A stretch of DNA of 64,000 nt, taken from Pirellulales bacterium. Its GTDB lineage: Bacteria; Planctomycetota; Planctomycetia; Pirellulales; PALSA-1355. The DNA lies in contig JALHMI010000003.1 in NCBI GenBank assembly GCA_022844125.1, positions 310,001 to 374,000 of the forward strand, written 5' to 3'. Below are positions 1 through 64,000 of this stretch, piece by piece (position 1 is the stretch's first letter; the number at the start of each line of letters is the position of its first letter). The notes beneath the pieces were generated by a model that did not search any database, was not told the DNA's origin, and was given only the letters and a program-made list of their open reading frames with translations. The translations under genes were made by a program, and so were the position numbers.

Positions 1-354
1 CTCGTCGTCAGCGCACAAAGCGGCGTGATCCATCAGCAGGGCAGGGGGTTCTCCGCCGGTTTCGAGATCCATCTCGAAAAGGCCACGCTGCTGTACGACT
101 TCTCCGTCCTTGACGGCAAACCCGAACTCAGCGTTCCACTCACTGTGCTCCGCGCGGACGGCAAGGTCGAACGTCCCCCGATGACCAGCAGCGATCCGGT
201 CGATTCGTTCGTGGCCGAACTTACCGAGGCGGCCAAGTCCTTCAAGAGCGGGCGGCCTTCCGCGCTATTGGACGGCCAGCTCGCGCGCGACGCGGTGGTG
301 CTCTGCCATAAGCAAACCGAGTCGATCAAGAAGCGCAAGCCGGTGAGCGTCTGA
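1..354 (+). CDS. Gfo/Idh/MocA-type oxidoreductase, C-terminal part only
   Basis: The reading frame is open from the first base, so the gene starts upstream of the window; a GTG at 25 is internal. The remaining ~117 residues look like the C-terminal end of the Gfo/Idh/MocA family of NAD(P)-dependent sugar or inositol dehydrogenases: beta-strand-rich sequence with a short Asp-Gly turn, then a segment 'DPVDSFVAELTEAAKSF' and a terminal helix 'LLDGQLARDAVVLCHK', where the family places the helix ending the substrate domain. The Rossmann NAD-binding half is not visible, so substrate and activity cannot be judged. A 447-base gap separates it from the next gene. Confidence 0.6.
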   Translation, partial: LVVSAQSGVIHQQGRGFSAGFEIHLEKATLLYDFSVLDGKPELSVPLTVLRADGKVERPPMTSSDPVDSFVAELTEAAKSFKSGRPSALLDGQLARDAVVLCHKQTESIKKRKPVSV

Positions 355-652
355 CGTCGTAGCATCGCCACCGTTTCCTCGCTGTCACAGGACACTTCGT
401 CGGCCGCCGACCGCCCGGTGGTTCGCTGCTAACTATTATTCCGGCTGGGTAAAAACGCCCGTCGGGGGGCTCGTCTCTCGTCGCCGCGCCCCCTGTCCAG
501 TGCGCGCATTGCGTGTATTCATTACCTGCGGCGCGCACCGCAAACCGCGCTTTTTCTGCCGTAAATCCTACGGCCGCCATGTTCTGCACCCCGTGGTATC
601 GGGTCTGCCGGATGTACTGCCCCCGGCGGCGAAAAAACTTTCTCGTCGTTTT
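355..652. other. Gene-free stretch with an A/T stem-loop
   Basis: No reading frame here has convincing protein character. The visible structure is a small stem-loop at 632-654: AAAAAAC pairs with GTTTTTT around a 9-base loop. It lies just upstream of the promoter at 653-681 and could be a weak terminator for the oxidoreductase transcript, but all-A/T stems are unstable. Nothing else is recognised. Confidence 0.3.
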
Positions 653-681
653 TTGACCATCGCCAAATCGTGACCTATAGT
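653..681 (+). promoter_or_regulatory. Sigma-70-like promoter for the S41 protease gene
   Basis: TTGACC (653-658) and TATAGT (676-681) are separated by exactly 17 bases: 5 of 6 matches to the -35 consensus and 5 of 6 to the -10. Transcription would begin near 688, giving a leader of about 115 bases before the ATG at 802. Inferred from sequence only. Confidence 0.55.
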
Positions 682-801
682 GAATTTGGCCGGCGCCTCG
701 AGACCCACCTAGCGCGGCTGCGCGTTTTGTTTGACAACACGAGCGACAGCGAGCGGACGAGCGCGGCGCGGCTCGCAAGACGCATCACAACGGAAGGCCC
801 C

Positions 802-2448
802 ATGCATAAGCTTAGCCAGCGGTGGTTTCTTCTTGCGCTAGTCCTGGCCTGTGTGGCGAATGTAGCCCTTGCGCCCGCGGCCCTGGGCCAGATTCAGATC
901 GCTCCCGCTCCGCAGTCGGTCGCCGAGATCGAAAGCGTCATCGAGCGGGCCACGCGACTCGAGTCCGAGCAGCGGTGGGGCGAAGCCCTCTCGATTTATG
1001 AAGAGGCCCTGCGCGAACATCCCGACCATTCAACCTTGGGCAATCGTCACAACCTGGCCAAGATTCACTACGACCTCACTCGGCGCTACAACGACTCCAG
1101 CTTCGTGCGGGCGATCAGCACGCTCGATGAGAAGCAAGCGCTCGGCATGTACTCGGAAGTGCTGGTCAAGGTCGAAACGCATTACGTCGCGGCCCCGAAC
1201 TGGAACGCCCTGGTCAGCCGCGGCACGCAGGACCTGCAGATCGCCCTTTACCAGAAGCAGTTCGCCGGCCAACATCTTGCCGGTAAGTCGCGTGCCGAGC
1301 TTGATGAGTTCTCGCAGACGATCGGCCGCTGGCAGGCCGAGCGGAATATCCAAACCCGGCAGCAAGCGGTGGATACCGTTGCCGCGCTCGCGAACTTTGC
1401 CCAGCAGCGTCTCGGCATTCCGCGCTCGGCCGCCACGCTCGAGTACACCTGTGCCGCGATCGGCGCCTTGGATGCTTACTCCGCGTTTCTCACCAGCGAC
1501 CAGCTCACCGACGTCTACTCGCAGATCGAAGGCAACTTCGTGGGTCTGGGCATCGAGCTCAAGGCCGACGACGGCGCCCTGTTGATCGTCGATGTGATTA
1601 ATGGCAGCCCCGCCCAGCGGGCCGGCATCCGCAAGAACGACCGGATCATCGAAGTCGACGGACAGCCGACCTCGAAGTTCTCGACCGATCAGGCCGCCGA
1701 CCTGTTGCAAGGCCCCGAAGGCAGCTCCTGCCAGGTGGTCCTGAAAAACGACGCCGGCCAGACCCGCCAGCTCACCGTCCGCCGCGAGCACGTCGAAGTT
1801 CCCAGCGTGGACGACGTGAAGATCGTCGACCGCGACTTCGGCATCGGCTACCTGAAGCTCACCTGCTTCCAGAAAACCACCAGCCGTGATTTGGACGCCG
1901 CTCTCTGGAAGTTGCACCGCGAAGGCATGCGAAGCCTGATCATCGACCTGCGTCGCAACCCTGGCGGTCTGCTCACTGCCAGCGTCGAAGTCGCCGACAA
2001 GTTCGTTGACGACGGCGTGATCGTCTCCACCCGCGGTCGCAGCCCGCTGGAAGACTACAACTACACGGCTCATCGGGCCGGCACCTGGCGGGTACCGCTG
2101 GTGGTACTCATCGACGGTGAAAGCGCCAGTGCCAGCGAGATCTTCGCCGGCGCCATTCGCGACCATCGCCGTGGCACGATCGTCGGCCAACGCAGCTATG
2201 GCAAGGGTTCGGTCCAGGGCATCTTCCCGCTCTCGATCGCCGGCTCGGGCGTGCGTCTGACCACCGCCAAGTTCTTCTCGCCGAACGGCCACCCGATCAA
2301 TATGGTGGGCGTGCAGCCGGACAACGTCGTGCAAGTGGCGGCCAAGCCCGCTGCGGCCGGAGCCTTGGACGCGGCGAGCGACCTGCTTTCGGACAGCGTG
2401 CTGAATGCTGGCATTCAGGCCGCCCGCCGCCAGACGGCCCAGCGGTAA
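802..2448 (+). CDS. S41 family C-terminal processing peptidase (CtpA/Prc-like), secreted
   Basis: 548 residues. The ATG at 802 is chosen because it follows a GGAAGG Shine-Dalgarno site and begins a good signal peptide (MHKLSQRWFLLALVLACVAN..., Ala-X-Ala-like region near residue 27). An upstream in-frame start at 670 would lie in the promoter. After an alpha-helical, TPR-like N-terminal region (about 35-200), a PDZ domain (about 245-330, 'GSPAQRAGIRKNDRIIEVDG') precedes the S41 core. The catalytic serine lies in the SASASE box at 441-446 and the general-base lysine is Lys468 in 'YGKGS'. The family cleaves the C-termini of periplasmic proteins. A strong terminator follows, so it is probably transcribed alone. 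A second S41 protein lies at 15831. Confidence 0.9.
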   Translation: MHKLSQRWFLLALVLACVANVALAPAALGQIQIAPAPQSVAEIESVIERATRLESEQRWGEALSIYEEALREHPDHSTLGNRHNLAKIHYDLTRRYNDSSFVRAISTLDEKQALGMYSEVLVKVETHYVAAPNWNALVSRGTQDLQIALYQKQFAGQHLAGKSRAELDEFSQTIGRWQAERNIQTRQQAVDTVAALANFAQQRLGIPRSAATLEYTCAAIGALDAYSAFLTSDQLTDVYSQIEGNFVGLGIELKADDGALLIVDVINGSPAQRAGIRKNDRIIEVDGQPTSKFSTDQAADLLQGPEGSSCQVVLKNDAGQTRQLTVRREHVEVPSVDDVKIVDRDFGIGYLKLTCFQKTTSRDLDAALWKLHREGMRSLIIDLRRNPGGLLTASVEVADKFVDDGVIVSTRGRSPLEDYNYTAHRAGTWRVPLVVLIDGESASASEIFAGAIRDHRRGTIVGQRSYGKGSVQGIFPLSIAGSGVRLTTAKFFSPNGHPINMVGVQPDNVVQVAAKPAAAGALDAASDLLSDSVLNAGIQAARRQTAQR

Positions 2449-2494
2449 GCCACAGGCTCGTACCGCCCCCAGTCAGCGATTTACTCAACTCAAG

Positions 2495-2527
2495 CCCAGG
2501 GGAATGCATTCCCTGGGTTTGTTTTTT
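2495..2527 (+). terminator. Rho-independent terminator
   Basis: An almost perfect stem (CCCAGGGGAAT against ATTCCCTGGG, one bulged G) followed by TTTGTTTTTT. It sits 46 bases after the S41 protease stop codon and has the classic intrinsic terminator form. Confidence 0.85.
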
Positions 2528-2707
2528 GACTGGCGCTGCCGTCCGCACTCTCCCGGCCCCCGCCGGTCGCTCCCCCCGGGGTTGCTTTTCACGTACCGCC
2601 CGAGGAGATAGGATGGTGCTCCATGCGAAGTGGGGCAAACCGCCCTCCGTTCGCCTTCCCGCCCTCGTTGACCTTCCGCTTGCAGTCTTTCGGAGTGCGA
2701 ACGCCCG

Positions 2708-5110
2708 ATGCTGGCCGGCCTTGGAGCCTTGGTGAAGCAGCATAGCCGCCTGGTGATCGCGGCCTGGCTCGGGCTGGCGGTCGCTCTGCATCTCGTTGCT
2801 CCCCGCTGGAACGATGTCATCCGCGACGGCGACCTGGCGTACCTGCCTCATTCGATGCCCAGCGTGCGGGGCGTGCAGCTTCTGAGCGAGGCCTTTCCCG
2901 ACGAGCGCGGCCGCAGCGAGATGGCGATCGTCGTCGAGCGCCCAGGCCAGCGGCTCACGAGGCGCGACCTCCTCTGGTCCGATTCGCTCGCCGAGCGCTT
3001 TCGGGCCGAGGCCGAGCGGCTCGCGATTGCGGACGTTTGGAACCGCAACACCGACGTCGTGGGCGACAAACTCATCAGCCGCGAAAGTAAACACGGCCAG
3101 GCCGTCGTCACGCTGCTCAAAGTCCAGCACGAGTTCATGGCCACGGCCAACATGGGCCTGCTCGAAGAAGTCCAGCAAATCGTCAGCGACGCGCGAGCCG
3201 ATGCGCCCCAGGGGCTGAACGAGGGCGTCACCGGTTCGGCGGCGATCGGCGGCGACATGCTCAGCGCCTCCGTCGAAAGCATTCGCAGCACCGAGTGGAC
3301 TACCGTATTCCTGGTGGTAGTCATCCTGCTGGTCGTCTACCGCGCGCCGCTGATGGTGCTGGTGCCCCTGGTGACCATCGGCGTGTCGCTGGTGATCTCG
3401 CTCGACACGCTGGCCCTGCTCACGCAGGTGAGCCGTTTGGAAGGCTTCGACTGGTGGCGGTTCAAGGTCTTCGCCACCACCAAAATCTTCATCGTGGTCA
3501 TTCTGTTCGGCGCGGGCACCGATTTTTGCCTGTTCCTGATCGCTCGCTATCGCGAAGAACTCTCCCGCGGGCTCGCGCCGCAGTCGGCCGTGGCCGAGTC
3601 GGTGTCGCGCGTCGGCGAGGCGCTCGTCGGCAGCGCGCTGACGACCATTTGCGGCCTGGCGATGATGTTCTTCGCCGACTTTGGCAAGTTTGCCAGCAGC
3701 GGCCCGGCCATTGCCATTTGCCTGCTGATCACGCTCGCCGCTTGCTTGAGCCTGGCGCCGGCGCTACTGGTGATCGGCGGAAAAGCCGTATTCTGGCCCT
3801 TTACGATGCCCACCGCAGCCACGCAGAAAGGGAATACAGCCGCACTTCAGAAATCCACGCGTCCATCTCCCGGTGAGCAATTCTGGAACTGGGCTGCCGA
3901 CGCCATTCTTGCGCGGCCCGGCTTGCTGCTCATCACCACGCTGCTCCTGCTCGCCCCGTTCGCCTATCGTGGGCTCTCGGTCGACATGACTTACGACTTT
4001 CTGGGAGAGCTGTCCGCGTCGCGCCCCAGCGTGCAAGGCACGAACATCGCTCGCCGGCACTTCACGCCCGGAGAAATGGCCCCCGTCACCCTGCTGGTCT
4101 ACAAGCCTGACGGTTCGTTCGATGAGAAAGAGGGGGAACGGCAGATTGGACGACTCACCAAAACGCTTCACGACATGCCCGGCATCGAGAGCGTCCGGAG
4201 CCTGACCGAGCCGACGGGCGATCCGCCCGGTTACTTCCAGCCCTTCCGCAGGAGCGGGCTGAAGAAGATTGCCGCCCGCGAGCACAAGATCACCAAGGCG
4301 CGATTCCTCACCCCGGTCGAGTCGCTGGCCGGCGAAGTGGCCCGGCTCGACCTGGTATTCAAGGGCGAGCCTTTTTCCAAGGCGACCGTCGCTCGGCTCA
4401 GTGAGTTGGAGTCCTGGCTCGACGCGCAGCGCGGCGATGCGAACTCTCCTTGGCATGGCGCGGAGTTTGCCTTCGTTGGCACAACGGTCGGCGTCCGCGA
4501 TCTCGAACTCGTGACTGGCAGCGATACGCGACTGATCCAGCAGCTTGTGGTGTTGGCCGTGCTGGGAGTGCTGTTTGCGCTTCTGCGGCGGCCGCTGATC
4601 TGCATTTACCTGATTGCCTCGGTGCTGTTCAGCTATCTCGTGACCATCGGCGCCACGCAGTGGTTCTTCGCCTGGCTGTATGGCCCAACCTATCATGGAC
4701 TCGATTGGAAGGTGCCCATCTTCCTGTTCGTGATCCTGATCGCCGTGGGGCAGGACTACAACATTTACCTGGTCACGCGCGTGTTCGAAGAGCAGGAGCG
4801 ACTGGGTCCGGCGGCCGGGTTGCGACGGGCCTTGGCCACGACCGGCGGAATCATCACCAGTTGCGGCGTGATCATGGCGGGCACGTTCATCTCGATGACC
4901 ACCGGCTCCCTGCGCGGGATGGTGGAGCTGGGCTTCGCCCTGTCGCTCGGCATCCTGATCGATACCTGCCTCGTCCGGCCGATCCTGGTGCCGACCTTCC
5001 TGGCGCTCTTCCAGCGGAAGGATGCCTCGAATGAAGCCCCGCCAACGCGAGACGAACCGGCGAAACTCAATGTACCGCACCTAGCTGAAAGGGTGGTAAC
5101 GGGGCCCTAA
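2708..5110 (+). CDS. MMPL/RND superfamily transporter
   Basis: 800 residues. Inner-membrane protein with the duplicated MMPL plan: one N-terminal TM helix, a periplasmic loop, a five-helix block, a second single helix ('LLLITTLLLLAPFAYRGLSV'), a second periplasmic loop, and another five-helix block. The signature at the end of the second block helix occurs twice, as 'GAGTDFCLFLIARYREE' and 'AVGQDYNIYLVTRVFEEQ'; the Asp residues are the expected proton-relay positions, with Tyr replaced by Phe in the first copy. The family exports lipids, hopanoids or siderophores using proton-motive force; the substrate cannot be told here. The Shine-Dalgarno site is weak (GGAG about 12 bases upstream). It stands alone between two terminated or independently promoted genes. 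Confidence 0.88.
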   Translation: MLAGLGALVKQHSRLVIAAWLGLAVALHLVAPRWNDVIRDGDLAYLPHSMPSVRGVQLLSEAFPDERGRSEMAIVVERPGQRLTRRDLLWSDSLAERFRAEAERLAIADVWNRNTDVVGDKLISRESKHGQAVVTLLKVQHEFMATANMGLLEEVQQIVSDARADAPQGLNEGVTGSAAIGGDMLSASVESIRSTEWTTVFLVVVILLVVYRAPLMVLVPLVTIGVSLVISLDTLALLTQVSRLEGFDWWRFKVFATTKIFIVVILFGAGTDFCLFLIARYREELSRGLAPQSAVAESVSRVGEALVGSALTTICGLAMMFFADFGKFASSGPAIAICLLITLAACLSLAPALLVIGGKAVFWPFTMPTAATQKGNTAALQKSTRPSPGEQFWNWAADAILARPGLLLITTLLLLAPFAYRGLSVDMTYDFLGELSASRPSVQGTNIARRHFTPGEMAPVTLLVYKPDGSFDEKEGERQIGRLTKTLHDMPGIESVRSLTEPTGDPPGYFQPFRRSGLKKIAAREHKITKARFLTPVESLAGEVARLDLVFKGEPFSKATVARLSELESWLDAQRGDANSPWHGAEFAFVGTTVGVRDLELVTGSDTRLIQQLVVLAVLGVLFALLRRPLICIYLIASVLFSYLVTIGATQWFFAWLYGPTYHGLDWKVPIFLFVILIAVGQDYNIYLVTRVFEEQERLGPAAGLRRALATTGGIITSCGVIMAGTFISMTTGSLRGMVELGFALSLGILIDTCLVRPILVPTFLALFQRKDASNEAPPTRDEPAKLNVPHLAERVVTGP

Positions 5111-5277
5111 ATCCCTCCCTCGCATGCTTCCCGATTCGCTGGCAGAAGCTGCTTAACAATCGGGCGAATCCATCCAGTGAAGGCCAAATTCGAGCGCCAA
5201 CAAGAAACCCTCAAATCATTTGCTAACATAAACTTAAGTCCAAGCACAAGTCCGCCGACAACTGCCGCCAGCTAGCA

Positions 5278-5293
5278 TGGCATGGCAGTTGCC
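5278..5293 (+). promoter_or_regulatory. Sigma-54 (RpoN)-type promoter upstream of glnN
   Basis: TGGCATGGCAGTTGCC has the -24 GG (5279-5280) and -12 GC (5291-5292) with exactly 10 bases between them, and matches the sigma-54 consensus TGGCAC-N5-TTGCA at all but two positions. The predicted start site is near 5303, giving a leader of about 77 bases. A glutamine synthetase is a classic RpoN/NtrC target. I could not find an NtrC-like upstream site. Confidence 0.5.
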
Positions 5294-5380
5294 TAAGCCC
5301 TCGCTCGGCGTCTTGCGCGCCCGTCAGCCAGACCAACCATCCAGTCTTTCGTTGCACCTTTTTGCCAGGAGTTGAGAACC

Positions 5381-7555
5381 TTGAGTAACGCACGTCAGGA
5401 CGCGATTGCGGCCGTCACGAACTACAAGTCGAACGGGACAGCGCTGAACTTCCGCGACACCGAATCGTCGTCAATCTTCGCCTCGAACGTCTTCGGTGAT
5501 AAGGCGATGAAGGCCCGGCTGCCGAAGGCCGTTTACAAAGCCCTCCAGAAGACCATCCGCCAGGGCGAAAAGCTGGACTCCAGCGTGGCTGACGCCGTGG
5601 CCTCGGCCATGAAGGAATGGGCCATCGAAAAGGGTGCGACGCACTATGCCCACGTTTTCTACCCGCTGACCGGCCTGACCGCCGAAAAACATGACAGCTT
5701 CCTCTCACCCACCGAAGATGGCAGCGCCCTGTCCGAATTCAGCGGCAAGGAACTGATTCAGGGCGAACCCGACGCCTCAAGCTTCCCCTCGGGCGGCATC
5801 CGCGCCACGTTCGAAGCCCGGGGCTACACGGCCTGGGATCCGACCAGCTCGGCCTACATCCTCGAAAACCCCAACGGCACGACGCTCTGCATTCCCACCG
5901 CGTTCATTTCCTGGACCGGCGAAGCGCTGGATAAGAAGACCCCCGTGCTGCGCTCGATGCAGGCTCTGAATAAGCAGGCTCAGCGCATCCTGAAGGTGTT
6001 TGGCAAGGAGAACGTCGGCCCGATCACAGCCAGCGCCGGCCCCGAGCAGGAATACTTCCTGATCGACCGCAACTTCTACTTTGCCCGTCCAGACCTCGTG
6101 ACCACCGGCCGCACGCTCTACGGCGCCAAGCCGCCCAAGGGACAGGAATTCGAAGATCACTACTTTGGCGCCATTCCGGAACGCGTGCTGGCCTGCATGC
6201 TCGAAACCGAGCGCGAGCTGTATAAGCTCGGCGTGCCGGTCAAGACGCGTCACAACGAAGTGGCTCCGGCGCAGTACGAAGTCGCGCCGGTCTATGAGAA
6301 CGCCAACGTGGCCACCGACCACCAGCAGCTTATCATGCTCACATTGCAGCGCGTCGCGCTGAAGTACGGCATGGCCTGCCTGCTGCACGAAAAGCCCTTC
6401 GCTGGAATCAACGGCTCCGGCAAACACGTCAACTGGTCGCTAGGCGGGTCCGTGGGCAACCTGCTCGAGCCTGGTGACAACCCGCACGAGAACGCTCAGT
6501 TCCTGGTGTTCTGCGCGGCCGTGATTCGGGCCGTCCACCTGCACGGCGATCTGCTCCGGATGACCGTCGCCCACAGCGGCAACGATCATCGTTTGGGCGC
6601 CAACGAAGCTCCGCCGGCGATCATCTCGATCTTCCTCGGCGATCAGCTCGCCGACATCTTCGAGCAGATCGAAAACGGCAGCCTGACCGCCTCGAAGGCT
6701 GCCGGCACCATGACCATTGGCGTCGACACTCTGCCGCCGCTGCCGAAGCATGCGGGCGACCGCAACCGCACGAGCCCGTTCGCCTTCACCGGAAACAAGT
6801 TTGAGTTCCGCGCGGTCGGTTCGAATCAGTCGATTGCCGGCCCGCTTGTGGTGCTCAACACGATCGTGGCCGAAAGCCTCGACTATGTGGCCACTGCCCT
6901 CGAGAAGGAAACCGGCGGCGATCCGTCGAAGCTCAACGCTGCCGTGGCGAAGGTCGTGCAAACGATCATTAAAGAGCACAAGGCCGTTCTATTCAACGGT
7001 GACGGATACTCCGAGGAATGGCACAAGGAAGCCGAGAAACGCGGCCTGCCGAACCTCAAGAGCACGATCGACGCTCTGCCGGTGCTCATCGCGCCGAAGA
7101 ACATCGAGATGTTCGAGAAGTACGGCGTGCTCAGCCCACGCGAAGTCCACAGCCGCTACGAAATTTACATGGAGCGGTACTGCAAGGATATCAACACCGA
7201 AAGCCAGGCAGCCTTGAGCATCGCCAAGACGATGATCCTGCCGGCGGCATATCGTTACCAGGGCGAGCTGGCCGCGACGGCCGCTTCGCTCAAAGCTGCG
7301 CTCGGCAACGCCGATATGACCATGCTCAAGACCGTGACCGAAATGGTCGGGGAATTGGAAAAGAGCATTGCCGGACTCGAATCGGCGATCGGCCATCACA
7401 GCGGTGGCAATCTGGCTGCCGAGGCCAAGCACTTCCATGCGGAAGTCATCCCCGCGATGCTCGCCGTTCGCTCCGTGGCCGACAAGCTGGAAACCGTCGT
7501 TGCCGACGACCTCTGGCCGCTGCCAACCTATCGCGAAATGCTGTTCATCAAGTAG
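5381..7555 (+). CDS. glnN: Glutamine synthetase type III (GlnN)
   Basis: 724 residues, the usual size of GSIII (about 700-730), much longer than GSI. It makes glutamine from glutamate, ammonium and ATP in the cytoplasm. I chose the TTG at 5381: AGGAG lies 8 bases upstream, whereas the TTG at 5372 overlaps that ribosome site. Active-site boxes are all present: '[10 protein letters not shown]' (about 220), '[13 protein letters not shown]' (about 292), '[10 protein letters not shown]' (about 344), '[15 protein letters not shown]' (about 400) and '[16 protein letters not shown]' (about 461). The last third is a helical C-terminal domain typical of GSIII. A sigma-54-like promoter lies upstream, a strong terminator downstream, and the type I enzyme follows immediately. 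Confidence 0.95.
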
Positions 7556-7605
7556 TTCCGCTTCCCAGCGCGGCCTGGCCGCGCTCGTTCGCTTATCTAG
7601 CCTCG

Positions 7606-7649
7606 ACACCCCGCGCCGTCGTACAAGCGGCGCGGGGTGTTTCTTTTTC
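7606..7649 (+). terminator. Strong rho-independent terminator of glnN
   Basis: A perfect 13-base-pair GC-rich stem (ACACCCCGCGCCG, 7606-7618, with its complement at 7628-7640), a 9-base loop and a TTCTTTTTC tail, about 50 bases after the glnN stop. It separates glnN from glnA transcription. Confidence 0.9.
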
Positions 7650-7691
7650 GCACGCCGCGCGGCGGCCATGCGCGCCCTCTCGGCGCAACCG

Positions 7692-7719
7692 TTGCATCGC
7701 CCCCACGATGCTTTATGAT
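7692..7719 (+). promoter_or_regulatory. Sigma-70-like promoter of glnA
   Basis: TTGCAT (7692-7697) and TATGAT (7714-7719) with a 16-base spacer. It lies between the glnN terminator and the glnA start, so glnA would have its own transcript with a leader of about 58 bases. Confidence 0.4.
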
Positions 7720-7783
7720 GGCGGCGGCAGTAGTTACAGGCGGGCCTCACCATCACTCGGGCAACTACAGGGGAGATCAGGCG

Positions 7784-9196
7784 ATGAAGCCAAAAGAAGT
7801 GCTAGCGCTCTGTCGCGAGAAGGACGTCAAGGCCGTCGATCTGCGGTTCATGGATTTTCCTGGCCTGTGGCAGCACTTCACCATTCCCGTCTCCAAGCTC
7901 GAGGAGGAAGTCTTCGAGAACGGCCTCGGCTTCGACGGCTCCAGTATTCGCGGCTGGCAGGCCATCAACGAGAGTGACATGCTCGTCGTGCCGCAGCCCG
8001 AAACGGCCTTCATCGACCCCTTCACCGAACTTCCCACGCTCGTGATGATCTGCAACATCCAGGACCCGATCACCCGCGAGGATTACACCCGCGACCCGCG
8101 CAACGTCGCCCGTAAAGCGGTCAACTACCTCAAGAGCACGGGCATCGCCGACACCTGCTACATCGGCCCCGAGGCCGAGTTCTTCATTTTCGATGACGTC
8201 CGCTTTGACGCCCGCTCGAACGAGGCCTACTACCATCTCGACAGCATCGAAGGCGAGTGGAATCGCGGCCGCGTAGAAGGCCCGAATCTGGGCTACAAGC
8301 TCCGCTACAAGGAAGGTTACTTCCCGGTCCCGCCGTCGGACCAGATGATGAACCTGCGTAACGAGATGATGCAGACCATGATCGATTGTGGTCTGGACGT
8401 CGAAGCCCAGCACCACGAAGTGGCCACCGGCGGCCAAAGCGAAATCGACCTGCGATTCAACGATCTGGTGAAGATGGGCGACCAGATGATGATCTACAAG
8501 TACATCATCAAGAACGTCGCCACGCGGCACAACAAGACCGTCACCTTCATGCCCAAGCCGCTGTATGCCGACAACGGCTCCGGCATGCACACGCACATTT
8601 CCCTGTGGAAGGGGGGCAATCCACTCTTCGCCGGCAGCGGCTACGCCGGCCTCAGCGAAATGGCCATGCATGCCATCGGCGGGCTCCTCAAACACGCCCC
8701 GGCAATTCTGGCGTTTACCAACCCCACCACGAACAGCTACAAGCGGCTCGTGCCGGGTTACGAAGCGCCGGTGAACCTGGCCTATTCGCAGCGTAATCGT
8801 TCGGCAAGCTGCCGCATTCCGATGTACAGCCCCAGCCCCAAGGCGAAGCGAGTGGAGTTCCGCTGCCCCGATCCGAGTTGCAATCCGTACCTCGCCTTCA
8901 GCGCGATGCTGATGGCCGTGATCGACGGCATCCAGAACAAGATCCATCCCGGCGATCCGCTGGACAAGGACATCTACGACCTTGAGCCGGAAGAACTGGC
9001 CCAGGTCCCCAAGACGCCCGGCTCGCTCGAAGACGCGCTGGCCGCGTTGCGGGCGGATCACGAGTTCCTGCTTCGCGGCGACGTGTTCACACCCGACGTG
9101 ATCGACACCTGGATCTGGTACAAGACGGAGAAGGAAGTCGACGCCCTGCGGCTGCGTCCGCATCCGTACGAATTCTGCATGTACTACGACATTTAG
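7784..9196 (+). CDS. glnA: Glutamine synthetase type I (GlnA)
   Basis: 470 residues, the usual GSI length; cytoplasmic dodecameric ATP-dependent ammonium assimilation. The ATG at 7784 follows a GGGGAG site; upstream in-frame codons cross the promoter and are not protein-like. Boxes seen: '[10 protein letters not shown]' (about 49), '[10 protein letters not shown]' (about 129), '[16 protein letters not shown]' (about 210), '[10 protein letters not shown]' (about 265) and 'NRSASCRIP' (about 339). The adenylylation loop is present as 'DIYDLEPEE' with Tyr398 aligned to the tyrosine modified by GlnE in enterobacterial GSI-beta, so control by adenylylation is possible; no glnE, glnB or ntrBC is in the window. 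Confidence 0.95.
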
Positions 9197-9204
9197 AGCA
9201 CGAT

Positions 9205-10104
9205 ATGCCGCTTCGGCTGAAGTTGCTTGTCGTTGCGCACGTGCTGTTGAGCGCGCTGGGCATTGCCCAGTTCCGGCTGATCTCCGACATTCTGTGGATG
9301 CCGCTCGGGACGGCCATCGCGTCCATCGCCCTTGCTCAGTCGATGATGATGGGACTTTGGATCGGCCTCGGCCGCAGTCGACTACGGTGGCAACTGCTCG
9401 GTTGGCTGGCGGCTTCCGCTTACCTGGCGATTTGGCCGGCGCTGGCCATCCGCTGGCTTCCCCCCGGGGCAATCGCGGACGATACCTCGTTCCTGAACGG
9501 TTTCATACCCGCCGCGATTGTGTACGCCGTCTCGATCGCAGTCTTCGCGACGATTTACTTTGTTATTCGCTGGCGGTTCGCCACGTTGCAGCGACACGTC
9601 GCGCCACTCAATGCACCGACGCCGACTCAGTTTTCGATCCTGCACCTGCTGGTGATGACCACCGTCACCTCACTCGTGCTGGCCGCCTCGCGTGCCGCCT
9701 TACGAACCGAGGTCGACTCGGCCTGGCATACCACCGCGGTGTACGTGCTGGTGATCTCCAACTTCATCATCACGGTCGTCGCCGTTCCCTGGGCCTTGCT
9801 TAGACCGGGCTCCGTTCTGCGGCGAACTCTGCTCGTAACGCTGTGCTCGCTCACCGTCGGTTTCACAATCTCTTTCGTGTTCTACGACCGGATGACGGTT
9901 CAGCAGCCGTGGCACTGGTGGTGGGTGTTTCTGGGACAGGCCGTCGCCTTTGGGCTCGTACCAACACTGATTCTCTCCGTCTCGCTCGCCGTCGTCCGCT
10001 GGTGCGGCTATCGACTGATAAGCAAACGGCCCGCGACAGTCGCGGCCGAACCCTTGCAATTCACCCCGGCCCCCCTAAACTCACGGACAGTGAACGAATC
10101 GTGA
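9205..10104 (+). CDS. Hypothetical polytopic membrane protein
   Basis: 299 residues with about eight hydrophobic segments (near 5-25, 30-55, 65-88, 95-120, 135-158, 172-195, 208-230, 236-262) and a short basic C-terminal tail. It begins 8 bases after the glnA stop and so may share its transcript. The fifth segment is introduced by 'QFSILHLLVMTTVTSLVLA', a pattern I associate with uncharacterised planctomycete membrane proteins ('FSxxxLLxxTT'). No catalytic motif or transporter signature is visible, and function is unknown. A role in ammonium or glutamine physiology is only suggested by position. Confidence 0.6.
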   Translation: MPLRLKLLVVAHVLLSALGIAQFRLISDILWMPLGTAIASIALAQSMMMGLWIGLGRSRLRWQLLGWLAASAYLAIWPALAIRWLPPGAIADDTSFLNGFIPAAIVYAVSIAVFATIYFVIRWRFATLQRHVAPLNAPTPTQFSILHLLVMTTVTSLVLAASRAALRTEVDSAWHTTAVYVLVISNFIITVVAVPWALLRPGSVLRRTLLVTLCSLTVGFTISFVFYDRMTVQQPWHWWWVFLGQAVAFGLVPTLILSVSLAVVRWCGYRLISKRPATVAAEPLQFTPAPLNSRTVNES

Positions 10105-10168
10105 AGCCCGCCGCTGGCTTCATTTGCTGTCCCTCCGCCTTCCTCTTTTTCCCTGGTGTCTCCCGCCC

Positions 10169-10897
10169 ATGTCGATTTCCGCTGAAACGCTTCGCAAGCT
10201 TGGCCAGTTCGACACTCCCACCATCTGCAACGTGATCGAACTGTTCGATGTCCGCTCGCGCACCGCGGGCTACATGGACCAGTCGATCAAGGCCGCGTTT
10301 CCCGAGATGCCGCCAATGGTGGGCTTCGCCTGCACGGCCGCCTTCCGCAGCAGCGCGCCGCCCGCCAAGGGAGACGCCTACGGCTCGATGGAGCAACAGG
10401 TCGAACTGTTCGCCAAGCTCGGTGGTCCAGCCGTCGTCGTGTTTCAGGACATCGACAGCCCGCCCGTCGCCGCGACGTTCGGCGAAGTGATGTGCTCCAC
10501 CTACAAGGGTTTCGGCTCCACCGGCCTCATCACCTCGGGCGGCGGTCGCGACCTGCTGCAGGTGCAGGCGATTGGCTATCCCGTGTTCACCGGCTCCACG
10601 ATCTGTTCGCACGGTTACTGCCACATCCTGCACGTGGGCATGCCCGTGCACGTGGGCGGCCTGCCCGTCTCGACGGGCGACCTGCTGCATGGCGACGCCA
10701 ATGGCGTGACGAACGTTCCGCTCGAGATCGCGGCCGACATCGCCGACATCACCCAGGAGTTTGTCGACGCCGAAAAGATCGTGCTCGATTACGTCAACGG
10801 CAGCGGCTCGAAGACTGCCGCCGGCCTGGGCGCGGCGCGGAAGGAATACGGCGCGGTCGTGGCCAAGCTCACCGAGCGAATCCGCGCTCGTCGCTAG
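10169..10897 (+). CDS. RraA family protein (aldolase/regulator-type fold)
   Basis: 242 residues. Resembles the RraA/HMG-aldolase family: N-terminal 'LGQFDTPTICNVIELF' helix, a central 'GSTGLITSGGGRDLLQ' and 'GYPVFTG' segment carrying the conserved Gly-Gly-x-Arg-Asp metal/substrate loop, and 'DANGVTNVPLEIAADIADI' near the end. Members include 4-hydroxy-4-methyl-2-oxoglutarate/oxaloacetate lyases and inhibitors of RNase E; this one cannot be assigned. The ATG at 10169 is chosen because the family's first helix starts just after it; a start at 10124 adds a non-homologous leader overlapping sequence next to the previous stop. Confidence 0.8.
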   Translation: MSISAETLRKLGQFDTPTICNVIELFDVRSRTAGYMDQSIKAAFPEMPPMVGFACTAAFRSSAPPAKGDAYGSMEQQVELFAKLGGPAVVVFQDIDSPPVAATFGEVMCSTYKGFGSTGLITSGGGRDLLQVQAIGYPVFTGSTICSHGYCHILHVGMPVHVGGLPVSTGDLLHGDANGVTNVPLEIAADIADITQEFVDAEKIVLDYVNGSGSKTAAGLGAARKEYGAVVAKLTERIRARR

Positions 10898-11014
10898 CAT
10901 TCGCTGGCGAGAAATTCGGCCTTAAACTGCTGCCGGCCCTGAACTTTGGCTCAACGCTAGGGAGACAAACGGATCCGCTTGCGCGGTTTCCATCCAAAAA
11001 CCATACAAAATTAC

Positions 11015-11042
11015 TTGCATTTACCGTCCCGACTGGTATCTT
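11015..11042 (+). promoter_or_regulatory. Possible sigma-70-like promoter of the PEP-CTERM gene
   Basis: TTGCAT (11015-11020) and TATCTT (11037-11042), 16-base spacer, about 60 bases upstream of the ATG at 11102. Four of six matches in each box, so moderate support only. Confidence 0.3.
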
Positions 11043-11101
11043 GCTGCCAGTTTGCGCTCTGCCCCGGTTCTCTCCCCTCTCTTCAATTGGAGAACTTGCT
11101 A

Positions 11102-12016
11102 ATGACCTCTTTGCTGCGCACAGCGGTCGCCGCCTGCCTGTTATGGGCCTGCGCCAATTCCGCCTCGGCTGTAACCGTTCTGGGTTCCAATTTCGACGGC
11201 AACATGTCGTTGGTTTATGACGTTACGAACGGCAACGTCTTTATCGAAAATGCCCCGCTGGCGAATCCGGCGATCGAACGCCTCGTGATTCAGTCCCTCA
11301 GCGGGCAGTTCTTGCCGGGCAATCTCTCCGTGCCGGTGCTCGTTCCTCCCGTGACGATCAACAGTAACACGGCTTCGCTAATCGACATCGGCTGGAACCC
11401 CAACGGCAATTTCTTGGGGACCGGTTCGCTGCTGGGTGGGATTCTGCCGGCGAGTCTGACCGTCGCCAATCTGCTCGCCGACCTGACGATCCAGTGGGCG
11501 CCAGCCAGCAGTCCCTTACAACTGGGCGACCTGATTCACAGTGGAATCAATGGCTCGACACAGGGAAATCCGATCGTCGTTGCCCCTTCGCCCAACGGGT
11601 TCTTCCGCTTCTTCAACGTCGCCAGCGGAAACTTTTTCGATCCTCCGATGGCCACCGGCTACGAGTACACGATGGAGAGCAACTCGCTGTTCACGTCGGT
11701 CGGCTTGCCCTACGGCCTGGGAAACAACTTCTCGATCGAGAGCAGCGAAGGAACCGTGAGCGGACTCGCTGAAGGTGGCTATCACCAGTTTTCGAGCGGC
11801 GTCTCGACATTCAAGATCCTAGGCATCAATCCGGCAGTTGATGCAAGCGCCCCGGATGCGTTCCCCGTGTTCCTGACCTTCGACACCGAAACGGCGTCCT
11901 TCAACATGCTGCCGATCCCGGAACCCGGCACCGTCGTACTGATGAGCCTGGGACTGGGTGCGCTGCTGATTCGCCGCCGTGCTCGGCCGGTTGCGAATCG
12001 AGCTGTCGCAGGCTAA
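11102..12016 (+). CDS. PEP-CTERM sorting-domain surface protein
   Basis: 304 residues, secreted. The ATG at 11102 has a GGAG site 9 bases upstream and opens a signal peptide (TSLLRTAVAACLLWACANSASA). The body is rich in Asn, Gly, Ser and small hydrophobics, like an extracellular beta-sandwich adhesin or structural protein. The C-terminus is a textbook PEP-CTERM signal: 'PIPEPGTVVLMSLGLGALL' then 'IRRRARP'. Such proteins are cut and attached by an exosortase (XrtA-like), which is not in the window. Function beyond surface location is unknown. A broken relative lies at 33162. Confidence 0.85.
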   Translation: MTSLLRTAVAACLLWACANSASAVTVLGSNFDGNMSLVYDVTNGNVFIENAPLANPAIERLVIQSLSGQFLPGNLSVPVLVPPVTINSNTASLIDIGWNPNGNFLGTGSLLGGILPASLTVANLLADLTIQWAPASSPLQLGDLIHSGINGSTQGNPIVVAPSPNGFFRFFNVASGNFFDPPMATGYEYTMESNSLFTSVGLPYGLGNNFSIESSEGTVSGLAEGGYHQFSSGVSTFKILGINPAVDASAPDAFPVFLTFDTETASFNMLPIPEPGTVVLMSLGLGALLIRRRARPVANRAVAG

Positions 12017-12052
12017 CGGCTTGCGACCGCGGTGGAGAGACTTCTCAGCCCG

Positions 12053-12361
12053 TTATTTTAACTTGCGGCCCAGGCGCTGCTCGACGCTGGTAACTTTAGC
12101 GTCGAGCGCGCCGGCGTGCCCTTTGCGTACATCAATCTTCGCTGACACCGACACCCGGTCACAATCGGCCATCACTGTGTCGATCGTCTTTTGCAGCAGC
12201 GCGAGCAGGGCGTTCAGGTCGCCTTCGACGACGGTGCCCATCGCGTGCAGGCGGTATTCCAAGCCGCTTTGGTCGACGACGTCGACGGCTTTTGCAACGT
12301 ACTTGCTCACGCTTTCGCCCGCCCCCAGCGGCGTAATGCTGAATTCCAAGAGCGCCATCAC
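12053..12361 (-). CDS. MTH1187/YqgV-family thiamine-binding-like protein (DUF77)
   Basis: 102 residues, a normal length for this single-domain ferredoxin-like-fold family. Typical features are an N-terminal strand 'ALLEFSITPLGAGESVSKYVAKAVDVV', a central 'YRLHAMGTVVEGDL' and a C-terminal strand 'DRVSVSAKIDVRKGHAG'. Relatives bind thiamine or related compounds and are often annotated as thiamine-binding proteins; the biological role is unsettled. Start is ATG at 12361 or the adjacent ATG at 12358. It converges on the PEP-CTERM gene and is separated from the hydrolase gene upstream by a palindromic repeat cluster. Confidence 0.8.
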   Translation of the reverse strand: MMALLEFSITPLGAGESVSKYVAKAVDVVDQSGLEYRLHAMGTVVEGDLNALLALLQKTIDTVMADCDRVSVSAKIDVRKGHAGALDAKVTSVEQRLGRKLK

Positions 12362-12371
12362 TGCCTCCTAA

Positions 12372-12432
12372 AAACGGTGCCAGGAACCGTTCCATGAAAA
12401 GGTGCCAGGAACCGTTTCGCTCCTGGCACCTT
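12372..12432. repeat. GGTGCCAGGAACC palindromic repeat cluster
   Basis: Two direct copies of an ACGGTGCCAGGAACCGTT-like unit (12375-12391; 12400-12417) followed by an inverted half copy (12421-12432). The second copy and the inverted half form a 12-base-pair stem AAGGTGCCAGGA/TCCTGGCACCTT. It fills the gap between two leftward genes. The same core recurs at 47338-47387, so it is a dispersed family. Confidence 0.8.
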
Positions 12433-12461
12433 GAAATTCTACCACAGGCCGTACCAGCGGC

Positions 12462-13370
12462 TTATTCGATCCCCTTTTGCATCTTCAGCCAGCCGACCAT
12501 GCACTTGGTCACCTTCTCGGCCGCGTCCTGCTGCACGAAGTGCCCCGCCTCGGGAATCGTGACCAGCGTCAGATCCTGATCGAGCCAGTTCCAGGTGTCG
12601 TTCAGCGCGCCGGGCAGGAGCGCCTCGTCCTTCAGCCCATGGAACATCAGCACCGAACACTTGACCGGCGGGAACTTCTGCTCTTCGGAGTACTCATACG
12701 GCTCTTTCGGATAGTTCGCCTTGTAGTAGTTCAGCATCCCCTCAATGCTTGAACGCTGGAACGCTTCCAGATATTTCTTCTTCGCCTCGGGATCCTTCAC
12801 CCAAAAGGTCAAGAACGCAGGCTGCACCTTCGAAGCGGCATCCGGCTTCTGGAAGTTACGGGCATACGTCGAGTTTTCCTGTTGCTTAGGATTGTTCGCC
12901 AGCTCGCGCGTCAGCCCCTTGGGATGCGGCAAGTTCAGAATGATCAGCTTGTCGGTCTTGTCCGGATGCGCCATCGCATACGACCACGCGACCATCCCAC
13001 CCCAATCGTGCCCGACGATGATCGCCTTGTCGGCCTTGAAGTGTTTGACCACCGCGTCAACGTCGGCCACCAGCTTCGGCATCGCATAATTCTCGACGCC
13101 TTCGGGCTTATCGCTCAGGTTGTAGCCGCGCTGGTCGATCGCCACGACCTGAAAGTGCTTGGCGAGCGCCGGAATCTGTTCGCGCCACGAGTACCAGAAA
13201 TCCGGAAACCCATGGATCAGGACCACGAGTGGTCCCTCGCCCGCGGTGACGTAATGAATCTTCACACCGTCGGATTCGGCAAAGCCTTCCTCGCCCAACT
13301 CCTCGGCGGCGCTGGCATGGAGCGAGCATGCCAGCATGATGAGTGCGGTGACGGTCAGAATTTTTAGCAT
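12462..13370 (-). CDS. Alpha/beta hydrolase, epoxide hydrolase-like, exported
   Basis: 302 residues. The ATG at 13370 begins a signal peptide ([22 protein letters not shown]), pointing to periplasmic location; a longer start at 13430 would bury it. Core features of the epoxide hydrolase/haloalkane dehalogenase branch: oxyanion motif '[10 protein letters not shown]' (about 52-61), '[11 protein letters not shown]' (about 79), and nucleophile elbow 'VGHDWGG' (about 121) with Asp as nucleophile rather than Ser. A cap domain follows, and a C-terminal '[14 protein letters not shown]' supplies the catalytic His. The substrate is unknown. No obvious operon partner. Confidence 0.85.
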
Positions 13371-13664
13371 GGCAATGGTCCCTCGGCTGATGTGTGTGGC
13401 GTGTGAACCCCCAGGCAAGTGATCGCGCAAGCGTCAAGCTATCCGCTCGCGTGAAGCGTGGCAAGTTACGCAGCCCACGTCGACTCGAAAGCATTACTCC
13501 CATGCGGTTTGAGTTGAATCCGGCTTCCCGCCTGCGCCGATCTCAGGTAAGTACAACCCCGGGAGCTTCGGCCCCCCTCCAGCGAGCGCGGCAGCGCCAT
13601 GCACCCCGTTCACACGTGGTGACGGCCGCTGGCGCGGCGCTTCGCCCGGCAGAGCCACACCGAC

Positions 13665-14915
13665 ATGCAAACCATCCACACCATCGAAGAGCTGGACGCC
13701 AAGATCGCCGAGTGCGATCGGGCGGAGAAGCAGTCGGATCAGGCACTGCGGCGCGTGTTCGACAGTTTCAGGATGGCGGTCCCTGAGGATCTGCCCGCCC
13801 AACCGCTGGGCAGCGACTACGCCGAGTTCCAGTTCGAGCTCTACAAACGTCTCGCGGGTAAGCCCTACAGCTCCGAGAACGAAATCACTCGCTTCGATGT
13901 CGAAGAGTCTGCCCGCTGCCCCTGGCCTTATTCGACCGGTAATCCGCTGGTGACCGCCGACCAGTTCACGGCCATCGGCGCCTTGCTGCGGCGCTTGGAC
14001 CTTCCGCCCGGCAGCCGAATCGTCGAGTTCGGACCAGGCTGGGGAAATACCACGATTCCGCTGGCGCTGTTGGGCTACCAGGTCACGGCCATCGACATTG
14101 AGCCGCGCTTTTGCGAGCTCGTCCAGCGCCGCGCCGCCATGCACGGCGTATCGATCAAAACCGTGAACGCCAACTTTCTCTCGATCGAGTCGGCCGACGA
14201 ACCGTTCGACGCGGCCATCTTCTTCGAATGCTTTCATCACGCGTCCGATCACCGCCGGCTGCTGCGTGCCCTGCACGGCGCCGTGAAAACCTCGGGCCGA
14301 ATCCTGTTCGGCGGTGAACCGATCAGCGCAAACTTTCCCATGCCCTGGGGACTGCGGATGGATGGCCAGTCGTTGTGGTCCATTCGCAAACACGGCTGGT
14401 TCGAACTCGGGTTCAATGAAGATTACTTCGTCGAGGCCCTGGCAATTGAAGGCTGGCTCGCCGCGAAACACCCATCGGGCGACACTCCCATCGCCGACGT
14501 GTGGGAAGCTCGCAAGTTCACCGGTCAGTCGCAGTGCTTCGCCGCCAGCGATCCGCGAATCGCGGTCCCCTCGGGCATGCGCGACCACGCGGGCATTCAG
14601 CTTCGCCGGCTCGTTAAGGAGTGGGGCTTCTACGGCCCCTATGCCACGCTGCCAGCCGGCAAATGGCGGGCGCGAATTCGCCTCAAACGTGGCGGCGAAA
14701 TGAGCGGCCGCGCGACCGTCGACGTCTGCACCGGTCGCGGCCAGCAAGTTCTGGTTTCCCGCGAAGTCGATATCTTCAAGCTTCCGGCGAATACAGTAGC
14801 ACTCGAGCTCGATTTTCACCTGCCGCAGGCCGCCAGCCTGGTCGAGGCCCGGATGTTCTGCGAGACGCCGTGCACGGTGGGCATCGAAGCGATCGAGTTT
14901 GTGCCCCAGGTGTGA
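13665..14915 (+). CDS. Class I SAM-dependent methyltransferase with N- and C-terminal extensions
   Basis: 416 residues. An Asp/Glu-rich N-terminal helix region (1-90) precedes a Rossmann methyltransferase core at about 100-225: motif I 'IVEFGPGWGNTTIPLALLG', 'VTAIDIEPRFCELV' with the acidic ribose-binding residue, and 'FDAAIFFECFHHASDHRRLL' as motif IV. The last ~130 residues are beta-rich ('GKWRARIRLKRGGEMSGRA'), like a small sandwich domain, and unusual for such enzymes. This arrangement resembles methyltransferases of glycan or surface-polymer loci, but the substrate is unknown. A second, unrelated methyltransferase follows 94 bases downstream. Confidence 0.75.
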   Translation: MQTIHTIEELDAKIAECDRAEKQSDQALRRVFDSFRMAVPEDLPAQPLGSDYAEFQFELYKRLAGKPYSSENEITRFDVEESARCPWPYSTGNPLVTADQFTAIGALLRRLDLPPGSRIVEFGPGWGNTTIPLALLGYQVTAIDIEPRFCELVQRRAAMHGVSIKTVNANFLSIESADEPFDAAIFFECFHHASDHRRLLRALHGAVKTSGRILFGGEPISANFPMPWGLRMDGQSLWSIRKHGWFELGFNEDYFVEALAIEGWLAAKHPSGDTPIADVWEARKFTGQSQCFAASDPRIAVPSGMRDHAGIQLRRLVKEWGFYGPYATLPAGKWRARIRLKRGGEMSGRATVDVCTGRGQQVLVSREVDIFKLPANTVALELDFHLPQAASLVEARMFCETPCTVGIEAIEFVPQV

Positions 14916-15009
14916 CGTAGCCGCGCAGCCGCTTGTGGCTCTGGCGCGGACACGTTATCACTGACGGCTGCCACGCCCCGCTTGACCACTGCCGCGCACT
15001 CGCCCATCC

Positions 15010-15660
15010 ATGCCCAAGCTGCTGCACGATCACCGCGTCTTTTGGCGCCAGTTTCGCGAGAATTACCACTCAACCGGGGCGATTGCGCCCAGCAGCCGCT
15101 TTCTCAGCCAGGCGCTGTCGCGATATGTCGGCGTCTCGCCGGGTAAATCGCAGCGCGTGCTCGAAGTTGGCCCCGGCACCGGCGCGGTCACATCGCATCT
15201 CGTCCGCCGCCTTGGCCCCGCCGACCGCTTCGACCTGGTCGAACTCAACGAGCAGTTCGTCCGCCGCTTGGGCGAACGGTTCGCCCACGAGCCGCAATTC
15301 CAGCGCGTTGCCAAGCGCTCGCAGGTCCTGCACCAGCGGATCGAAGATCTGCCCGGCAAGCGCGAGTACGACGTCATCATCTCGGGCCTGCCGCTCAACA
15401 ACTTCGCGGTGGCCGACGTCCAGCAGATTCTGGCCACCATGGTCGAACTTCTCAAACCGGGCGGGGTGCTGTCGTTCTTTCAGTACGTCGCCATCCGCAA
15501 GGCCCGCGCCCTGGTCAGCAATCGCCACGAACGGGCCCGGCTCCAAGGCATCTCACGGGCGCTCGACGGCCTGCTCGGTCCCCACGAAGAGCGTCGCGAC
15601 TGCATTTGGCGCAATCTGCCCCCGGCCTGGGTGCATCACGTGCGAATGCCAGCTAGTTGA
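15010..15660 (+). CDS. Phospholipid N-methyltransferase-like (PmtA/rRNA-adenine-dimethylase fold)
   Basis: 216 residues. N-terminal 'FWRQFRENYHSTGAIAPSSRFLSQAL' is the family hallmark of bacterial PmtA-type phosphatidylethanolamine N-methyltransferases, followed by SAM motif I 'VLEVGPGTGAVTSHLV' (about 49-64), 'DLVELNEQFVRRL' and a post-motif 'YDVIISGLPLNNF' (about 121). PmtA converts phosphatidylethanolamine to methylated forms up to phosphatidylcholine. The assignment to lipid rather than another substrate is by family resemblance. It overlaps no neighbour; the next gene has its own promoter. Confidence 0.75.
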   Translation: MPKLLHDHRVFWRQFRENYHSTGAIAPSSRFLSQALSRYVGVSPGKSQRVLEVGPGTGAVTSHLVRRLGPADRFDLVELNEQFVRRLGERFAHEPQFQRVAKRSQVLHQRIEDLPGKREYDVIISGLPLNNFAVADVQQILATMVELLKPGGVLSFFQYVAIRKARALVSNRHERARLQGISRALDGLLGPHEERRDCIWRNLPPAWVHHVRMPAS

Positions 15661-15699
15661 TCCAGTTTCTGCGGCGTCACTCAGTTCGCCGAAGCGTTG

Positions 15700-15728
15700 T
15701 TGCCGCTTGCGCAACGTGTACCTATACT
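15700..15728 (+). promoter_or_regulatory. Sigma-70-like promoter of the S41 protease-tsaD pair
   Basis: TTGCCG (15700-15705) and TATACT (15723-15728) with a 17-base spacer, about 100 bases before the ATG at 15831. The -10 matches 5 of 6. Confidence 0.45.
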
Positions 15729-15830
15729 ACAAGTTGGGTAAGCAGCAGTGACCCGGATGGCCGCCGCTTTCTCGCCCATCCCGGCCCAGAGACCCGCCCC
15801 CACTCTCGATCCCCCTCGGAGGCCTTTACG

Positions 15831-17483
15831 ATGGAACGTCGCCATTGGCTGATGCCGCTTCTGCTTCTGCTTGCCCTGACCGCCGGCGGAGCAAGTCTTC
15901 GGGCCGAAGAGCCGCCCACGCGACAGCCGCGACAGCCCGTCGGCCCCATCGATGACACGGCCAAAACCGAGGCTGCCAAAAAGGCTTCCGAGAGCGATTA
16001 CGAGCTGTACAAGATCTTCGCCGATACGCTCGACCAGATCGAACGTAACTACGTGAAGGACGTCAGCCGCCGCGAACTGATGGAAGCCGCCATCAAAGGC
16101 GCCCTCGAGAAACTCGATCCCTATTCCAACTACATCAACCCCGATGAGATCAGCCGCTTCCGCACCAGCGTCGAACATCAGTTCGGCGGCATCGGCATCC
16201 AGATCGGCATGGAAGATGGCCAGCTCAAGGTGATCAGCCCGCTGCTGGGAACGCCGGCCTATCGCGCCGGCCTCGAGTCGGGCGACGCGATCCTCGAAAT
16301 CGACGGCAAGAGCACCGAAGGCATCCAGATCGACGAAGCCGTCAAGCTGCTCAAGGGCGAGCCCGATACGAAGGTCACCCTGGTCGTGCGGCACGCCGGC
16401 TCGCGCGAGAAAACCACGATCAGCGTCACGCGCGAAATCGTGCATGTTGAAACCGTGCTGGGCGACTCGCGCAAGAGCGACGACACCTGGGACTTCATGC
16501 TCGATCGCGACAAACACATTGGCTACATCCGCATTACGGCGTTCGGCCGCGATACGGCCGCCGAAGTGAAGGAGGCCGTCGAAGCGCTGCAGAAAGAAGG
16601 GCTCAAGGGTCTGATCATCGACCTGCGTTTCAATCCCGGCGGACTCTTGAGCGCCGCGATCGAGGTTTCCGACCTGTTCATCTCCGAAGGCAAGATCGTC
16701 AGCACCAAGGGACGCAATACGCCCGAACGCACCTGGGAGGCCGTAAAAGACGGCACTTTCGAGGGCTTCCCGATGGTCGTGCTGGTCAATCACTATAGCG
16801 CCAGCGCCAGCGAGATCTTCTCGGCCGCGCTCCAGGACCACAAGCGCGCGGTCGTCATCGGCGAACGCACCTGGGGCAAAGGCAGCGTCCAGAACGTCAT
16901 CGAGCTCGAAGAAGGCAAGAGCGCCCTCAAGCTCACCACGGCCGGCTACCATCGCCCCAGCGGCAAGAACATCCACCGCTATCCCGAAGCCAAAGAGAGT
17001 GACGAATGGGGTGTGATGCCCGACAAGGGCTACGAAGTCAAAATGAATGGCTCGCAAACCGCGCAGCTCATCGAGTACCGCCGCCGCCGCGACATCCTGA
17101 TCGGCAAGCACGAAAAGGCGCTGTCCAGCAGCGACGCGAAGCAGAGCGACGTCCCGGAAAAGTCGGAAGCGGAGCCCAAAACAGAAGACGCTGAGAAGCC
17201 CGTAGACGCCGACAAACCCGCGGCCGACGAAAAGCCCGCGGTCGAATCGGATGCAACGCCTGCCGAACCGGCGGAAGAGAAGCCCGCTGAGGACAAGCCT
17301 GCCGATGAGGCTCCTGCGAGCGAGGAAAAGCCCGCGGCCGAAGAGGCCAAGGAAGAAACCAAGGAAGACGACGAACCGGTCGACGTAACCACTTCGCTCT
17401 CCAAGGTCGATCCGCAGTTGCAGAAAGCCGTTGACTATCTCAGCACGGAGCTCGCCCGGGGTCCGGAAGAAAGCACCCCGTAA
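15831..17483 (+). CDS. S41 family C-terminal processing peptidase with acidic tail
   Basis: 550 residues, exported. The ATG at 15831 is preceded by CGGAGG at 8-base spacing and starts a signal peptide (RRHWLMPLLLLLALTAGGASLRA). An N-terminal helical lead ('ADTLDQIERNYVKDVSRRELMEAA') is followed by a PDZ domain (about 115-200) and the S41 core. The SASASE box is at 323-328 and the catalytic Lys is Lys350 in 'WGKGS'. After about residue 430 comes an unusual ~100-residue low-complexity tail of Glu, Ala, Pro and Lys with repeated 'EEKPA/DKPA' units, which could be an extended cell-envelope linker. It is 13 bases upstream of tsaD, so the two are probably co-transcribed. Confidence 0.9.
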   Translation: MERRHWLMPLLLLLALTAGGASLRAEEPPTRQPRQPVGPIDDTAKTEAAKKASESDYELYKIFADTLDQIERNYVKDVSRRELMEAAIKGALEKLDPYSNYINPDEISRFRTSVEHQFGGIGIQIGMEDGQLKVISPLLGTPAYRAGLESGDAILEIDGKSTEGIQIDEAVKLLKGEPDTKVTLVVRHAGSREKTTISVTREIVHVETVLGDSRKSDDTWDFMLDRDKHIGYIRITAFGRDTAAEVKEAVEALQKEGLKGLIIDLRFNPGGLLSAAIEVSDLFISEGKIVSTKGRNTPERTWEAVKDGTFEGFPMVVLVNHYSASASEIFSAALQDHKRAVVIGERTWGKGSVQNVIELEEGKSALKLTTAGYHRPSGKNIHRYPEAKESDEWGVMPDKGYEVKMNGSQTAQLIEYRRRRDILIGKHEKALSSSDAKQSDVPEKSEAEPKTEDAEKPVDADKPAADEKPAVESDATPAEPAEEKPAEDKPADEAPASEEKPAAEEAKEETKEDDEPVDVTTSLSKVDPQLQKAVDYLSTELARGPEESTP

Positions 17484-17496
17484 CAACTCACGGCGC

Positions 17497-18552
17497 ATGC
17501 AGCGGCTCCTGATTCTGGAAACCACGTGCGATGAGACCGCGGCGGCCGTCGTCACCGACGAGTTGGAAGTCCTCGCGTCGGTCGTCGCGTCGCAGGACGA
17601 ACTCCACAAGAAGTACGGCGGTGTCGTGCCGGAAATTGCCTCCCGCGCGCATGTCGAGCGGATCCTGCCCGTCATCGACGAGACGCTCCGCCGCGCGAGC
17701 ATCAAGCCTACGGATCTCGATGCCGTGGCCGTGGCTAACACGCCGGGGCTGGCCGGCTCGCTGGTCGTGGGCGTGGCTGCCGCCAAGGCGCTCTGCCTGG
17801 CGCTCGACATCCCCTTGATCGCCGTCAATCACTTGCAGGCCCACATCTATGCCTGCCGCCTGGCCGCGGGGCGCGACGTCTTTCCCTGCCTGGGGCTGAT
17901 CGTCAGCGGCGGGCATTCAAGCCTTTACCACTGCCGTACGCCGCTCGAATTCGACCTTCTGGGCGGTACCATCGACGATGCCGCCGGCGAAGCCTTCGAC
18001 AAGGTGGCCAGCCTCCTGGGCCTCCCCTTCCCAGGCGGACCAGCCCTGGACCGCGCCGCGCAGCAGGGGAACCCCAAAGCGTTCGATCTGCCGCGCCCGC
18101 TGCTGGATGATCCCAGTCGCCTTGATTTCAGCTTCAGCGGCCTGAAGACAGCACTCCGCTATCGGCTCTGCAAGCCTGGCGAGAACATGCCCGCCCAGCC
18201 ACTCGCCCCTGAACTGGTGAGCGACCTGGCGGCCAGCTTCACCGCTGCCGTGATCGATTGCCTGTGGGGCAAGACCGCGCTCGCCCTCCGCAAGACCGGT
18301 CTCAAAACGCTCTGTGTTGGCGGCGGAGTCGCGGCCAACAGTGCACTGCGTGCCCGTCTGCAAGTGGAACGCGAAAGGGCCGGCATCGAACTGTTCATCC
18401 CGCCGATGCGGCTCTGCACGGACAACGCGGTGATGGGCGCCATCGCCGTCGAGCGTCTCAAGGCCGGGCTGTTCGAATCGCTCGACCTCGACGCCTTTCC
18501 GGGCCTGTTGCGTCCGGCAAGCCAGAAAGAGTCGCATCAGCAAACGCAATGA
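17497..18552 (+). CDS. tsaD: tRNA N6-adenosine threonylcarbamoyltransferase TsaD
   Basis: 351 residues, normal length. TsaD transfers the threonylcarbamoyl group to A37 of ANN-decoding tRNAs, working with TsaB and TsaE in bacteria. Seen: 'ILETTCDETAAAVV' at the N-terminus (ASKHA fold), the metal-binding 'HLQAH' (about 112), 'SGGHSSLY', 'GTIDDAAGEAFDKVA' (about 157), 'FSGLKTAL' and 'CVGGGVAANSALR' (about 272). The ATG at 17497 is chosen because homology begins there; 17431 would overlap the previous gene. Its TGA stop lies partly inside the palindrome at 18551. Confidence 0.95.
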   Translation: MQRLLILETTCDETAAAVVTDELEVLASVVASQDELHKKYGGVVPEIASRAHVERILPVIDETLRRASIKPTDLDAVAVANTPGLAGSLVVGVAAAKALCLALDIPLIAVNHLQAHIYACRLAAGRDVFPCLGLIVSGGHSSLYHCRTPLEFDLLGGTIDDAAGEAFDKVASLLGLPFPGGPALDRAAQQGNPKAFDLPRPLLDDPSRLDFSFSGLKTALRYRLCKPGENMPAQPLAPELVSDLAASFTAAVIDCLWGKTALALRKTGLKTLCVGGGVAANSALRARLQVERERAGIELFIPPMRLCTDNAVMGAIAVERLKAGLFESLDLDAFPGLLRPASQKESHQQTQ

Positions 18553-18581
18553 GCTTAGCGACCCGCGGGATCGCTAAGCTC
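18551..18581. repeat. GAGCTTAGCG palindrome acting as a likely bidirectional terminator
   Basis: A perfect 11-base-pair stem (GAGCTTAGCGA with TCGCTAAGCTC) around a 9-base loop. It begins inside the tsaD stop codon and separates tsaD from the convergent VWA gene, which ends 30 bases beyond. A partly decayed copy of the left arm is at 57696. There is no good T-run, so termination is plausible but not certain. Confidence 0.75.
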
Positions 18582-18611
18582 ACGCTTTCTTGAACTGCCT
18601 TTGACGCTGAC

Positions 18612-21600
18612 TTACCGCACGTTCGGCGTTGGACCACCGCCCGGCGGTACGGCGCCCGGTGCCGTGCCACCTTGCGGCGGCGTCGAGGTGCCCGTGGTGC
18701 CTTGCACGAGGTTGAACGTGGTTACGCTGCTCACGCCGCTGAACGTCGGAATCGGCGTGATGCGAACGTACCGGCGATCGGCCGAAACCACGCCCGAGAC
18801 GCTCATCTGCGTACCCGAGGGGAGCACGGTGATCACCGGCTGATAGCCCACGGCCTGATTGAAGGCGGGCCAACCGAACATATCGCGGCGCGCCGCCCCC
18901 AGGCTGGCGTTAGCGCCTTGCGAGGAGTTGGCCGTCTCGTTGATCTGTTGCGCCAGAATCGCATGGTTCACGGCCAACTGCGACTGGGCGGCATTAGCCA
19001 GTTGATGCTCGGCCAGCGCCTCCTTGCGGCGTCCTTCGGGCAGATCAAACACGATCATCGCGTCCTGGTCACCCACGACGATCTGCTCGTGCATGTGCTT
19101 CTCCTGGGGCGTGCCATAATGCGCGTACAGGTCGACCGTCACTTTGCCGGCGGTCACCTTGCCCCACACGCGGCGAATCGTCGCGCGGTAGGTTCCGGCG
19201 AACGCTTCGGGGCACTCATAGGTCTCGGTGTGAACCGACTCAGCCCCCAGCTTGCCGTCTCCGGTCGCTTCGCCCAGCAGCACGCCGCCATCGGCCGTGC
19301 GTGGATTGCGGAACGTGCACACCTCGCCGGACGGTCCTTCGACCATCACGTCGACGTCGGCGTCGCCCGTCCAGGTAACCTTGACGATGCAATCGCGGAC
19401 CGAAGCCTTATCGAGCGCCGCTTGAAAGACCTCGGCGGCTTTCGTTTCATTCTTGCGCTTGAGCTCCGCGATGGCGCCCGCGGCTGCTCGCTTGGCTTGC
19501 TCGACGACTCCCGCCTTGCTCTGCGGCCAGGCCTGCTTCAGGATGCCGAGACTCGACCAGCGAATCCCCTCGGCGTCGTTCAGTCGCTGCGCCAGTTGCA
19601 ATCCATAGAGATATGGTTCCGGCCGCAGCGGCTCGGCAATCGAGACCTGCTCGAAGATCTGCAAAGCCCGGCTCTCAAAACCCGTGCGCGCCAGGTACTG
19701 CGCGACGTACATCAGTTCGTCCGTCGACTGGCTGAAGTCGATGCCCGACATCAAGGCTCGTTCGACGTCGGCCGCGGGACGCCCGGCGGCTTGCATCGCC
19801 AGGGCCACGGCTTCGTACATCCAGGGCTGAGGATTGCCAGTTCGCAGCGCGGCCTGAATCAGGCCCAACGTCTCGTGGTATTTCTTGGCTCGCATCAGTT
19901 GCCGCACCGTCTCGCGGACATCGGCGTCGCGGAGTTCGGGGTTGGCGGCGAAGTACTTCGCCCAGGCTGCTTCCGGATCGGCGCCCGCTGAGATTTGCAG
20001 CTTAATCGCCTGAGCCGGCTTGGCCGGTTCGGCGGCCCGTGGGACGGTTGCGGCGGGAGCGGCCGGTTTCGCGGCTGGCGAGCTGGCCGGGCTCTTGGAC
20101 TTGGCTGCCGCAGGCTTAGCCGCGGGAGCAGCTTTGGCCTGGGGTCCGAGCTTGAGGTCGTCGGGAACGGAGAACATACCGCCGCCCATGCCGCCGCCCA
20201 TGCCGCCGCCCATGCCACCCATGCCGCCCCCCATGCCACCCATGCCGCCACCCATGCCGCCGCCCCCCATGCCACCACCACCCATCATGCCACCGCCCAT
20301 CATGCCGCCTCCCATGCCACCGCCCATGCTCTGCACGGGAATGACCAGGTCGGCCACAGGATAGGCCTTCGTGACGAGTTCGCTTTCGGCTTTATCCTGG
20401 GTCGTGATCAGCAGCACTTCGTCCTTAATGATGTAGGTCAGATCCATGTCGCCCAGCATCAGTCGCAGACCGCTCTTCAGCGTAATCCCGTTGACGGTCC
20501 GCGAGACGGGCGTATCCGTTCCGACGCCCGCGTCTTCGAGCGAGCGGTTGTCGAGTTGGATTTCGATCTGGTGATAGTCCTTGAGGAAGTTCACCGCATC
20601 CTGCAGCGGCGTGTCGATGAATTCCATCCGCGTGGGCTCAGTGAGTGCATCGCGAATTTTCTGTTCCGCCGGCGAGACCCTCTTCAGATCTGTGCTGGCG
20701 TACTTCTTTCGCCGATTCGTCAGCTCCTGAAACTCGTCCGCCGGCGGATACACCACCGGTTGATCGTCCGGGAACGGCATTAGCGCCACCTCGACCGTGC
20801 CCAGCGTATCGATCACGGCTTTCTGTCGCGCCATCCGCAGAGCCAGGTCCGCCTGCCGGGCGCCGGTCATGTGCGCCACGAGCGCGGCCTGCTGGGTGAT
20901 CGGAAGTTCGGGAGCGATCCTGGCCATTTCGAGCGAGCCGATTTCGTCGGCCGCCAGGTAACGACCTTCTTCCATCAGCGAATTGAAGCGGTCCATCAGT
21001 TGCTTGATCTTCTCTTCCCTGCGAATCAGGTTGTTGGCAATCCGCAGTCGATCGAGCGCCGCCGCACGCTGCGTGTCGAGCTCGGCCTGACGGATGTCCT
21101 GCGTCGTGCCGCGGCGAGCTGCCTCGCGCAGTGCCGCTTCAAGCTGGCCGCGCAGCGATGCCCGCGTCTCGGCTCGCAGCTCCGGGGTCCGCAGCACGCG
21201 CCCCAACAGCAGCTTCAGCTCGTCCTGCGTGCCCAGCGGATCGGATTCCATCTGAGCCCGCGCAATGCGCAGCGCCTGCTCGACTTCCGTGCGGACCAGG
21301 TCGGTCATCAGCCGATTGTGCTGTTCGATGTTCTCGAGCAACCGGCCTTGCCCTTCGTTGAGCTCATCGAAGCCGGCCTCCGGAGCAAACACGTCCCCCG
21401 GCGCCGGGGCGGCCGGAACAATCGCGGGCGCCGGCGGTGCGGCGGGCGGCGTGGCCTGCTCGTTGGAGAACTCTTGGTATTCCATCCGCTCGCTGGTCTT
21501 CGCCGCGACAGGTCCGTCGCCGGCCAGCTTGGCAAGCTGCTTCGTTACGGCCAGGGCCGCTTCGTCCTGCGGATCACGCCGCAGCGCTTCCGCGGCCAAC

Positions 21601-22715
21601 CGCCGGGCAGTCGGCAAATTGCCCGAAATCAAGGCCTGTCGGCTCAGTTCGCCCAGCAGGTGCGTACCCGCGTCGACAATCCGCCGCGCTTCGGCCAGTC
21701 CTGGGCTACCCACGGTGATCAGCCGCACGCCGCCATCGGCTCGAGCCGATTCCACCACGACCGGCAAGAACGCATAGTCGGGGTTCGACGCGCCGGCCGC
21801 GAGGTCCCACGTGAGTTTCTGCGGTTCACCGGCCACGTCGGCCGTGACTTCAATCTTCAGCGAACCTTCCAGCGTTCCGTCGGCTTGTCCCAGCACGATC
21901 GTGTCGCGATCGCTTCGCAGCGGCGGCATCCGCTCCGGATAGACCGCGGCGAAGTTCTTCGGAAAGTTCGCCGCGCTCGGCCACAGCACCGCGCCCCGCA
22001 CGGCATTGGCCAAATAGCTGCCGGCCTGCTTCGGGTCGATGCTCTCGTCGTCCAAGGCCAGCAGACCACCGGTCAAGTTCGCCAGCGATGCCAGCGCCGG
22101 ACCATCCACCCGGGGGCCCACGCCATAGCTCGAAACAGAAACCTTGGCGTCAGCCAGCTCGTTGCATAGCTCGCGATAGGCCTCGGTCGACAGGAAGTTC
22201 GCCGAGCTGCGGCCATCGCCGATGTAGACGATCGTCCGCGGGGCTCTGCTGCTGTGTTCGAATGCGGCCACCCCGGCTCGCAACCCACCTGCCAGATCGG
22301 TCGCGCCGAGTGGAGTTCGCAGCTTGAGCAGGCCGACCGCAGCCTTCAGCGGCTCGCTGCCCGCGGCGCGAAATTGTTTGGTAAGCGGAATCGCATCCAG
22401 ATCGATTGCGAACAGTTGCACGCGGTCGTCCGGCTTCAAGGCGGCCAGCAGCGTATCGAGTGCTTCGAGCGCCCGCTCGCGAATCCGCCCGGCCTGGCTG
22501 GCCGACGTGTCAACCAGCACCACGATGTCGCGCGGACCGGCTGCCGAAACCTTCTCATTCGGCGAGAGGCTCAGGGCGAAATAGCTGGTGCCATCCGACG
22601 CGGCATAGGTTTGCAGTGACGGCTCGGGCACGGCATCGGCTGCCACGGCCAACGAACCAATTGCCACGCCCAGCAAGACTGCGAGCGCGATTGAACGAAC
22701 GGGGTGCCTCGACAT
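18612..22715 (-). CDS. Very large secreted VWA protein with STN-like, Gly/Met-rich and DUF2135-like segments
   Basis: 1,367 residues. The ATG at 22715 has GGAG at 8 bases and begins a signal peptide (SRHPVRSIALAVLLGVAIGSLAVAADA). A von Willebrand A domain (about 42-230) has a full MIDAS: 'DTSAS', 'TDLAGG' and 'IGDGRSS'. A helical region rich in Ala, Arg and Glu follows (about 350-690). At about 698-795 'FIDTPLQDAVNFLKDYHQIEI...LLITTQD' resembles the secretin/TonB short N-terminal domain. Then a ~50-residue Gly-Met tract, an Ala/Pro/Lys linker, TPR-like helices, and near 1105-1230 a 'DADVDVMVEGPSGEVC' domain resembling DUF2135. The C-terminus is Pro/Gly-rich. I infer an envelope scaffold that binds metal-dependent ligands. 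No partner genes are obvious. Confidence 0.85.
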   Translation of the reverse strand: MSRHPVRSIALAVLLGVAIGSLAVAADAVPEPSLQTYAASDGTSYFALSLSPNEKVSAAGPRDIVVLVDTSASQAGRIRERALEALDTLLAALKPDDRVQLFAIDLDAIPLTKQFRAAGSEPLKAAVGLLKLRTPLGATDLAGGLRAGVAAFEHSSRAPRTIVYIGDGRSSANFLSTEAYRELCNELADAKVSVSSYGVGPRVDGPALASLANLTGGLLALDDESIDPKQAGSYLANAVRGAVLWPSAANFPKNFAAVYPERMPPLRSDRDTIVLGQADGTLEGSLKIEVTADVAGEPQKLTWDLAAGASNPDYAFLPVVVESARADGGVRLITVGSPGLAEARRIVDAGTHLLGELSRQALISGNLPTARRLAAEALRRDPQDEAALAVTKQLAKLAGDGPVAAKTSERMEYQEFSNEQATPPAAPPAPAIVPAAPAPGDVFAPEAGFDELNEGQGRLLENIEQHNRLMTDLVRTEVEQALRIARAQMESDPLGTQDELKLLLGRVLRTPELRAETRASLRGQLEAALREAARRGTTQDIRQAELDTQRAAALDRLRIANNLIRREEKIKQLMDRFNSLMEEGRYLAADEIGSLEMARIAPELPITQQAALVAHMTGARQADLALRMARQKAVIDTLGTVEVALMPFPDDQPVVYPPADEFQELTNRRKKYASTDLKRVSPAEQKIRDALTEPTRMEFIDTPLQDAVNFLKDYHQIEIQLDNRSLEDAGVGTDTPVSRTVNGITLKSGLRLMLGDMDLTYIIKDEVLLITTQDKAESELVTKAYPVADLVIPVQSMGGGMGGGMMGGGMMGGGGMGGGGMGGGMGGMGGGMGGMGGGMGGGMGGGMFSVPDDLKLGPQAKAAPAAKPAAAKSKSPASSPAAKPAAPAATVPRAAEPAKPAQAIKLQISAGADPEAAWAKYFAANPELRDADVRETVRQLMRAKKYHETLGLIQAALRTGNPQPWMYEAVALAMQAAGRPAADVERALMSGIDFSQSTDELMYVAQYLARTGFESRALQIFEQVSIAEPLRPEPYLYGLQLAQRLNDAEGIRWSSLGILKQAWPQSKAGVVEQAKRAAAGAIAELKRKNETKAAEVFQAALDKASVRDCIVKVTWTGDADVDVMVEGPSGEVCTFRNPRTADGGVLLGEATGDGKLGAESVHTETYECPEAFAGTYRATIRRVWGKVTAGKVTVDLYAHYGTPQEKHMHEQIVVGDQDAMIVFDLPEGRRKEALAEHQLANAAQSQLAVNHAILAQQINETANSSQGANASLGAARRDMFGWPAFNQAVGYQPVITVLPSGTQMSVSGVVSADRRYVRITPIPTFSGVSSVTTFNLVQGTTGTSTPPQGGTAPGAVPPGGGPTPNVR
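20173..20335 (-). repeat. Gly-Met coding tandem repeat inside the VWA gene
   Basis: The plus strand repeats CCGCCCATG-like 9-base and 12-base units with CCACCC variants; the coding strand reads about 50 residues of MGGG/MGG units. It is a low-complexity tract within a continuous reading frame and a likely site of length variation by slippage. Confidence 0.9.
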
Positions 22716-23125
22716 CGACGTATCTCCACTCGAAGTGTGCCGAAAGCTTTTTGCCGACGTGTTCCGCTGCGACGGCAAAGCGCACGGATTGAGTTGCCTT
22801 CTGACGAGCCTGCAATGAGCCTGCGGCCCGAGCGCCTATTCTATTCAGAGCTCTCAGGTTACGCCAGAAAAATCGGCAAAAATACGGCCTGGAGCGGAGC
22901 TATCGATCGTGCCGGCGCAGCGTCGCCTGGCGGGCCCCATTTTCGCTCGGCGTAATCTCGCGAATAAACCGCTGTCACTCCGGGGGTGGACGATCCTGGC
23001 ACGGGCAACTCTGCTGGTCCGATTTCGGAAAATCCCGTATTTTGCATGTCCAAGCCAGTTCCAGTTGGTGCCCCGCTTTGCGGTGTCGCGCCAAATCAGC
23101 TTCCCGCCCTCCAGGTCGAATCGCC
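22716..23125. other. Divergent intergenic region
   Basis: About 410 bases between the leftward VWA gene and the rightward HtrA-type gene, so it must hold both promoters. No convincing -35/-10 pair, operator or repeat was recognised. Confidence 0.4.
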
Positions 23126-24313
23126 ATGCCCAAAACCATCGCCATCACCCTTGTCGCTGCCCTGGCCGGAGCCCTGGCGGCCGAAGTCGCCCGGGTCGCC
23201 AGTTCGCAAAACCAGCTCATCGCCCAGGAGCCGCCTGGACAGTCGGTTGCCCCTCCGTCCGGCGCCGCGCGCCCCGGCAGCGTGTCGCGACTCCCCGTCC
23301 CGGCCAGCGATCTCGAACTTTCGCCCGAAGAGCGGATCAATATCGCGGTCTACGAAAAGGTCAACCGCAGCGTCGTGAACATCAAGACCGAAACGGTGCG
23401 GACGGATGCCTTCTTTTTCCTGGCCACCGAGACGCCCGGCGAAGGGGCCGGCAGCGGCTCGGTGCTCGATACCGCCGGCCACATCCTCACCAACTACCAC
23501 GTGATCGACGACGCTCGGGCGATCGAAGTCACGCTCTTCGATGGCAAAAGCTACGAGGCCCGGGTCGTTGGTCACGACGAGTCGAACGACGTGGCCGTGC
23601 TCAAAATCAATGCGCCCGCCACTTCGCTGGTCCCGGTCGAGATCGGCGATTCGACAAACCTTCGCGTGGGCCAGCGCGTGTTTGCGATCGGCAATCCGTT
23701 CGGCTTCGAACGCACGATGTCGATCGGTATCATCTCGAGCCTCAATCGCACGCTGCCGGCTCGCAATCAGCGGCTCATCAAGTCGGTCATTCAGATCGAC
23801 GCCGCGATCAATCCCGGCAGTTCCGGCGGGCCGCTGCTGGATGGACGCGGCCGGCTGATCGGCATGAACACGGCCATCGCCAGTCCCACTGGCCAAAGCG
23901 CCGGCGTCGGTTTCGCCATTCCCTCGGCGAATATTACCCGCATCGTGCCGCAGCTCTTGGAACGTGGAAAAGTGATTCGCCCCGATGCAGGCATCACCCA
24001 CGTTTATCCCACGGAGCGCGGGCTTCTGGTCGCGGCGATGGCGCCGGGCGGGCCGGCCGAGAAAGCCGGCCTCCGCGGCTTTCGGATCACCAATCAGCGC
24101 CGTCGCCAGGGACCCATCGTCTACGAATCGCGCTCGCTCGATCGTTCCACGGCCGACTTGATCCTGGCGGTCGATGGCGAACCGGTCTCGACGCCAGGCG
24201 AATTTCTTTCGGCGATCGAGTCGCGTCAGCCTGGCGAAGAGGTCGTGATCACCATCGAGCGCGAAGGCCAACAACTGCGCGTGCCGCTCCGACTTGTTGC
24301 GGACAACTCCTAA
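23126..24313 (+). CDS. HtrA/DegP-type trypsin-like serine protease with PDZ domain
   Basis: 395 residues, exported or membrane-anchored by an N-terminal hydrophobic segment (PKTIAITLVAALAGALAAEVA). The ATG at 23126 is chosen since it starts that segment; 23042 would precede it with non-hydrophobic sequence. Chymotrypsin-fold triad: His125 in 'TNYHVID', Asp155 in 'SNDVAVLKI' and Ser233 in 'NPGSSGGPLLD'. One C-terminal PDZ domain begins at about 285 ('GLLVAAMAPGGPAEKAGLRGF') and contains an insertion 'NQRRRQGPIVYESRSLDRS' before the carboxylate-binding strand. The family degrades or refolds damaged envelope proteins. It appears monocistronic. Confidence 0.9.
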   Translation: MPKTIAITLVAALAGALAAEVARVASSQNQLIAQEPPGQSVAPPSGAARPGSVSRLPVPASDLELSPEERINIAVYEKVNRSVVNIKTETVRTDAFFFLATETPGEGAGSGSVLDTAGHILTNYHVIDDARAIEVTLFDGKSYEARVVGHDESNDVAVLKINAPATSLVPVEIGDSTNLRVGQRVFAIGNPFGFERTMSIGIISSLNRTLPARNQRLIKSVIQIDAAINPGSSGGPLLDGRGRLIGMNTAIASPTGQSAGVGFAIPSANITRIVPQLLERGKVIRPDAGITHVYPTERGLLVAAMAPGGPAEKAGLRGFRITNQRRRQGPIVYESRSLDRSTADLILAVDGEPVSTPGEFLSAIESRQPGEEVVITIEREGQQLRVPLRLVADNS

Positions 24314-24450
24314 CGGCGCTGGCCGCCAATTTATCAACACGATTCCGACGATTGCGCTCCCGCGCTTGAACACGTCGAATTCCCGTCCTAGCCAGGAACC
24401 CGCGATCGCTCGTTGAAGAAGCGAGCCTGACCCAACTTTGGCCGGCTAAC

Positions 24451-24540
24451 TCACTGTCCGAGCGTTGCTCGGCCCACGGCCCACACAACCACGAACAGGA
24501 CAACGGTAATCAGCAGCACGCCGGCAATGGCAGAGAACAT
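24451..24540 (-). CDS. Possible 29-residue single-span membrane peptide
   Basis: ATG at 24540 to TGA at 24451 reads MFSAIAGVLLITVVLFVVVW followed by AVGRATLGQ. Almost the whole peptide is one transmembrane helix with a short basic, polar tail, similar in plan (not sequence) to KdpF-like or other bacterial micro-membrane proteins. There is no clear Shine-Dalgarno site. It lies about 280 bases downstream of the acyl-CoA ligase on the same strand. The hydrophobic pattern is hard to get by chance in GC-rich DNA, but there is no homology or expression evidence. Confidence 0.35.
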   Translation of the reverse strand: MFSAIAGVLLITVVLFVVVWAVGRATLGQ

Positions 24541-24817
24541 GGTGAATCGCCAGGGGGTTTGTTAAAGGTACAGGAGGCCACGCATGCGCTACGCGGCGCG
24601 ATCGCACCGGGCCGAGAATCCCTGATTCCACAGAAGGATCCTACAGCTGTCAATCGCGTCGATTCATGACATGCGCTCGGTCAACTTCAGCCGAAACTAA
24701 CGTGCTGTAACTCGCTCAGACGACATCCACAATGTCTTCAAACATGCTTGCACAATCACGGCCGCCCGGAACTCTTGCCGCGGGATCGCTTGGACCTCTC
24801 GGCCAACGACTCGGCGC
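24541..24817. other. Intergenic stretch with no recognised feature
   Basis: About 277 bases between the small membrane peptide and the ligase stop codon. I see no terminator with a clear stem and T-run, no repeat of the families found elsewhere, and no protein-like frame. Confidence 0.3.
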
Positions 24818-26518
24818 TCAAGCCGTGCGTTCGATCTCGAGCGCGTGCTCGTCGATCATCAACTCGCGGATCTTGAACTTCTGGATCTTGCCCGTCACCG
24901 TCTGCGGAAACACGTCCACAAACTTCACGTACCGCGGCACCTTGTAGCGAGCCAGGCTCTGGCGGCAGTATTCGCGAATCTCGTCCTCAGTGACCGTGCA
25001 GCCAGACTTCAGTTTGATCCACGCGCATAGCTCTTCGCCGTACTTCTTGTCCGGCACGCCCACCACCGCAGATTGCTCGATCGCCGGGTGCCCGAACAAG
25101 AACTCCTCGATCTCGCGCGGATAGATGTTCTCGCCGCCGCGGATGACCATGTCTTTGATCCGCCCCGTAATCTTGTAGTAGCCGTTGGGCAGTCGCACGG
25201 CCAGGTCGCCCGAGTGCAGCCAGCCGTCCTTGTCGATCGCCGCGGCAGTGGCCTCAGGATTTTTGTAATACCCGATCATGATGTTGTGCCCGCGCCCGCA
25301 GAGCTCGCCTTGCTCGTTATCGCCCAGCGTCGCGCCCGTGGCTGGATCGACAATCTTGCACTCCACGCCTGGAAACAAGCTCCCCACCGTTTCCACGCGC
25401 AGCTCCACGGGATCCGTGGTCCGGCTTTGCGTGATCAGGGGCGAAGCTTCCGTCAGCCCGTAACCGATCGTGATCTCGCGGGCTCCCATCACCTCGATCA
25501 CCTGCTTCATGACTTCGATCGGGCAGGGGCTGCCGGCCATGATCCCCGTCCGCAGCGACTTCAAGTCGCGGCTCGGCAGCGTGGGATCTTGAAGCTGTGC
25601 GATGAACATGGTTGGTACGCCGTACAGCGCCGTCGCACGCTCCTTTTCGATCGCGGCCAGCGTCGCCTCGGGATTGAAGCTCTCGGCCGGCACGACCATC
25701 GCCGCGCCATGGCACACCGCCGTGATCGTGCCCAGCACACAGCCAAAGCAGTGATAAAACGGCACCGGAATGCAGATCCGATCGTCCGCCGTCAGGGCCT
25801 GGTACACTCCCGCGTAGTAACCGTTCAGCAGCAGGTTCCGATGGCTGAGCATGGCGGCCTTCGGAAAGCCCGTCGTGCCGGAAGTGTACTGGATGTTGAT
25901 CGGCTCCGACGGCTTCAGCTTCGCTTCAACCTCGGCCAACTGCCCGTCGTCGATCGCGTCTCCCCGCCGCAGCATTTCCTCCCAGGTGATGCCGCCGGCG
26001 GGCGCGGTTTCGTCAATCGCCACGACCCACCGTAGACAGGGAAAATCCTTGGCAGACAGCTCGCCCGGCTTGTCGCGCGCGAGCTCAGGACACACCTCGG
26101 CCAGCATCGCGAAATAGTCCGACGTCTTGAACTCGTGCACCAGAAACAGTGCGACCGAATCGCTCTGGTTGAGCACGTACTTCAGCTCGTGCGGCCGATA
26201 GGCCGGGTTGATGTTCACCAGCACCGCGCCGATCCGCGCGGTCGCGAACTGCAAGGTCACCCACTCGGGCACATTCGTGGCCCAGATCGCCACATGCTGC
26301 CCGGTCTTGATCCCCAGGGCCAGCAGCCCTTTCGCCGCCCGATCGACATCCGCGTCGAACTGCTGGTAGGTTCGCTTGAGCGGCAGGTGCGGGAAGGCCA
26401 GGGCGTCGTGATCGCCAAATCGCTGGGCGGTTTTCCGCAGGGTGCTCCCCAGGGTTTCGCCCTCCACCCAGGGCGTGGCCGTTTGGTCAATTGTCTGCCC
26501 AGATTTCGTCGTCGACAT
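24818..26518 (-). CDS. AMP-dependent acyl-CoA synthetase/ligase
   Basis: 566 residues. ATG at 26518; longer upstream frames overlap the preceding gene. ANL-superfamily signature: P-loop 'YTSGTTGFPKAAMLSH' (about 206-221), 'GYGLTEASPLIT' (about 353), 'HSGDLAVRLPNGYYKITGR' (about 440) and 'DMVIRGGENIYPREIEEFL' (about 461), with the C-terminal catalytic Lys in 'TVTGKIQKFK' (about 551). The family activates fatty or other carboxylic acids to CoA thioesters through an acyl-adenylate. Length and the 'IQYTSGTTGFPKAAMLSH' context suit medium- to long-chain fatty acids. It lies 47 bases downstream of the LptF/G permease and is probably co-transcribed. Confidence 0.92.
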   Translation of the reverse strand: MSTTKSGQTIDQTATPWVEGETLGSTLRKTAQRFGDHDALAFPHLPLKRTYQQFDADVDRAAKGLLALGIKTGQHVAIWATNVPEWVTLQFATARIGAVLVNINPAYRPHELKYVLNQSDSVALFLVHEFKTSDYFAMLAEVCPELARDKPGELSAKDFPCLRWVVAIDETAPAGGITWEEMLRRGDAIDDGQLAEVEAKLKPSEPINIQYTSGTTGFPKAAMLSHRNLLLNGYYAGVYQALTADDRICIPVPFYHCFGCVLGTITAVCHGAAMVVPAESFNPEATLAAIEKERATALYGVPTMFIAQLQDPTLPSRDLKSLRTGIMAGSPCPIEVMKQVIEVMGAREITIGYGLTEASPLITQSRTTDPVELRVETVGSLFPGVECKIVDPATGATLGDNEQGELCGRGHNIMIGYYKNPEATAAAIDKDGWLHSGDLAVRLPNGYYKITGRIKDMVIRGGENIYPREIEEFLFGHPAIEQSAVVGVPDKKYGEELCAWIKLKSGCTVTEDEIREYCRQSLARYKVPRYVKFVDVFPQTVTGKIQKFKIRELMIDEHALEIERTA

Positions 26519-26565
26519 GGTGTGCGCCCGCCCTCCCAGTGGTCGATTCGTGGGGATGATTTTTC

Positions 26566-27747
26566 TTACGACCGCAGCGGCAGCGAGAGTGCAATCGCCA
26601 GCGGTACGAAAATCATAAGCGGCAACCACGCCGCGAGCGAGGGCTCCAGCAAATAGCTGTCCCCCAAAATACCACACCCCATCACCACCAGCATGAATGC
26701 CACGACCAGGGCCAGGCACACCCCAATCGCCATGAACACATTCCGGTTCGAGCCGGTCAGCACCAGCGGCAGCCCCAGAAAGAGGAGCGTCAGATCGAGC
26801 ACCGGCTGCACCACGCGCGAGTGAATCGCGGTCCGCTCCTTGGCGCCATAGTTCAGGCTGGAGTTTTGCAAACCCTGGATCAGGTCCCAGGTGCTCGAAA
26901 GCTGCTGCCAGTTGCTGTTCGCCACCAGGTATTCGTAGCTCACGTCGCTGACCACGAAGCAGTCCGTCGGCGCCAGCCAGGGCGTGTCCTTCGGCGTCAG
27001 CACGATTGGCGGCCCGCCGTTCAAAGCCAGCGACGGATACTCGGCAAAATCCGCCGGCTGCGACACCTCGCGCATCAAATAGCCGCTCGGCCGACCCTCC
27101 TCGGCCGGCTTGTAATAGGCATGTTCCGATACGATTCGCGAGCCAATCCGATCCAACCCCCGCGGCAATTGAAAGTCCGGCTTCTCGATCCGCTTCTCAT
27201 TGGCGTAGGCCTGTCCCGAGGCCCGCAGCAAAATCCCGGTGCGATGGTCGTATCGCGGAACCACTTGCTTCCCGCGGCTGCCTCCCAAATCCTGGGCGTT
27301 GGAACTCAGGCTTTCACGCACCGACGGAATGAAGATCTCCCGGTTGGCAACCTTCAGGCCGATGATGATCATGGCCACGGCGATCAGCGGCTTCACGATT
27401 CTCCAGCGCGAGATTCCCGCCGCTTCGAGCGCCGTCAGCTCGTTGTGCCGCTGAATCCAGGTGACCGTGAACATCGCCGCGATCAGCGTGATCACGTGGC
27501 TTGTGCTGTCGAAGAAAGACAGCGTGCGATAGGCGTAATACTCGCCCATGATCACCATCAGGCTGCCGCGATCGCGCGAGTAGGTGATGAACTCCTCCAG
27601 GTTCGTGAACGCATCGATCACGATGTACAAACCCGTCAGGCTGCAAAAGCAGATCAGAAACGTCTGCACGAACTGCCGCAGCATGTAGCGGTCGACAATC
27701 AGAAAGCCCCAGATGCCGGGCGTTTTCGGAGCGTTGGTGGTAGCCAC
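26566..27747 (-). CDS. LptF/LptG family permease (YjgP/YjgQ)
   Basis: 393 residues, GTG start at 27747. Three N-terminal TM helices ('YMLRQFVQTFLICFCSLTGLYIVIDAF', 'THVITLIAAMFTV-like', 'IVKPLIAVAMIIIGLKVA'), a long periplasmic beta-jellyroll region (about 130-290), and three C-terminal TM helices ('LDLTLLFLGLPLVLTG', 'FMAIGVCLALVVAFMLVVMG' and the end) are the family plan. The 'RHNELTALEAAGIS' loop after TM2 is a strong LptF/G signature. These permeases, with LptB, extract lipopolysaccharide from the inner membrane. Only one copy is in the window; a partner LptF or LptG and LptB must lie elsewhere. Confidence 0.88.
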   Translation of the reverse strand: MATTNAPKTPGIWGFLIVDRYMLRQFVQTFLICFCSLTGLYIVIDAFTNLEEFITYSRDRGSLMVIMGEYYAYRTLSFFDSTSHVITLIAAMFTVTWIQRHNELTALEAAGISRWRIVKPLIAVAMIIIGLKVANREIFIPSVRESLSSNAQDLGGSRGKQVVPRYDHRTGILLRASGQAYANEKRIEKPDFQLPRGLDRIGSRIVSEHAYYKPAEEGRPSGYLMREVSQPADFAEYPSLALNGGPPIVLTPKDTPWLAPTDCFVVSDVSYEYLVANSNWQQLSSTWDLIQGLQNSSLNYGAKERTAIHSRVVQPVLDLTLLFLGLPLVLTGSNRNVFMAIGVCLALVVAFMLVVMGCGILGDSYLLEPSLAAWLPLMIFVPLAIALSLPLRS

Positions 27748-27815
27748 TTTCCGCGTTGTCCTCCTTGATCATCTTCGACCCGCTCCATGCAGGTCACTCC
27801 GCCACGATCGTCACG

Positions 27816-29084
27816 CTACAACAACTGTCGCACGGCCCGGGCCAGGGCCTCGATCCCCCGGCGAATGTTCTCCGCTGATTGCACGCCAAAGCTCAGCCGG
27901 ATGCGATCCTTACGCGCCCGCTCGCCTTCGCCCGGATAGCAGTACTCGCCCGGCACATACAGCACGCCCTCGGCCAGCGCATGCTCGATCAGCCGCCCGC
28001 CGGGCCCCGCGTCCAGCCCCTCGGGCAGTTCCAGCCAGACGTAAAGCCCGCCGGTCGGCCGCTGCCAGCGCACGCCCGGCACGTCGGCCATGAAGTCGTC
28101 CAGTGCCGCCAGCATCGCGTTCATCTTGGCCTGGTAGCTCTCGCGCAGCACTTGCAAGTGCGGCTCGAACAGGCCCTTTTCGAACACGGCCGACATCAAC
28201 TGCTGATTCAAATGCGGCGAGCCAAAGTCGATCGACGTCTTCAAGCCCGAAAGCGGTCCCACCAGTTCCGGCGGCAGCACGCCCCAGCCCACGCGAATGC
28301 CGGGCGAGAACGACTTCGAAAACGTCTCGGCCACGATCACCGTCTCGCCCGTCTCGTCGAACGCACGCATGCTCGGCAGATCGGGCCCCGAATAGCGCAG
28401 CTCCCGATATGCCGAATCGTCGATCACATACAGATGCCCATCCGCCGAATGCCGCTTGGCGATCTCGACCACTTGCCGCCGTCGCTCGCGCGAAAGAGTG
28501 ACGGTGCTGGGATTCTCGAAATAGCTGGTCGTATAGATCGCCTTCACTCGCTCGCGTTCGCCGCTCCGCTTCAGCCGCTCGAGTGTCTCCTGCAGCGCCT
28601 CGGGAATCATCCCGTCCCCGTCGATCGCCACGCCAACCGCCCGCGCGCTGAGTCCAGCCAGCAGCCCAATGAATACGAAGTACGTCGGCGCCGCGCACAG
28701 CACGATGTCGCCCGGATCGAGCAGCGCTTCGCCCACCAGGTGCAGCATCTGATTACTGCCCGCGGTGAGAATCACCTGGTCAACGTGCGGCCGCGTCCCG
28801 GCATACTCGCCATCTGCCGCAATCAACCGCGCGAGCACGGCTTCGCGCAGCGGCAGGTAGCCCGCATTGGTTCCATATTGCAGCGCCGCCCGGCCGCGCG
28901 TCGCGTCGGCAAACACGGCCGCCAGGGCCTGCTGCGTCTCCTCGACCGGCAGCGTCGCCTGATCGACAAACCCCGCGGCCAGTGAAATCAATTCCGTCTG
29001 CGCAAGCGCCATCCGCATCAGCTCGCTGATCGGCTGCTGACCGAAACCGTGGGCACGCCGGCTGAACGGGCGGAGTGTGGTCAC
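27816..29084 (-). CDS. PLP-dependent aminotransferase, class I/II (2-aminoadipate/valine-type)
   Basis: 422 residues with a GTG start at 29084. A TTG at 29150 lies inside the -35 box of the predicted promoter, so I reject it. Fold-type I features: 'ILTAGSNQMLHLVGEALLDPGDIVL' (cofactor-phosphate region), 'PTYFVFIG', 'YVIDDSAYRELRY' with the ring-stacking Asp/Tyr, and the PLP lysine in 'ETFSKSFSPGIRVGW'. The N-terminal 'QPISELMRMA' and 'LISLAAGFVDQATLP' match the LysN/AlaT-like group that shares sequence with the catalytic half of MocR regulators, but there is no DNA-binding domain. Substrate unknown. First gene of a leftward set with the LptF/G permease and the acyl-CoA ligase. Confidence 0.85.
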   Translation of the reverse strand: MTTLRPFSRRAHGFGQQPISELMRMALAQTELISLAAGFVDQATLPVEETQQALAAVFADATRGRAALQYGTNAGYLPLREAVLARLIAADGEYAGTRPHVDQVILTAGSNQMLHLVGEALLDPGDIVLCAAPTYFVFIGLLAGLSARAVGVAIDGDGMIPEALQETLERLKRSGERERVKAIYTTSYFENPSTVTLSRERRRQVVEIAKRHSADGHLYVIDDSAYRELRYSGPDLPSMRAFDETGETVIVAETFSKSFSPGIRVGWGVLPPELVGPLSGLKTSIDFGSPHLNQQLMSAVFEKGLFEPHLQVLRESYQAKMNAMLAALDDFMADVPGVRWQRPTGGLYVWLELPEGLDAGPGGRLIEHALAEGVLYVPGEYCYPGEGERARKDRIRLSFGVQSAENIRRGIEALARAVRQLL

Positions 29085-29120
29085 GCTGGAAAGCTCGGGG
29101 CGGCGGGAAAAACGCGTCGG

Positions 29121-29150
29121 ACGATACTGTAACGTATTGCCCCGGGTCAA
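29121..29150 (-). promoter_or_regulatory. Sigma-70-like promoter of the aminotransferase set
   Basis: On the minus strand TTGACC (29150-29145) and TATCGT (29126-29121) with an 18-base spacer. The predicted start near 29114 gives a short leader to the GTG at 29084. Confidence 0.4.
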
Positions 29151-29273
29151 GATCGGTCAATCTGGGCAATTTAGCCACGCCGCGTGCGATCACCCGAACG
29201 TGGCTTGCTATCATGACAAAGTCGTCTCGACCGATCGGGTTCGAATCGTCCGCCAATTGCTGGTCACTTAGCC

Positions 29274-30062
29274 ATGCAGCCTTCGCGGTGGCCCCAGGCT
29301 CGTGCGTTATTCGTTCGCTCGCCCAAACAGGCCCGGCGGCTCGGCGGGTTGCTGCTGAACCTGGTCTATCCTGGCGCCTGTGTCTGTTGCCAGACGGCGC
29401 TCGAAGAGTACCAGGGCGTTTCGCTTTGCGAGCCGTGTCGCGGAGAACTGCTCCGCCCGCGCGTCGCATGCTCGCGTTGCGGCTCGCTGCTCGCGCCAGG
29501 CATGTCCGGTGATCCCTGTCCGCGCTGCCGCGAGTTGCGGCTCAAGTTCACGCGCGCCGTTTGCCTCGGCAGCTACGACGGCCTGTTGCGAACCGCGGTG
29601 CTGCGAATGAAGCACCCCGCCGATCGACCGCTGGCCGTCGCCCTGGGCGCTCACCTCGCCACTTGCGTCGCCACCGAATTTCCGCCGTCTGAAATCGACG
29701 TCGTGATGCCGGTGCCGATGCACTGGTCGCGCCGCGTGTGGCGCGGAGCCAACAGTCCCGAAGTGCTGGCCGCCGCGATCGCCGAGCGTCTGCGCGTGCC
29801 CGCGACGTCGCAACTCCTCGTCCGTCGCCGTCGCACGATCCCGCAGGCCACGCTTTCGCCCGGCCGCCGCCGCGCGAATGTCCGCGGCGCGTTTTTCGTC
29901 CACCCTCATCGCGATCTCGCGGGCGCGCGCGTGCTGCTCGTCGACGACATCCTCACCACGGGCGCCACGCTCAACGAAGCCGCCAAGACGCTCCGCAAAG
30001 CCGGCTCAAGCGACGTGTGCGTTGCCGTACTGGCCCGGGCCGAAGGGTTGCAGTCGAAGTAG
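29274..30062 (+). CDS. comF: ComF family phosphoribosyltransferase-like protein
   Basis: 262 residues. N-terminal zinc-ribbon-like cysteines ('CVCCQTAL...CEPCRGELL...CSRCGSLL...CPRCREL', about 38-88), then a type I phosphoribosyltransferase fold with 'VVMPVPMHWSRRVWRGANSP' and the PRPP motif 'VLLVDDILTTGATLNEA' (about 222-238). ComF proteins are needed for natural competence, probably by helping single-stranded DNA uptake at the cytoplasmic face, though they lack a proven enzymatic activity. It is divergent from the aminotransferase. A RAYT element lies immediately downstream. Confidence 0.88.
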   Translation: MQPSRWPQARALFVRSPKQARRLGGLLLNLVYPGACVCCQTALEEYQGVSLCEPCRGELLRPRVACSRCGSLLAPGMSGDPCPRCRELRLKFTRAVCLGSYDGLLRTAVLRMKHPADRPLAVALGAHLATCVATEFPPSEIDVVMPVPMHWSRRVWRGANSPEVLAAAIAERLRVPATSQLLVRRRRTIPQATLSPGRRRANVRGAFFVHPHRDLAGARVLLVDDILTTGATLNEAAKTLRKAGSSDVCVAVLARAEGLQSK

Positions 30063-30110
30063 AACTGTCAGCTAATCCCGACTTTACCAGTCGGCCCGCC
30101 GTCTCTTTAA

Positions 30111-30172
30111 CAACCCGACGCGTAAGTCGCGTAAGCGAGGCTCCTACTTCACAACCCGACGCGTAAGCGAGG
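30111..30172 (+). repeat. Left CAACCCGACGCGTAAGCGAG palindromic repeats of the RAYT element
   Basis: Two direct copies: 30111-30140, carrying an internal short duplication (CGTAAGTCG), and 30148-30172, intact. The intact copy matches the right-end copy at 30741-30765 over 25 bases in inverted orientation. Confidence 0.9.
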
Positions 30173-30225
30173 TAACATTCGTGATGGTGCTGCCCTCGCG
30201 TGCGCCCTCCGTCTAGGAACTCCAC

Positions 30226-30699
30226 GTGGATGACCCAATTGCCTTCTTTCTGACTTGGCCGACCTATGGCACTTGGCTGCCCGGAGATTCTCGAGGTTGG
30301 GTTGACTACCATCAGGGGTGGCAACTTCCCGATCCAATACTGTTGCTTGAGTCACAGTCGAGGATGTCAGAGGGTGCGTGCACCCTTTCCACCATCGAGC
30401 GGCGCCTCGTCGAAGTGCAAGCGGGTGAAACATGCGCCCATCGTGGTTGGACGCTACACGCGATCAATTGCCGATCGAATCACTTGCATCTCGTGGTAAG
30501 TGCGTTAGATACGAACCCAAGGAAGATTCGCATCGACATCAAGGCATGGTGCACGCGCCGATTGAAGGCTCACAACCCAGCCCGAGAGCACTGGTGGGCG
30601 GAGCGAGGGAGTCAGCGATACATCTTCTCCGTGGACCGGTTGGCAACCGTCATCGAGTATGTGACTACCGCACAAGACCGAAAGAACCGAGACGTGTAG
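30226..30699 (+). CDS. REP-associated tyrosine transposase (RAYT, Y1_Tnp/IS200-like HUH)
   Basis: 157 residues, GTG start at 30226 with AGGA 7 bases upstream. N-terminal 'AFFLTWPTYGTWLPGD' is a common opening of planctomycete IS200-like proteins. The HUH motif is His86-Leu-His88 in 'NHLHLVV', and the likely nucleophile is Tyr145 in 'VIEYVTTAQDRK'. Between them 'IRIDIKAWCTRRLKA' and 'HWWAERGSQRYIF' match the Y1_Tnp core. All catalytic residues are present, so the enzyme may be active. RAYTs cut single-stranded palindromic repeats and are thought to spread REP elements rather than themselves. Confidence 0.8.
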   Translation: MDDPIAFFLTWPTYGTWLPGDSRGWVDYHQGWQLPDPILLLESQSRMSEGACTLSTIERRLVEVQAGETCAHRGWTLHAINCRSNHLHLVVSALDTNPRKIRIDIKAWCTRRLKAHNPAREHWWAERGSQRYIFSVDRLATVIEYVTTAQDRKNRDV

Positions 30700-30740
30700 G
30701 TGTTGGATGGCTCGGTCGCGGTGTTCAAACGCTGAATTCG

Positions 30741-30765
30741 CCTCGCTTACGCGTCGGGTTGTGAA
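30741..30765 (-). repeat. Right inverted repeat of the RAYT element
   Basis: Exact 25-base reverse complement of 30148-30172, about 41 bases after the RAYT stop codon. Confidence 0.9.
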
Positions 30766-30870
30766 ACTCACGGCGACCATGCCGATGCGGGCACCCTTGC
30801 CTCCGCCCCGCGAATCCGCAGAATACGGGCTACCACCGATCCGCCTACGCAACAATCGACGTTCACCCGC

Positions 30871-31797
30871 ATGAGTATCCGCCTCCGTCTTGGAACCCGC
30901 GCCAGCGCCCTGGCCCGTTGGCAGGCCGATTGGGTGGCCGCGCGCCTGGCAGAGCAGGGCGTCGAAGTCGAACTCGTGCTCATCGCCACCCAGGGAGACG
31001 CTGAACAGCGCGACCCGATCGGCAATCTCGGCAGCCCCGGCGTCTTCACCAAGGAGATCCAACGGGCTCTGCTCGAAAATCGCGTCGACCTGGCCGTCCA
31101 CAGCCTCAAGGATCTCCCCACCGAACCGATCAAAGGTCTCTGCCTCGCCGCCGTGCCACCGCGCGAAACCACGGCCGACGTCCTCATCAGCCATGACGGC
31201 CGCCGCTTTGACGGTCTTCCGCCGGGCGCAACCATCGGCACCGGCAGTCTCCGTCGCCGGGCGCAGCTCCTCCACCTGCGGCCCGACCTCAAAATGGCGG
31301 GCATCCGCGGCAACGTCGACACCCGGCTCGAAAAGCTCGCCCGCGGCGACTTCGACGCCATCGTCCTGGCCGAAGCCGGCCTCAAGCGATTGGGGCTCAG
31401 CAGCCGGATCACCGAGATTCTCCCCGGCGACAAGGTCCTGCCGGCCGTGGGGCAGGGGGCCCTCGGGATCGAAACTCGTGCTGATGACGATCGCACGCGA
31501 ACGGCACTCGCCGCGCTCAACGATCCAGTCACCCACGCCGCGGTCCTCGCCGAGCGCACGCTGCTCGCCGACCTGGCTGGCGGCTGCCTGGCGCCGATCG
31601 CGGCCTGGGCGCGACCAACCGATGCCCAAACGCTCGCCCTCGACGCCGCGGTCCTTTCGCAAGACGGGCGCCAGCGGCTCTTCTTGTCCCAGCAAGGACC
31701 GCTGACCAGTGCCCAGACGCTCGGCAGCACCGTGGCCGCCGCGCTGCTCGCGCAAGGCGCTGCCGATCTGATCGCCGCGGCGCGCGTCACCGGCTGA
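30871..31797 (+). CDS. hemC: Hydroxymethylbilane synthase (porphobilinogen deaminase) HemC
   Basis: 308 residues, usual length. It polymerises four porphobilinogens into hydroxymethylbilane in tetrapyrrole (heme) biosynthesis. Seen: N-terminal 'RLGTRASALARWQADWV', 'GSPGVFTKEIQRALL', 'VDLAVHSLKDLPTE' (about 72-85), 'IGTGSLRRRAQLLHLRPDL' with the arginines that hold the chain, and Cys239 in 'GGCLAPIA', the attachment site of the dipyrromethane cofactor. ATG at 30871. No other heme genes are adjacent; the upstream neighbour is a RAYT element. Confidence 0.95.
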   Translation: MSIRLRLGTRASALARWQADWVAARLAEQGVEVELVLIATQGDAEQRDPIGNLGSPGVFTKEIQRALLENRVDLAVHSLKDLPTEPIKGLCLAAVPPRETTADVLISHDGRRFDGLPPGATIGTGSLRRRAQLLHLRPDLKMAGIRGNVDTRLEKLARGDFDAIVLAEAGLKRLGLSSRITEILPGDKVLPAVGQGALGIETRADDDRTRTALAALNDPVTHAAVLAERTLLADLAGGCLAPIAAWARPTDAQTLALDAAVLSQDGRQRLFLSQQGPLTSAQTLGSTVAAALLAQGAADLIAAARVTG

Positions 31798-32192
31798 AGC
31801 CCCTCTCCGACTACAGCACTGGCCCGCGCAAAGCGGCGCTCCATCGCGCGGAGCCATCCTCACGTTCGTACCTTTCAGCACGCCTTACCACGCCGATGCG
31901 CCCGCAAAGTTTCCCTCACGCGCGCGACTAGCCCCACTTCGCTTTTTTTGTGTTGCCGAGTGCTTGCATGACCGATTTACGCTAGTGTGCGAGATTAGTG
32001 TCGGGGGACTGTCCCAATTTTTTGCGGCTGCCTTGGGGAGCAAAAAATGGGACAGTACCCTTAGGGATCAGTAGTGATGCAGTGACTAAAGTCTGTTCCG
32101 AGGATACGAACTGCGTGACCAGCTCACGCGCTGACCGCGGCTGACAGGATGGCCCGCGGCCTAAGAGTTTCTTGCCAACAGGATGGCGTGCC
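31798..32192. other. Intergenic region before fliW
   Basis: About 395 bases without a protein-like frame. Its only clear structure is the inverted repeat at 32005-32060. No strong promoter was identified for fliW. Confidence 0.4.
32005..32060. repeat. GGGACTGTCCCA-type inverted repeat
   Basis: Left arm 32005-32025 and right arm 32040-32060 are near reverse complements (GGGACTGTCCC/GGGACAGTACCC core plus a T6/A6 inner stretch), separated by 14 bases. The A/T arms give a T-run on either strand, so it could terminate the hemC transcript. Confidence 0.75.
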
Positions 32193-32633
32193 ATGCAAAT
32201 CAACACCACGCGTTTCGGCTCAGTTGAGGTCGCCGACGAAGACGTGATTCGTTTTCCCGCGGGGCTGCCGGGCTTGAACGATTGCACGTCGTGGGTATTG
32301 CTCGCCGACGCGTACCACGAGGCGCTCGGCTGGTTGCAAAGCACCCAGCAGGATGACGTCGCCCTGGCCGTCGTGACGCCGGGCCGATTCGTTGCCGGTT
32401 ACGAGCTGCGCGTCGGTCGCGCCGAACTGGGCTCCGAATTGGCCGCCCGCCAGGACGAGCTGCACGTGCTGGTGATCGTCGGCAAGAACCAGCGCGGCAT
32501 CACGCTCAACCTCAAGGCGCCGCTGGTGATTGATCTGGCGAAGCGCGTCGGGCGCCAGGTGGTGGCGAGCAGCGAGCTGCCGGTGCAGTACGAGCTGTCG
32601 AAGGCCGAGAGTCCGCTGCGCGGCGCCGCGTAA
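32193..32633 (+). CDS. fliW: Flagellar assembly factor FliW
   Basis: 146 residues. The ATG at 32193 is chosen because the family begins 'MQINTTRFGSVEV'; 32172 adds an unlikely leader. Family features: 'DEDVIRFPAGLPGLND' (about 18-33), 'LVIVGKNQRGITLNLKAPLVIDLAKRVGRQVV' (about 92-125). FliW binds CsrA and relieves its repression of flagellin translation. csrA follows 200 bases downstream, the conserved fliW-csrA pairing. The usual closing residues are lengthened by a short Ala-rich tail. No flagellin or hook genes are in the window. Confidence 0.9.
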   Translation: MQINTTRFGSVEVADEDVIRFPAGLPGLNDCTSWVLLADAYHEALGWLQSTQQDDVALAVVTPGRFVAGYELRVGRAELGSELAARQDELHVLVIVGKNQRGITLNLKAPLVIDLAKRVGRQVVASSELPVQYELSKAESPLRGAA

Positions 32634-32836
32634 GTTGTTTCGATTCAAGTTGAGAGAGTTGCGTATTACCAGGTACCCCCAATTGACCCCCACCCAGCCA
32701 GACTGCACGCTGCCCAGCCCAGGCAGCTCGAGCGGTTTTGGCAGACCAACCGGAAGATCGTTCGCCACGCTTCCGGACAACCCCGACCGATGCCGCAACT
32801 GAAACGCGGCTCGCGGTGAAATAGGAAGGAGCCCCG

Positions 32837-33088
32837 ATGCTGGTCTTGTCCAGACAACGCGACGAGAGCATCGTCATTGGCGACAATATCGTTGTGACGA
32901 TTGTCGACATCCGCGGCGACAAGGTGCGCCTGGGCATCAACGCGCCCACCGAGATCCCCGTCCACCGACAGGAGATCTACGACGCGATCCAGCGCGAGAA
33001 TCGCCGCGCCGCGCAGCTCGACCCCAAAGACGCCCGCGGCCTGGGCGGCCCCGCCACCGACGCCAAGCGGCCCGCGCCTGGGCAATAG
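32837..33088 (+). CDS. csrA: Carbon storage/translational regulator CsrA
   Basis: 83 residues. '[25 protein letters not shown]' and '[22 protein letters not shown]' are diagnostic of CsrA, an RNA-binding dimer that recognises GGA loops in leaders. RNA-contacting 'MLVLSR' and 'VHRQEIY' residues are intact. After about residue 60 it carries a ~20-residue Pro/Ala/Gly-rich tail absent from short CsrA forms. Its ribosome site AGGAAGGAG (32823-32831) contains two GGA triplets, the kind of site at which CsrA can repress its own translation; that is inference. Confidence 0.95.
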
Positions 33089-33104
33089 ACGTTTCGCAAA
33101 ATGT

Positions 33105-33132
33105 GCGGACGAGGAGAAACTTTCTCGTTCGC
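33105..33132 (+). terminator. Stem-loop after csrA
   Basis: GCGGACGAG (33105-33113) can pair with CTCGTTCGC (33124-33132) with one G-T pair around a GAGAAACTTT loop, 16 bases after the csrA stop. It lacks a T-run, so terminator function is uncertain. Confidence 0.35.
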
Positions 33133-33161
33133 ATCTCGCGCGCGGGTGCGGTGCAATTCCG

Positions 33162-33422
33162 CTACCTGCGCCGTGCCAGCCTTCTCGCGGCAATCGCTGC
33201 TGGAATGGCTAGAAATAGCAACCCCATCGATGCCGGCTCGGGCACGAGCGTCCACTTGATCGCAACGGTGCGGAAGCCATCGTAGGCAGACCCGACGATA
33301 TCGCCATTCTCGCTGATGCCGATCGCCCACGACGATCTGAAATTGTGGCCAAGGCTTTGTAGCGTATCGTGGAGGTCGATGGCGCTGGCTGAGGATCCAC
33401 TCCAGGCCATCGCGCGCCTCAT
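33162..33422 (-). pseudogene. Truncated PEP-CTERM/HAF-repeat protein remnant
   Basis: The frame reads about 86 residues ending in 'GISENGDIVGSAYDGFRTVA', which resembles the HAF-type extracellular repeat (GxNxxGxVVG), and then 'VPEPASMGLLFLAIPAAIAA' plus 'RRLARRR', a complete PEP-CTERM signal. There is no signal peptide or N-terminal domain; the frame opens directly against the repeat island at 33461. It is best explained as the surviving 3' end of a larger surface-protein gene destroyed by repeat-mediated deletion. Confidence 0.65.
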
Positions 33423-33460
33423 AACCGTCGGGATGTAAGTTCACTGCGCTTGCCGCAGTA

Positions 33461-33578
33461 AGCACACTCCGTGTGCTGTAACCGCAGCGGGGAAGACTCG
33501 ACATCGAAGACGCCGCAACCAGCACACGGACTGACTGCAAACTGCTTCCTGATCCAGCGACGGCACACGGAGTGTGCC
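33461..33578. repeat. CACACTCCGTGTG palindrome pair
   Basis: AGCACAC-TCC-GTGTGCT at 33461-33477 and GGCACAC-GGA-GTGTGCC at 33562-33578 are small hairpins of the same family in opposite orientation, with a half copy (AGCACACGGA) at 33521-33530 between them: a BIME-like arrangement. Confidence 0.75.
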
Positions 33579-33935
33579 TGCTACGCATGCATCTGAAAAA
33601 TTCGCATATCAAGTCGCCCTTGCCCGCGCGTGTGGCGCGGCTGCTGCGCAACTCGTTGCTCACCACCGCGCTCGCGTGCGCATCGCGCACACCGCCCACG
33701 TGTCCACCAACGCTAGAAATCAGGCCAGCATTTCCGATATGGTACGTTCAGATGAATGTGTACTGGCTGAGCGATGAGCACGAACATGCTGGCGCACTTG
33801 GAAAACTGGAGAAGCCGCGAAACTCAAAACACCGCTCGCGAGGCCGTGTGTGTGGCGCCGAAACTGCATTTTCACGACTTTCTCAGCGCACACGGGGGAA
33901 ACATCGCTCGCCAAAAAACATCCGGGGAAGTAATC

Positions 33936-34004
33936 AGTTTGAAGTGTTCAGCACAGAGGAACGACAGTCATTTCTTCTTCGCTGAACACTGAACACTTCA
34001 AACT
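33936..34004. repeat. AGTTTGAAGTGTTCAG inverted repeat
   Basis: A perfect 16-base inverted repeat: 33936-33951 and 33989-34004, with 37 bases between. A partial extra copy (TGAACACTGAACACTTC) overlaps the right arm. Confidence 0.85.
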
Positions 34005-34210
34005 CCCCCAAGCTCTTTGAAAATTCGACCCAAGCTACCGGCCGGGCCCGTGGGCAACGGACTGCTAGCGCCGCAGCCTGAACCAGCCGCCAGATGCGTG
34101 GAATGCCGCACGCCGTGGGCCCTCAACTACCGCCACTCCCCAATCGCCCCCCGCCGCCTTATGATGGGGTGAGCAATCGGCAGTTTTTGCGGTTAACAGA
34201 GACAACACCT

Positions 34211-34263
34211 CGGGAACTGTCCCGGCCGTGCGGATGTCTGAAGAGCCGGGACTAGTTTTCCCG
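34211..34263. repeat. CGGGAACT...GTCCCGG imperfect inverted repeat upstream of the mqnD-like gene
   Basis: CGGGAACTGTCCCGG (34211-34225) is nearly the reverse complement of 34246-34263. Each arm also has internal self-complementarity. It ends about 50 bases before the GTG start and could form a leader hairpin. Confidence 0.6.
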
Positions 34264-34315
34264 TCTGCCAGTCACTCCCTCTCAAACCGCTTTGCAATTT
34301 TGGAGACTAATCGCG

Positions 34316-35179
34316 GTGAGCACCACCAAGACCCTGATTCGCGTCGGCCACAGCCCCGATCCGGACGACGCGTTCATGTTCCACGCCCTGGCCAACGACA
34401 AGATCGACACCGGCCCGTACGACTTTCGCCACGAGCTGGTCGACATCGAAACCTTGAATCGCCGGGCCTTCACCGGCGAGCTTGAGCTGACCGCGGTCAG
34501 CCTGCACGGCTACGCTTACCTGACCGACAAGTACATGCTCTGCCCTTGCGGCGCCAGCATGGGCGACGGTTACGGACCGATGGTCGTGGCCACGCACGCT
34601 TACTGCGTCAAAGATCTCAAGCGCATGACGATCGCCGTGCCGGGCACGCTCACCACGGCCTACCTCGCTCTGCGGCTGTGCCTGGGCATCGACTTCAAGC
34701 ACGTGGTCGTGCCGTTCGACGAGATCATCAATGTCGTCGAAAAGGGTGAATACCAGGGCCAAAAGATCGACGCCGGCCTGATCATTCACGAAGGTCAGCT
34801 TACCTATGCCGATCGCGGACTGACGCTCGTCGTCGACACCGGCAAGTGGTGGCTCGAAACCACGGGCCTGCCGCTTCCGCTCGGCGCGAACGCGATTCGC
34901 AAAGATCTTGGCCCCGCCGTGATATCGGACGTCAATCGCCTGCTCAAGCAAAGCATCCAGTATGGTCTCGAAAATCGGGCCGAGGCGCTCGACTATGCCT
35001 TGCAATACGGCCGCGATTTGGACCACAAACGTGCCGACCGCTTCGTGGGGATGTACGTGAACGACTGGACGCTCGACTTTGGCGAGCGCGGCCGCGAGGC
35101 GGTGCGCACGCTGCTCGCGCGCGGTCACGCGGCCAAGGTGATTCCGCAGTTGATCGTGCCCGAGTTTGTCGAGAACTGA
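34316..35179 (+). CDS. mqnD: MqnA/MqnD-family protein, probably 1,4-dihydroxy-6-naphthoate synthase
   Basis: 287 residues. GTG at 34316 has GGAG 10 bases upstream; an in-frame TTG at 34292 lies before that ribosome site. The fold is a periplasmic-binding-protein-like enzyme without signal peptide. 'HSPDPDDAFMFHAL' matches the family SPCPNDTF-like motif, and 'MTIAVPGTLTTAYLALRL' and 'DAGLIIHEGQLTYADRGLTLVVD' match the MqnD core. MqnD converts cyclic dehypoxanthine futalosine to 1,4-dihydroxy-6-naphthoate in the futalosine route to menaquinone. The 'PDPDD' variant makes MqnA or a related enzyme possible. Confidence 0.65.
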   Translation: MSTTKTLIRVGHSPDPDDAFMFHALANDKIDTGPYDFRHELVDIETLNRRAFTGELELTAVSLHGYAYLTDKYMLCPCGASMGDGYGPMVVATHAYCVKDLKRMTIAVPGTLTTAYLALRLCLGIDFKHVVVPFDEIINVVEKGEYQGQKIDAGLIIHEGQLTYADRGLTLVVDTGKWWLETTGLPLPLGANAIRKDLGPAVISDVNRLLKQSIQYGLENRAEALDYALQYGRDLDHKRADRFVGMYVNDWTLDFGERGREAVRTLLARGHAAKVIPQLIVPEFVEN

Positions 35180-35221
35180 TCCGCGTCGAAACCTGCTCTG
35201 GCGCTTCAACCCTTTGGTGTT

Positions 35222-35497
35222 TTGCCCTTGTACGACGCCCAGCGACCAACGCGACCCGAGCGACCTGCGGCGCCCCCCGGCGCGCCGTCGAAGAACTCGC
35301 TCATCCCAGTCGTGATGGTGCTGGTGCCGCTGGCCGTGCTGCTCACCGGCGTGGTCGCGCTCGCCGGCAGGGCAGGGCTGATGATGATCGGCGTGGCCGC
35401 GGTGATCCCGGCGTTCATGTTCCTGCACTATCTGCTCTGGGGCCGCTGGCTGATGAAAAGCATTAAGCGGAACCCGCCTGAGGATGAGGACGCGTAG
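35222..35497 (+). CDS. Small hypothetical membrane protein
   Basis: Up to 91 residues. A Pro/Arg-rich cytoplasmic start is followed by two TM helices ('LIPVVMVLVPLAVLLTGVVALAG' and 'LMMIGVAAVIPAFMFLHYLLW') and a basic, then acidic tail 'KSIKRNPPEDEDA'. The start is uncertain: TTG at 35222 or 35228, with no good ribosome site. It lies 42 bases after the mqnD-like gene and may be co-transcribed. Function unknown. The clear amphipathic layout makes it likely to be real. Confidence 0.55.
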   Translation: MPLYDAQRPTRPERPAAPPGAPSKNSLIPVVMVLVPLAVLLTGVVALAGRAGLMMIGVAAVIPAFMFLHYLLWGRWLMKSIKRNPPEDEDA

Positions 35498-35530
35498 TCG
35501 CCAGAAAATGTGCAACGCGGCCAGGCCGGC

Positions 35531-36532
35531 TCACGCGTTGCGTACGAACATCGTCCAGAACCCGATCTGGCCGACCACCGCCAGTAGCAACCAGACGAGG
35601 CCCGGGCGCGAGATGACTCGCCGGGCCTGGGCTTCTGGTGGGGGAACCTCGGTGGTTGCGTAACCCGGCGTCCAGCGCTCGCCGTCCGGCAGAACCCAAC
35701 TGGTGCGCGACTGCCACAACAGCACGCCGAGTGGAACGAGTGCCGCGGCGCCGCACAACACGACCAGCGGCGGCAAGTGCTCATCCAGCGAGTAGATCTC
35801 AGCTCGCTCCAGAGTGAAGCTCAGCGCGTTGTTGCAGAAATGCAGCAAGATCGGCAGCCACAGCGAACGGGTTGCCAGAAAAATCAGATGCAGCGCCAGG
35901 CCGATGAAGACGATTCCGGCGACTTGGGGCGGATCGATGTGAATCAGCGCGAACAGCACGGAAGTCCATAACATTCCCCACCACACGCCCAACCGCGCCA
36001 GCAGACCACGCCCCAGAAAGCCCCGGAAAAATATCTCCTCGCCCAAGGCCGGGAACACGCATCCGCCGAACAGAATCAACGGCCAAGGCTGCAAGGCGAA
36101 CGCTGAATACTGTCCGTCGAGGATCGAGGGCAATACTTCGGCAGCCCAGGCGGCGATCTCCTGGACTACCACGGCCAAGGGACCGACGGTCAGCAGCACG
36201 ATTGCGACGTGTCCGACCGCCGGGCGGCAGATGCCCAATCGCCTTGCTGTCGAATGCCCAAAGTGCAGCACCGAAATCAGAATCGCCAGGCTGGTCGTGG
36301 CCAGCGTGGTGCACAGGAACAGCACCCCGATGGCATCGTCCAGGTCGATGCCCCAGGCCATGTAGACCACGAACAGGCCGGTCGAAAGCACATTCAGCGC
36401 GAACGCGAGCAGAAACGTCCAACCGAGCGCCGCCCAAAAGCCCGGCCCAGGCCGCACGAGAGCCGGCGGCGCCGGTTCGCCGAAGGTGGTCTGGCTATAG
36501 TCCGGCGCAGTCGCGAAATCATCCGCTGACAT
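35531..36532 (-). CDS. CPBP family intramembrane metalloprotease (Abi/RCE1-like)
   Basis: 333 residues with about eight hydrophobic segments. The CPBP motifs are complete: 'GEEIFFRGFL' (EExxxR, about 164-173), 'SVLFALIHI' (FxxxH, about 190-198) and 'HFCNN' (HxxxN/B-like, about 231-235). These glutamate-type intramembrane peptidases process prenylated proteins, bacteriocins or other membrane substrates; the substrate here is unknown. It converges with the small membrane-protein gene. A soluble N-terminal 25 residues and a long C-terminal membrane part extend beyond the core domain. Confidence 0.88.
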   Translation of the reverse strand: MSADDFATAPDYSQTTFGEPAPPALVRPGPGFWAALGWTFLLAFALNVLSTGLFVVYMAWGIDLDDAIGVLFLCTTLATTSLAILISVLHFGHSTARRLGICRPAVGHVAIVLLTVGPLAVVVQEIAAWAAEVLPSILDGQYSAFALQPWPLILFGGCVFPALGEEIFFRGFLGRGLLARLGVWWGMLWTSVLFALIHIDPPQVAGIVFIGLALHLIFLATRSLWLPILLHFCNNALSFTLERAEIYSLDEHLPPLVVLCGAAALVPLGVLLWQSRTSWVLPDGERWTPGYATTEVPPPEAQARRVISRPGLVWLLLAVVGQIGFWTMFVRNA

Positions 36533-36569
36533 GATCGCTTCCTATCGGAGCCTGATGGCGGAACCCCGC

Positions 36570-37145
36570 TTAAAAGTAATCCGGTTCGCCGCCGGCCTGC
36601 CACTTGATGTTGCAGCCAATGCTGGGCTTCTGGTCCGTCGAAACCGGATGATCGGCCAGCACCGCGTCGAGCGCCGCGCGCAGGTCTTTTCCCGTGAGCG
36701 GCACGCCCGAGTTTGGCCGGCTGCCGTCAAGCTGGCCGCGATAGACCAGCCGGTGATCGGCGTCGAAAACATAGAAATCCGGCGTGCAAGCAGCCCGATA
36801 GGCCTTGGCCACTTCCTGCGTTTCGTCGTACAAGTAGGGGAACGTGTAGCCGCGGTTTTCGACCTCGTGCACCATCTGCTCGGGCGAGTCGGCCGGATGC
36901 GAGCTGGCGTCGTTGGAGTTGATGCCCACGACGGCGACACCTTTGGCCTGGTACTCCTTGGCGAGCCGGGCCACCTCGGGCGCCACATGGATCACGTAGG
37001 GACAGTGGTTGCACATGAAGATCACGAGCAGAGCCTTGGCGCCCTCGCAATCGGCCAGCGAGACGGTGCTGCCGTCCACGTTCGGCAGCGAAAAGTTCGG
37101 TGCTTTCGTTCCCAGCGGCAACATCGTGCTCGGCGTCAAAACCAT
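36570..37145 (-). CDS. Thioredoxin-fold redoxin (AhpC/TSA-like)
   Basis: 191 residues, ATG at 37145. 'LGTKAPNFSLPNVDGSTVSLAD' is the standard redoxin opening, and the redox-active pair is 'FMCNHCPYV' (CxxC, about 43-51). 'SSHPADSPEQM' and 'TPDFYVFDADHRLVYRGQLD' complete the fold with the cis-Pro loop 'CTPDF'. There is no signal peptide, so it is cytoplasmic. It is likely a thiol-disulfide or peroxide reductase of the 'thioredoxin family protein' type common in planctomycetes. It is 37 bases upstream of the CPBP protease gene on the same strand. Confidence 0.85.
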   Translation of the reverse strand: MVLTPSTMLPLGTKAPNFSLPNVDGSTVSLADCEGAKALLVIFMCNHCPYVIHVAPEVARLAKEYQAKGVAVVGINSNDASSHPADSPEQMVHEVENRGYTFPYLYDETQEVAKAYRAACTPDFYVFDADHRLVYRGQLDGSRPNSGVPLTGKDLRAALDAVLADHPVSTDQKPSIGCNIKWQAGGEPDYF

Positions 37146-37264
37146 GACCGTTCTCCGGCAATGAGCTGTTTGCAAAGTAGATTTCTGATGGTTCAGGTCA
37201 TCTTATCCGTGTCCCTCATCTTTGACAGTGCCCGGCCGACGGCCAACCCCTGATGGGTGCTTTA

Positions 37265-37292
37265 TTGACACCCGCCGCCGGGGCAGTAGATT
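37265..37292 (+). promoter_or_regulatory. Sigma-70-like promoter of the Bax-inhibitor-1 gene
   Basis: Perfect -35 TTGACA (37265-37270), 16-base spacer and TAGATT (37287-37292), about 60 bases before the ATG at 37354. Confidence 0.5.
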
Positions 37293-37353
37293 TTAACAAG
37301 CGGCGCGAGTGGAACCGGTTCGCTCTTTCTCTCCAACCCAAGGAACACCAGTC

Positions 37354-38088
37354 ATGAACGATTCCTCGAATCCCTATGCCAGTTGGGGAATGGTCGCCGC
37401 CGAGGCCGATACGAACGACCGGGCACGCTTCATCCGCCTCACGTACATGCACTTGTTCGGAGCGATCCTGGCCTTCATTGGCCTGGAGGTCCTGCTGTTC
37501 AACACCCCGGCGGCCAAGAATGCGATGGCCGGTGTTGTCACGATGCCGTACGGCTGGTTGATCGTGATGGCAGTGTTCATCGGCGCAAGCTACCTGGCCA
37601 ACTACTGGGCGAACTCGGCCACGTCGGTGGGTATGCAGTATCTGGGGCTTTCGCTGTACGTCGTGGCCTGGTCCGTGATTTTCCTGCCGCTGTTGATGAT
37701 CGCGCAGTCGTTCACCGACCAGACAGGCACAAACGTTATCGGCGTCGCCGCGGGCCTGACAATCTTCACGTTCGTGGCGCTCACGGCGATTGTGTTCATC
37801 ACCGGAGCGGACTTCTCGTTCCTGGGCCCCTTCCTGGGCATCGCCGCGCTGATTGCGATGGGCGTGATCGTCGTCGGCATCGTGTTCTCGCTGCCGCTGT
37901 TCAACCTGGTCTTCATCGCCGCGCTGCTGCTCCTGTCGGCCGGCTACATCCTGTACGACACCAGCAACGTCCTGCACCACTACCGCGTGGGCCAGCACGT
38001 GGCGGCTTCGCTCGCCTTGTTCTCGTCGCTGGCGCTAATGTTCTGGTACATGATCCAGCTGGTGATGTCGTTGTCGTCGCGCGACTAA
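37354..38088 (+). CDS. Bax inhibitor-1/YccA family membrane protein
   Basis: 244 residues, seven TM helices. ATG at 37354 after an AAGGAACACC region. The family pattern is clear: 'RLTYMHLFGAILAFIGLEVLLF', 'SLYVVAWSVIFLPLLMIAQS', 'FTFVALTAIVFITGADFSFLG' and the final 'YILYDTSNVLHHY', whose Asp belongs to the pH-sensing di-aspartyl latch known from BsYetJ. Such proteins conduct Ca2+ or protect against membrane-protein stress via FtsH interaction in E. coli YccA. A terminator follows. Confidence 0.88.
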   Translation: MNDSSNPYASWGMVAAEADTNDRARFIRLTYMHLFGAILAFIGLEVLLFNTPAAKNAMAGVVTMPYGWLIVMAVFIGASYLANYWANSATSVGMQYLGLSLYVVAWSVIFLPLLMIAQSFTDQTGTNVIGVAAGLTIFTFVALTAIVFITGADFSFLGPFLGIAALIAMGVIVVGIVFSLPLFNLVFIAALLLLSAGYILYDTSNVLHHYRVGQHVAASLALFSSLALMFWYMIQLVMSLSSRD

Positions 38089-38117
38089 AGACGGCTGGCC
38101 GAAATCGAAAGATCACC

Positions 38118-38147
38118 AAAGCCCCCGGGCGCGTGGCCGGGGGCTTT
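38118..38147 (+). terminator. Stem-loop terminator of the Bax-inhibitor-1 gene
   Basis: AAAGCCCCCGG (38118-38128) pairs with CCGGGGGCTTT (38137-38147), loop of 8. A second palindrome CCCCCGGC-TTT-GCCGGTGGGG follows at 38163-38183, before the convergent DUF1549 gene stop; that one looks like another dispersed repeat unit. Confidence 0.75.
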
Positions 38148-38210
38148 CGGTTGCGCGGGTAGCCCCCGGCTTTGCCGGTGGGGTTCTCTGGCCTCACGAG
38201 TGCCGCACCG

Positions 38211-40424
38211 TCACTCGACGTACAGAAACGCGTTCGCGTTGAACAGCGCCAGGCAGTAGTCAACGAGCGCCGCCGCGCGATAAGGCTCGCTCGCGTGATG
38301 CCCAGCAGGGAGCGCCAACGTCTTGGCGTCGCGATTCTCTTCGCGAAGCCGCGCAGACTGTTTATCCAGAAACGCGAGCGCTGCCTCGACTTCTGCATCC
38401 GTGGGCGGCCGGTTACTTACGCGCAGGTGAGCCGAGACGATCGCCTTACGTTCCGCTGTGATCGGATCGGACGCGGTCGCCGGCCAAACCACACCGGCCA
38501 GTTCCCGGGCGCAGTCCAGACTGAACGCCGAGTTGAACTGCGTCAGCGACTGCGTCGCAGTGGTCGACTCGTGCCTCTGTGGGCAGCTCGCGTTCGTATC
38601 TGGCCGATCGAACACGTCGAACATCGGGTACCGCAAGTTCCGCCGCACGAACAGATAGATGCTTCGCCGCCGATGGTCGTCCGCGTCGCCGCTGGGCTTC
38701 CATTGTCCGCGAAGCAGCGTCTGCGTGATTTCGGGCGCAAGCGGCGGACGGATTCCCAGGCCGCCGCGTCGCTCTGTAAGCTTGCCGCAGGCGGTGAGCA
38801 TCGCATCGCGAATCGATTCGCCATCCAGCCGCATCAGCGGCCGCCGCCAGCACAGCATATTGTCTGGATCGACGGCCTGGTTCTGTGCCATCAACTCACG
38901 TGCCCTGGCGACCTCCGCTACCGTCCACTCCACCTCGTACGGTACGCTCGCCGTGCGATAAGCCCGAGTAGTTACCATCAGCCGGTGCATCTTCTTGAGG
39001 CTCCAGCCATCAGCCACCAAGCGGCGAGCCAGCCAGTCGAGTAGCTCGGGATGAGTCGGTTCAGCGCCCATCGTCCCGAAATCGCTGGGCGTGCTCGACA
39101 GCCCGCGCCCGAAGTGCCACTGCCAGAGCCGATTGACAATCACCCGGGCGGTCAGCGGATGCTCGTCCTGCGTAAGCCACTCGGCGAGCACGGTCCGCGG
39201 CCGCTCGGTTACGTGATCAGCCATTGCGTCCTGCTCTTTGACGAGCACACCTGGAAACGCAAACTCGACCACTGGCCCCGGCTGACGAAAATCCCCCCGC
39301 AAGTAAAAGTGCGCATCTTGCCGCTTTCCCGGCCGCAGCACGCGCCCCAGCGGCAGATCGGGCAGCGGCGGAGCTTGTTCGGTGATTGCCACTGCCGCGG
39401 AATGCTCCGCCCGTTCGGAATCCGAAAGCTCGGCTAGCGCCCGTTTCAAGGTTGGCGGTTCGTCGGGATTGACTTTCCGCGCCAACTCGCGCCCTTGCTG
39501 CTCGAGCTCGTCGCGCCGTTTGACTGCCTGGTGGTACTCGTCACCGCGTGAGGCCTCGGCCGCTTCTCGCGCGGCTCGCTCCTCCGACGTCGCAATCGGC
39601 AGGTCGCGAAACAACTCCGCCGATTCGAAGAACGCCCGCAGCCGATAGAAGTCCTGAATCCGGATCGGATCGTACTTGTGGTCGTGACACTGCGCACATC
39701 CGAACTGCATCGCCAACACGGCGCTGCCGACTGTGGCGGTCATTTCGTTGAGCACCACGTGCCGCCGCTCTTCCTGCAGATTGATGTCCGGCATGTCCGG
39801 ACCGCACAAGAGGAAGCCCGTCGCGATTGCCGCCTGCGGATCGTCGGGATAGAGCTCGTCGCCGGCCAGTTGCTGCCTTAGGAACTCGTCGTAGGGCATG
39901 TCGCTGTTCAGGGCATCGATGACCCAATCGCGATAGCGCCAGGCATTCGGCCGCAAAAGGTCGTGCTCAAAGCCATCCGTCTCGGCATACCGGGCAAGGT
40001 CGAGCCAGTGCTGGGCGTATCGCTCGCCATATGCTTGCGACTCGAGCAACCGATCAACGAGGCGCTCATATGCCTCCGGAGATTCGTCCGCCAGAAAGTC
40101 CTCAATCTGCTCGGTCGACGGCGGCAGTCCGGTCAAGTCAAAACACACTCGCCGTAGTAGCGTGAGCTTGCCGACTCTCGGCAGCGGCGCGAGGCCCTTC
40201 CGTTCCAATTGCGCTTTGATAAACGCGTCGATCGGGTTGGCGTTCCAAACCCCGTCAGACACTTGAGGCGACACAACTTGCTGCATCGGCCGGTACGCCC
40301 AGTGCGCCCGCTCGCTTTCAGAGATCGGCACCTCTTCGAGCTTCGGCCCTGCGCCATCGTCCGCATGTGCCGCAACAACTACGAGCGAAAACAGCAACGC
40401 AACAAACCAGCGGGCTCGGCTCAT
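38211..40424 (-). CDS. DUF1549/DUF1553 domain protein (planctomycete type), exported
   Basis: 737 residues with signal peptide (SRARWFVALLFSLVVVAAHA). DUF1549 at about 60-260 ('IDAFIKAQLERKGLAPLP...RRVCFDLTGLPPST'), containing a c-type-heme-like CAQCH ('FGCAQCHDHKYDP', about 240-252). DUF1553 at about 420-700 ('PRTVLAEWLTQDEHPLTARVIVNRLWQWHFG'). The N-terminal planctomycete cytochrome domain seen in many relatives is absent. These gene pairs, abundant in planctomycetes, are linked to periplasmic polysaccharide breakdown, but the reaction is not known. It overlaps the DUF1501 gene by 4 bases (ATGA), so they are translationally coupled. Confidence 0.9.
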   Translation of the reverse strand: MSRARWFVALLFSLVVVAAHADDGAGPKLEEVPISESERAHWAYRPMQQVVSPQVSDGVWNANPIDAFIKAQLERKGLAPLPRVGKLTLLRRVCFDLTGLPPSTEQIEDFLADESPEAYERLVDRLLESQAYGERYAQHWLDLARYAETDGFEHDLLRPNAWRYRDWVIDALNSDMPYDEFLRQQLAGDELYPDDPQAAIATGFLLCGPDMPDINLQEERRHVVLNEMTATVGSAVLAMQFGCAQCHDHKYDPIRIQDFYRLRAFFESAELFRDLPIATSEERAAREAAEASRGDEYHQAVKRRDELEQQGRELARKVNPDEPPTLKRALAELSDSERAEHSAAVAITEQAPPLPDLPLGRVLRPGKRQDAHFYLRGDFRQPGPVVEFAFPGVLVKEQDAMADHVTERPRTVLAEWLTQDEHPLTARVIVNRLWQWHFGRGLSSTPSDFGTMGAEPTHPELLDWLARRLVADGWSLKKMHRLMVTTRAYRTASVPYEVEWTVAEVARARELMAQNQAVDPDNMLCWRRPLMRLDGESIRDAMLTACGKLTERRGGLGIRPPLAPEITQTLLRGQWKPSGDADDHRRRSIYLFVRRNLRYPMFDVFDRPDTNASCPQRHESTTATQSLTQFNSAFSLDCARELAGVVWPATASDPITAERKAIVSAHLRVSNRPPTDAEVEAALAFLDKQSARLREENRDAKTLALPAGHHASEPYRAAALVDYCLALFNANAFLYVE

Positions 40425-41866
40425 GCCAGGATCTCCTGCACGACGTTGCCGGCCACGTCGGTCAGCCGCTCGAAGCGGCCGTTGTGCAGGTACGTGAGCT
40501 CCTCATGATCTATGCCGAGCAGATGCAGGATCGTCGCGTGCAGGTCGTGCACGTGCACTTTGTTCTCAACGGCTCGCAGGCCAAACGGGTCGGTCGCACC
40601 GTAAGCGAACCCGCCTTTCACGCCGCCGCCGGCCAGGCACACCGTGTAGCCCCAGGGGTTGTGATCGCGTCCCTTGCCTTGCTCGCTCATCGGCATCCGC
40701 CCGAACTCGCCACCCCAGATCACAAGTGTGTCGTCGAGCAGCCCTCGCCGCCGCAGATCGCGCAACAGTCCCGCGACCGGCTTGTCAGTTCGGCCGCAAT
40801 AATCCGTGTGATTCTTGAGCACGTCCTCGTGGGCGTCCCAGCCATTGGTGTCGCCGGAATACAGCTGCACGAACCGCACGCCACGCTCGATCATTCGCCG
40901 CGCGAGCAAACATCGCCGGCCAAATTCATCCGTCGGCTTCTCGCCAATGCCATACAGGGCGAGCGTCTCGTCTGTCTCGTCGGCGATATCCACCGCCTCG
41001 GGCGCCGCCGCTTGCATACGAAACGCCAGTTCATAGGCTTCGATCCGCGATTCGAGAGCGCCAGGATTGCCCCGTAGCGCATCGTACCGGGCGTTCATCT
41101 CGCGTAACAGCTCGATCGTCCCTTGCTGCTGCGCGGAGCTGATCGAAGGTTGCGGCCGCAAGTCGACCACCGGAGTGCCGCCCGGCCGGAACGTCGTCCC
41201 TTGAAACGTCGCGGGCAGATAGCCGTTGCTCCAGGCCGATGGGCCGCCTTTGATTCCGCCGCCCGGATCGGGCAGCACCACGAACGCGGGCAGGCTGTCG
41301 TTCTCGGTGCCCAGGCCGTAGCTGACCCAGCTCCCCAGGCTCGGCCGTCCCATCAGGATGCTGCCGGTATTCATCTGGTAAACCGACTGCGGATGATTCA
41401 CGCTGTCGCCATGGCACGACCGCAGCACGCACAGTTCGTCGGCCACCTCGGCCATGTGCGGCAGGAAGTCGCTGATCTCAAGGCCCGACTGCCCGCGCGG
41501 TTTGAATGGCTTGATTGGCCCAAGCAGCGGATTGGCGGCCACCTTGCGGCGCGTCATCACCGGGCCGACGCTTTCGGGCAGCGGCTGCCCCGCATGTTTG
41601 ATGAGTTCCGGCTTGGGATCGAACAGATCGACGTGGCTTGGCCCGCCGTGCATGAACAGGTAGATCACGCGCCGGGCGCGCGGTTCGAATTGCGCAGGCC
41701 GAGGCGTGAGAGGGCTGACTGGCGCGGTGGCAGCTGCCGCGCGGGCTTCGCGGCTCAAAAGCGATGCGAATGCGATCGCACCAAAACCTCCGCCTGCCTG
41801 GCCCAAAAAAGCGCGGCGCGAAAGCGGCGATCGATCGCTGTGTCCGCGAGGCAGCATGGCTCGCAT
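40421..41866 (-). CDS. DUF1501 sulfatase-like protein with Tat signal
   Basis: 481 residues. ATG at 41866 (or 41857). Twin-arginine signal 'SRRAFLGQAGGGFGAIAFASLL' (Arg17-Arg18) sends a folded, likely metal-containing protein to the periplasm. Core motifs of the alkaline-phosphatase-like DUF1501 family: 'YLFMHGGPSHVDLFDPKP' (about 69), 'SVGPVMTRRKVAANPLLGP', 'YSGDTNGWDAHEDVLKNHTDYC' and 'WGGEFGRMPMSE' with 'DHNPWGY'. No formylglycine Cys/Ser motif of true sulfatases is visible. Coupled to the DUF1549/1553 gene, the standard planctomycete pair. Confidence 0.9.
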   Translation of the reverse strand: MRAMLPRGHSDRSPLSRRAFLGQAGGGFGAIAFASLLSREARAAAATAPVSPLTPRPAQFEPRARRVIYLFMHGGPSHVDLFDPKPELIKHAGQPLPESVGPVMTRRKVAANPLLGPIKPFKPRGQSGLEISDFLPHMAEVADELCVLRSCHGDSVNHPQSVYQMNTGSILMGRPSLGSWVSYGLGTENDSLPAFVVLPDPGGGIKGGPSAWSNGYLPATFQGTTFRPGGTPVVDLRPQPSISSAQQQGTIELLREMNARYDALRGNPGALESRIEAYELAFRMQAAAPEAVDIADETDETLALYGIGEKPTDEFGRRCLLARRMIERGVRFVQLYSGDTNGWDAHEDVLKNHTDYCGRTDKPVAGLLRDLRRRGLLDDTLVIWGGEFGRMPMSEQGKGRDHNPWGYTVCLAGGGVKGGFAYGATDPFGLRAVENKVHVHDLHATILHLLGIDHEELTYLHNGRFERLTDVAGNVVQEILA

Positions 41867-41961
41867 CCGGTCTCGGGGGGCGGCGGGCGGGATCGTTTCC
41901 GTCAGGCCCCCAGCCTACCACGAGCGGCAGGCAGACTCAACGAAACCGGGGTTCGACGACC

Positions 41962-42888
41962 TCACGCCGCTTCGCAGGCGAACCGCTCGGCGAAGGTCTC
42001 GATCTCGAGCGCGACCAAACGCTCGACAACCTCTGTTGGCGTCGGCCGCCGCAGTGGTTCCTTGGCGAGCATTTGCTGCACCAGCCGGGCGGCGCGAACG
42101 GGAATCCGCGGCTGATGATGCCGCAGATCGGCCGGCAACTGTTGCCGATGCTGCACGGCCAGCTCGGCCACGTCATCGGAATCGAACGGCAGCCTGCCCG
42201 TCAGTAATTCGAAGAGCATGACTCCCAGACTATAGACGTCGCTCTTCAGGCTGCCGCCGCCAGAGGAAAATAGAAGTTCGGGCGCCATGTAGGCGAGCGT
42301 GCCCAGCAGCGGGCGATCGACGACGAGCGATTGTTGCGTCGTGGGAGTCGCGAACCCCAAATCGATCAGCGTAACATGCCCAGTAGGTCCGACGAAAACG
42401 TTGCTCGGTTTGATGTCGCCATGCATCCAGCCGGCAGCTTCTAGAGCCAGGATCGCTTCAGCCGTTTGCCGCGCGATCCAGAACAACAGCGGCAGATCGA
42501 GCACACGACTGCGGCTTAGCTGCTCCTCCAGGGAACAACCTTCCAGGAGCGGCATCACCAGGTAGTAAGGCGGCGATTCGAGTTCCGCCGCCAGCACCGG
42601 CACCAGTCGCGGATGCATCACGCGCCGGCTGACTTGCAGCTCTCGTCGGAGCAACGATCGCCCGCGCTCGTCAGCTTGCCATTCATCGCGCAGCAGCTTC
42701 AGCGCATAACCGGGCGGCTGATCGTAACTGCTGCCAGCGGCCCGGGCGGCGTACACGTCGCACATCGCGCCGCCGCCGATGCGCGAAGAGCGTTCCCACG
42801 AGCCAAGTCGGCCAAAGTGAGCACTCGGCGGCGCGGCGCGCGCAGTCTGGCGGCCAGCCGTGATTGTTGTGGGCGAGGTACGAACCAT
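41962..42888 (-). CDS. Soluble serine/threonine protein kinase
   Basis: 308 residues, single Hanks-type kinase domain and no TM or sensor domain. Glycine loop 'IGGGAMCDVY' (37-46), Lys64 in 'YALKLL', Glu83, catalytic loop 'HGDIKPSNV' (156-164; HRD is HGD so the arginine is lost, but Asp158, Lys160 and Asn163 are kept), 'DLG' at 176-178 and 'APE' at 202-204. It should be active but probably does not need activation-loop phosphorylation, as in other RD-minus kinases. It is the first gene of a leftward group, 95 bases upstream of the DUF1501 gene. Target unknown. Confidence 0.88.
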   Translation of the reverse strand: MVRTSPTTITAGRQTARAAPPSAHFGRLGSWERSSRIGGGAMCDVYAARAAGSSYDQPPGYALKLLRDEWQADERGRSLLRRELQVSRRVMHPRLVPVLAAELESPPYYLVMPLLEGCSLEEQLSRSRVLDLPLLFWIARQTAEAILALEAAGWMHGDIKPSNVFVGPTGHVTLIDLGFATPTTQQSLVVDRPLLGTLAYMAPELLFSSGGGSLKSDVYSLGVMLFELLTGRLPFDSDDVAELAVQHRQQLPADLRHHQPRIPVRAARLVQQMLAKEPLRRPTPTEVVERLVALEIETFAERFACEAA

Positions 42889-43068
42889 CAGAGTGGGAAT
42901 GAGGCGAGGCGGGATCGAACGGAGGGGAGGGAGCGAGGCGGGAGCTTACTTAAGCGAACATCGGCACGCGAGCCCCCGCGAGTTGAACAATCGTGCCGAC
43001 CGTGGCGATTGACGCGGGCCTGCTAGCAGCGGCTGATTGCTGGCGGCAAATCCCCACCGGATGCCGAC

Positions 43069-43097
43069 TTGCGACCAGCTAGCGGGGGTTCTAGAAT
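43069..43097 (+). promoter_or_regulatory. Sigma-70-like promoter of the small lipoprotein gene
   Basis: TTGCGA (43069-43074) and TAGAAT (43092-43097) with a 17-base spacer; the leader to the ATG at 43145 would be about 41 bases. Divergent from the kinase gene. Confidence 0.45.
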
Positions 43098-43144
43098 CGA
43101 AGCTTTCGTTCGTGTGAACCCGTTTCGATTTGAGGAGTTTCCTG

Positions 43145-43261
43145 ATGACTCGGATGCTGTGTGTGCTGGCCTTGGTACTGGGAATCGGTTCGTTGTCGCT
43201 GGTCGTCGGTTGCGAACAGCCGAAGAAGCCCGACGCACCCGCTCCCAACACCACAGGCTAG
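43145..43261 (+). CDS. 38-residue lipoprotein
   Basis: MTRMLCVLALVLGIGSLSLV then VGCEQPKKPDAPAPNTTG. A short lipoprotein signal with lipobox 'LVVGC' (Cys23) and a 15-residue Pro/Lys/Asp tail after the cysteine. The start is strongly supported: GAGGAG (43132-43137) at 7-base spacing, with a sigma-70-like promoter upstream. It lies 165 bases before an ABC sugar-binding lipoprotein. The mature protein would be only a lipid anchor with a tiny polar tail. Function unknown; such mini-lipoproteins can modulate envelope complexes. Confidence 0.7.
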   Translation: MTRMLCVLALVLGIGSLSLVVGCEQPKKPDAPAPNTTG

Positions 43262-43426
43262 CTTAAACACGTCGCGACGGCGCCGGGGTCCTTTGCACAG
43301 CTTCCACGAGTTTGACTTACGGTTCCCAGAAGAAACTGGAACCTCAGGTGCAAGTGACTCCGGCGTCCCGCGTGCGGCAGGGCCCATCCGATCAATCCGG
43401 CGACCTCAGGCAAGAGGAAGGCTTCC

Positions 43427-44554
43427 ATGTTTCCAGGGCGGAACTTTTCTGCAGTCGCTGCGCTCGCGGCGCTGGCCATCTCGACCGGCTGCAACTCGAG
43501 CACGAGTTCTAGCGGCGAGGGCTCGTCAGCGACCGGTACCAAGCGCGTGATCCTGCTCACCAACGGCGCCGATCCTTTCTGGGATGCAATGTTCGTCGGG
43601 ATGCAAGACGCCGAGCGCGAATTCAAGCTCGCCGACGCCGGCCTGCAAACGAAAATGGAAGTCAACGACGGCACACCCAAGGGCCAGATCGATCGGCTCC
43701 GTCAATTCGCCAACCAGACCGACATCGCGGCAGTCGCCGTATCCGTAACCGATTCCAAGAACCCAGCCATTGCCCGGGCGATGGAAGATTGCCAGAAAGC
43801 CGGGATCAAGGTCATCGCAATCGACTCGGATGTCGATCGCAACATGAACCGCGCGGCGCGGTTTGCTTACCTGGGCACCGACAACGTGATCGGCGGTCAG
43901 GAACTGGGAAAGGCCGCCGCCGCGATTCGACCTGACGGCGGCAAGTATGCCACGTTCGTCGGGCTGAAAGGCGCGGCCAACGCCATCGAACGGATCAGCG
44001 GGTTCGGCGAAGGCGCCGGCGCGAAGTTTGAGCAGGTCGAAAACCTGGGAGACGACATGGACCTCAGCACGGCCCAGAAGAACGTCCGCGACGCGCTCGA
44101 CCGAAATCCCGACCTGACGACGCTCGTTGGCATCTGGGCTTACAATGCCGACGCGATCGTCCGCGTGGCGAAGGAGCGGGGCATCCGCGACAAGTCCACG
44201 ATCGTCGTGTTCGACGCTGCGCCCAAAGCCGTGGCGCACATGTCGGAAGGCAACATCGACGCGATGGTCGTGCAGAATCCTTACGAAATGGGCTACCTTG
44301 GCACACGGCTGATGAAGGCACTGGTTGAGGACGATCACGTCACAATTCACGAGCTTTACCCGTCGTACAACGCCGAAACGAAAAAATTCGACGAGAGCAA
44401 TCCGGACGCCGACATCCTCACCACGGGCCTGAGAGTCGTGCATCCCGACAGCGGCTCGCCACTCAAGAAAGAAGCGTTCGCAGAGACAACGGAGTTCATC
44501 TCGCTAAGCGATTTCAAGAAATGGCTGGCTGACCATAACCTGACCGGATCATGA
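43427..44554 (+). CDS. Ribose-type sugar ABC transporter, substrate-binding lipoprotein
   Basis: 375 residues. ATG with GAGGAAGG upstream. Lipobox 'LAISTGC' (Cys22), then a Ser-rich linker. Periplasmic binding protein type 1 fold (RbsB-like): 'VILLTNGADPFWDAMFVGMQDAEREF' (about 41), 'VIAIDSDVDRN' (about 127), 'YLGTDNVIGGQELGKAAA', 'GIWAYNADAIVRVAKERG' and 'MVVQNPYEMGYLGTRLMKAL'. The binding cleft suits a monosaccharide. It is the first gene of an importer operon, overlapping the permease gene by 4 bases (ATGA). Confidence 0.92.
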   Translation: MFPGRNFSAVAALAALAISTGCNSSTSSSGEGSSATGTKRVILLTNGADPFWDAMFVGMQDAEREFKLADAGLQTKMEVNDGTPKGQIDRLRQFANQTDIAAVAVSVTDSKNPAIARAMEDCQKAGIKVIAIDSDVDRNMNRAARFAYLGTDNVIGGQELGKAAAAIRPDGGKYATFVGLKGAANAIERISGFGEGAGAKFEQVENLGDDMDLSTAQKNVRDALDRNPDLTTLVGIWAYNADAIVRVAKERGIRDKSTIVVFDAAPKAVAHMSEGNIDAMVVQNPYEMGYLGTRLMKALVEDDHVTIHELYPSYNAETKKFDESNPDADILTTGLRVVHPDSGSPLKKEAFAETTEFISLSDFKKWLADHNLTGS

Positions 44555-45807
44555 GCTCGAACGCCGGCCAATCGACCAGCCTTTTGCGACGCATCGCTGG
44601 CCAGCACTCGAACGAGCTGGGCCTGCTGGTTGCGATTCTGACCGTCGTGGCCGCCACCACCATCTTCAGCGAAGCCTATCGCGAGAAGCCGCTGCAGAAC
44701 GCCCAGGAGATTCTGCGGCAGACCTCGCTCCTCGGCGTGTTCGCGCTCGGCGCCGCGATTGTCATCATCTCGGGCGGCATCGATCTTTCGAGCGGCTCGG
44801 TGATCGCCTTCAGCGGCGCGATTTGCGCATCGATCATGCTGGCCCTTGCGCCGCACGATGCTTCAGGTGCGCCGGATACGAATAACCTGGGGCTCGGCGT
44901 TATCGCCGTCGCGATTGCCGGCACACTGCTCGTGGGCTTTCTGATCGGCACGCTGCACGCCTGGCTGATCACAGTCGTGGGCTTGCCGCCATTCGTGGCC
45001 ACACTGGCCTCGCTGGTCGGATTGCGCAGCCTGGCACGCGTGATGGTGCAGGAAGTGACGACCGTACTCATGCCCACGGGGCGGACCACGCAGATCTATA
45101 TCTACGACAACGCATTCAACGCGCTCGGCACCCGCTGGTGGATCCCGCTGGTGATCTTCCTGGTCTTGAGCGCTGCCTGCTGGGTGCTGTTGAGCCGCAC
45201 GGTCGTCGGCCGGCATCTCTACGCCATGGGCGGCAACGAAAACGCCGCCCGGTTGAGCGGCATTCGCACCGATTATCTCAAATGGCTGGCTTATTGCCTG
45301 GGAGCGATGACCTCCTCCATCGCTGGCATCCTGTACATGGCCGAAGTCGGAACCGCTTATCCGGCCGTGCAGGGGCTCGGCTATGAACTGAACGCGATCG
45401 CCGCAGCGGTTGTGGGTGGCTGCAGTCTGCAAGGCGGCGTCGGGACGATCGGCGGAACCATGCTCGGCGTGGTGTTCCTCCGCGTGGTGATCGACGCCGT
45501 GGCAAAACTGGTGAAAGTCGGCGCCGATGAGTACCAAGGGATCATCGTCGGCGTGCTGGTCGTACTGGCGGTGGCCTTCAACGAGCTGCGCCGGGCCGGC
45601 GGCGGCCTGCGCAAACAATTCTTTCCCGGCGTGCTGGGACTCCTGGCGATTGGCATCCTCTCCGTCCTGGGAGGCACCGTCACCACGATGATGTTCGGCC
45701 GCGGCGCAGGGGCAATCGTCTTTGTCGGCGCGATCGTGGTGCTCGCCGCCCGCAAACTGGCAGAATACCGGGCTGCACGCCGCGCTTCGCAAGCGGTGTC
45801 GTCATGA
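44551..45807 (+). CDS. Ribose-type ABC transporter permease (RbsC-like)
   Basis: 418 residues. BPD_transp_2 family: about ten TM helices, signature 'IVIISGGIDLSSGSVIAFSGAICA' (about 70-93), 'FVATLASLVGLRSLARV' and 'AAAVVGGCSLQGGVGTIGGTMLG' (about 285). RbsC is normally about 320 residues; here there is a C-terminal extension of ~70 residues with two more TM-like stretches ('FFPGVLGLLAIGILSVLGG' and 'GAGAIVFVGAIVVLAARKL') and a basic tail. Coupled to binding protein and ATPase by 4-base overlaps. Confidence 0.92.
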   Translation: MSSNAGQSTSLLRRIAGQHSNELGLLVAILTVVAATTIFSEAYREKPLQNAQEILRQTSLLGVFALGAAIVIISGGIDLSSGSVIAFSGAICASIMLALAPHDASGAPDTNNLGLGVIAVAIAGTLLVGFLIGTLHAWLITVVGLPPFVATLASLVGLRSLARVMVQEVTTVLMPTGRTTQIYIYDNAFNALGTRWWIPLVIFLVLSAACWVLLSRTVVGRHLYAMGGNENAARLSGIRTDYLKWLAYCLGAMTSSIAGILYMAEVGTAYPAVQGLGYELNAIAAAVVGGCSLQGGVGTIGGTMLGVVFLRVVIDAVAKLVKVGADEYQGIIVGVLVVLAVAFNELRRAGGGLRKQFFPGVLGLLAIGILSVLGGTVTTMMFGRGAGAIVFVGAIVVLAARKLAEYRAARRASQAVSS

Positions 45808-47333
45808 GCGCCACGCTGCTTTCGATCCAGCGCATCGCGAAACGATATCCCGGCGTCCAGGCGCTGGCCGATGTCTCGTTCGATGTTCGGCAGGGCGAAC
45901 TTCTGGCCGTCGTTGGTGAGAACGGCGCCGGCAAAAGCACGCTGATGAAGATTCTGGCAGGCGTGATTCCGGACTATGAGGGCGAACTGGCGCTGCGTGG
46001 AACTCCGGTTCGCTTTGCCGGCACACGCGATGCCGAGACCGCCGGCATCAGCATCATCCATCAGGAACTGAATCTGGTCGAGCAACTCTCCGCCGCGGCC
46101 AACATCTTCCTTGGCCGCGAGAAGCGCAATCGCTTCGGCCTGCTCGACCAGGCGGCCATGGATCGTGAAGCAGCCCGATTACTCGACGACCTCGAATGCA
46201 CGATTGACGCCCGCCGACCGGTGGGCGAACTTCGCGTCGGTGATCAGCAGCTTGTTGAGATCGCCAAGGCCCTGTCGATTGCCGCCGACGTCCTGATCAT
46301 GGACGAACCGACCAGCGCACTCACCGAATCCGAAGTCGCCCGGCTGTTTCGCGTGATCGAGCGACTGCGCCAGCGCGGCGTGACGATCCTCTACATCTCG
46401 CACAAGATGGATGAGGTCTTCAAGCTCGCCGATCGAATCGTTGTGCTTCGAGATGGCCGGCTGGTTGACGTGGTCGAGCGCGCCGCCGCCACGCCGCGAG
46501 GTATCACGCACCTGATGGTCGGGCGCGAGATCGAAGAAACCGACCTTTCACGACCGCAGATCCGGGGAGACAAAGTTCTCGAAGTTCGCAATCTGTCGCT
46601 GCCCTGGCCGCGACACGCGCGCCGCTGGCGATTGGAAGACATCTCGTTCGATTTGCATCGCGGTGAGATCGTCGGCGTCGCCGGACTGATGGGTGCGGGC
46701 CGCACCGAACTGCTCGAGTGCCTGTTTGGCGCGAGCGACGTACGACCCAGCGGTTCAATTCGCTTGGACGGCAAGCCCGTCGATTTCAAACATCCGGCCG
46801 AGGCCAAGCGAGCGGGCATTGCGCTCGTCACAGAAGATCGCAAGCGTTTCGGATTGTTCGCTGAGATGAACGTCGGCCAGAACGTCACGGTCTGCACGCT
46901 CGACCAGGCGACGCGCGGCGGCCTGCTCAGCGGCCGCGTGGAAGCGAAGCAGGCCCGCCACATCGTTAAACGCCTGGGCGTGAAGACCGCCGGCATCGAA
47001 GCCCGGATCACGAGCCTCAGCGGCGGAAACCAGCAGAAAGCGATCATCGGTCGCTGGCTGCTGACCGAGCCCAAGATACTGCTGCTCGACGACCCGACTC
47101 GCGGTGTGGACGTGGGCGCCAAGGCCGAACTCTACCGCCTGATGGACGCGCTGTGCCGCGAAGGCCTGGGCATTCTGGTCACCTCAAGCGAGCTGCCCGA
47201 GCTGCTCACGGTTTGCGATCGGATTCTGGTGCTTTGCGAGGGTCGGCTCACCGCCGAGCTTTCGCGCGCCGAAGCAACCGAGCAGCGGATCATGGAAGCC
47301 GCCACCGCCCGACAACCCGCGGCAACCGCCTGA
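45804..47333 (+). CDS. Sugar ABC transporter ATP-binding protein, double domain (RbsA-like)
   Basis: 509 residues with two ATPase domains. Domain 1: Walker A 'GENGAGKST' (about 40), signature 'LRVGDQQLVEIAKAL', Walker B 'VLIMDEPTSAL'. Domain 2: degenerate Walker A 'GLMGAGRTELLE' (about 292), signature 'LSGGNQQKAIIGRWL' and Walker B 'ILLLDDPTRGVDVGAK'. The second P-loop lacks GKST, which is normal for RbsA/MglA. Order binding protein-permease-ATPase. A long hairpin follows the stop. Confidence 0.93.
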   Translation: MSATLLSIQRIAKRYPGVQALADVSFDVRQGELLAVVGENGAGKSTLMKILAGVIPDYEGELALRGTPVRFAGTRDAETAGISIIHQELNLVEQLSAAANIFLGREKRNRFGLLDQAAMDREAARLLDDLECTIDARRPVGELRVGDQQLVEIAKALSIAADVLIMDEPTSALTESEVARLFRVIERLRQRGVTILYISHKMDEVFKLADRIVVLRDGRLVDVVERAAATPRGITHLMVGREIEETDLSRPQIRGDKVLEVRNLSLPWPRHARRWRLEDISFDLHRGEIVGVAGLMGAGRTELLECLFGASDVRPSGSIRLDGKPVDFKHPAEAKRAGIALVTEDRKRFGLFAEMNVGQNVTVCTLDQATRGGLLSGRVEAKQARHIVKRLGVKTAGIEARITSLSGGNQQKAIIGRWLLTEPKILLLDDPTRGVDVGAKAELYRLMDALCREGLGILVTSSELPELLTVCDRILVLCEGRLTAELSRAEATEQRIMEAATARQPAATA

Positions 47334-47337
47334 AAAT

Positions 47338-47387
47338 AAAACGGTGCCAGGAATGTTTTTCGAAAAAACGATTGCTGGCACCGTTTT
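47338..47387. repeat. Long GGTGCCAG hairpin, likely bidirectional terminator
   Basis: A perfect 13-base inverted repeat (AAAACGGTGCCAG at 47338-47350; complement at 47375-47387) encloses a second inner hairpin GTTTTTCGAAAAAAC. It fits exactly between the stops of the converging rbsA-like and ThiF genes (stop codons at 47331-47333 and 47388-47390). T-runs occur on both strands. Same family as 12372-12432. Confidence 0.85.
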
Positions 47388-48452
47388 TTAGGTGCCCACG
47401 TATTTGGCGTACACGCCCCGTGCCGTCGCGATGTCGTCCGTTCCCCCGACGATCGCCCGGCCATCGGCGAACAACGTCAGCACATAGTCGCCGATCGACG
47501 CTCGTACCAGATACTTGTTCTGCGTCACGCGGCCGACCGTCGCCAGCTTCGCCGCGAGTTGGTCAAGCGACGCCTGTGCCCGGTCCGAAGGATTAAGCTG
47601 CACCGCATTCCGGCCACACAGAATCGCCGAATGACTCGCCCGCTCGCCCGCCAGCCAGGGAAACTCTCCGCGATCACAGGCCGCACACTCCCCGCTCGCC
47701 CGGAGCGATTCGAGATTAACCTGCCGAATGCGATTGTCCCAGAGGTCGATGATCGTGAGCTGGCGATTAATGGCCGCGAGGCTGCCGCTGGCAATCTTCA
47801 GGGCCTCGGCGGCCTGCATCGAAGCGATCACGTTGATGATCGGGCCCAGAATGCCAGCGGTGTCGCAAGTGGGCGTCGTGCCCGGCGGAGGCGTATCGCT
47901 CATCAGACAGCGCAGGCAGGCCGTCTCGCCGGGGATGATCGTCATCGTTTGCCCCTCGGCCCCCAGGCACCCTCCATACACCCAGGGAATCTTTCGCTTC
48001 AGCGAAATATCGTTCACGAGCATCCGCGTTTCAAAATTGTCGGTGCCGTCGACAATCACATCGATCCCGTCGGTTAGCTCCTCGACATTCGTGAAGTCGA
48101 CGTCGGTGACGAGCGGCTCGATCGAGATCTCGGAATTGATCTGCCGCAGCTTGTTCGCCGCGGCAATCGCCTTCGGCAGCCCGGCAGCCACGTCGGCCTC
48201 ATCGTAGAGCACCTGCCGCTGCAAGTTGTTCAGTTCGAGAAAATCGCGGTCGACGATTCGCAAGTAGCCAACACCCGCCCGGGCAAGCGTATTCGCGATT
48301 ACCGAGCCCAGCGCCCCGCAGCCGCAAACCAGAACGCGCGAGGCGAGCAGCCGCCGCTGACCTGCTTCGCCCAGCGGCGCGTAGCGCACTTGCCGCGCGT
48401 AGCGAGCGAGATCGACGCTCTGCGAATCGTGCTGGTTGTCTGTGGTTGCCAT
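47388..48452 (-). CDS. HesA/MoeB/ThiF family ubiquitin-like-protein-activating adenylyltransferase
   Basis: 354 residues. ATG at 48452. 'ASRVLVCGCGALGSVIANTLARAGVGYLRIVDRDFLELNNLQRQ' is the E1-like nucleotide-binding start (Gly-x-Gly plus DxxxxxNLQRQ); 'DVIVDGTDNFETRMLVND', 'KIPWVYGGCLGAEGQTMTI' and a zinc site of two pairs, CLRC and CAAC. A Cys in 'TPTCDTAGILGP' sits near the expected catalytic position. No rhodanese domain; the C-terminal 'YVLTLFADGRAIVGGTDD' is usual for MoeB-like proteins. It could serve thiamine, molybdopterin or another sulfur carrier. Last gene of the uvrA-led operon. Confidence 0.88.
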   Translation of the reverse strand: MATTDNQHDSQSVDLARYARQVRYAPLGEAGQRRLLASRVLVCGCGALGSVIANTLARAGVGYLRIVDRDFLELNNLQRQVLYDEADVAAGLPKAIAAANKLRQINSEISIEPLVTDVDFTNVEELTDGIDVIVDGTDNFETRMLVNDISLKRKIPWVYGGCLGAEGQTMTIIPGETACLRCLMSDTPPPGTTPTCDTAGILGPIINVIASMQAAEALKIASGSLAAINRQLTIIDLWDNRIRQVNLESLRASGECAACDRGEFPWLAGERASHSAILCGRNAVQLNPSDRAQASLDQLAAKLATVGRVTQNKYLVRASIGDYVLTLFADGRAIVGGTDDIATARGVYAKYVGT

Positions 48453-48454
48453 AC

Positions 48455-49330
48455 CTAACAAATATATCCGGCGAGCAAGCCCGCGGGTGCCAGTTCAGCC
48501 TGCAAACGGTCGCAAGCCGCGCGGCCTTCCCGAACTGCCGTTGCGCCTTGTCGCCTTTCGGCGATGATTGGCAGTGACGATTCCAGCAACGACCATGCAT
48601 GCCCGGCAGTTAGCTTGCAGATCAAGGCATCAGCCCACGGCGACGGCTGCACACCACCGCTCCGCTCCACCAGCAACATGTTGTAAGCAGCCGCGCGTGT
48701 GTCAAAATTACAACTGGCCGGCAAAATGACCATCCCAACCGCTGGCCACCGGCCCAGCCGGCGAATCTCCACCAAAGCAGGTTCATCCAGCTCGGCGACC
48801 ACTAACACTCCCAATCGGCTCGCCGCTTCACACAACAGATCGCTCGGACGTTTCACCACGATCGCCGTGCTCGATTCGCGCCACGTCGCCAGCTCTCCGA
48901 CATTCTCTTCGTCGATGCCCACGCCGCGAAGCACCCAGTTTTTGCCGTCAAGCCTCAGACGTGCCCCCGCAGCGCCCAGCGGCCTGAAGCCGAAAGTCCG
49001 TTCGGCCTTAGCCACAACCCGGCCACCGTCGAGCAGTTCGAGTTCCGCCCGATACAAGTGCGGCATCTCCGGCGTCCAGAACGACGGCTCAGGAACTACG
49101 GCTTCCGCCAGCGGCGGTCCGCCCGGCCCACGGTCGACAAACCGGGATGTTGCGGGCAGTGTGTCCGCATACTCGCAGCTTGGCCCAGTCAGCGTTCCCC
49201 GCAACGAAATCCCCGCCCGCTCGGCGCCACCCCAGCGGGCATAAACTCGCCCGACTGCCGGACTGAGCGATCCGTAAAACAGCTCAAGTTCAACATCCTG
49301 GCTGGCGTTCGATGTGGTGTCGCCGCTCAT
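48455..49330 (-). CDS. Degenerate glycoside-hydrolase-family-2-like protein
   Basis: 291 residues, no signal peptide. The middle resembles the end of a GH2 immunoglobulin-like domain and the first third of the TIM barrel: 'FWTPEMPHLYRAELELLDGG' (84-103; compare WSPExPxLY), 'FGFR' (113-116), 'LDGKNWVLRGVGID' (127-140; compare LNGxxxxLRGVNxH). It then loses the pattern; the catalytic Asn-Glu is not found and the barrel is incomplete. Function is unknown; probably not a glycosidase. Its ATG overlaps the uvrA stop by 4 bases and its stop is 2 bases from the ThiF start, so it is firmly part of this operon. Confidence 0.6.
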   Translation of the reverse strand: MSGDTTSNASQDVELELFYGSLSPAVGRVYARWGGAERAGISLRGTLTGPSCEYADTLPATSRFVDRGPGGPPLAEAVVPEPSFWTPEMPHLYRAELELLDGGRVVAKAERTFGFRPLGAAGARLRLDGKNWVLRGVGIDEENVGELATWRESSTAIVVKRPSDLLCEAASRLGVLVVAELDEPALVEIRRLGRWPAVGMVILPASCNFDTRAAAYNMLLVERSGGVQPSPWADALICKLTAGHAWSLLESSLPIIAERRQGATAVREGRAACDRLQAELAPAGLLAGYIC

Positions 49331-52200
49331 GATTCTTCGCTCGCGGCAAATTGACGGGACACTCGCCGTTCCTCGGCCAGCGCCTGTGCCAGGAACTGAC
49401 CTGTCGCCGACTCCTTCACGCGGGCCAACTGCTCGGGGGTGCCATGTGCGACGACGCGTCCCCCCTGATCCGCGGCGCCCGGCCCAAGGTCGATAATGTA
49501 GTCCGCGGCCTTCATGAGCTGCAGGTTGTGCTCCACGACGATCAGCGAATGCCCCACGTTCAACAGTGCCTCGAAACAGTCGAGTAGTTGCTGCACATCC
49601 TGAAAATGCAAGCCGGTCGTTGGTTCATCGAGCAGAAACAACGAGCGGCCGCGCCGGGTGGCGGTCATGAATGCCGCCAGTTTGAGCCGCTGCGCCTCTC
49701 CGCCCGAAAGCGTGTTGGCTGGCTGTCCCAGCCGCAGGTATTCCAGCCCCACGTCAATCAGCCGCTTCAGCCGGGCCTGCACTTTCACTTGTCCGCGAAA
49801 GAAGGTGAATGCCTCGCGGACGGTCATCTCCAGCACTTCTGAGATATCGCGGCCGCGATATTTCACGTCGAGAATCTCTTTGCGATATCGCCGGCCGCCG
49901 CACTGCGTGCAGCGCATGTAGACATCTGCCAGGAACTGCATGTCGATCGCGATCTGCCCATCTCCCTGGCAAGCGCTGCAGCGACCGCCGTCAACGTTAA
50001 AGCTGAAGTGGGCCGCGTCGTAGTTGCGGGTGCGAGCCTCGACCGTGTCGGCAAACACACCGCGAATTTCGTCGAACGCCTTGATATAGGTCACCGGGTT
50101 CGAACGCGGCGAACGTCCGATCGGGCTCTGATCCACCAGAATCACGTCGTCAAGTTGCCCATCGCCAAACACGTCATCGAAACCGCAAGGCTTCGCGGCA
50201 TCTTTGCGCATTCGTCGGCAGAGCGCCGGATAGAGCGTGTCCTGAATCAGCGTGCTCTTACCCGCTCCACTCACACCCGTAACCACGCACAGGACGTTGA
50301 GCGGGAACTCGACCGTCACGTTCTGCAGGTTGTTGCCACGCGCTCCGGCCAGCCGAATCCAACCGTGGTTCGGCACCCGCCGATTGCTCGTCGGCGTGGC
50401 CCCGCGTCGGCCGGCAAGGTAATCGCCGGTCAGGCTACGAGGGCATTCGAGCATTTCCGCGAGCGTGCCTTGAAACACAACTTCGCCGCCGCGCTCGCCG
50501 GCCGCGGGACCAATCTCGATGAGCTGATCCGCCTTGCGTATCAGCGATTCCTCGTGCTCGACGACAACCACCGAGTTTCCCCGATCGCGCAGTGATACGA
50601 TCGCTTCGCTCAAACGTTCCACGTCGCGAGGATGCAAGCCAACAGACGGTTCGTCGAGCACATAGAGCATGTTCACCAGGCTCGATCCAAGTGTGCCGGT
50701 CAGCGCCACGCGCTGAGCCTCGCCGCCGCTCAGCGTCCGCAGCGTCCGATCGAGATTCAGATAACCGAGCCCCACGTCGACGAGGTACTCTAGTCGCGAC
50801 TCGGTTTGTTCGAGCATCACCCGCGCGATCTGCCGCTGCCAATCGGGCAGTTCCAGGGCACGAAAGAATGCCCGCGCATCTTCAATCTTCATGGTCGAGA
50901 TTTCCGCGATGTTCCGCCCGGCAATCCGCGTCGCCAAGGCCTCGGGCCGCAATCGCGTTCCGCCGCAGTCGGGGCAGGGGCGGTAACTGCGCCAGCGGCT
51001 CAAGAACACGCGCAGGTGCATCTTGTACTTGCGCCGTTCGAGCCAGGCGAAGAACCCGTTCAGTCCGCCGAACTTGCGCTCCGGTACGCCCTCGGTCACG
51101 ATCGCTCGCTCGCGGTCGGTGAGTTCCGCGTACGGCACATCCAGCCGCAGGTCGAAGTCGCTGGCGAGCGCCTTGAGCTCTTCCAGTTCGTGTGCGTAGG
51201 CCGGCGTGTTCCAGGGCGCGACCGCTCCTTCGGCCAGCGATTTCTGCTTGTCGGGAACAACCAGATCCAGATCGATGTCAATCACGTTGCCGAAGCCTTC
51301 GCAGGTCGGGCACGCTCCTAACGGACTATTGAAGCTGTACAGCCGCGGCTCCTGCGGCGGATAGTCGATCCCGCAAGCCTCGCAACGAAGGTTCGCCGAA
51401 AAAACGTACTGCTGCCATGCGGTCCCATCGAGCTCTCGCGGCAGTCCACCGGCAAGTGCCGGGGTTCCACCTCGGGCATCAACCAGGACGACGACGCTGC
51501 CCTTGCCTTTTGCGAATGCCGTTTCGAGCGAGTCTTGCAAACGGCCTGCCTGCGCCGCCCCAGCGGTGAGGCGATCAACCACCGCCAGGACACCCGCCGC
51601 GGCCGCTTCGTGGATCTCCGACCAGGGCTCTTCCGCCAGGTTCACCGAGCGGTTGCCGATAATCGCCCGTACGAAACCTTCCTCCTGAAAGGCCGGCCAA
51701 AGCTCTTGTGTCGAGCCATTGGCTTCGGCGGCGAATGCCACCAGAAAACGGGTTCCCTCGGCAAGCGTGGCCAGCATCTCGGCCGCAGTCTGGGGGCTGT
51801 GACGCCGTACCTCTGTCCCACACTGGCGGCAATACACTCGGCCGATCTTGGCGAACAGTAGCCGGAGATAATCGCTCGTTTCAGTAGCCGTGCCGACGGT
51901 CGAACGGCTCGAGCGGGCGGTGTTTTTGTGGGTGACCGCCACGGCTGGCGGAATACCGTCGATCCGCTCGGCGGCCGGTTTCTCCAGCCGTTCGAGAAAC
52001 TGCCGAGTGTAGGCCGAGAAGCTGTCGATGTACCGCCGCTGTCCCTCGGCATACAGCGTGTCGAGCGCCAGGCTCGTCTTGCCGCTTCCGCTCAAGCCGC
52101 ACAGGACCACAAGCTTGCGATGGGGAATGTCGAGGTCGACGTGCTTCAGGTTATGGACCGCGACTCCGCGGAGCGAGATCGAACGCGTTGCCACCTTCAC
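49327..52200 (-). CDS. uvrA: Excinuclease ABC subunit UvrA (divergent, possibly a paralogue)
   Basis: 957 residues, cytoplasmic DNA damage recognition ATPase of nucleotide excision repair. Two ABC modules: Walker A 'GLSGSGKTS' (about 35) and 'GVSGAGKST' (about 644), signatures 'LSGGEAQR' at about 491 and 827. Zinc modules: CxxC pairs at 'CRQCG' and 'CEACG...CPTCEGFG', an insertion 'CPDCGG', and the C-terminal 'CSACQGDGQ...CTQCGG'. The UvrB-interaction region is present but short ('GTRFLVAFAAEANGSTQELWPAF'). The early segment 'STVGTATETSDYLRLLFAKIG' differs from the usual TxTEIYDYLRLLxxRxG, suggesting a second uvrA. Confidence 0.88.
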   Translation of the reverse strand: MKVATRSISLRGVAVHNLKHVDLDIPHRKLVVLCGLSGSGKTSLALDTLYAEGQRRYIDSFSAYTRQFLERLEKPAAERIDGIPPAVAVTHKNTARSSRSTVGTATETSDYLRLLFAKIGRVYCRQCGTEVRRHSPQTAAEMLATLAEGTRFLVAFAAEANGSTQELWPAFQEEGFVRAIIGNRSVNLAEEPWSEIHEAAAAGVLAVVDRLTAGAAQAGRLQDSLETAFAKGKGSVVVLVDARGGTPALAGGLPRELDGTAWQQYVFSANLRCEACGIDYPPQEPRLYSFNSPLGACPTCEGFGNVIDIDLDLVVPDKQKSLAEGAVAPWNTPAYAHELEELKALASDFDLRLDVPYAELTDRERAIVTEGVPERKFGGLNGFFAWLERRKYKMHLRVFLSRWRSYRPCPDCGGTRLRPEALATRIAGRNIAEISTMKIEDARAFFRALELPDWQRQIARVMLEQTESRLEYLVDVGLGYLNLDRTLRTLSGGEAQRVALTGTLGSSLVNMLYVLDEPSVGLHPRDVERLSEAIVSLRDRGNSVVVVEHEESLIRKADQLIEIGPAAGERGGEVVFQGTLAEMLECPRSLTGDYLAGRRGATPTSNRRVPNHGWIRLAGARGNNLQNVTVEFPLNVLCVVTGVSGAGKSTLIQDTLYPALCRRMRKDAAKPCGFDDVFGDGQLDDVILVDQSPIGRSPRSNPVTYIKAFDEIRGVFADTVEARTRNYDAAHFSFNVDGGRCSACQGDGQIAIDMQFLADVYMRCTQCGGRRYRKEILDVKYRGRDISEVLEMTVREAFTFFRGQVKVQARLKRLIDVGLEYLRLGQPANTLSGGEAQRLKLAAFMTATRRGRSLFLLDEPTTGLHFQDVQQLLDCFEALLNVGHSLIVVEHNLQLMKAADYIIDLGPGAADQGGRVVAHGTPEQLARVKESATGQFLAQALAEERRVSRQFAASEES

Positions 52201-52741
52201 CTCGATTTATGGTCGGCGAAACCCTTTATCATAGAAGCGCCGGCCCCCCGCGGCCAGCAGATCTCGCAGTCAGGCAGCCCCCGGGATGATGCCGAAAAAC
52301 AACATGCCCGGTGGGGAATTGCCACATGCCGCAGCGTTGCCGAATTGTCACGCACAGAAAACCTCCGACAGCACGACTTCCAGAGGTCGGTACGACTGCT
52401 CGAAACGGACTTTCATCACCCGGCATCCGGTTTGCCACCTGTAGTCGAACACATCCCGAACAATCGGACCAAAGTCGCGGCCAGACAGGGGGTTTTGTTC
52501 GCTTGAATTTCCGCCGGGCGGGCAGACCATCGGCTGCCTGTCTGATAAGCTGAAACATGGCCAGTTAGCGACTGAATCCCGGGATGGGCCGGGCCACTTG
52601 TCAAACCGCTTGGGCCGCTGATCCGACTTCGTTTAAGCCACCATGCACTTCGTTTTTCGGGGACCTTGTCACCCATGGGAACGGAGTGCGCGCCCACTTG
52701 TTCACCGCTGCGACACGCTCTGGGAACTTAGTGAATTAAAC
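52201..52741. other. Divergent region between uvrA and the glycan locus
   Basis: About 540 bases that must contain the promoters of the leftward uvrA operon and of the rightward NusG-like gene. I found no good promoter pair, ops/JUMPstart-like element or repeat. A small leftward frame is listed separately. Confidence 0.4.
52348..52530 (-). CDS. Possible 60-residue hypothetical protein
   Basis: The frame ends 'VRDVFDYRWQTGCRVMKVRF' followed by 'EQSYRPLEVVLSEVFCA'. The second half is rich in aromatic, Val and charged residues and looks more like folded protein than the Ala/Arg-rich frames of GC-rich non-coding DNA. It lies 147 bases upstream of uvrA on the same strand. An internal ATG would give a 22-residue form. 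No homology recognised and no ribosome site. Confidence 0.22.
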   Translation of the reverse strand: MVCPPGGNSSEQNPLSGRDFGPIVRDVFDYRWQTGCRVMKVRFEQSYRPLEVVLSEVFCA

Positions 52742-53302
52742 ATGCCGATCCTGCCCAGCGAACCCGACCTCTTTCCGCTCGATCTGCTCAGCCAGCCGAT
52801 CGCCGAAAACCCGTCGGATGTCAAATGGTGGGCGTTCTACACCATGGCCCGCCGCGAGAAGGAACTCATACGCCGACTGCGCGGCATGGAGATCCCCTTT
52901 TACGCTCCGATGGTCTCCAAGCGAACTCGTTCTCCGGGAGGACGAACGAGAGAAAGTTTTCTGCCGCTGTTCACCAGCTATGTCTTTGGGCGAGGGACGA
53001 ACGAAGAACGACAACGCGCCCTGACCACGAATTGCATTTCACGATGTCTCGAGGTTCCTGATGTTCAACAACTTGTTCACGACCTGCGGCAAATTCACCG
53101 ACTGATCGCACTCGACGCGCCACTCACGATCGAGGCCCGAATCGAACCGGGGAGACGAGTGTGCGTCCGCAGCGGCCCGATGGCGGGACTGGAAGGGCGC
53201 GTTGTGCAGCGTCGCGGCAAGGACTGGCTGGTCGTGGCGGTGGAGTTCCTCGGACAGGGCGCTAGCGTGCTCCTGGAAGACTTTCAAGTCGAGCCGCTCT
53301 GA
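52742..53302 (+). CDS. NusG-like transcription antiterminator (RfaH/UpxY/LoaP type)
   Basis: 186 residues. ATG at 52742. 'VKWWAFYTMARREKELIRRLRGMEIPFYAPMV' matches the NGN domain of specialised NusG paralogues (about 28-115), with the 'SFLPLFTSYVFG' strand. A KOW domain closes the protein ('GRRVCVRSGPMAGLEGRVVQ', about 138-157). These paralogues are commonly the first gene of capsule or O-antigen operons and stop early termination inside long glycan transcripts. Here it heads an 11-kb rightward surface-glycan cluster. Confidence 0.85.
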   Translation: MPILPSEPDLFPLDLLSQPIAENPSDVKWWAFYTMARREKELIRRLRGMEIPFYAPMVSKRTRSPGGRTRESFLPLFTSYVFGRGTNEERQRALTTNCISRCLEVPDVQQLVHDLRQIHRLIALDAPLTIEARIEPGRRVCVRSGPMAGLEGRVVQRRGKDWLVVAVEFLGQGASVLLEDFQVEPL

Positions 53303-53395
53303 ACCAAATGCGCATATACACGCTCGCAAAAATTGCCCAATCGCTCCATACGGGGATGCTAGCTGGAATTCCCGCCACCATTGGGTGGCCGACGT

Positions 53396-53424
53396 TTGAT
53401 TGCCAGACGCGCGGTGGTTATGCT
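53396..53424 (+). promoter_or_regulatory. Possible sigma-70-like promoter of the glycan operon
   Basis: TTGATT (53396-53401) and TATGCT (53419-53424) with a 17-base spacer, about 80 bases before the dehydratase ATG. It may be a second promoter inside the cluster. Confidence 0.35.
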
Positions 53425-53503
53425 GCGCCCGGAGGCCTTTCACGGGCCACCGTCACTTCGCATGTGAATTCACTTCTCAAGTCGACACCCTCTGGTTGAT
53501 CAC

Positions 53504-55456
53504 ATGAGATCAGGTTTATTGCCTCAGCGGCTCACCAAGCGCGCCTTCGCCGCTCTGCTTTTGCACTTCGTCGTCTTCGCGCTGCTCTACTTGCTGGCCT
53601 GGGCACTGCGGACCAACCTGGTCTTCACCGAGCGCGATCTGATCACCATTTGGGTCACACTGCCCGGGGTGGTCTTGATCCAAACAGGCGTGTTCTACTA
53701 TGCCGGTCACTGCCACCGCTCATGGTACAGCGTGTCCTTTTCGGACCTGGTGATGCTGTTCCACTCGGCCACGCTGTCGCTGTTAATCATCGCGGCTCTC
53801 GATCGCCTGTTCGTCCGGACGATGCATCCCTCGGCAGGCGTGTTGCTCATCGATTGGGCCATGATCATTCTGGTGTTGGGCGGCCTGCGCGCCATCGGAC
53901 GCCTCTCACGCGAAGAACTGGGCCCGCGCCTGTGGCGCAGCGGTTATCGCAAAGCCCTCATCGTCGGAGCGAATCAGTCCGGCGAAACCCTTGCCCGCTA
54001 CCTGATCTCCGATCGACGACTGAAGTACCAGCCGCTCGGTTATCTCGATCAAGACGCTTCGCGCATCGGGTCCACGTTCGGTGGCATTCCTATCTGGGGC
54101 CTGCCCGCCAGTGCGATGCACATCGCCAATCGCCTGGGAGTCGAAGACATCCTGGTCATCGCCGGCGTGCTCACCGGGTCGGAGTTGCGAAAGTTGATGG
54201 AGGATGCGCGCGAAGCGCAGATCTCGATCAAAGTTATCCCGGCGTATGATGATCTGCTCTCTTCGACCTACTCGCCACAGATTCGCGATGTCGACATTAA
54301 CGACTTGCTCCGTCGCGAACCGGTCAAACTCAACAGCGATGCAATCAGCTCACTGATTTCCGGCCGCACGATCATGGTCACCGGCGCCGGCGGCAGCATC
54401 GGTTCAGAAATCTGCCGCCAGGTGCTCAAGTTCCGTCCCAAGACGCTGCTTCTCGTCGAGCGGGCCGAGAACAGCCTGTTTCTGGTCGAGCAGGAGTTCA
54501 GGGCTCTCCGCACAGAAACCCACATCATCCCGTGCATCGCCGACATCACCGACCGCGAGCGGATGGCGCAGCTCTTTAAGTCGAATCGTCCCGCGGTGGT
54601 CTTCCACGCCGCCGCCCACAAGCACGTCCCCATGATGGAGTACAACCCAGGCGAAGCCATCAAAAATAACGTCTTGGGAACGCGCCGTCTGGCCGAACTT
54701 TCCGACGAGTTCGGCGTGCAGGAATTCGTCATGATCTCGACCGATAAGGCGGTCAACCCCACCAGCATCATGGGCGTCTCCAAGCAACTCGCCGAGCGCT
54801 TCGTCCACGCCTTTTCCGAACAGGCCAGCACCAAGTTTGTCGTCGTCCGGTTTGGCAACGTGCTCGCCTCAAACGGCTCGGTGGTGCCGATCTTTCAGGA
54901 ACAGATTCGCCGCGGCGGACCTGTTACGGTCACCCATCCCGAGATCGAACGCTTCTTCATGACCATTCCCGAGGCTTCGCAGCTCGTGCTGCAAGCCGCG
55001 GCGATGGGCAAAGGCGGCGAAATCTTCGTCCTCGACATGGGCGAGCCGGTTCGGATCGTCGATCTGGCCCGCGATCTCATCCGGCTCACCGGTCTCAAAG
55101 AGGGCGACATCGAAATCGTGTTCACCGGTCTGCGGCCTGGCGAAAAGCTCTACGAAGAGCTGTACTTCGAAGATGAGAAGATGCTGCCGACGCCGCACCC
55201 AAAGTTGTTCGTGGCCTACCATCGGCCGTACGATCTCGATGAAGTTAACGCTTCGATCGCCGATGTCGCCGCGCTCACGCACGGCGCCCCCGAAGAGTTG
55301 CGGCTGAAGATCAAAGAAATTGTGGCCGAATACGCCGAAGCAAATCCGCCGTCCGCCCTGGCTGCTGCCGCAAATCCCGCTGACACGTCCGACGACGCAG
55401 CGCCCGTGCTGCCGCGGCGCACCACCAACAATCCCACTTCTGTGGCTGACAACTAA
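53504..55456 (+). CDS. Membrane-bound nucleotide-sugar 4,6-dehydratase (CapD/WbpM/PglF type)
   Basis: 650 residues. Four N-terminal TM helices (about 12-130), a CoA-binding-like Rossmann domain (about 145-235, 'ALIVGANQSGETLARYLI') and an SDR-type extended domain (about 285-600). NAD motif 'GAGGSIGSEICRQ' (about 289) and the WbpM-type active site 'STDKAVNPTSIMGVSK' (about 409), in which the usual YxxxK tyrosine is replaced. It likely converts UDP-GlcNAc to the 4-keto-6-deoxy sugar at the inner membrane. C-terminal Ala/Asp-rich tail. Precursor supply for diamino or nonulosonic sugars is plausible. Confidence 0.9.
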   Translation: MRSGLLPQRLTKRAFAALLLHFVVFALLYLLAWALRTNLVFTERDLITIWVTLPGVVLIQTGVFYYAGHCHRSWYSVSFSDLVMLFHSATLSLLIIAALDRLFVRTMHPSAGVLLIDWAMIILVLGGLRAIGRLSREELGPRLWRSGYRKALIVGANQSGETLARYLISDRRLKYQPLGYLDQDASRIGSTFGGIPIWGLPASAMHIANRLGVEDILVIAGVLTGSELRKLMEDAREAQISIKVIPAYDDLLSSTYSPQIRDVDINDLLRREPVKLNSDAISSLISGRTIMVTGAGGSIGSEICRQVLKFRPKTLLLVERAENSLFLVEQEFRALRTETHIIPCIADITDRERMAQLFKSNRPAVVFHAAAHKHVPMMEYNPGEAIKNNVLGTRRLAELSDEFGVQEFVMISTDKAVNPTSIMGVSKQLAERFVHAFSEQASTKFVVVRFGNVLASNGSVVPIFQEQIRRGGPVTVTHPEIERFFMTIPEASQLVLQAAAMGKGGEIFVLDMGEPVRIVDLARDLIRLTGLKEGDIEIVFTGLRPGEKLYEELYFEDEKMLPTPHPKLFVAYHRPYDLDEVNASIADVAALTHGAPEELRLKIKEIVAEYAEANPPSALAAAANPADTSDDAAPVLPRRTTNNPTSVADN

Positions 55457-55491
55457 CGCCAGTCGTCGTCCAGCACGCCGCGACGTCTCTA

Positions 55492-56532
55492 GTGAATCTC
55501 TTCATCGACCAACGCAATATCGGGCCCGGGGCCTCCTGCTTTATCATTGCCGAAGTGGCTCAGGCCCACGATGGCAGCCTGGGAACGGCGCACGCATATA
55601 TCGACGCGGTCGCCCGGACCGGCGCCGACGCGATTAAATTCCAAACGCACTTCGCGGCCGCCGAGTCGACACCCGGCGAGCCGTTCCGTGTGAAATTCTC
55701 GCCCCAGGACGCGACTCGCCACGACTATTGGAAGCGGCTGGAATTCACCCCCGACCAGTGGCGCGGCCTGGCCGAGCACGCCCGCGACAAGGGTCTAGTC
55801 TTTCTTTCCACGCCGTTTTCCGGCGCCGCCGTCGAACTACTCGATCGTCTGCAAATGGCCGCCTGGAAGGTCGGCTCGGGCGAAGTCACGAACCTGCCCA
55901 TGCTGCGGCAAATGGCCGCCACCAGGCGCCCCGTGCTGCTTTCCAGCGGCATGTCCAGCTGGGAAGAGCTCGACGAGGCCGCCCGCACAATTCGCCAGCA
56001 GGGCGCCCCGTTCGCCATCTTCCAGTGCACCACGTCCTATCCTTGTCCCGCCGAACGCGTGGGACTGAATGTCCTCGCGGAGCTCCGCCAGCGGTATGAT
56101 TGTCCGGTGGGCCTCTCCGATCACTCCGGAACGACCTATGCCTCGCTGGCGGCCGTCACGCTCGGCGCGAATCTACTCGAAATGCACGTCGTGCTGTCTC
56201 GCGAATGTTTCGGGCCGGACGTAAAAGCTTCGGTGACGATCGACGAAATGGCCGACCTCGTACGCGGAGTGCGGTTCATCGAGCGTGCCATGGCCAACCC
56301 CATGGACAAGCAGCAGGTTGCAGGCGAGATGACGGAATTGAAACAGATGTTTGGCAAGAGCATCGTGGCCGCGCGCGATCTGCCCGCGGGACGACAACTG
56401 GAGCGCGACGATCTGGCGCTGAAGAAACCGGGCACCGGCATTCCGGCGGCCCGTTTAGACGAAATCATTGGCCGGCGGCTCGCAGCCGCCGTGAAGGCGG
56501 ATACCCTGCTGGCGGAGGAACACCTTGACTGA
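55492..56532 (+). CDS. neuB: NeuB-family nonulosonic acid synthase
   Basis: 346 residues, GTG start at 55492. It condenses phosphoenolpyruvate with a N-acetyl-hexosamine (ManNAc in sialic acid synthesis; diacetamido sugars for legionaminic or pseudaminic acid). TIM-barrel 'IAEVAQAHDGSLGTAHAYID', 'GADAIKFQTH' (about 45-56), 'WKVGSGEVTNLPML', 'GLSDHSGTTYASLAAV' (about 206) and 'LLEMHVVLSRECFGPD'. The C-terminal SAF/antifreeze-like domain (about 280-346, 'KSIVAARDLPAGRQLERDDL') is complete. 8-base overlap with the NeuC gene. Confidence 0.85.
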   Translation: MNLFIDQRNIGPGASCFIIAEVAQAHDGSLGTAHAYIDAVARTGADAIKFQTHFAAAESTPGEPFRVKFSPQDATRHDYWKRLEFTPDQWRGLAEHARDKGLVFLSTPFSGAAVELLDRLQMAAWKVGSGEVTNLPMLRQMAATRRPVLLSSGMSSWEELDEAARTIRQQGAPFAIFQCTTSYPCPAERVGLNVLAELRQRYDCPVGLSDHSGTTYASLAAVTLGANLLEMHVVLSRECFGPDVKASVTIDEMADLVRGVRFIERAMANPMDKQQVAGEMTELKQMFGKSIVAARDLPAGRQLERDDLALKKPGTGIPAARLDEIIGRRLAAAVKADTLLAEEHLD

Positions 56533-57688
56533 CCAAGCGAAACGAAAAGTCTGCGTGGTGCTCGTCGACCGCGCCAACTACGGCCGCATGAAGCCTGTCA
56601 TGCAGGCTATCAAAGATCACCCCAAGCTCGAGCTGCAGACTCTCTGCACCGGCACGATGGTGCTCGAGCGGTTCGACCAGCCGGTCCAGGTCGTGCGCAA
56701 GGATGGCTTCACCATCGACGGCGAAATCTACATCGAACTCGAAGGCTCCACGCCCACCACGATGGCCAAAAGCGTGGGCTTCGGCCTCGTCGAGTTCGCC
56801 AGCGAGTTCCATCGCCTGAAGCCCGACGTGGTCGTGCTGATTGGCGATCGCTACGAAGCTCTGGCCGGGGCAATTGCCGCGGCCTACATGAATATCACGC
56901 TCGTTCACATTCAAGGCGGCGAAGTCAGCGGCTCGATCGATGAAAGCGCCAGGCACGCCATCACCAAGTTCGCACACTTTCATTTCCCTTCGACCAGGCG
57001 GTCTGCCGAGTTCCTCGTCCGGATGGGTGAACGCGAGGACACCGTGCTCGGCACCGGTTGCCCGTCGAGCGATATCGCCCGTAGCCTCTCGCTCGAGATT
57101 CCGCACGAGGTGATCCACTCGCGTGGCGCCGGTATCGAGATCGATCTCCAGAAGCCGTTCATGTTGGTCGTGTTCCATCCAACGACGACCGAATACGGCG
57201 GCGAACGGCGACAAATGGAGGTCCTGCTCTCGGCTCTCGATACGATCCGCATGCAGACGATCATGCTCTGGCCCAATATCGACGCCGGCAGCGACCACAT
57301 CAGCAAGGTGATCCGCACCTATCGGGCCAACACCGAAAACCCCTGGATGCGAACGCTGACGAACCTCACGCCCGAGAACTACCTGAAGGTTCTCGCCACC
57401 GCCGCCTGCGCCGTGGGCAATTCCAGCAGCTTCGTACGCGACGCGGGTTATTTCGGCACGCCCGTCGTGCTGGTGGGCAATCGACAGAATGGCCGCGAGA
57501 CCGACGTGCACGCGATCCGGGTGCCAGTCGAGATGGACACCATCGCGGCAACCGTCCGCCGGCAGCTCGAACATGGTCGCTACGCCCCCAGCAAACTTTA
57601 CGGCGACGGCCAGGTGTCCGAGCGAATCGCGGCCGGACTTGCCGGCCTGGTGCCGTACAAGCAAAAGCAACTGGCATACACGCTGTAA
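56525..57688 (+). CDS. neuC: UDP-N-acetylglucosamine 2-epimerase, hydrolysing (NeuC family)
   Basis: 387 residues, close to the 391 of E. coli NeuC. TTG start at 56525 with GGAGG 6 bases upstream; the frame overlaps neuB by 8 bases. GT-B-like fold: 'VVVLIGDRYEALAGAIAAAYMNITLVHIQGGEVSG' (about 98-132), 'SIDESARHAITKFAHFHFPS' (about 133), 'VVFHPTTTEYGG' and 'CAVGNSSSFVRDA' (about 298) are typical. The reaction gives ManNAc and UDP, or the 2,4-diacetamido equivalent (LegG). Directly supplies NeuB. Confidence 0.88.
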   Translation: MTDQAKRKVCVVLVDRANYGRMKPVMQAIKDHPKLELQTLCTGTMVLERFDQPVQVVRKDGFTIDGEIYIELEGSTPTTMAKSVGFGLVEFASEFHRLKPDVVVLIGDRYEALAGAIAAAYMNITLVHIQGGEVSGSIDESARHAITKFAHFHFPSTRRSAEFLVRMGEREDTVLGTGCPSSDIARSLSLEIPHEVIHSRGAGIEIDLQKPFMLVVFHPTTTEYGGERRQMEVLLSALDTIRMQTIMLWPNIDAGSDHISKVIRTYRANTENPWMRTLTNLTPENYLKVLATAACAVGNSSSFVRDAGYFGTPVVLVGNRQNGRETDVHAIRVPVEMDTIAATVRRQLEHGRYAPSKLYGDGQVSERIAAGLAGLVPYKQKQLAYTL

Positions 57689-57781
57689 TGCCCTTGAGCT
57701 TAGCGTGTTGGTTTAGCAAGTGGCGCAACCGAGTGATTCGAGACCAAACAGAGTAAATGGCAATGAAACGGAATACTAATT
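57689..57781. repeat. NeuC-NeuA gap holding a decayed GAGCTTAGCG copy
   Basis: The left arm GAGCTTAGCG (57696-57705) of the palindrome at 18551 is present, but the right arm is gone. The region is AT-richer than its surroundings. Confidence 0.5.
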
Positions 57782-58480
57782 GTGAAGACACTTGGAATTG
57801 TGCCGGCCCGGGGTGGGTCAAAACGCTGCCTCCGCAAAAACGTTCGAGATCTGGGTGGTAAACCATTGGTGGCCTGGGCCATCGAAGCGGGACTTAAAGC
57901 ACAGCGACTCGACCGGCTGGTTGTGTCGAGCGACGACGCCCAAGTGCTCCAGATCGCCGCCGGTTACGGATCACACCTGCCGCTGCGCCGTCCGGACGAG
58001 TTGTGTACGGACACGGCTTTGGCGATCGAGTATGTGAAGCACGCTCTGGCCGAGCTGGAAAGCCGGGGCGAAGGGCCCTACGACGCAATTGCGATCCTGC
58101 AGCCGAGTTCACCGCTCACGCTGCCCGCAGACATCGACGCCACGGTCGCCCTGCTGGACGAGAGCGGCGCCGACTCCGCCGTGAGCGTGATGCAGATCGA
58201 ATTCATGATCCATCCGCTGAAGATGAAGACCATGTCGGGCGATCGTTTGGAGCCGTTCTTGCAAGATGAGGGGGGCCGCATGGCGAACCATCAGTTGCCG
58301 CCGGTCTTCGTGCGCAACGGTTGCGTCTACGCAAGTCGCAGAGCGGTGATCGAGGCGGGCAAAATTCTTGGCGACGATTGCCGCGGTCACGTGATGCCGC
58401 GCGAACGCTCGGTCGACATCAACGACGAGGCCGACTTGCTCTACGCCCAATTTCTTGTTTCACGAATGGCAATGACCTGA
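57782..58480 (+). CDS. neuA: CMP-nonulosonate (acylneuraminate) cytidylyltransferase NeuA
   Basis: 232 residues, GTG start. N-terminal nucleotidyltransferase motif 'VPARGGSKRCLRKNVRDLGGKPLVAWAIEA' (about 7-36), 'VVSSDDAQVLQIAAGYG', 'LQPSSPLTLPADIDATVALL' (about 103) and 'MPRERSVDINDEADLLYAQF' (about 205). Activates the nonulosonic acid with CTP for transfer. The 'ARGGSKRCLRKN' loop holds the basic residues that bind CTP. Together with NeuB and NeuC it completes the three-step core. Confidence 0.88.
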   Translation: MKTLGIVPARGGSKRCLRKNVRDLGGKPLVAWAIEAGLKAQRLDRLVVSSDDAQVLQIAAGYGSHLPLRRPDELCTDTALAIEYVKHALAELESRGEGPYDAIAILQPSSPLTLPADIDATVALLDESGADSAVSVMQIEFMIHPLKMKTMSGDRLEPFLQDEGGRMANHQLPPVFVRNGCVYASRRAVIEAGKILGDDCRGHVMPRERSVDINDEADLLYAQFLVSRMAMT

Positions 58481-58510
58481 GCCCTCGCTTGAATCGGACG
58501 CACTAGGACG

Positions 58511-60010
58511 ATGCTTAAGAAACTTCTCGGACTGCTCTCGGACGCCGCAGTCTACGGCATGGGTGCGATGCTCGCTCGTGTCGCGGGATTCCTCACGCTG
58601 CCCATCCTTACGCGGTACCTGACCGCGGAGGACTATGGCGTGATTTCAATGTTGACCATTCTCTCAATGCTGTTTGGGCCCCTTGCCAACCTTGGGATGA
58701 CAAACGCGCTCTTTCGGCGCTTCAACGTCGACAAGGATCCCGCAGAGCGGGCTACCCTGTTTGCAACTGGCCTGACCGCTGTTACGGTCTCAACACTCGC
58801 TCTGTCCATCGCTTGCGTCCTGTTCGCCAAGCCGATCTCGGGCTGGCTACTGGGCGACGTCATGAAGGCCAATTTAGTTGTAGTGACCGTCGTTAGTTCG
58901 GCACTGGCCAGCATCGGGATGGTGCCATTTGCAACGCTCCGCGCGTCGCGCCGCGTCAAAGCCGCCGCCAGTATCAACGCCGCGAAGCTGCTGGTATCAA
59001 TCGCACTTTCACTCTGGCTAGTGGTCGTCAGCGAATTAGGTGTTTGGGGGTTTCTGGTGGGAGGATTAGTCGGTGAAGCCATCGCCTTGGTCATTCAATT
59101 GCTAATGACGTTTCGCGATTTCGCGGTACGTGCCAATTGGACGGTATGGCAGCGAATGTGCGCCTATGGATTTCCGATCGTGCCGCACCACATCCAGGCC
59201 GCGGCGATGGAACTCTTCGGCATGTACGTCGTGGGACAAGTGCTGGGGCTGCAAGCGGCTGGCATCTATGGCGTCGCCAATAAACTCGCCTCGCCACTAG
59301 CGTTCGTCGTTCGCTCAATTCAAACGTCATGGGTTCCATATAAGTTTCAAATTCACGCCGAAGATCCCGATCCGGCTGCTTTTTTTCGCTCCAGTTTTTT
59401 GTATTACATCGTCGGAGTCGCCTACCTGTGGGTTGGCGTTTCCTTGTGGGGTCCTGACCTCGTGCGCGTCATGACGGCTCCGGAGTTTCATAGCGCCGTT
59501 TACCTGGTCTGGGCCGTGTCGCTGATTCCGGTTGCGCAGGGTATTTATTTCATGTGCGGCACGGGGCTCGAACTCAGCGACAGCACGAGGGCGTATCCCG
59601 CAGTCAGCTTCGCGGGCCTACTGGTCGTTGTTGGCTTAACTTTCACTTTGGTTCCTAGCCAGGGGGCGCTCGGCGCCGCGCTTGCATCGGCGGCCGGCTC
59701 TCTCGCAATGGCAATCGTGATCTATCTGATATCTCAGCGACACTTCCGCGTCGATTACGACTGGGCCACTCTCACCCGCATCGTAGCGGCTGCGATTCTC
59801 TTTGTTCTGATCGCCGGCTGGATGCAATCAGCTCAACTCTACGTGCGATTAGGGCTCGCAACGATGCTCTCACTGGCATTCCCCCTCGTGTGCGTGATTC
59901 TGCTGCTCCGCTCACGCGAAGAACGTGAGCGTACGCAGATATTGCTGGCGCGGATCAGGAGTCTGCGCGCGACCACAAGTTCGCTATTCGGGGCGGGCCG
60001 TTCCGCATAA
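58511..60010 (+). CDS. Wzx-like polysaccharide flippase (MOP superfamily)
   Basis: 499 residues with about 14 hydrophobic helices spread over the protein, N-terminal 'LLSDAAVYGMGAMLARVAGFLTLPILTRYLTAEDYG', a typical opening of Wzx/oligosaccharide flippases. These move lipid-linked sugar units from the cytoplasmic to the outer leaflet. The coding sequence is clearly lower in GC than genes 20 kb upstream, as is typical of glycan-locus flippases. Its stop and the next start share a base (TAATG). Confidence 0.85.
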   Translation: MLKKLLGLLSDAAVYGMGAMLARVAGFLTLPILTRYLTAEDYGVISMLTILSMLFGPLANLGMTNALFRRFNVDKDPAERATLFATGLTAVTVSTLALSIACVLFAKPISGWLLGDVMKANLVVVTVVSSALASIGMVPFATLRASRRVKAAASINAAKLLVSIALSLWLVVVSELGVWGFLVGGLVGEAIALVIQLLMTFRDFAVRANWTVWQRMCAYGFPIVPHHIQAAAMELFGMYVVGQVLGLQAAGIYGVANKLASPLAFVVRSIQTSWVPYKFQIHAEDPDPAAFFRSSFLYYIVGVAYLWVGVSLWGPDLVRVMTAPEFHSAVYLVWAVSLIPVAQGIYFMCGTGLELSDSTRAYPAVSFAGLLVVVGLTFTLVPSQGALGAALASAAGSLAMAIVIYLISQRHFRVDYDWATLTRIVAAAILFVLIAGWMQSAQLYVRLGLATMLSLAFPLVCVILLLRSREERERTQILLARIRSLRATTSSLFGAGRSA

Positions 60011-61551
60011 TGGCAACTCCCGACTACAACGCTCCCTTGGAATGGTTAGCGCAGGTTCGCGAAGAGCTGCGCGAACTCCGCGGCGCGCCCTGCCTGTGCT
60101 ACTGCGAAGTCGACGTATTTGATGCGCTAATTTCGGAACTTTTCCTGACGGTTTTAGCTACGGCGCGATTTGGTGCGGGCCCCGGCAAGGACACAACCAT
60201 ACAGCGTCTGTACCGACAGCTTCGAGAGCGCGCCTACCATGCAAGAACAAAGGCGCGTGAGTTGGCGACGCGTCTAATCGCAGCGCCGCCCACGACTGCC
60301 GAGTACCTGTTCTGGCCGCGAGAGTGGACGCACACCGCAGTTTTGATCCCAGTTGCGCAGGCGCTTGCAACCGATGGAGCAAGCTGCCGCTTCGTGGTCT
60401 CTCAACCCAGCGAAGCTCGCTACCTCCATCGCCACGATGTTGCCCCCATTTGCACCTATCAGGCGTGGCCGTCTCAGGCTAGTCGCGGCTGGCGCGAGGG
60501 CGTCTTGCGTGCGCGAGATCTATCTCGAAGTTTTCCCAAGCAGCTTCCGGACTTCGGCACCGTGTCCGGAACTCTGCTTGCAATGCGCCTCAAGCAATCA
60601 TTGGCAACGCTTTACCCTCACGTTTGCGCGTCGGCCGAACTTGCCAAGGCGGCGTTGGCCGCCGTTCAGCCAACCACACTGATTGTCGGCAACGACCTCA
60701 CTAGCGAGGGGAACATAGCCTGCCAAGTGGCGACAAAGTCAGGTATTCTAACCGGCGTGTTCATGCACGGTGCTATTAGCGGCAATCCCCTCCAGTCCCT
60801 GCACAGCGCGGACCGGATCTACGTCTACGGCTCCGTGCATCGCGACGAATTGATGGCTCAAGGGATTGCAGCCGACCGCATCTCTATCTGCGGAAACCCG
60901 TACTTGGACGGCCGGGCGCGGCAATCTGGCAAAATCAACGAGACCCTCAAGAAACGACTGAATCTCGAAGATGGACGGCCTTGGATCCTCGTGGCTACCA
61001 GCGGACCAGGAAATCGCATTTCGCATCAGCACCATCAGCAAATCGTCCAGAACCTTGCCGAGCTATCGAAACGGCTGCCTCACATTCCGCTCGTCGTGAA
61101 GTTGCACCGCAAGGATCGCGAGATGTACTACCGGCCGCTCTTGGATAGCCTCGAGCGCGGCCCTGTCTTCGTCATCCCAAATCTCGCCCGAGGCTACCCC
61201 AGCGAATTTCTCGACTGGCTGCAAGGCTGTCCGCTGATGCTCACGGGCACATCGACTACAGCGATCGAGGCAATGGCACTCGGGGTACCTGTGATCTCGA
61301 TGGACTTTGCTGGCGACTTGGGGACGGTCGATTTCCTTGATGCCCAAGCCACGATTCACGTGCGGGACATGGACTCTCTAGAGCGGGCCGCCCGGCAAGT
61401 GCTGACTGAGAGCAGCCTTCCCAGCGACGTCCAGTCTCGCGTCAACGAATTCCTGCGGGTTACCTTTCACGCGCTCGACGGTAGGTCGTCCGCACGTGCC
61501 GCCGAAATGTTGCGACAATCGTTCACTCACAACTTAGCACGCGATACGTAG
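60010..61551 (+). CDS. GT-B-like glycosyltransferase of unrecognised family
   Basis: 513 residues. The first ~110 residues are helical and basic. Two Rossmann-like halves follow: 'EWTHTAVLIPVAQALATDGASCRFVVSQPSEARYL' (about 108) and a C-terminal half with 'ILVATSGPGNR', 'PLVVKLHRKDREMYY', 'LTGTSTTAIEAMALGVPVISMDF' (about 415). The last resembles the nucleotide-sugar-binding region of CDP-glycerophosphotransferases and UDP-glycosyltransferases. It is translationally coupled (TAATG) to the flippase. I suggest transfer of the CMP-nonulosonate or of another sugar, but it is not one of the named sialyltransferase families I recognise. Confidence 0.55.
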   Translation: MATPDYNAPLEWLAQVREELRELRGAPCLCYCEVDVFDALISELFLTVLATARFGAGPGKDTTIQRLYRQLRERAYHARTKARELATRLIAAPPTTAEYLFWPREWTHTAVLIPVAQALATDGASCRFVVSQPSEARYLHRHDVAPICTYQAWPSQASRGWREGVLRARDLSRSFPKQLPDFGTVSGTLLAMRLKQSLATLYPHVCASAELAKAALAAVQPTTLIVGNDLTSEGNIACQVATKSGILTGVFMHGAISGNPLQSLHSADRIYVYGSVHRDELMAQGIAADRISICGNPYLDGRARQSGKINETLKKRLNLEDGRPWILVATSGPGNRISHQHHQQIVQNLAELSKRLPHIPLVVKLHRKDREMYYRPLLDSLERGPVFVIPNLARGYPSEFLDWLQGCPLMLTGTSTTAIEAMALGVPVISMDFAGDLGTVDFLDAQATIHVRDMDSLERAARQVLTESSLPSDVQSRVNEFLRVTFHALDGRSSARAAEMLRQSFTHNLARDT

Positions 61552-62069
61552 TCTGTTAATTAAGAGTACAGACACTGTCGATTTCGTAACATTTTCCGTA
61601 CACATAGTTTCATCACGAACTGATTCTCGATCTGAAAATCAGTTTTGAACACTATCTAGATTTGCTTCACTTTCGCGCTTTGACCACACTCGACATTGCA
61701 CCGAGACCCGCGCGCTGGTTCGCTTCGATGAACGATGCGCATCAGCAGCGTATGCAGCGTGTGGATGCGAACGGCTTTATCGCATCTCACGCGCTGCCCG
61801 GTCTAAGTGCCGACGATTTGTACGAACGGATTCTTCGCGATGGCTCATGTCATCATGACTGTCGAGTGAAGCGCCGTGGCTTCGCGAGTTTCTTTCAGCT
61901 TCGAGGTGAATCTGCCTCGCAAGATCTGCGAAGCTCTCGCGGAAGACGCCGATTCCGTTCGTTGCGCATCGCCCTGAGTGTCCTGACGGCGCGGGCCGTC
62001 CTCTCGGTGTTGCTTGCCGCGTTAGTCGTCGTGTGCTCGGCAGCAAACTCTGCAGGTGTCGACCGGCAC
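61552..62069. other. Gap before the amidotransferase gene
   Basis: About 520 bases. It starts with a stem-loop overlapping the upstream stop (61551-61573) and the candidate terminator at 61619-61646. The amidotransferase reading frame stays open upstream to about 61728 and contains a hydrophobic stretch, but Met-Cys at 62070 must be the true start (see that entry). AT-rich first half. Confidence 0.45.
61619..61646 (+). terminator. Weak stem-loop terminator after the glycosyltransferase gene
   Basis: ACTGATT (61619-61625) pairs with AATCAGT (61637-61643), 11-base loop, followed by TTT. It marks a possible end of the NeuB-to-glycosyltransferase transcript, 68 bases past the stop. Confidence 0.35.
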
Positions 62070-64000
62070 ATGTGCGGAATCGCAGGTATTTGGAATCTCG
62101 ACGAACAGCGAGCAGTGTCGCGCGTCGGCAATATGCTGAGTGCGATGCGGCATCGCGGCCCCGACGGCGAGGGATTGCTCGAGTATCGTGGCGGCGCCGC
62201 CGGCATGGTCCGACTGGCCCTGCTCGATCTATCCACGCGCGGCCAACAGCCGTTGTGGTCTCAAGATCGTCGCGTGGCGATCCTATACAACGGCGAAGTC
62301 TACAATTTTCGAGACGCACGCAAGCGCCTCGAGTCCGCCGGACATCACTTTCACACGGGCACCGACTCCGAGGTCGTCCTCCATCTGTATCTCGAACATG
62401 GGCCAGGGTTACACGAATACCTGCGCGGGATGTACGCCTTCGCCATCTTCGATTGGCGACGAACTGGGGTCGATGCTGCTCCCGAACTCTTGCTCGCGCG
62501 CGATCCGCTCGGCATCAAGCCGCTCTACGTTTTCAATCCGGGCGGAGACCGAGACCGGTTAATCTTCTCGTCTGAAATTCGCTCGCTGTTGGCCTCGGGT
62601 CTGGTGCCGCGCGATGTGGATCCGACGACGTTGACGGATTATTTGTCGCTGGGATTCGTGCCCCAGCCGCAAACACTGATCCGAGGCGTTCGCATGCTTG
62701 AACCCGGCACGTTCGAGCACCATGTGCCGGGGCGAGCTCCCGTAACCCGGCAATTCTGGCGCATTCCGTCCTATGAGCCGCAACAGGAGTCGTTCGAAGA
62801 TTCCGCCGCACGCCTGCGAGGTGTGCTCGAGGAGAGCGTCTCATTGCACTCGATGGCGGACGCGCCCGTCGGCGCGTTCCTTTCAGGCGGCATCGACTCA
62901 ACGGGCATCGTAGGACTCATGCGGAAGCACGTCCGTAATCTGCATACCTACACCATCCGGTTTCCGGACGTCGCCGGCAGTGACGAATCCGCGGAAGCAG
63001 AAAGCGCCGCACGCGATTTCGGATGCATCCATCAGACGATTGATGTAACGGCATCCGAGGTTGCCAAAGTCTTGCCAATTTTTGCCGGAGACATGGACCA
63101 GCCATCGAAAGACGGCTTCAACACCTGGCTGATTTCCCGTGCAGCCGCGAGCGACGTGAAAGCGGTGCTCTCCGGGATCGGCGGAGATGAATGGTTTGCT
63201 GGCTACCCTGTCACACGACGGATGGCACGCTACGATTCCACTTGGAGCGGCCGGGCACAACGGATCGCGGGTTACTTGGCGAATGCGGCGCTGCCATTAC
63301 TTCCGGACAGCCAGCTCAGGTATCGCGCGGAAAACCTGTCCCATCGCCGCAATGGTTTGGCGACCTGGCTGCAAACCCATCGAGTATTTTCGCAGCGGCT
63401 CGCCCAGCGGCTGACCGGGCAAGCGGCAACCTTACCATTGGAAAATCGTTTCGCCGGGCTCGTGAATCAAGCGGTTGGCAACTGGCATGACGAAACCCCG
63501 GTCGGCCTCTCCTGCCTGCTGGACACTCAGGTCTTCATGAGACAACAATTGCTCCGCGATTCGGATGCGGCCAGCATGGCCCACTCGCTTGAACTTCGGG
63601 TTCCGCTGGCCGACATCAAGCTCGCAGAATTCGCTCGGAGCTGCCAAGATTCTTATCGACTTTCGTCAGACGGTGGAAGCAGCGATCGTTACGCCGAAAG
63701 CGGGTCGAAACGCGTTCTGATCGCTGCCTTGCGCGACGTCCTGCCCCCCACGATCGCAAACCGGAAGAAGAAAGGCTTTTCGCTTCCATTCGATGTGTGG
63801 ATGAACGGAAGTGTTCGCCCGCTGGTGGAAGATACTTGTGGTGAAGAAAGCATACGGCGACGTGGACTTTTGGATCCCAGTTGGTCCGCACAGATTCGTG
63901 GCACCAAACACTTGGCCAGGTACCCTGGCGTTTGGACGTTGATGATTTTTGAACTTTGGTGCCGTGCTGTTCTGGACACCAGTTCCATCGAACCTTCTGA
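62070..64000 (+). CDS. asnB: Asparagine synthetase (glutamine-hydrolysing) AsnB-type amidotransferase, 3' end cut
   Basis: At least 643 residues; no stop is reached by 64000. The ATG is fixed by chemistry: class II glutaminases need an N-terminal Cys after Met removal, and the frame begins 'MCGIAGIWNLDEQR'. N-terminal domain: 'MRHRGPDGEG', 'NGEVYNF', 'GTDSEVVLHLY', 'RDPLGIKPLY'. C-terminal synthetase: P-loop 'AFLSGGIDSTGIV' (about 269), 'SGIGGDEWFAGY' and 'MAHSLELRVPLADIKLAEF'. Such enzymes in glycan loci often amidate sugars or belong to exosortase-linked pathways rather than making free asparagine. Confidence 0.9.
   Translation, partial: MCGIAGIWNLDEQRAVSRVGNMLSAMRHRGPDGEGLLEYRGGAAGMVRLALLDLSTRGQQPLWSQDRRVAILYNGEVYNFRDARKRLESAGHHFHTGTDSEVVLHLYLEHGPGLHEYLRGMYAFAIFDWRRTGVDAAPELLLARDPLGIKPLYVFNPGGDRDRLIFSSEIRSLLASGLVPRDVDPTTLTDYLSLGFVPQPQTLIRGVRMLEPGTFEHHVPGRAPVTRQFWRIPSYEPQQESFEDSAARLRGVLEESVSLHSMADAPVGAFLSGGIDSTGIVGLMRKHVRNLHTYTIRFPDVAGSDESAEAESAARDFGCIHQTIDVTASEVAKVLPIFAGDMDQPSKDGFNTWLISRAAASDVKAVLSGIGGDEWFAGYPVTRRMARYDSTWSGRAQRIAGYLANAALPLLPDSQLRYRAENLSHRRNGLATWLQTHRVFSQRLAQRLTGQAATLPLENRFAGLVNQAVGNWHDETPVGLSCLLDTQVFMRQQLLRDSDAASMAHSLELRVPLADIKLAEFARSCQDSYRLSSDGGSSDRYAESGSKRVLIAALRDVLPPTIANRKKKGFSLPFDVWMNGSVRPLVEDTCGEESIRRRGLLDPSWSAQIRGTKHLARYPGVWTLMIFELWCRAVLDTSSIEPS

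Follow-up and report, generated by a model that had tools for sequence, protein, structure and literature searches.

The locus between positions 30107 and 30765 of the analysed stretch of DNA (the window, 64,000 nucleotides in full) is very probably a class 3 REPtron, made up of a gene for a single-stranded DNA transposase of the HUH type (IS200/IS605 superfamily) and copies of the repeat that the enzyme recognizes. Computation showed an enzyme fold with its catalytic residues, genome-wide dispersal of the repeat, inverted dimers with an intergenic bias, tight enzyme-repeat pairing among relatives, covariation between residue 125 and the foot of the repeat, and empty junctions. Class 3 has received little study, though members are on record from Planctomycetes (available text of PMC6006769). 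The view of an earlier note that such transposases are barely studied in this phylum is fair as to the small amount of work, but they are not unstudied, being treated in the available parts of PMC6006769 and PMC3733652.

As the earlier note had described, the transposase ORF has two repeats on its left and one inverted repeat on its right (Table 1), and this layout was confirmed by the sequence and by a repeat search of the window. The inner left and right copies were complementary at 25/25 nucleotides (100%), and the outer left copy proved to be a third copy, broken by a 9-base duplication (CGCGTAAGT/CGCGTAAGC). With the 20-base core at ≤3 mismatches, only two clean copies were found in the window, where dinucleotide shuffles expect 0.01. 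The outermost inverted match (30097-30126 / 30746-30775) runs about 10 bases past the repeat, with CGCCGT in common, and this extension may be either a remnant of older element sequence or a coincidence. The transposase gene had a GC content of 0.56 and a GC3 of 0.63, against 0.80 in the neighbour genes, and its ORF was missed by a simple codon-usage gene caller.

Table 1. Features of the transposase locus and its two neighbouring genes, in window positions
Feature	Position	Strand	Basis or remark
Outer left repeat copy, type A	30107..30141 (approximate)	+	9-base duplication inside; repeat families D1, D5, D12; inverted pairs I1, I7
Inner left repeat copy, type A, TTCACAACCCGACGCGTAAGCGAGG	30148..30172	+	Exact 25-base inverted match with right copy
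Right repeat copy, type A, inverted	30741..30765	-	Repeat search of window and core scan
Class 3 TnpA_Y1 (HUH, Y1) transposase, 157 aa; H86, H88, W124-A125, Y145, Q150	30226..30699	+	Pfam PF01797, alignments A1 and A2, AlphaFold model
comF-like phosphoribosyltransferase gene, left neighbour, outside element	29274..30062	+	PF00156 and PF18912
hemC porphobilinogen deaminase gene, right neighbour, outside element	30871..31797	+	PF01379, E 1.3e-80

The ORF was intact, with N85-H86-L87-H88 and Y145 all present. Across the 20 homologues of alignment A1, H88, K106, W124, Y145, and Q150 were invariant. A larger set of 166 homologue rows, each covering at least 110 profile columns and chosen by profile match, and hence biased to intact genes, retained H88 in all 166, H86 in 164, and H86, H88, and Y145 together in 160. 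Degeneration of the catalytic residues in relatives, which the earlier note had named as a sign against its reading, was thus not seen; stop codons were present in 7/80 relatives. The protein passed the Pfam PF01797 cut-off by half a bit. A profile search against the PDB returned IS200/IS605 transposases (E 4e-4), and a search of solved structures with the single sequence as query gave nothing relevant. The AlphaFold model (pLDDT 94) matched IS200/IS605 TnpA at Z 13-14 and the E. coli RAYT structure 4er8 at Z 10.6. Residues and predicted fold together mark the protein as an IS200/IS605-type HUH enzyme with a complete catalytic site.

Several features bear on its class. The NCBIfam RAYT model (REP_Tyr_transpos) gave no match at E≤1, and the NCBIfam IS200 model was the sole match for the protein, under its cut-off. 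The Tyr motif is EYVTTAQ at 144-150, of the form Y-x4-Q, and the class 2 RAYT motif Y..NP was without a match. A profile comparison with E. coli RayT (hhalign) aligned 44 columns at low probability and did not reach the Trp region; the W-to-Y spacing is 21 residues in both proteins (W94 and Y115 in RayT, W124 and Y145 here). The GTAG/GTGG tag found 5' of the hairpin in class 2 is absent, the type A foot being ACAA or ATAA before CCC. In the available text of PMC6006769, class 3 TnpA_Y1 proteins number 24 and are recorded from Planctomycetes, with NHVH, W[TA], and Y----Q motifs, a CnGA foot, and a high copy number; their behaviour was left open, and further experimental analyses were called for. 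The corresponding features here are NHLH at 85-88, W124-A125 (in 83 loci the Trp is followed mostly by A or T), Y145 with Q150, CCGA immediately 5' of a CGC-GTAA-GCG hairpin, and a multicopy repeat. The protein is thus not a classical class 2 RAYT, and its motifs agree with the class 3 that Quentin et al. described in 2018 (PMC6006769). The "catalytic-site-complete RAYT" of the earlier note is therefore right in its HLH motif and Tyr145 but not if class 2 is meant.

The repeat was widespread in the window's own genome (G000; 6.44 Mb in 27 contigs), rather than confined to one locus. At ≤2 mismatches, the 20-base core had 76 copies against 0 for a reversed-pattern control, and a looser 18-base form had 135 against 9. 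Exact core matches numbered only three, two at the window locus and one on contig 25, and most genomic copies carried a GTGA loop, versus GTAA at the window locus. The intergenic association that the earlier note had proposed to examine was borne out, with 5/84 copies inside called genes compared with 77% of random positions, the genes being those of a simple codon-usage caller. By type of gap, 14 copies were convergent, 15 divergent, and 49 tandem, with no convergent excess.

Two repeat types were distinguished: type A begins ACAACCCG and type B begins TTAGCCCG, and the copies at the window locus are type A. Among the matches listed, 63 copies matched ARCCCGAMGCGYNAGCGAGG without mismatch; 50 had an AA foot and T loop (type A), 7 AG and C (type B), 6 AG and T, and 0 AA and C (Fisher p 3e-6). 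This unbiased repeat-type survey comprised 107 copies, and the type counts cover the 100 of these that were listed. The genome contains a second clear homologue, a paralogue at G000 C4:95182-95655 that is 42% identical and bracketed by type B copies. Since the window gene is bracketed by type A, two enzymes accompany two repeat types. Ten PF01797 (Y1 transposase) matches were found in G000, only two of which were clear class 3 homologues.

Neighbouring copies were mostly arranged as inverted dimers. For copies <120 bp apart (42 pairs at 41 loci), the orientation was +- in 31, ++ in 5, -- in 4, and -+ in 2; this survey took in 40 fetched G000 loci and the window, and its type B count was low because the T-loop motif was searched. 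Seven dimers with exactly 28-nt spacers had spacer sequence in common (mean identity 0.58, against a null maximum of 0.35), and the dimer therefore appears to be the unit that spread, as in REPINs, in which two inverted copies are dispersed as one. At G000 C15:173418-173833 (L091), a tandem array of three ~181 bp units was observed, with repeat copies in each.

The dimer is also the stronger structure. A single copy forms a weak hairpin (-3.2 kcal/mol, z -1.1), while the inverted dimer is a strong palindrome (z -9.4). In 108 distinct 21-mers, with orientation uncertain for a few diverged repeats, basal positions 3-19 paired in 89 and 4-18 in 79, against shuffled means of 59 and 57 (0/1000 shuffles reached the observed counts), with C-G, G-C, and A-T pairs all represented. 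Pair 2-20 was weaker (8/1000 shuffles reached it), and the inner positions were mostly G.A and A.G. This basal covariation supports a structure in which the single strand folds into a hairpin containing an internal mismatch. The earlier note had seen in the locus the minimal architecture of a repeat-spreading transposase with its cognate palindromes; a repeat-associated tyrosine transposase and a cognate repeat dispersed genome-wide are indeed present, but the palindrome is the dimer, the single copy being weak.

Homologues occurred patchily, in 38/97 genomes at E≤1e-3 (the window's own included). A GTDB scan gave 336 relatives, of which 80 were kept, nearly all labelled Planctomycetota. A flanking inverted repeat pair (score ≥14) was found at 64/80 homologue loci, a count that takes in three with one short flank (L119, L134, and L163), compared with 0/240 dinucleotide-shuffled flank pairs. 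Commonly a whole dimer lay on each side of the gene; in Neorhodopirellula pilleata (L118), long same-direction repeat arrays flanked it on both sides. Protein identity was correlated with repeat similarity (Mantel rho 0.55; 0/2000 permutations) over 96 loci, obtained by reducing 131 to 119 with ≥110 columns and non-identical sequences, and these to the 96 with an inverted score ≥14. In 39/43 comparisons, which were ordered and non-independent, the repeat was nearer to that of the closest homologue outside the genome than to that of the same-genome paralogue. The repeat sequence thus tracks the transposase and not the host genome, and the data suggest that each enzyme has its own matching repeat, partly read by one residue. 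A similar enzyme-repeat match is described for class 2 in the available text of PMC8266576.

The candidate for that residue is position 125, directly after Trp124. Among 63 exploratory loci (those of 119 with at least 2 copies of a generic motif), it tracked the base immediately 5' of the CCC stem. The rule was fixed from these loci and applied to a held-out set of 84 new loci, of which 83 were taken, 47 remained after 95% redundancy removal, and 24 had at least 2 copies. The foot was predicted correctly in 22/24, one 1:1 tie (L263) being scored as A; both misses (L273 and L325) had Ala125 with a G foot. With the exploratory and held-out loci pooled (83), all 29 with an A foot had Ala125, and the 54 with a G foot had Thr (40), Ser (7), Ala (4), Gly (2), or Asn (1), so that 50/54 were non-Ala. 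On a tree built without the tested columns and leaving out L145 and L049 (odd labels) and L125 and L133 (gap at 125), the foot changed 7 times by parsimony, and a Pagel test, with approximate optimisation, gave LR 41 and p 2e-8. With stratification by loop type, Ala125 ranked top of 1238 column-residue tests (z 6.7), a value reached in 0/1000 permutations (largest 6.4). The loop base similarly followed residue 65, with purity 1.00 in the 63 exploratory loci and 24/24 held-out loci correct, but this rule was set aside as weak evidence because only ~2 changes on the tree underlie it, and it could be no more than a clade marker.

We tentatively propose, as a matter close to evenly balanced, that class 3 transposases read the last foot base with the one residue after Trp124, Ala permitting A and Thr, Ser, Asn, or Gly requiring G. 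The place would be that of Q95 in E. coli RayT, which is reported to contact the GTAG guide and is among the residues concerned with GTAG in the available text of PMC6006769 and PMC8266576. The putative equivalence of 124/125 with 94/95 (W94-Q95) is based on an identical distance to the Tyr (21 residues) and on the column for W in a table in the accessible part of PMC6006769. The base that lies beyond the basal CCC stem may be the functional foot. In the available text of the literature on RAYT/REPIN, planctomycete REP, REPtron, and class 3, neither experiments on class 3 nor a rule of the Ala125 type were found, and a search for Rhodopirellula with REP found nothing.

The insertion site was examined in 12 chosen genomes. 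All 12 had hemC, comF adjoined it at 6/12 loci, and no transposase match was found at hemC in any of the 12. The comF-hemC gap was ~110-140 bp and without repeats in two same-family genomes and ~30 bp in a third genome of the order, versus 808 bp here. The search for empty sites in relatives that the earlier note had advised was thus successful, and gain of the element here is the simpler reading as against loss elsewhere. The same note's suggestion of an active or recently active system goes further than the evidence: the gene is intact and the junctions are empty, but most copies have GTGA loops and similar repeats occur in genomes with no detectable enzyme.

The distribution of repeats and enzyme over the 97 genomes was associated but not identical. 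A strong homologue (E≤1e-20) occurred with at least 10 type A/B repeats in 14 and with fewer than 10 in 8, repeats without a strong homologue in 13, and neither in 62 (Fisher p 6e-5). Several of the 8 low-repeat genomes, out of 22 with a strong homologue, have homologues that carry other repeat types. Conversely, 11/59 genomes with no homologue at E≤1e-3 still had at least 10 type A/B repeats, so either the repeats persist longer or spread further than the enzyme, or draft assemblies have hidden the gene. Service by another Y1 transposase was rejected, as none of the other Y1 loci examined (L206-L255, from ten genomes, most of them repeat-bearing without a class 3 enzyme) was bracketed by type A/B copies; at L222 and L248 a repeat pair lay nearby without bracketing the gene. 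Five genomes (G004, G007, G025, G051, and G018) had from 100 to >1000 type A/B copies, and an enzyme of matching repeat type was not found in them.

A sister clade of the window transposase was observed inside other genes. In three genomes of three families, a class 3 transposase domain of ~160 aa lies in frame within valyl-tRNA synthetase (L388:2882-6916 in G762, L389:2417-6265 in G614, and L390:2838-6650 in G765), at one common site and with the repeats apparently translated as linkers. The ORFs scored above the NCBIfam valS cut-off, with one valS match each in G762 and G765 and two in G614; no report of a transposase domain within valyl-tRNA synthetase was found in the literature text. The same subclade is also in frame in L354:4202-8440 (G036), L355:2299-7140 (G147), and L357:2162-4804 (G368, at a contig end), where the hosts are phage-defence methyltransferase genes, for a type IIG restriction-methyltransferase, a BREX PglX, and a type ISP enzyme. 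The L354 insertion falls immediately before the NPPW motif. Among 58 matches listed, 4 were in frames >1200 aa.

In the mechanism that we propose, the repeat would fold on single-stranded DNA, for example on the lagging strand, into a small, imperfectly paired hairpin that has a GNNA loop, a G.A-rich internal mismatch, and only a short stem at its base. The enzyme would bind this hairpin, the residue after Trp124 would read the base immediately 5' of that stem, and Tyr145 would cut and rejoin there. Two inverted repeats would be the unit spread between genes, presumably by movement in trans, and the gene itself sits between two such inverted ends at the comF-hemC junction. The system may still be active at present.

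Other explanations fared less well. The overall architecture is like that of a classical class 2 RAYT/REP pair with a GTAG-tagged REP, as in E. coli, and 4er8 is among the fold matches, with an equal W-to-Y spacing; this identity is nevertheless very improbable, and was rejected on the Tyr motif (Y-x4-Q instead of Y..NP) and the missing NCBIfam match, to which the low-probability alignment with E. coli RayT may be added. Their intergenic position would also suit repeats that are host elements unrelated to the enzyme, such as terminators or protein-binding sites. We regard this as barely credible: no Rfam match was found near the locus, repeat type follows transposase type across genomes, and terminators were rejected on the lack of convergent excess and because one weak terminator-like site was found, about as many as expected.

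A small IS200-like insertion sequence, with the repeats as its ends, a gene that moves with both, and dimers as deletion derivatives, would account for the window gene and its G000 paralogue each being enclosed by a single inverted pair, as if a dimer had been stretched, as well as for the comF-hemC junction that is empty in relatives and for the lower GC and GC3 of the gene. Yet the genome has one gene copy per repeat type against >100 repeats, and in many relatives whole dimers flank the gene on both sides, which makes this reading unlikely. Alternatively, the enzyme may have been domesticated for a host function, such as processing or limiting repeat hairpins, and move nothing, the repeats being fossils. 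Orphan repeats in gene-less genomes, the low gene copy number, and catalytic residues intact over wide divergence would agree with this, but the patchy occurrence, the empty junctions, the several paralogues with different repeats per genome, and the stop codons in some relatives speak against it, and we consider it a minority possibility. The class 3 REPtron with its dispersed dimers remains the preferred explanation.

With it, REPIN-like spread would reach a phylum distant from the Proteobacteria. Natural enzyme-repeat pairs are many, with at least two different pairs in several cells, and together with a one-residue/one-base covariation they make recognition directly testable. If the foot rule is true, a single substitution could direct an enzyme to a new population of repeats, and such retargeting would explain the many parallel enzyme-repeat pairs in Planctomycetota and the leftover orphan repeat families.

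Among known systems, TIRtrons (available text of PMC3733652) similarly combine a gene for a Y1 transposase with repeats that flank it in inverted orientation and are dispersed as well, but they have long TIRs with GGGGWSAS, whereas the repeats here are short, hairpin-type, and in dimers. The IS200/IS605 TnpA proteins (IS608, ISDra2) give the best fold matches and have the glutamine of the Y motif in common, and their recognition unit is likewise a hairpin plus foot (PMC6006769, as far as available); unlike them, the window element is not a multicopy IS, and its repeats far outnumber the genes. Class 2 RAYT/REPIN systems (E. coli RayT; Pseudomonas REPINs, available text of PMC3116915) are alike in having an HUH Y1 enzyme flanked by its repeat and intergenic inverted doublets, and differ in the Tyr motif, in the GTAG tag that type A lacks, and in the weak single-copy hairpin found here. 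The closest likeness in kind is to class 3 TnpA_Y1, with its planctomycete hosts, HUH, W[TA], and Y-x4-Q motifs, flanking atypical structures with a CnGA foot, and many genomic copies. Beyond the 24 proteins in the available text of PMC6006769, the 166 homologue rows assembled here add inverted-dimer units, enzyme-repeat pairing, and covariation between the post-Trp residue and the foot base.
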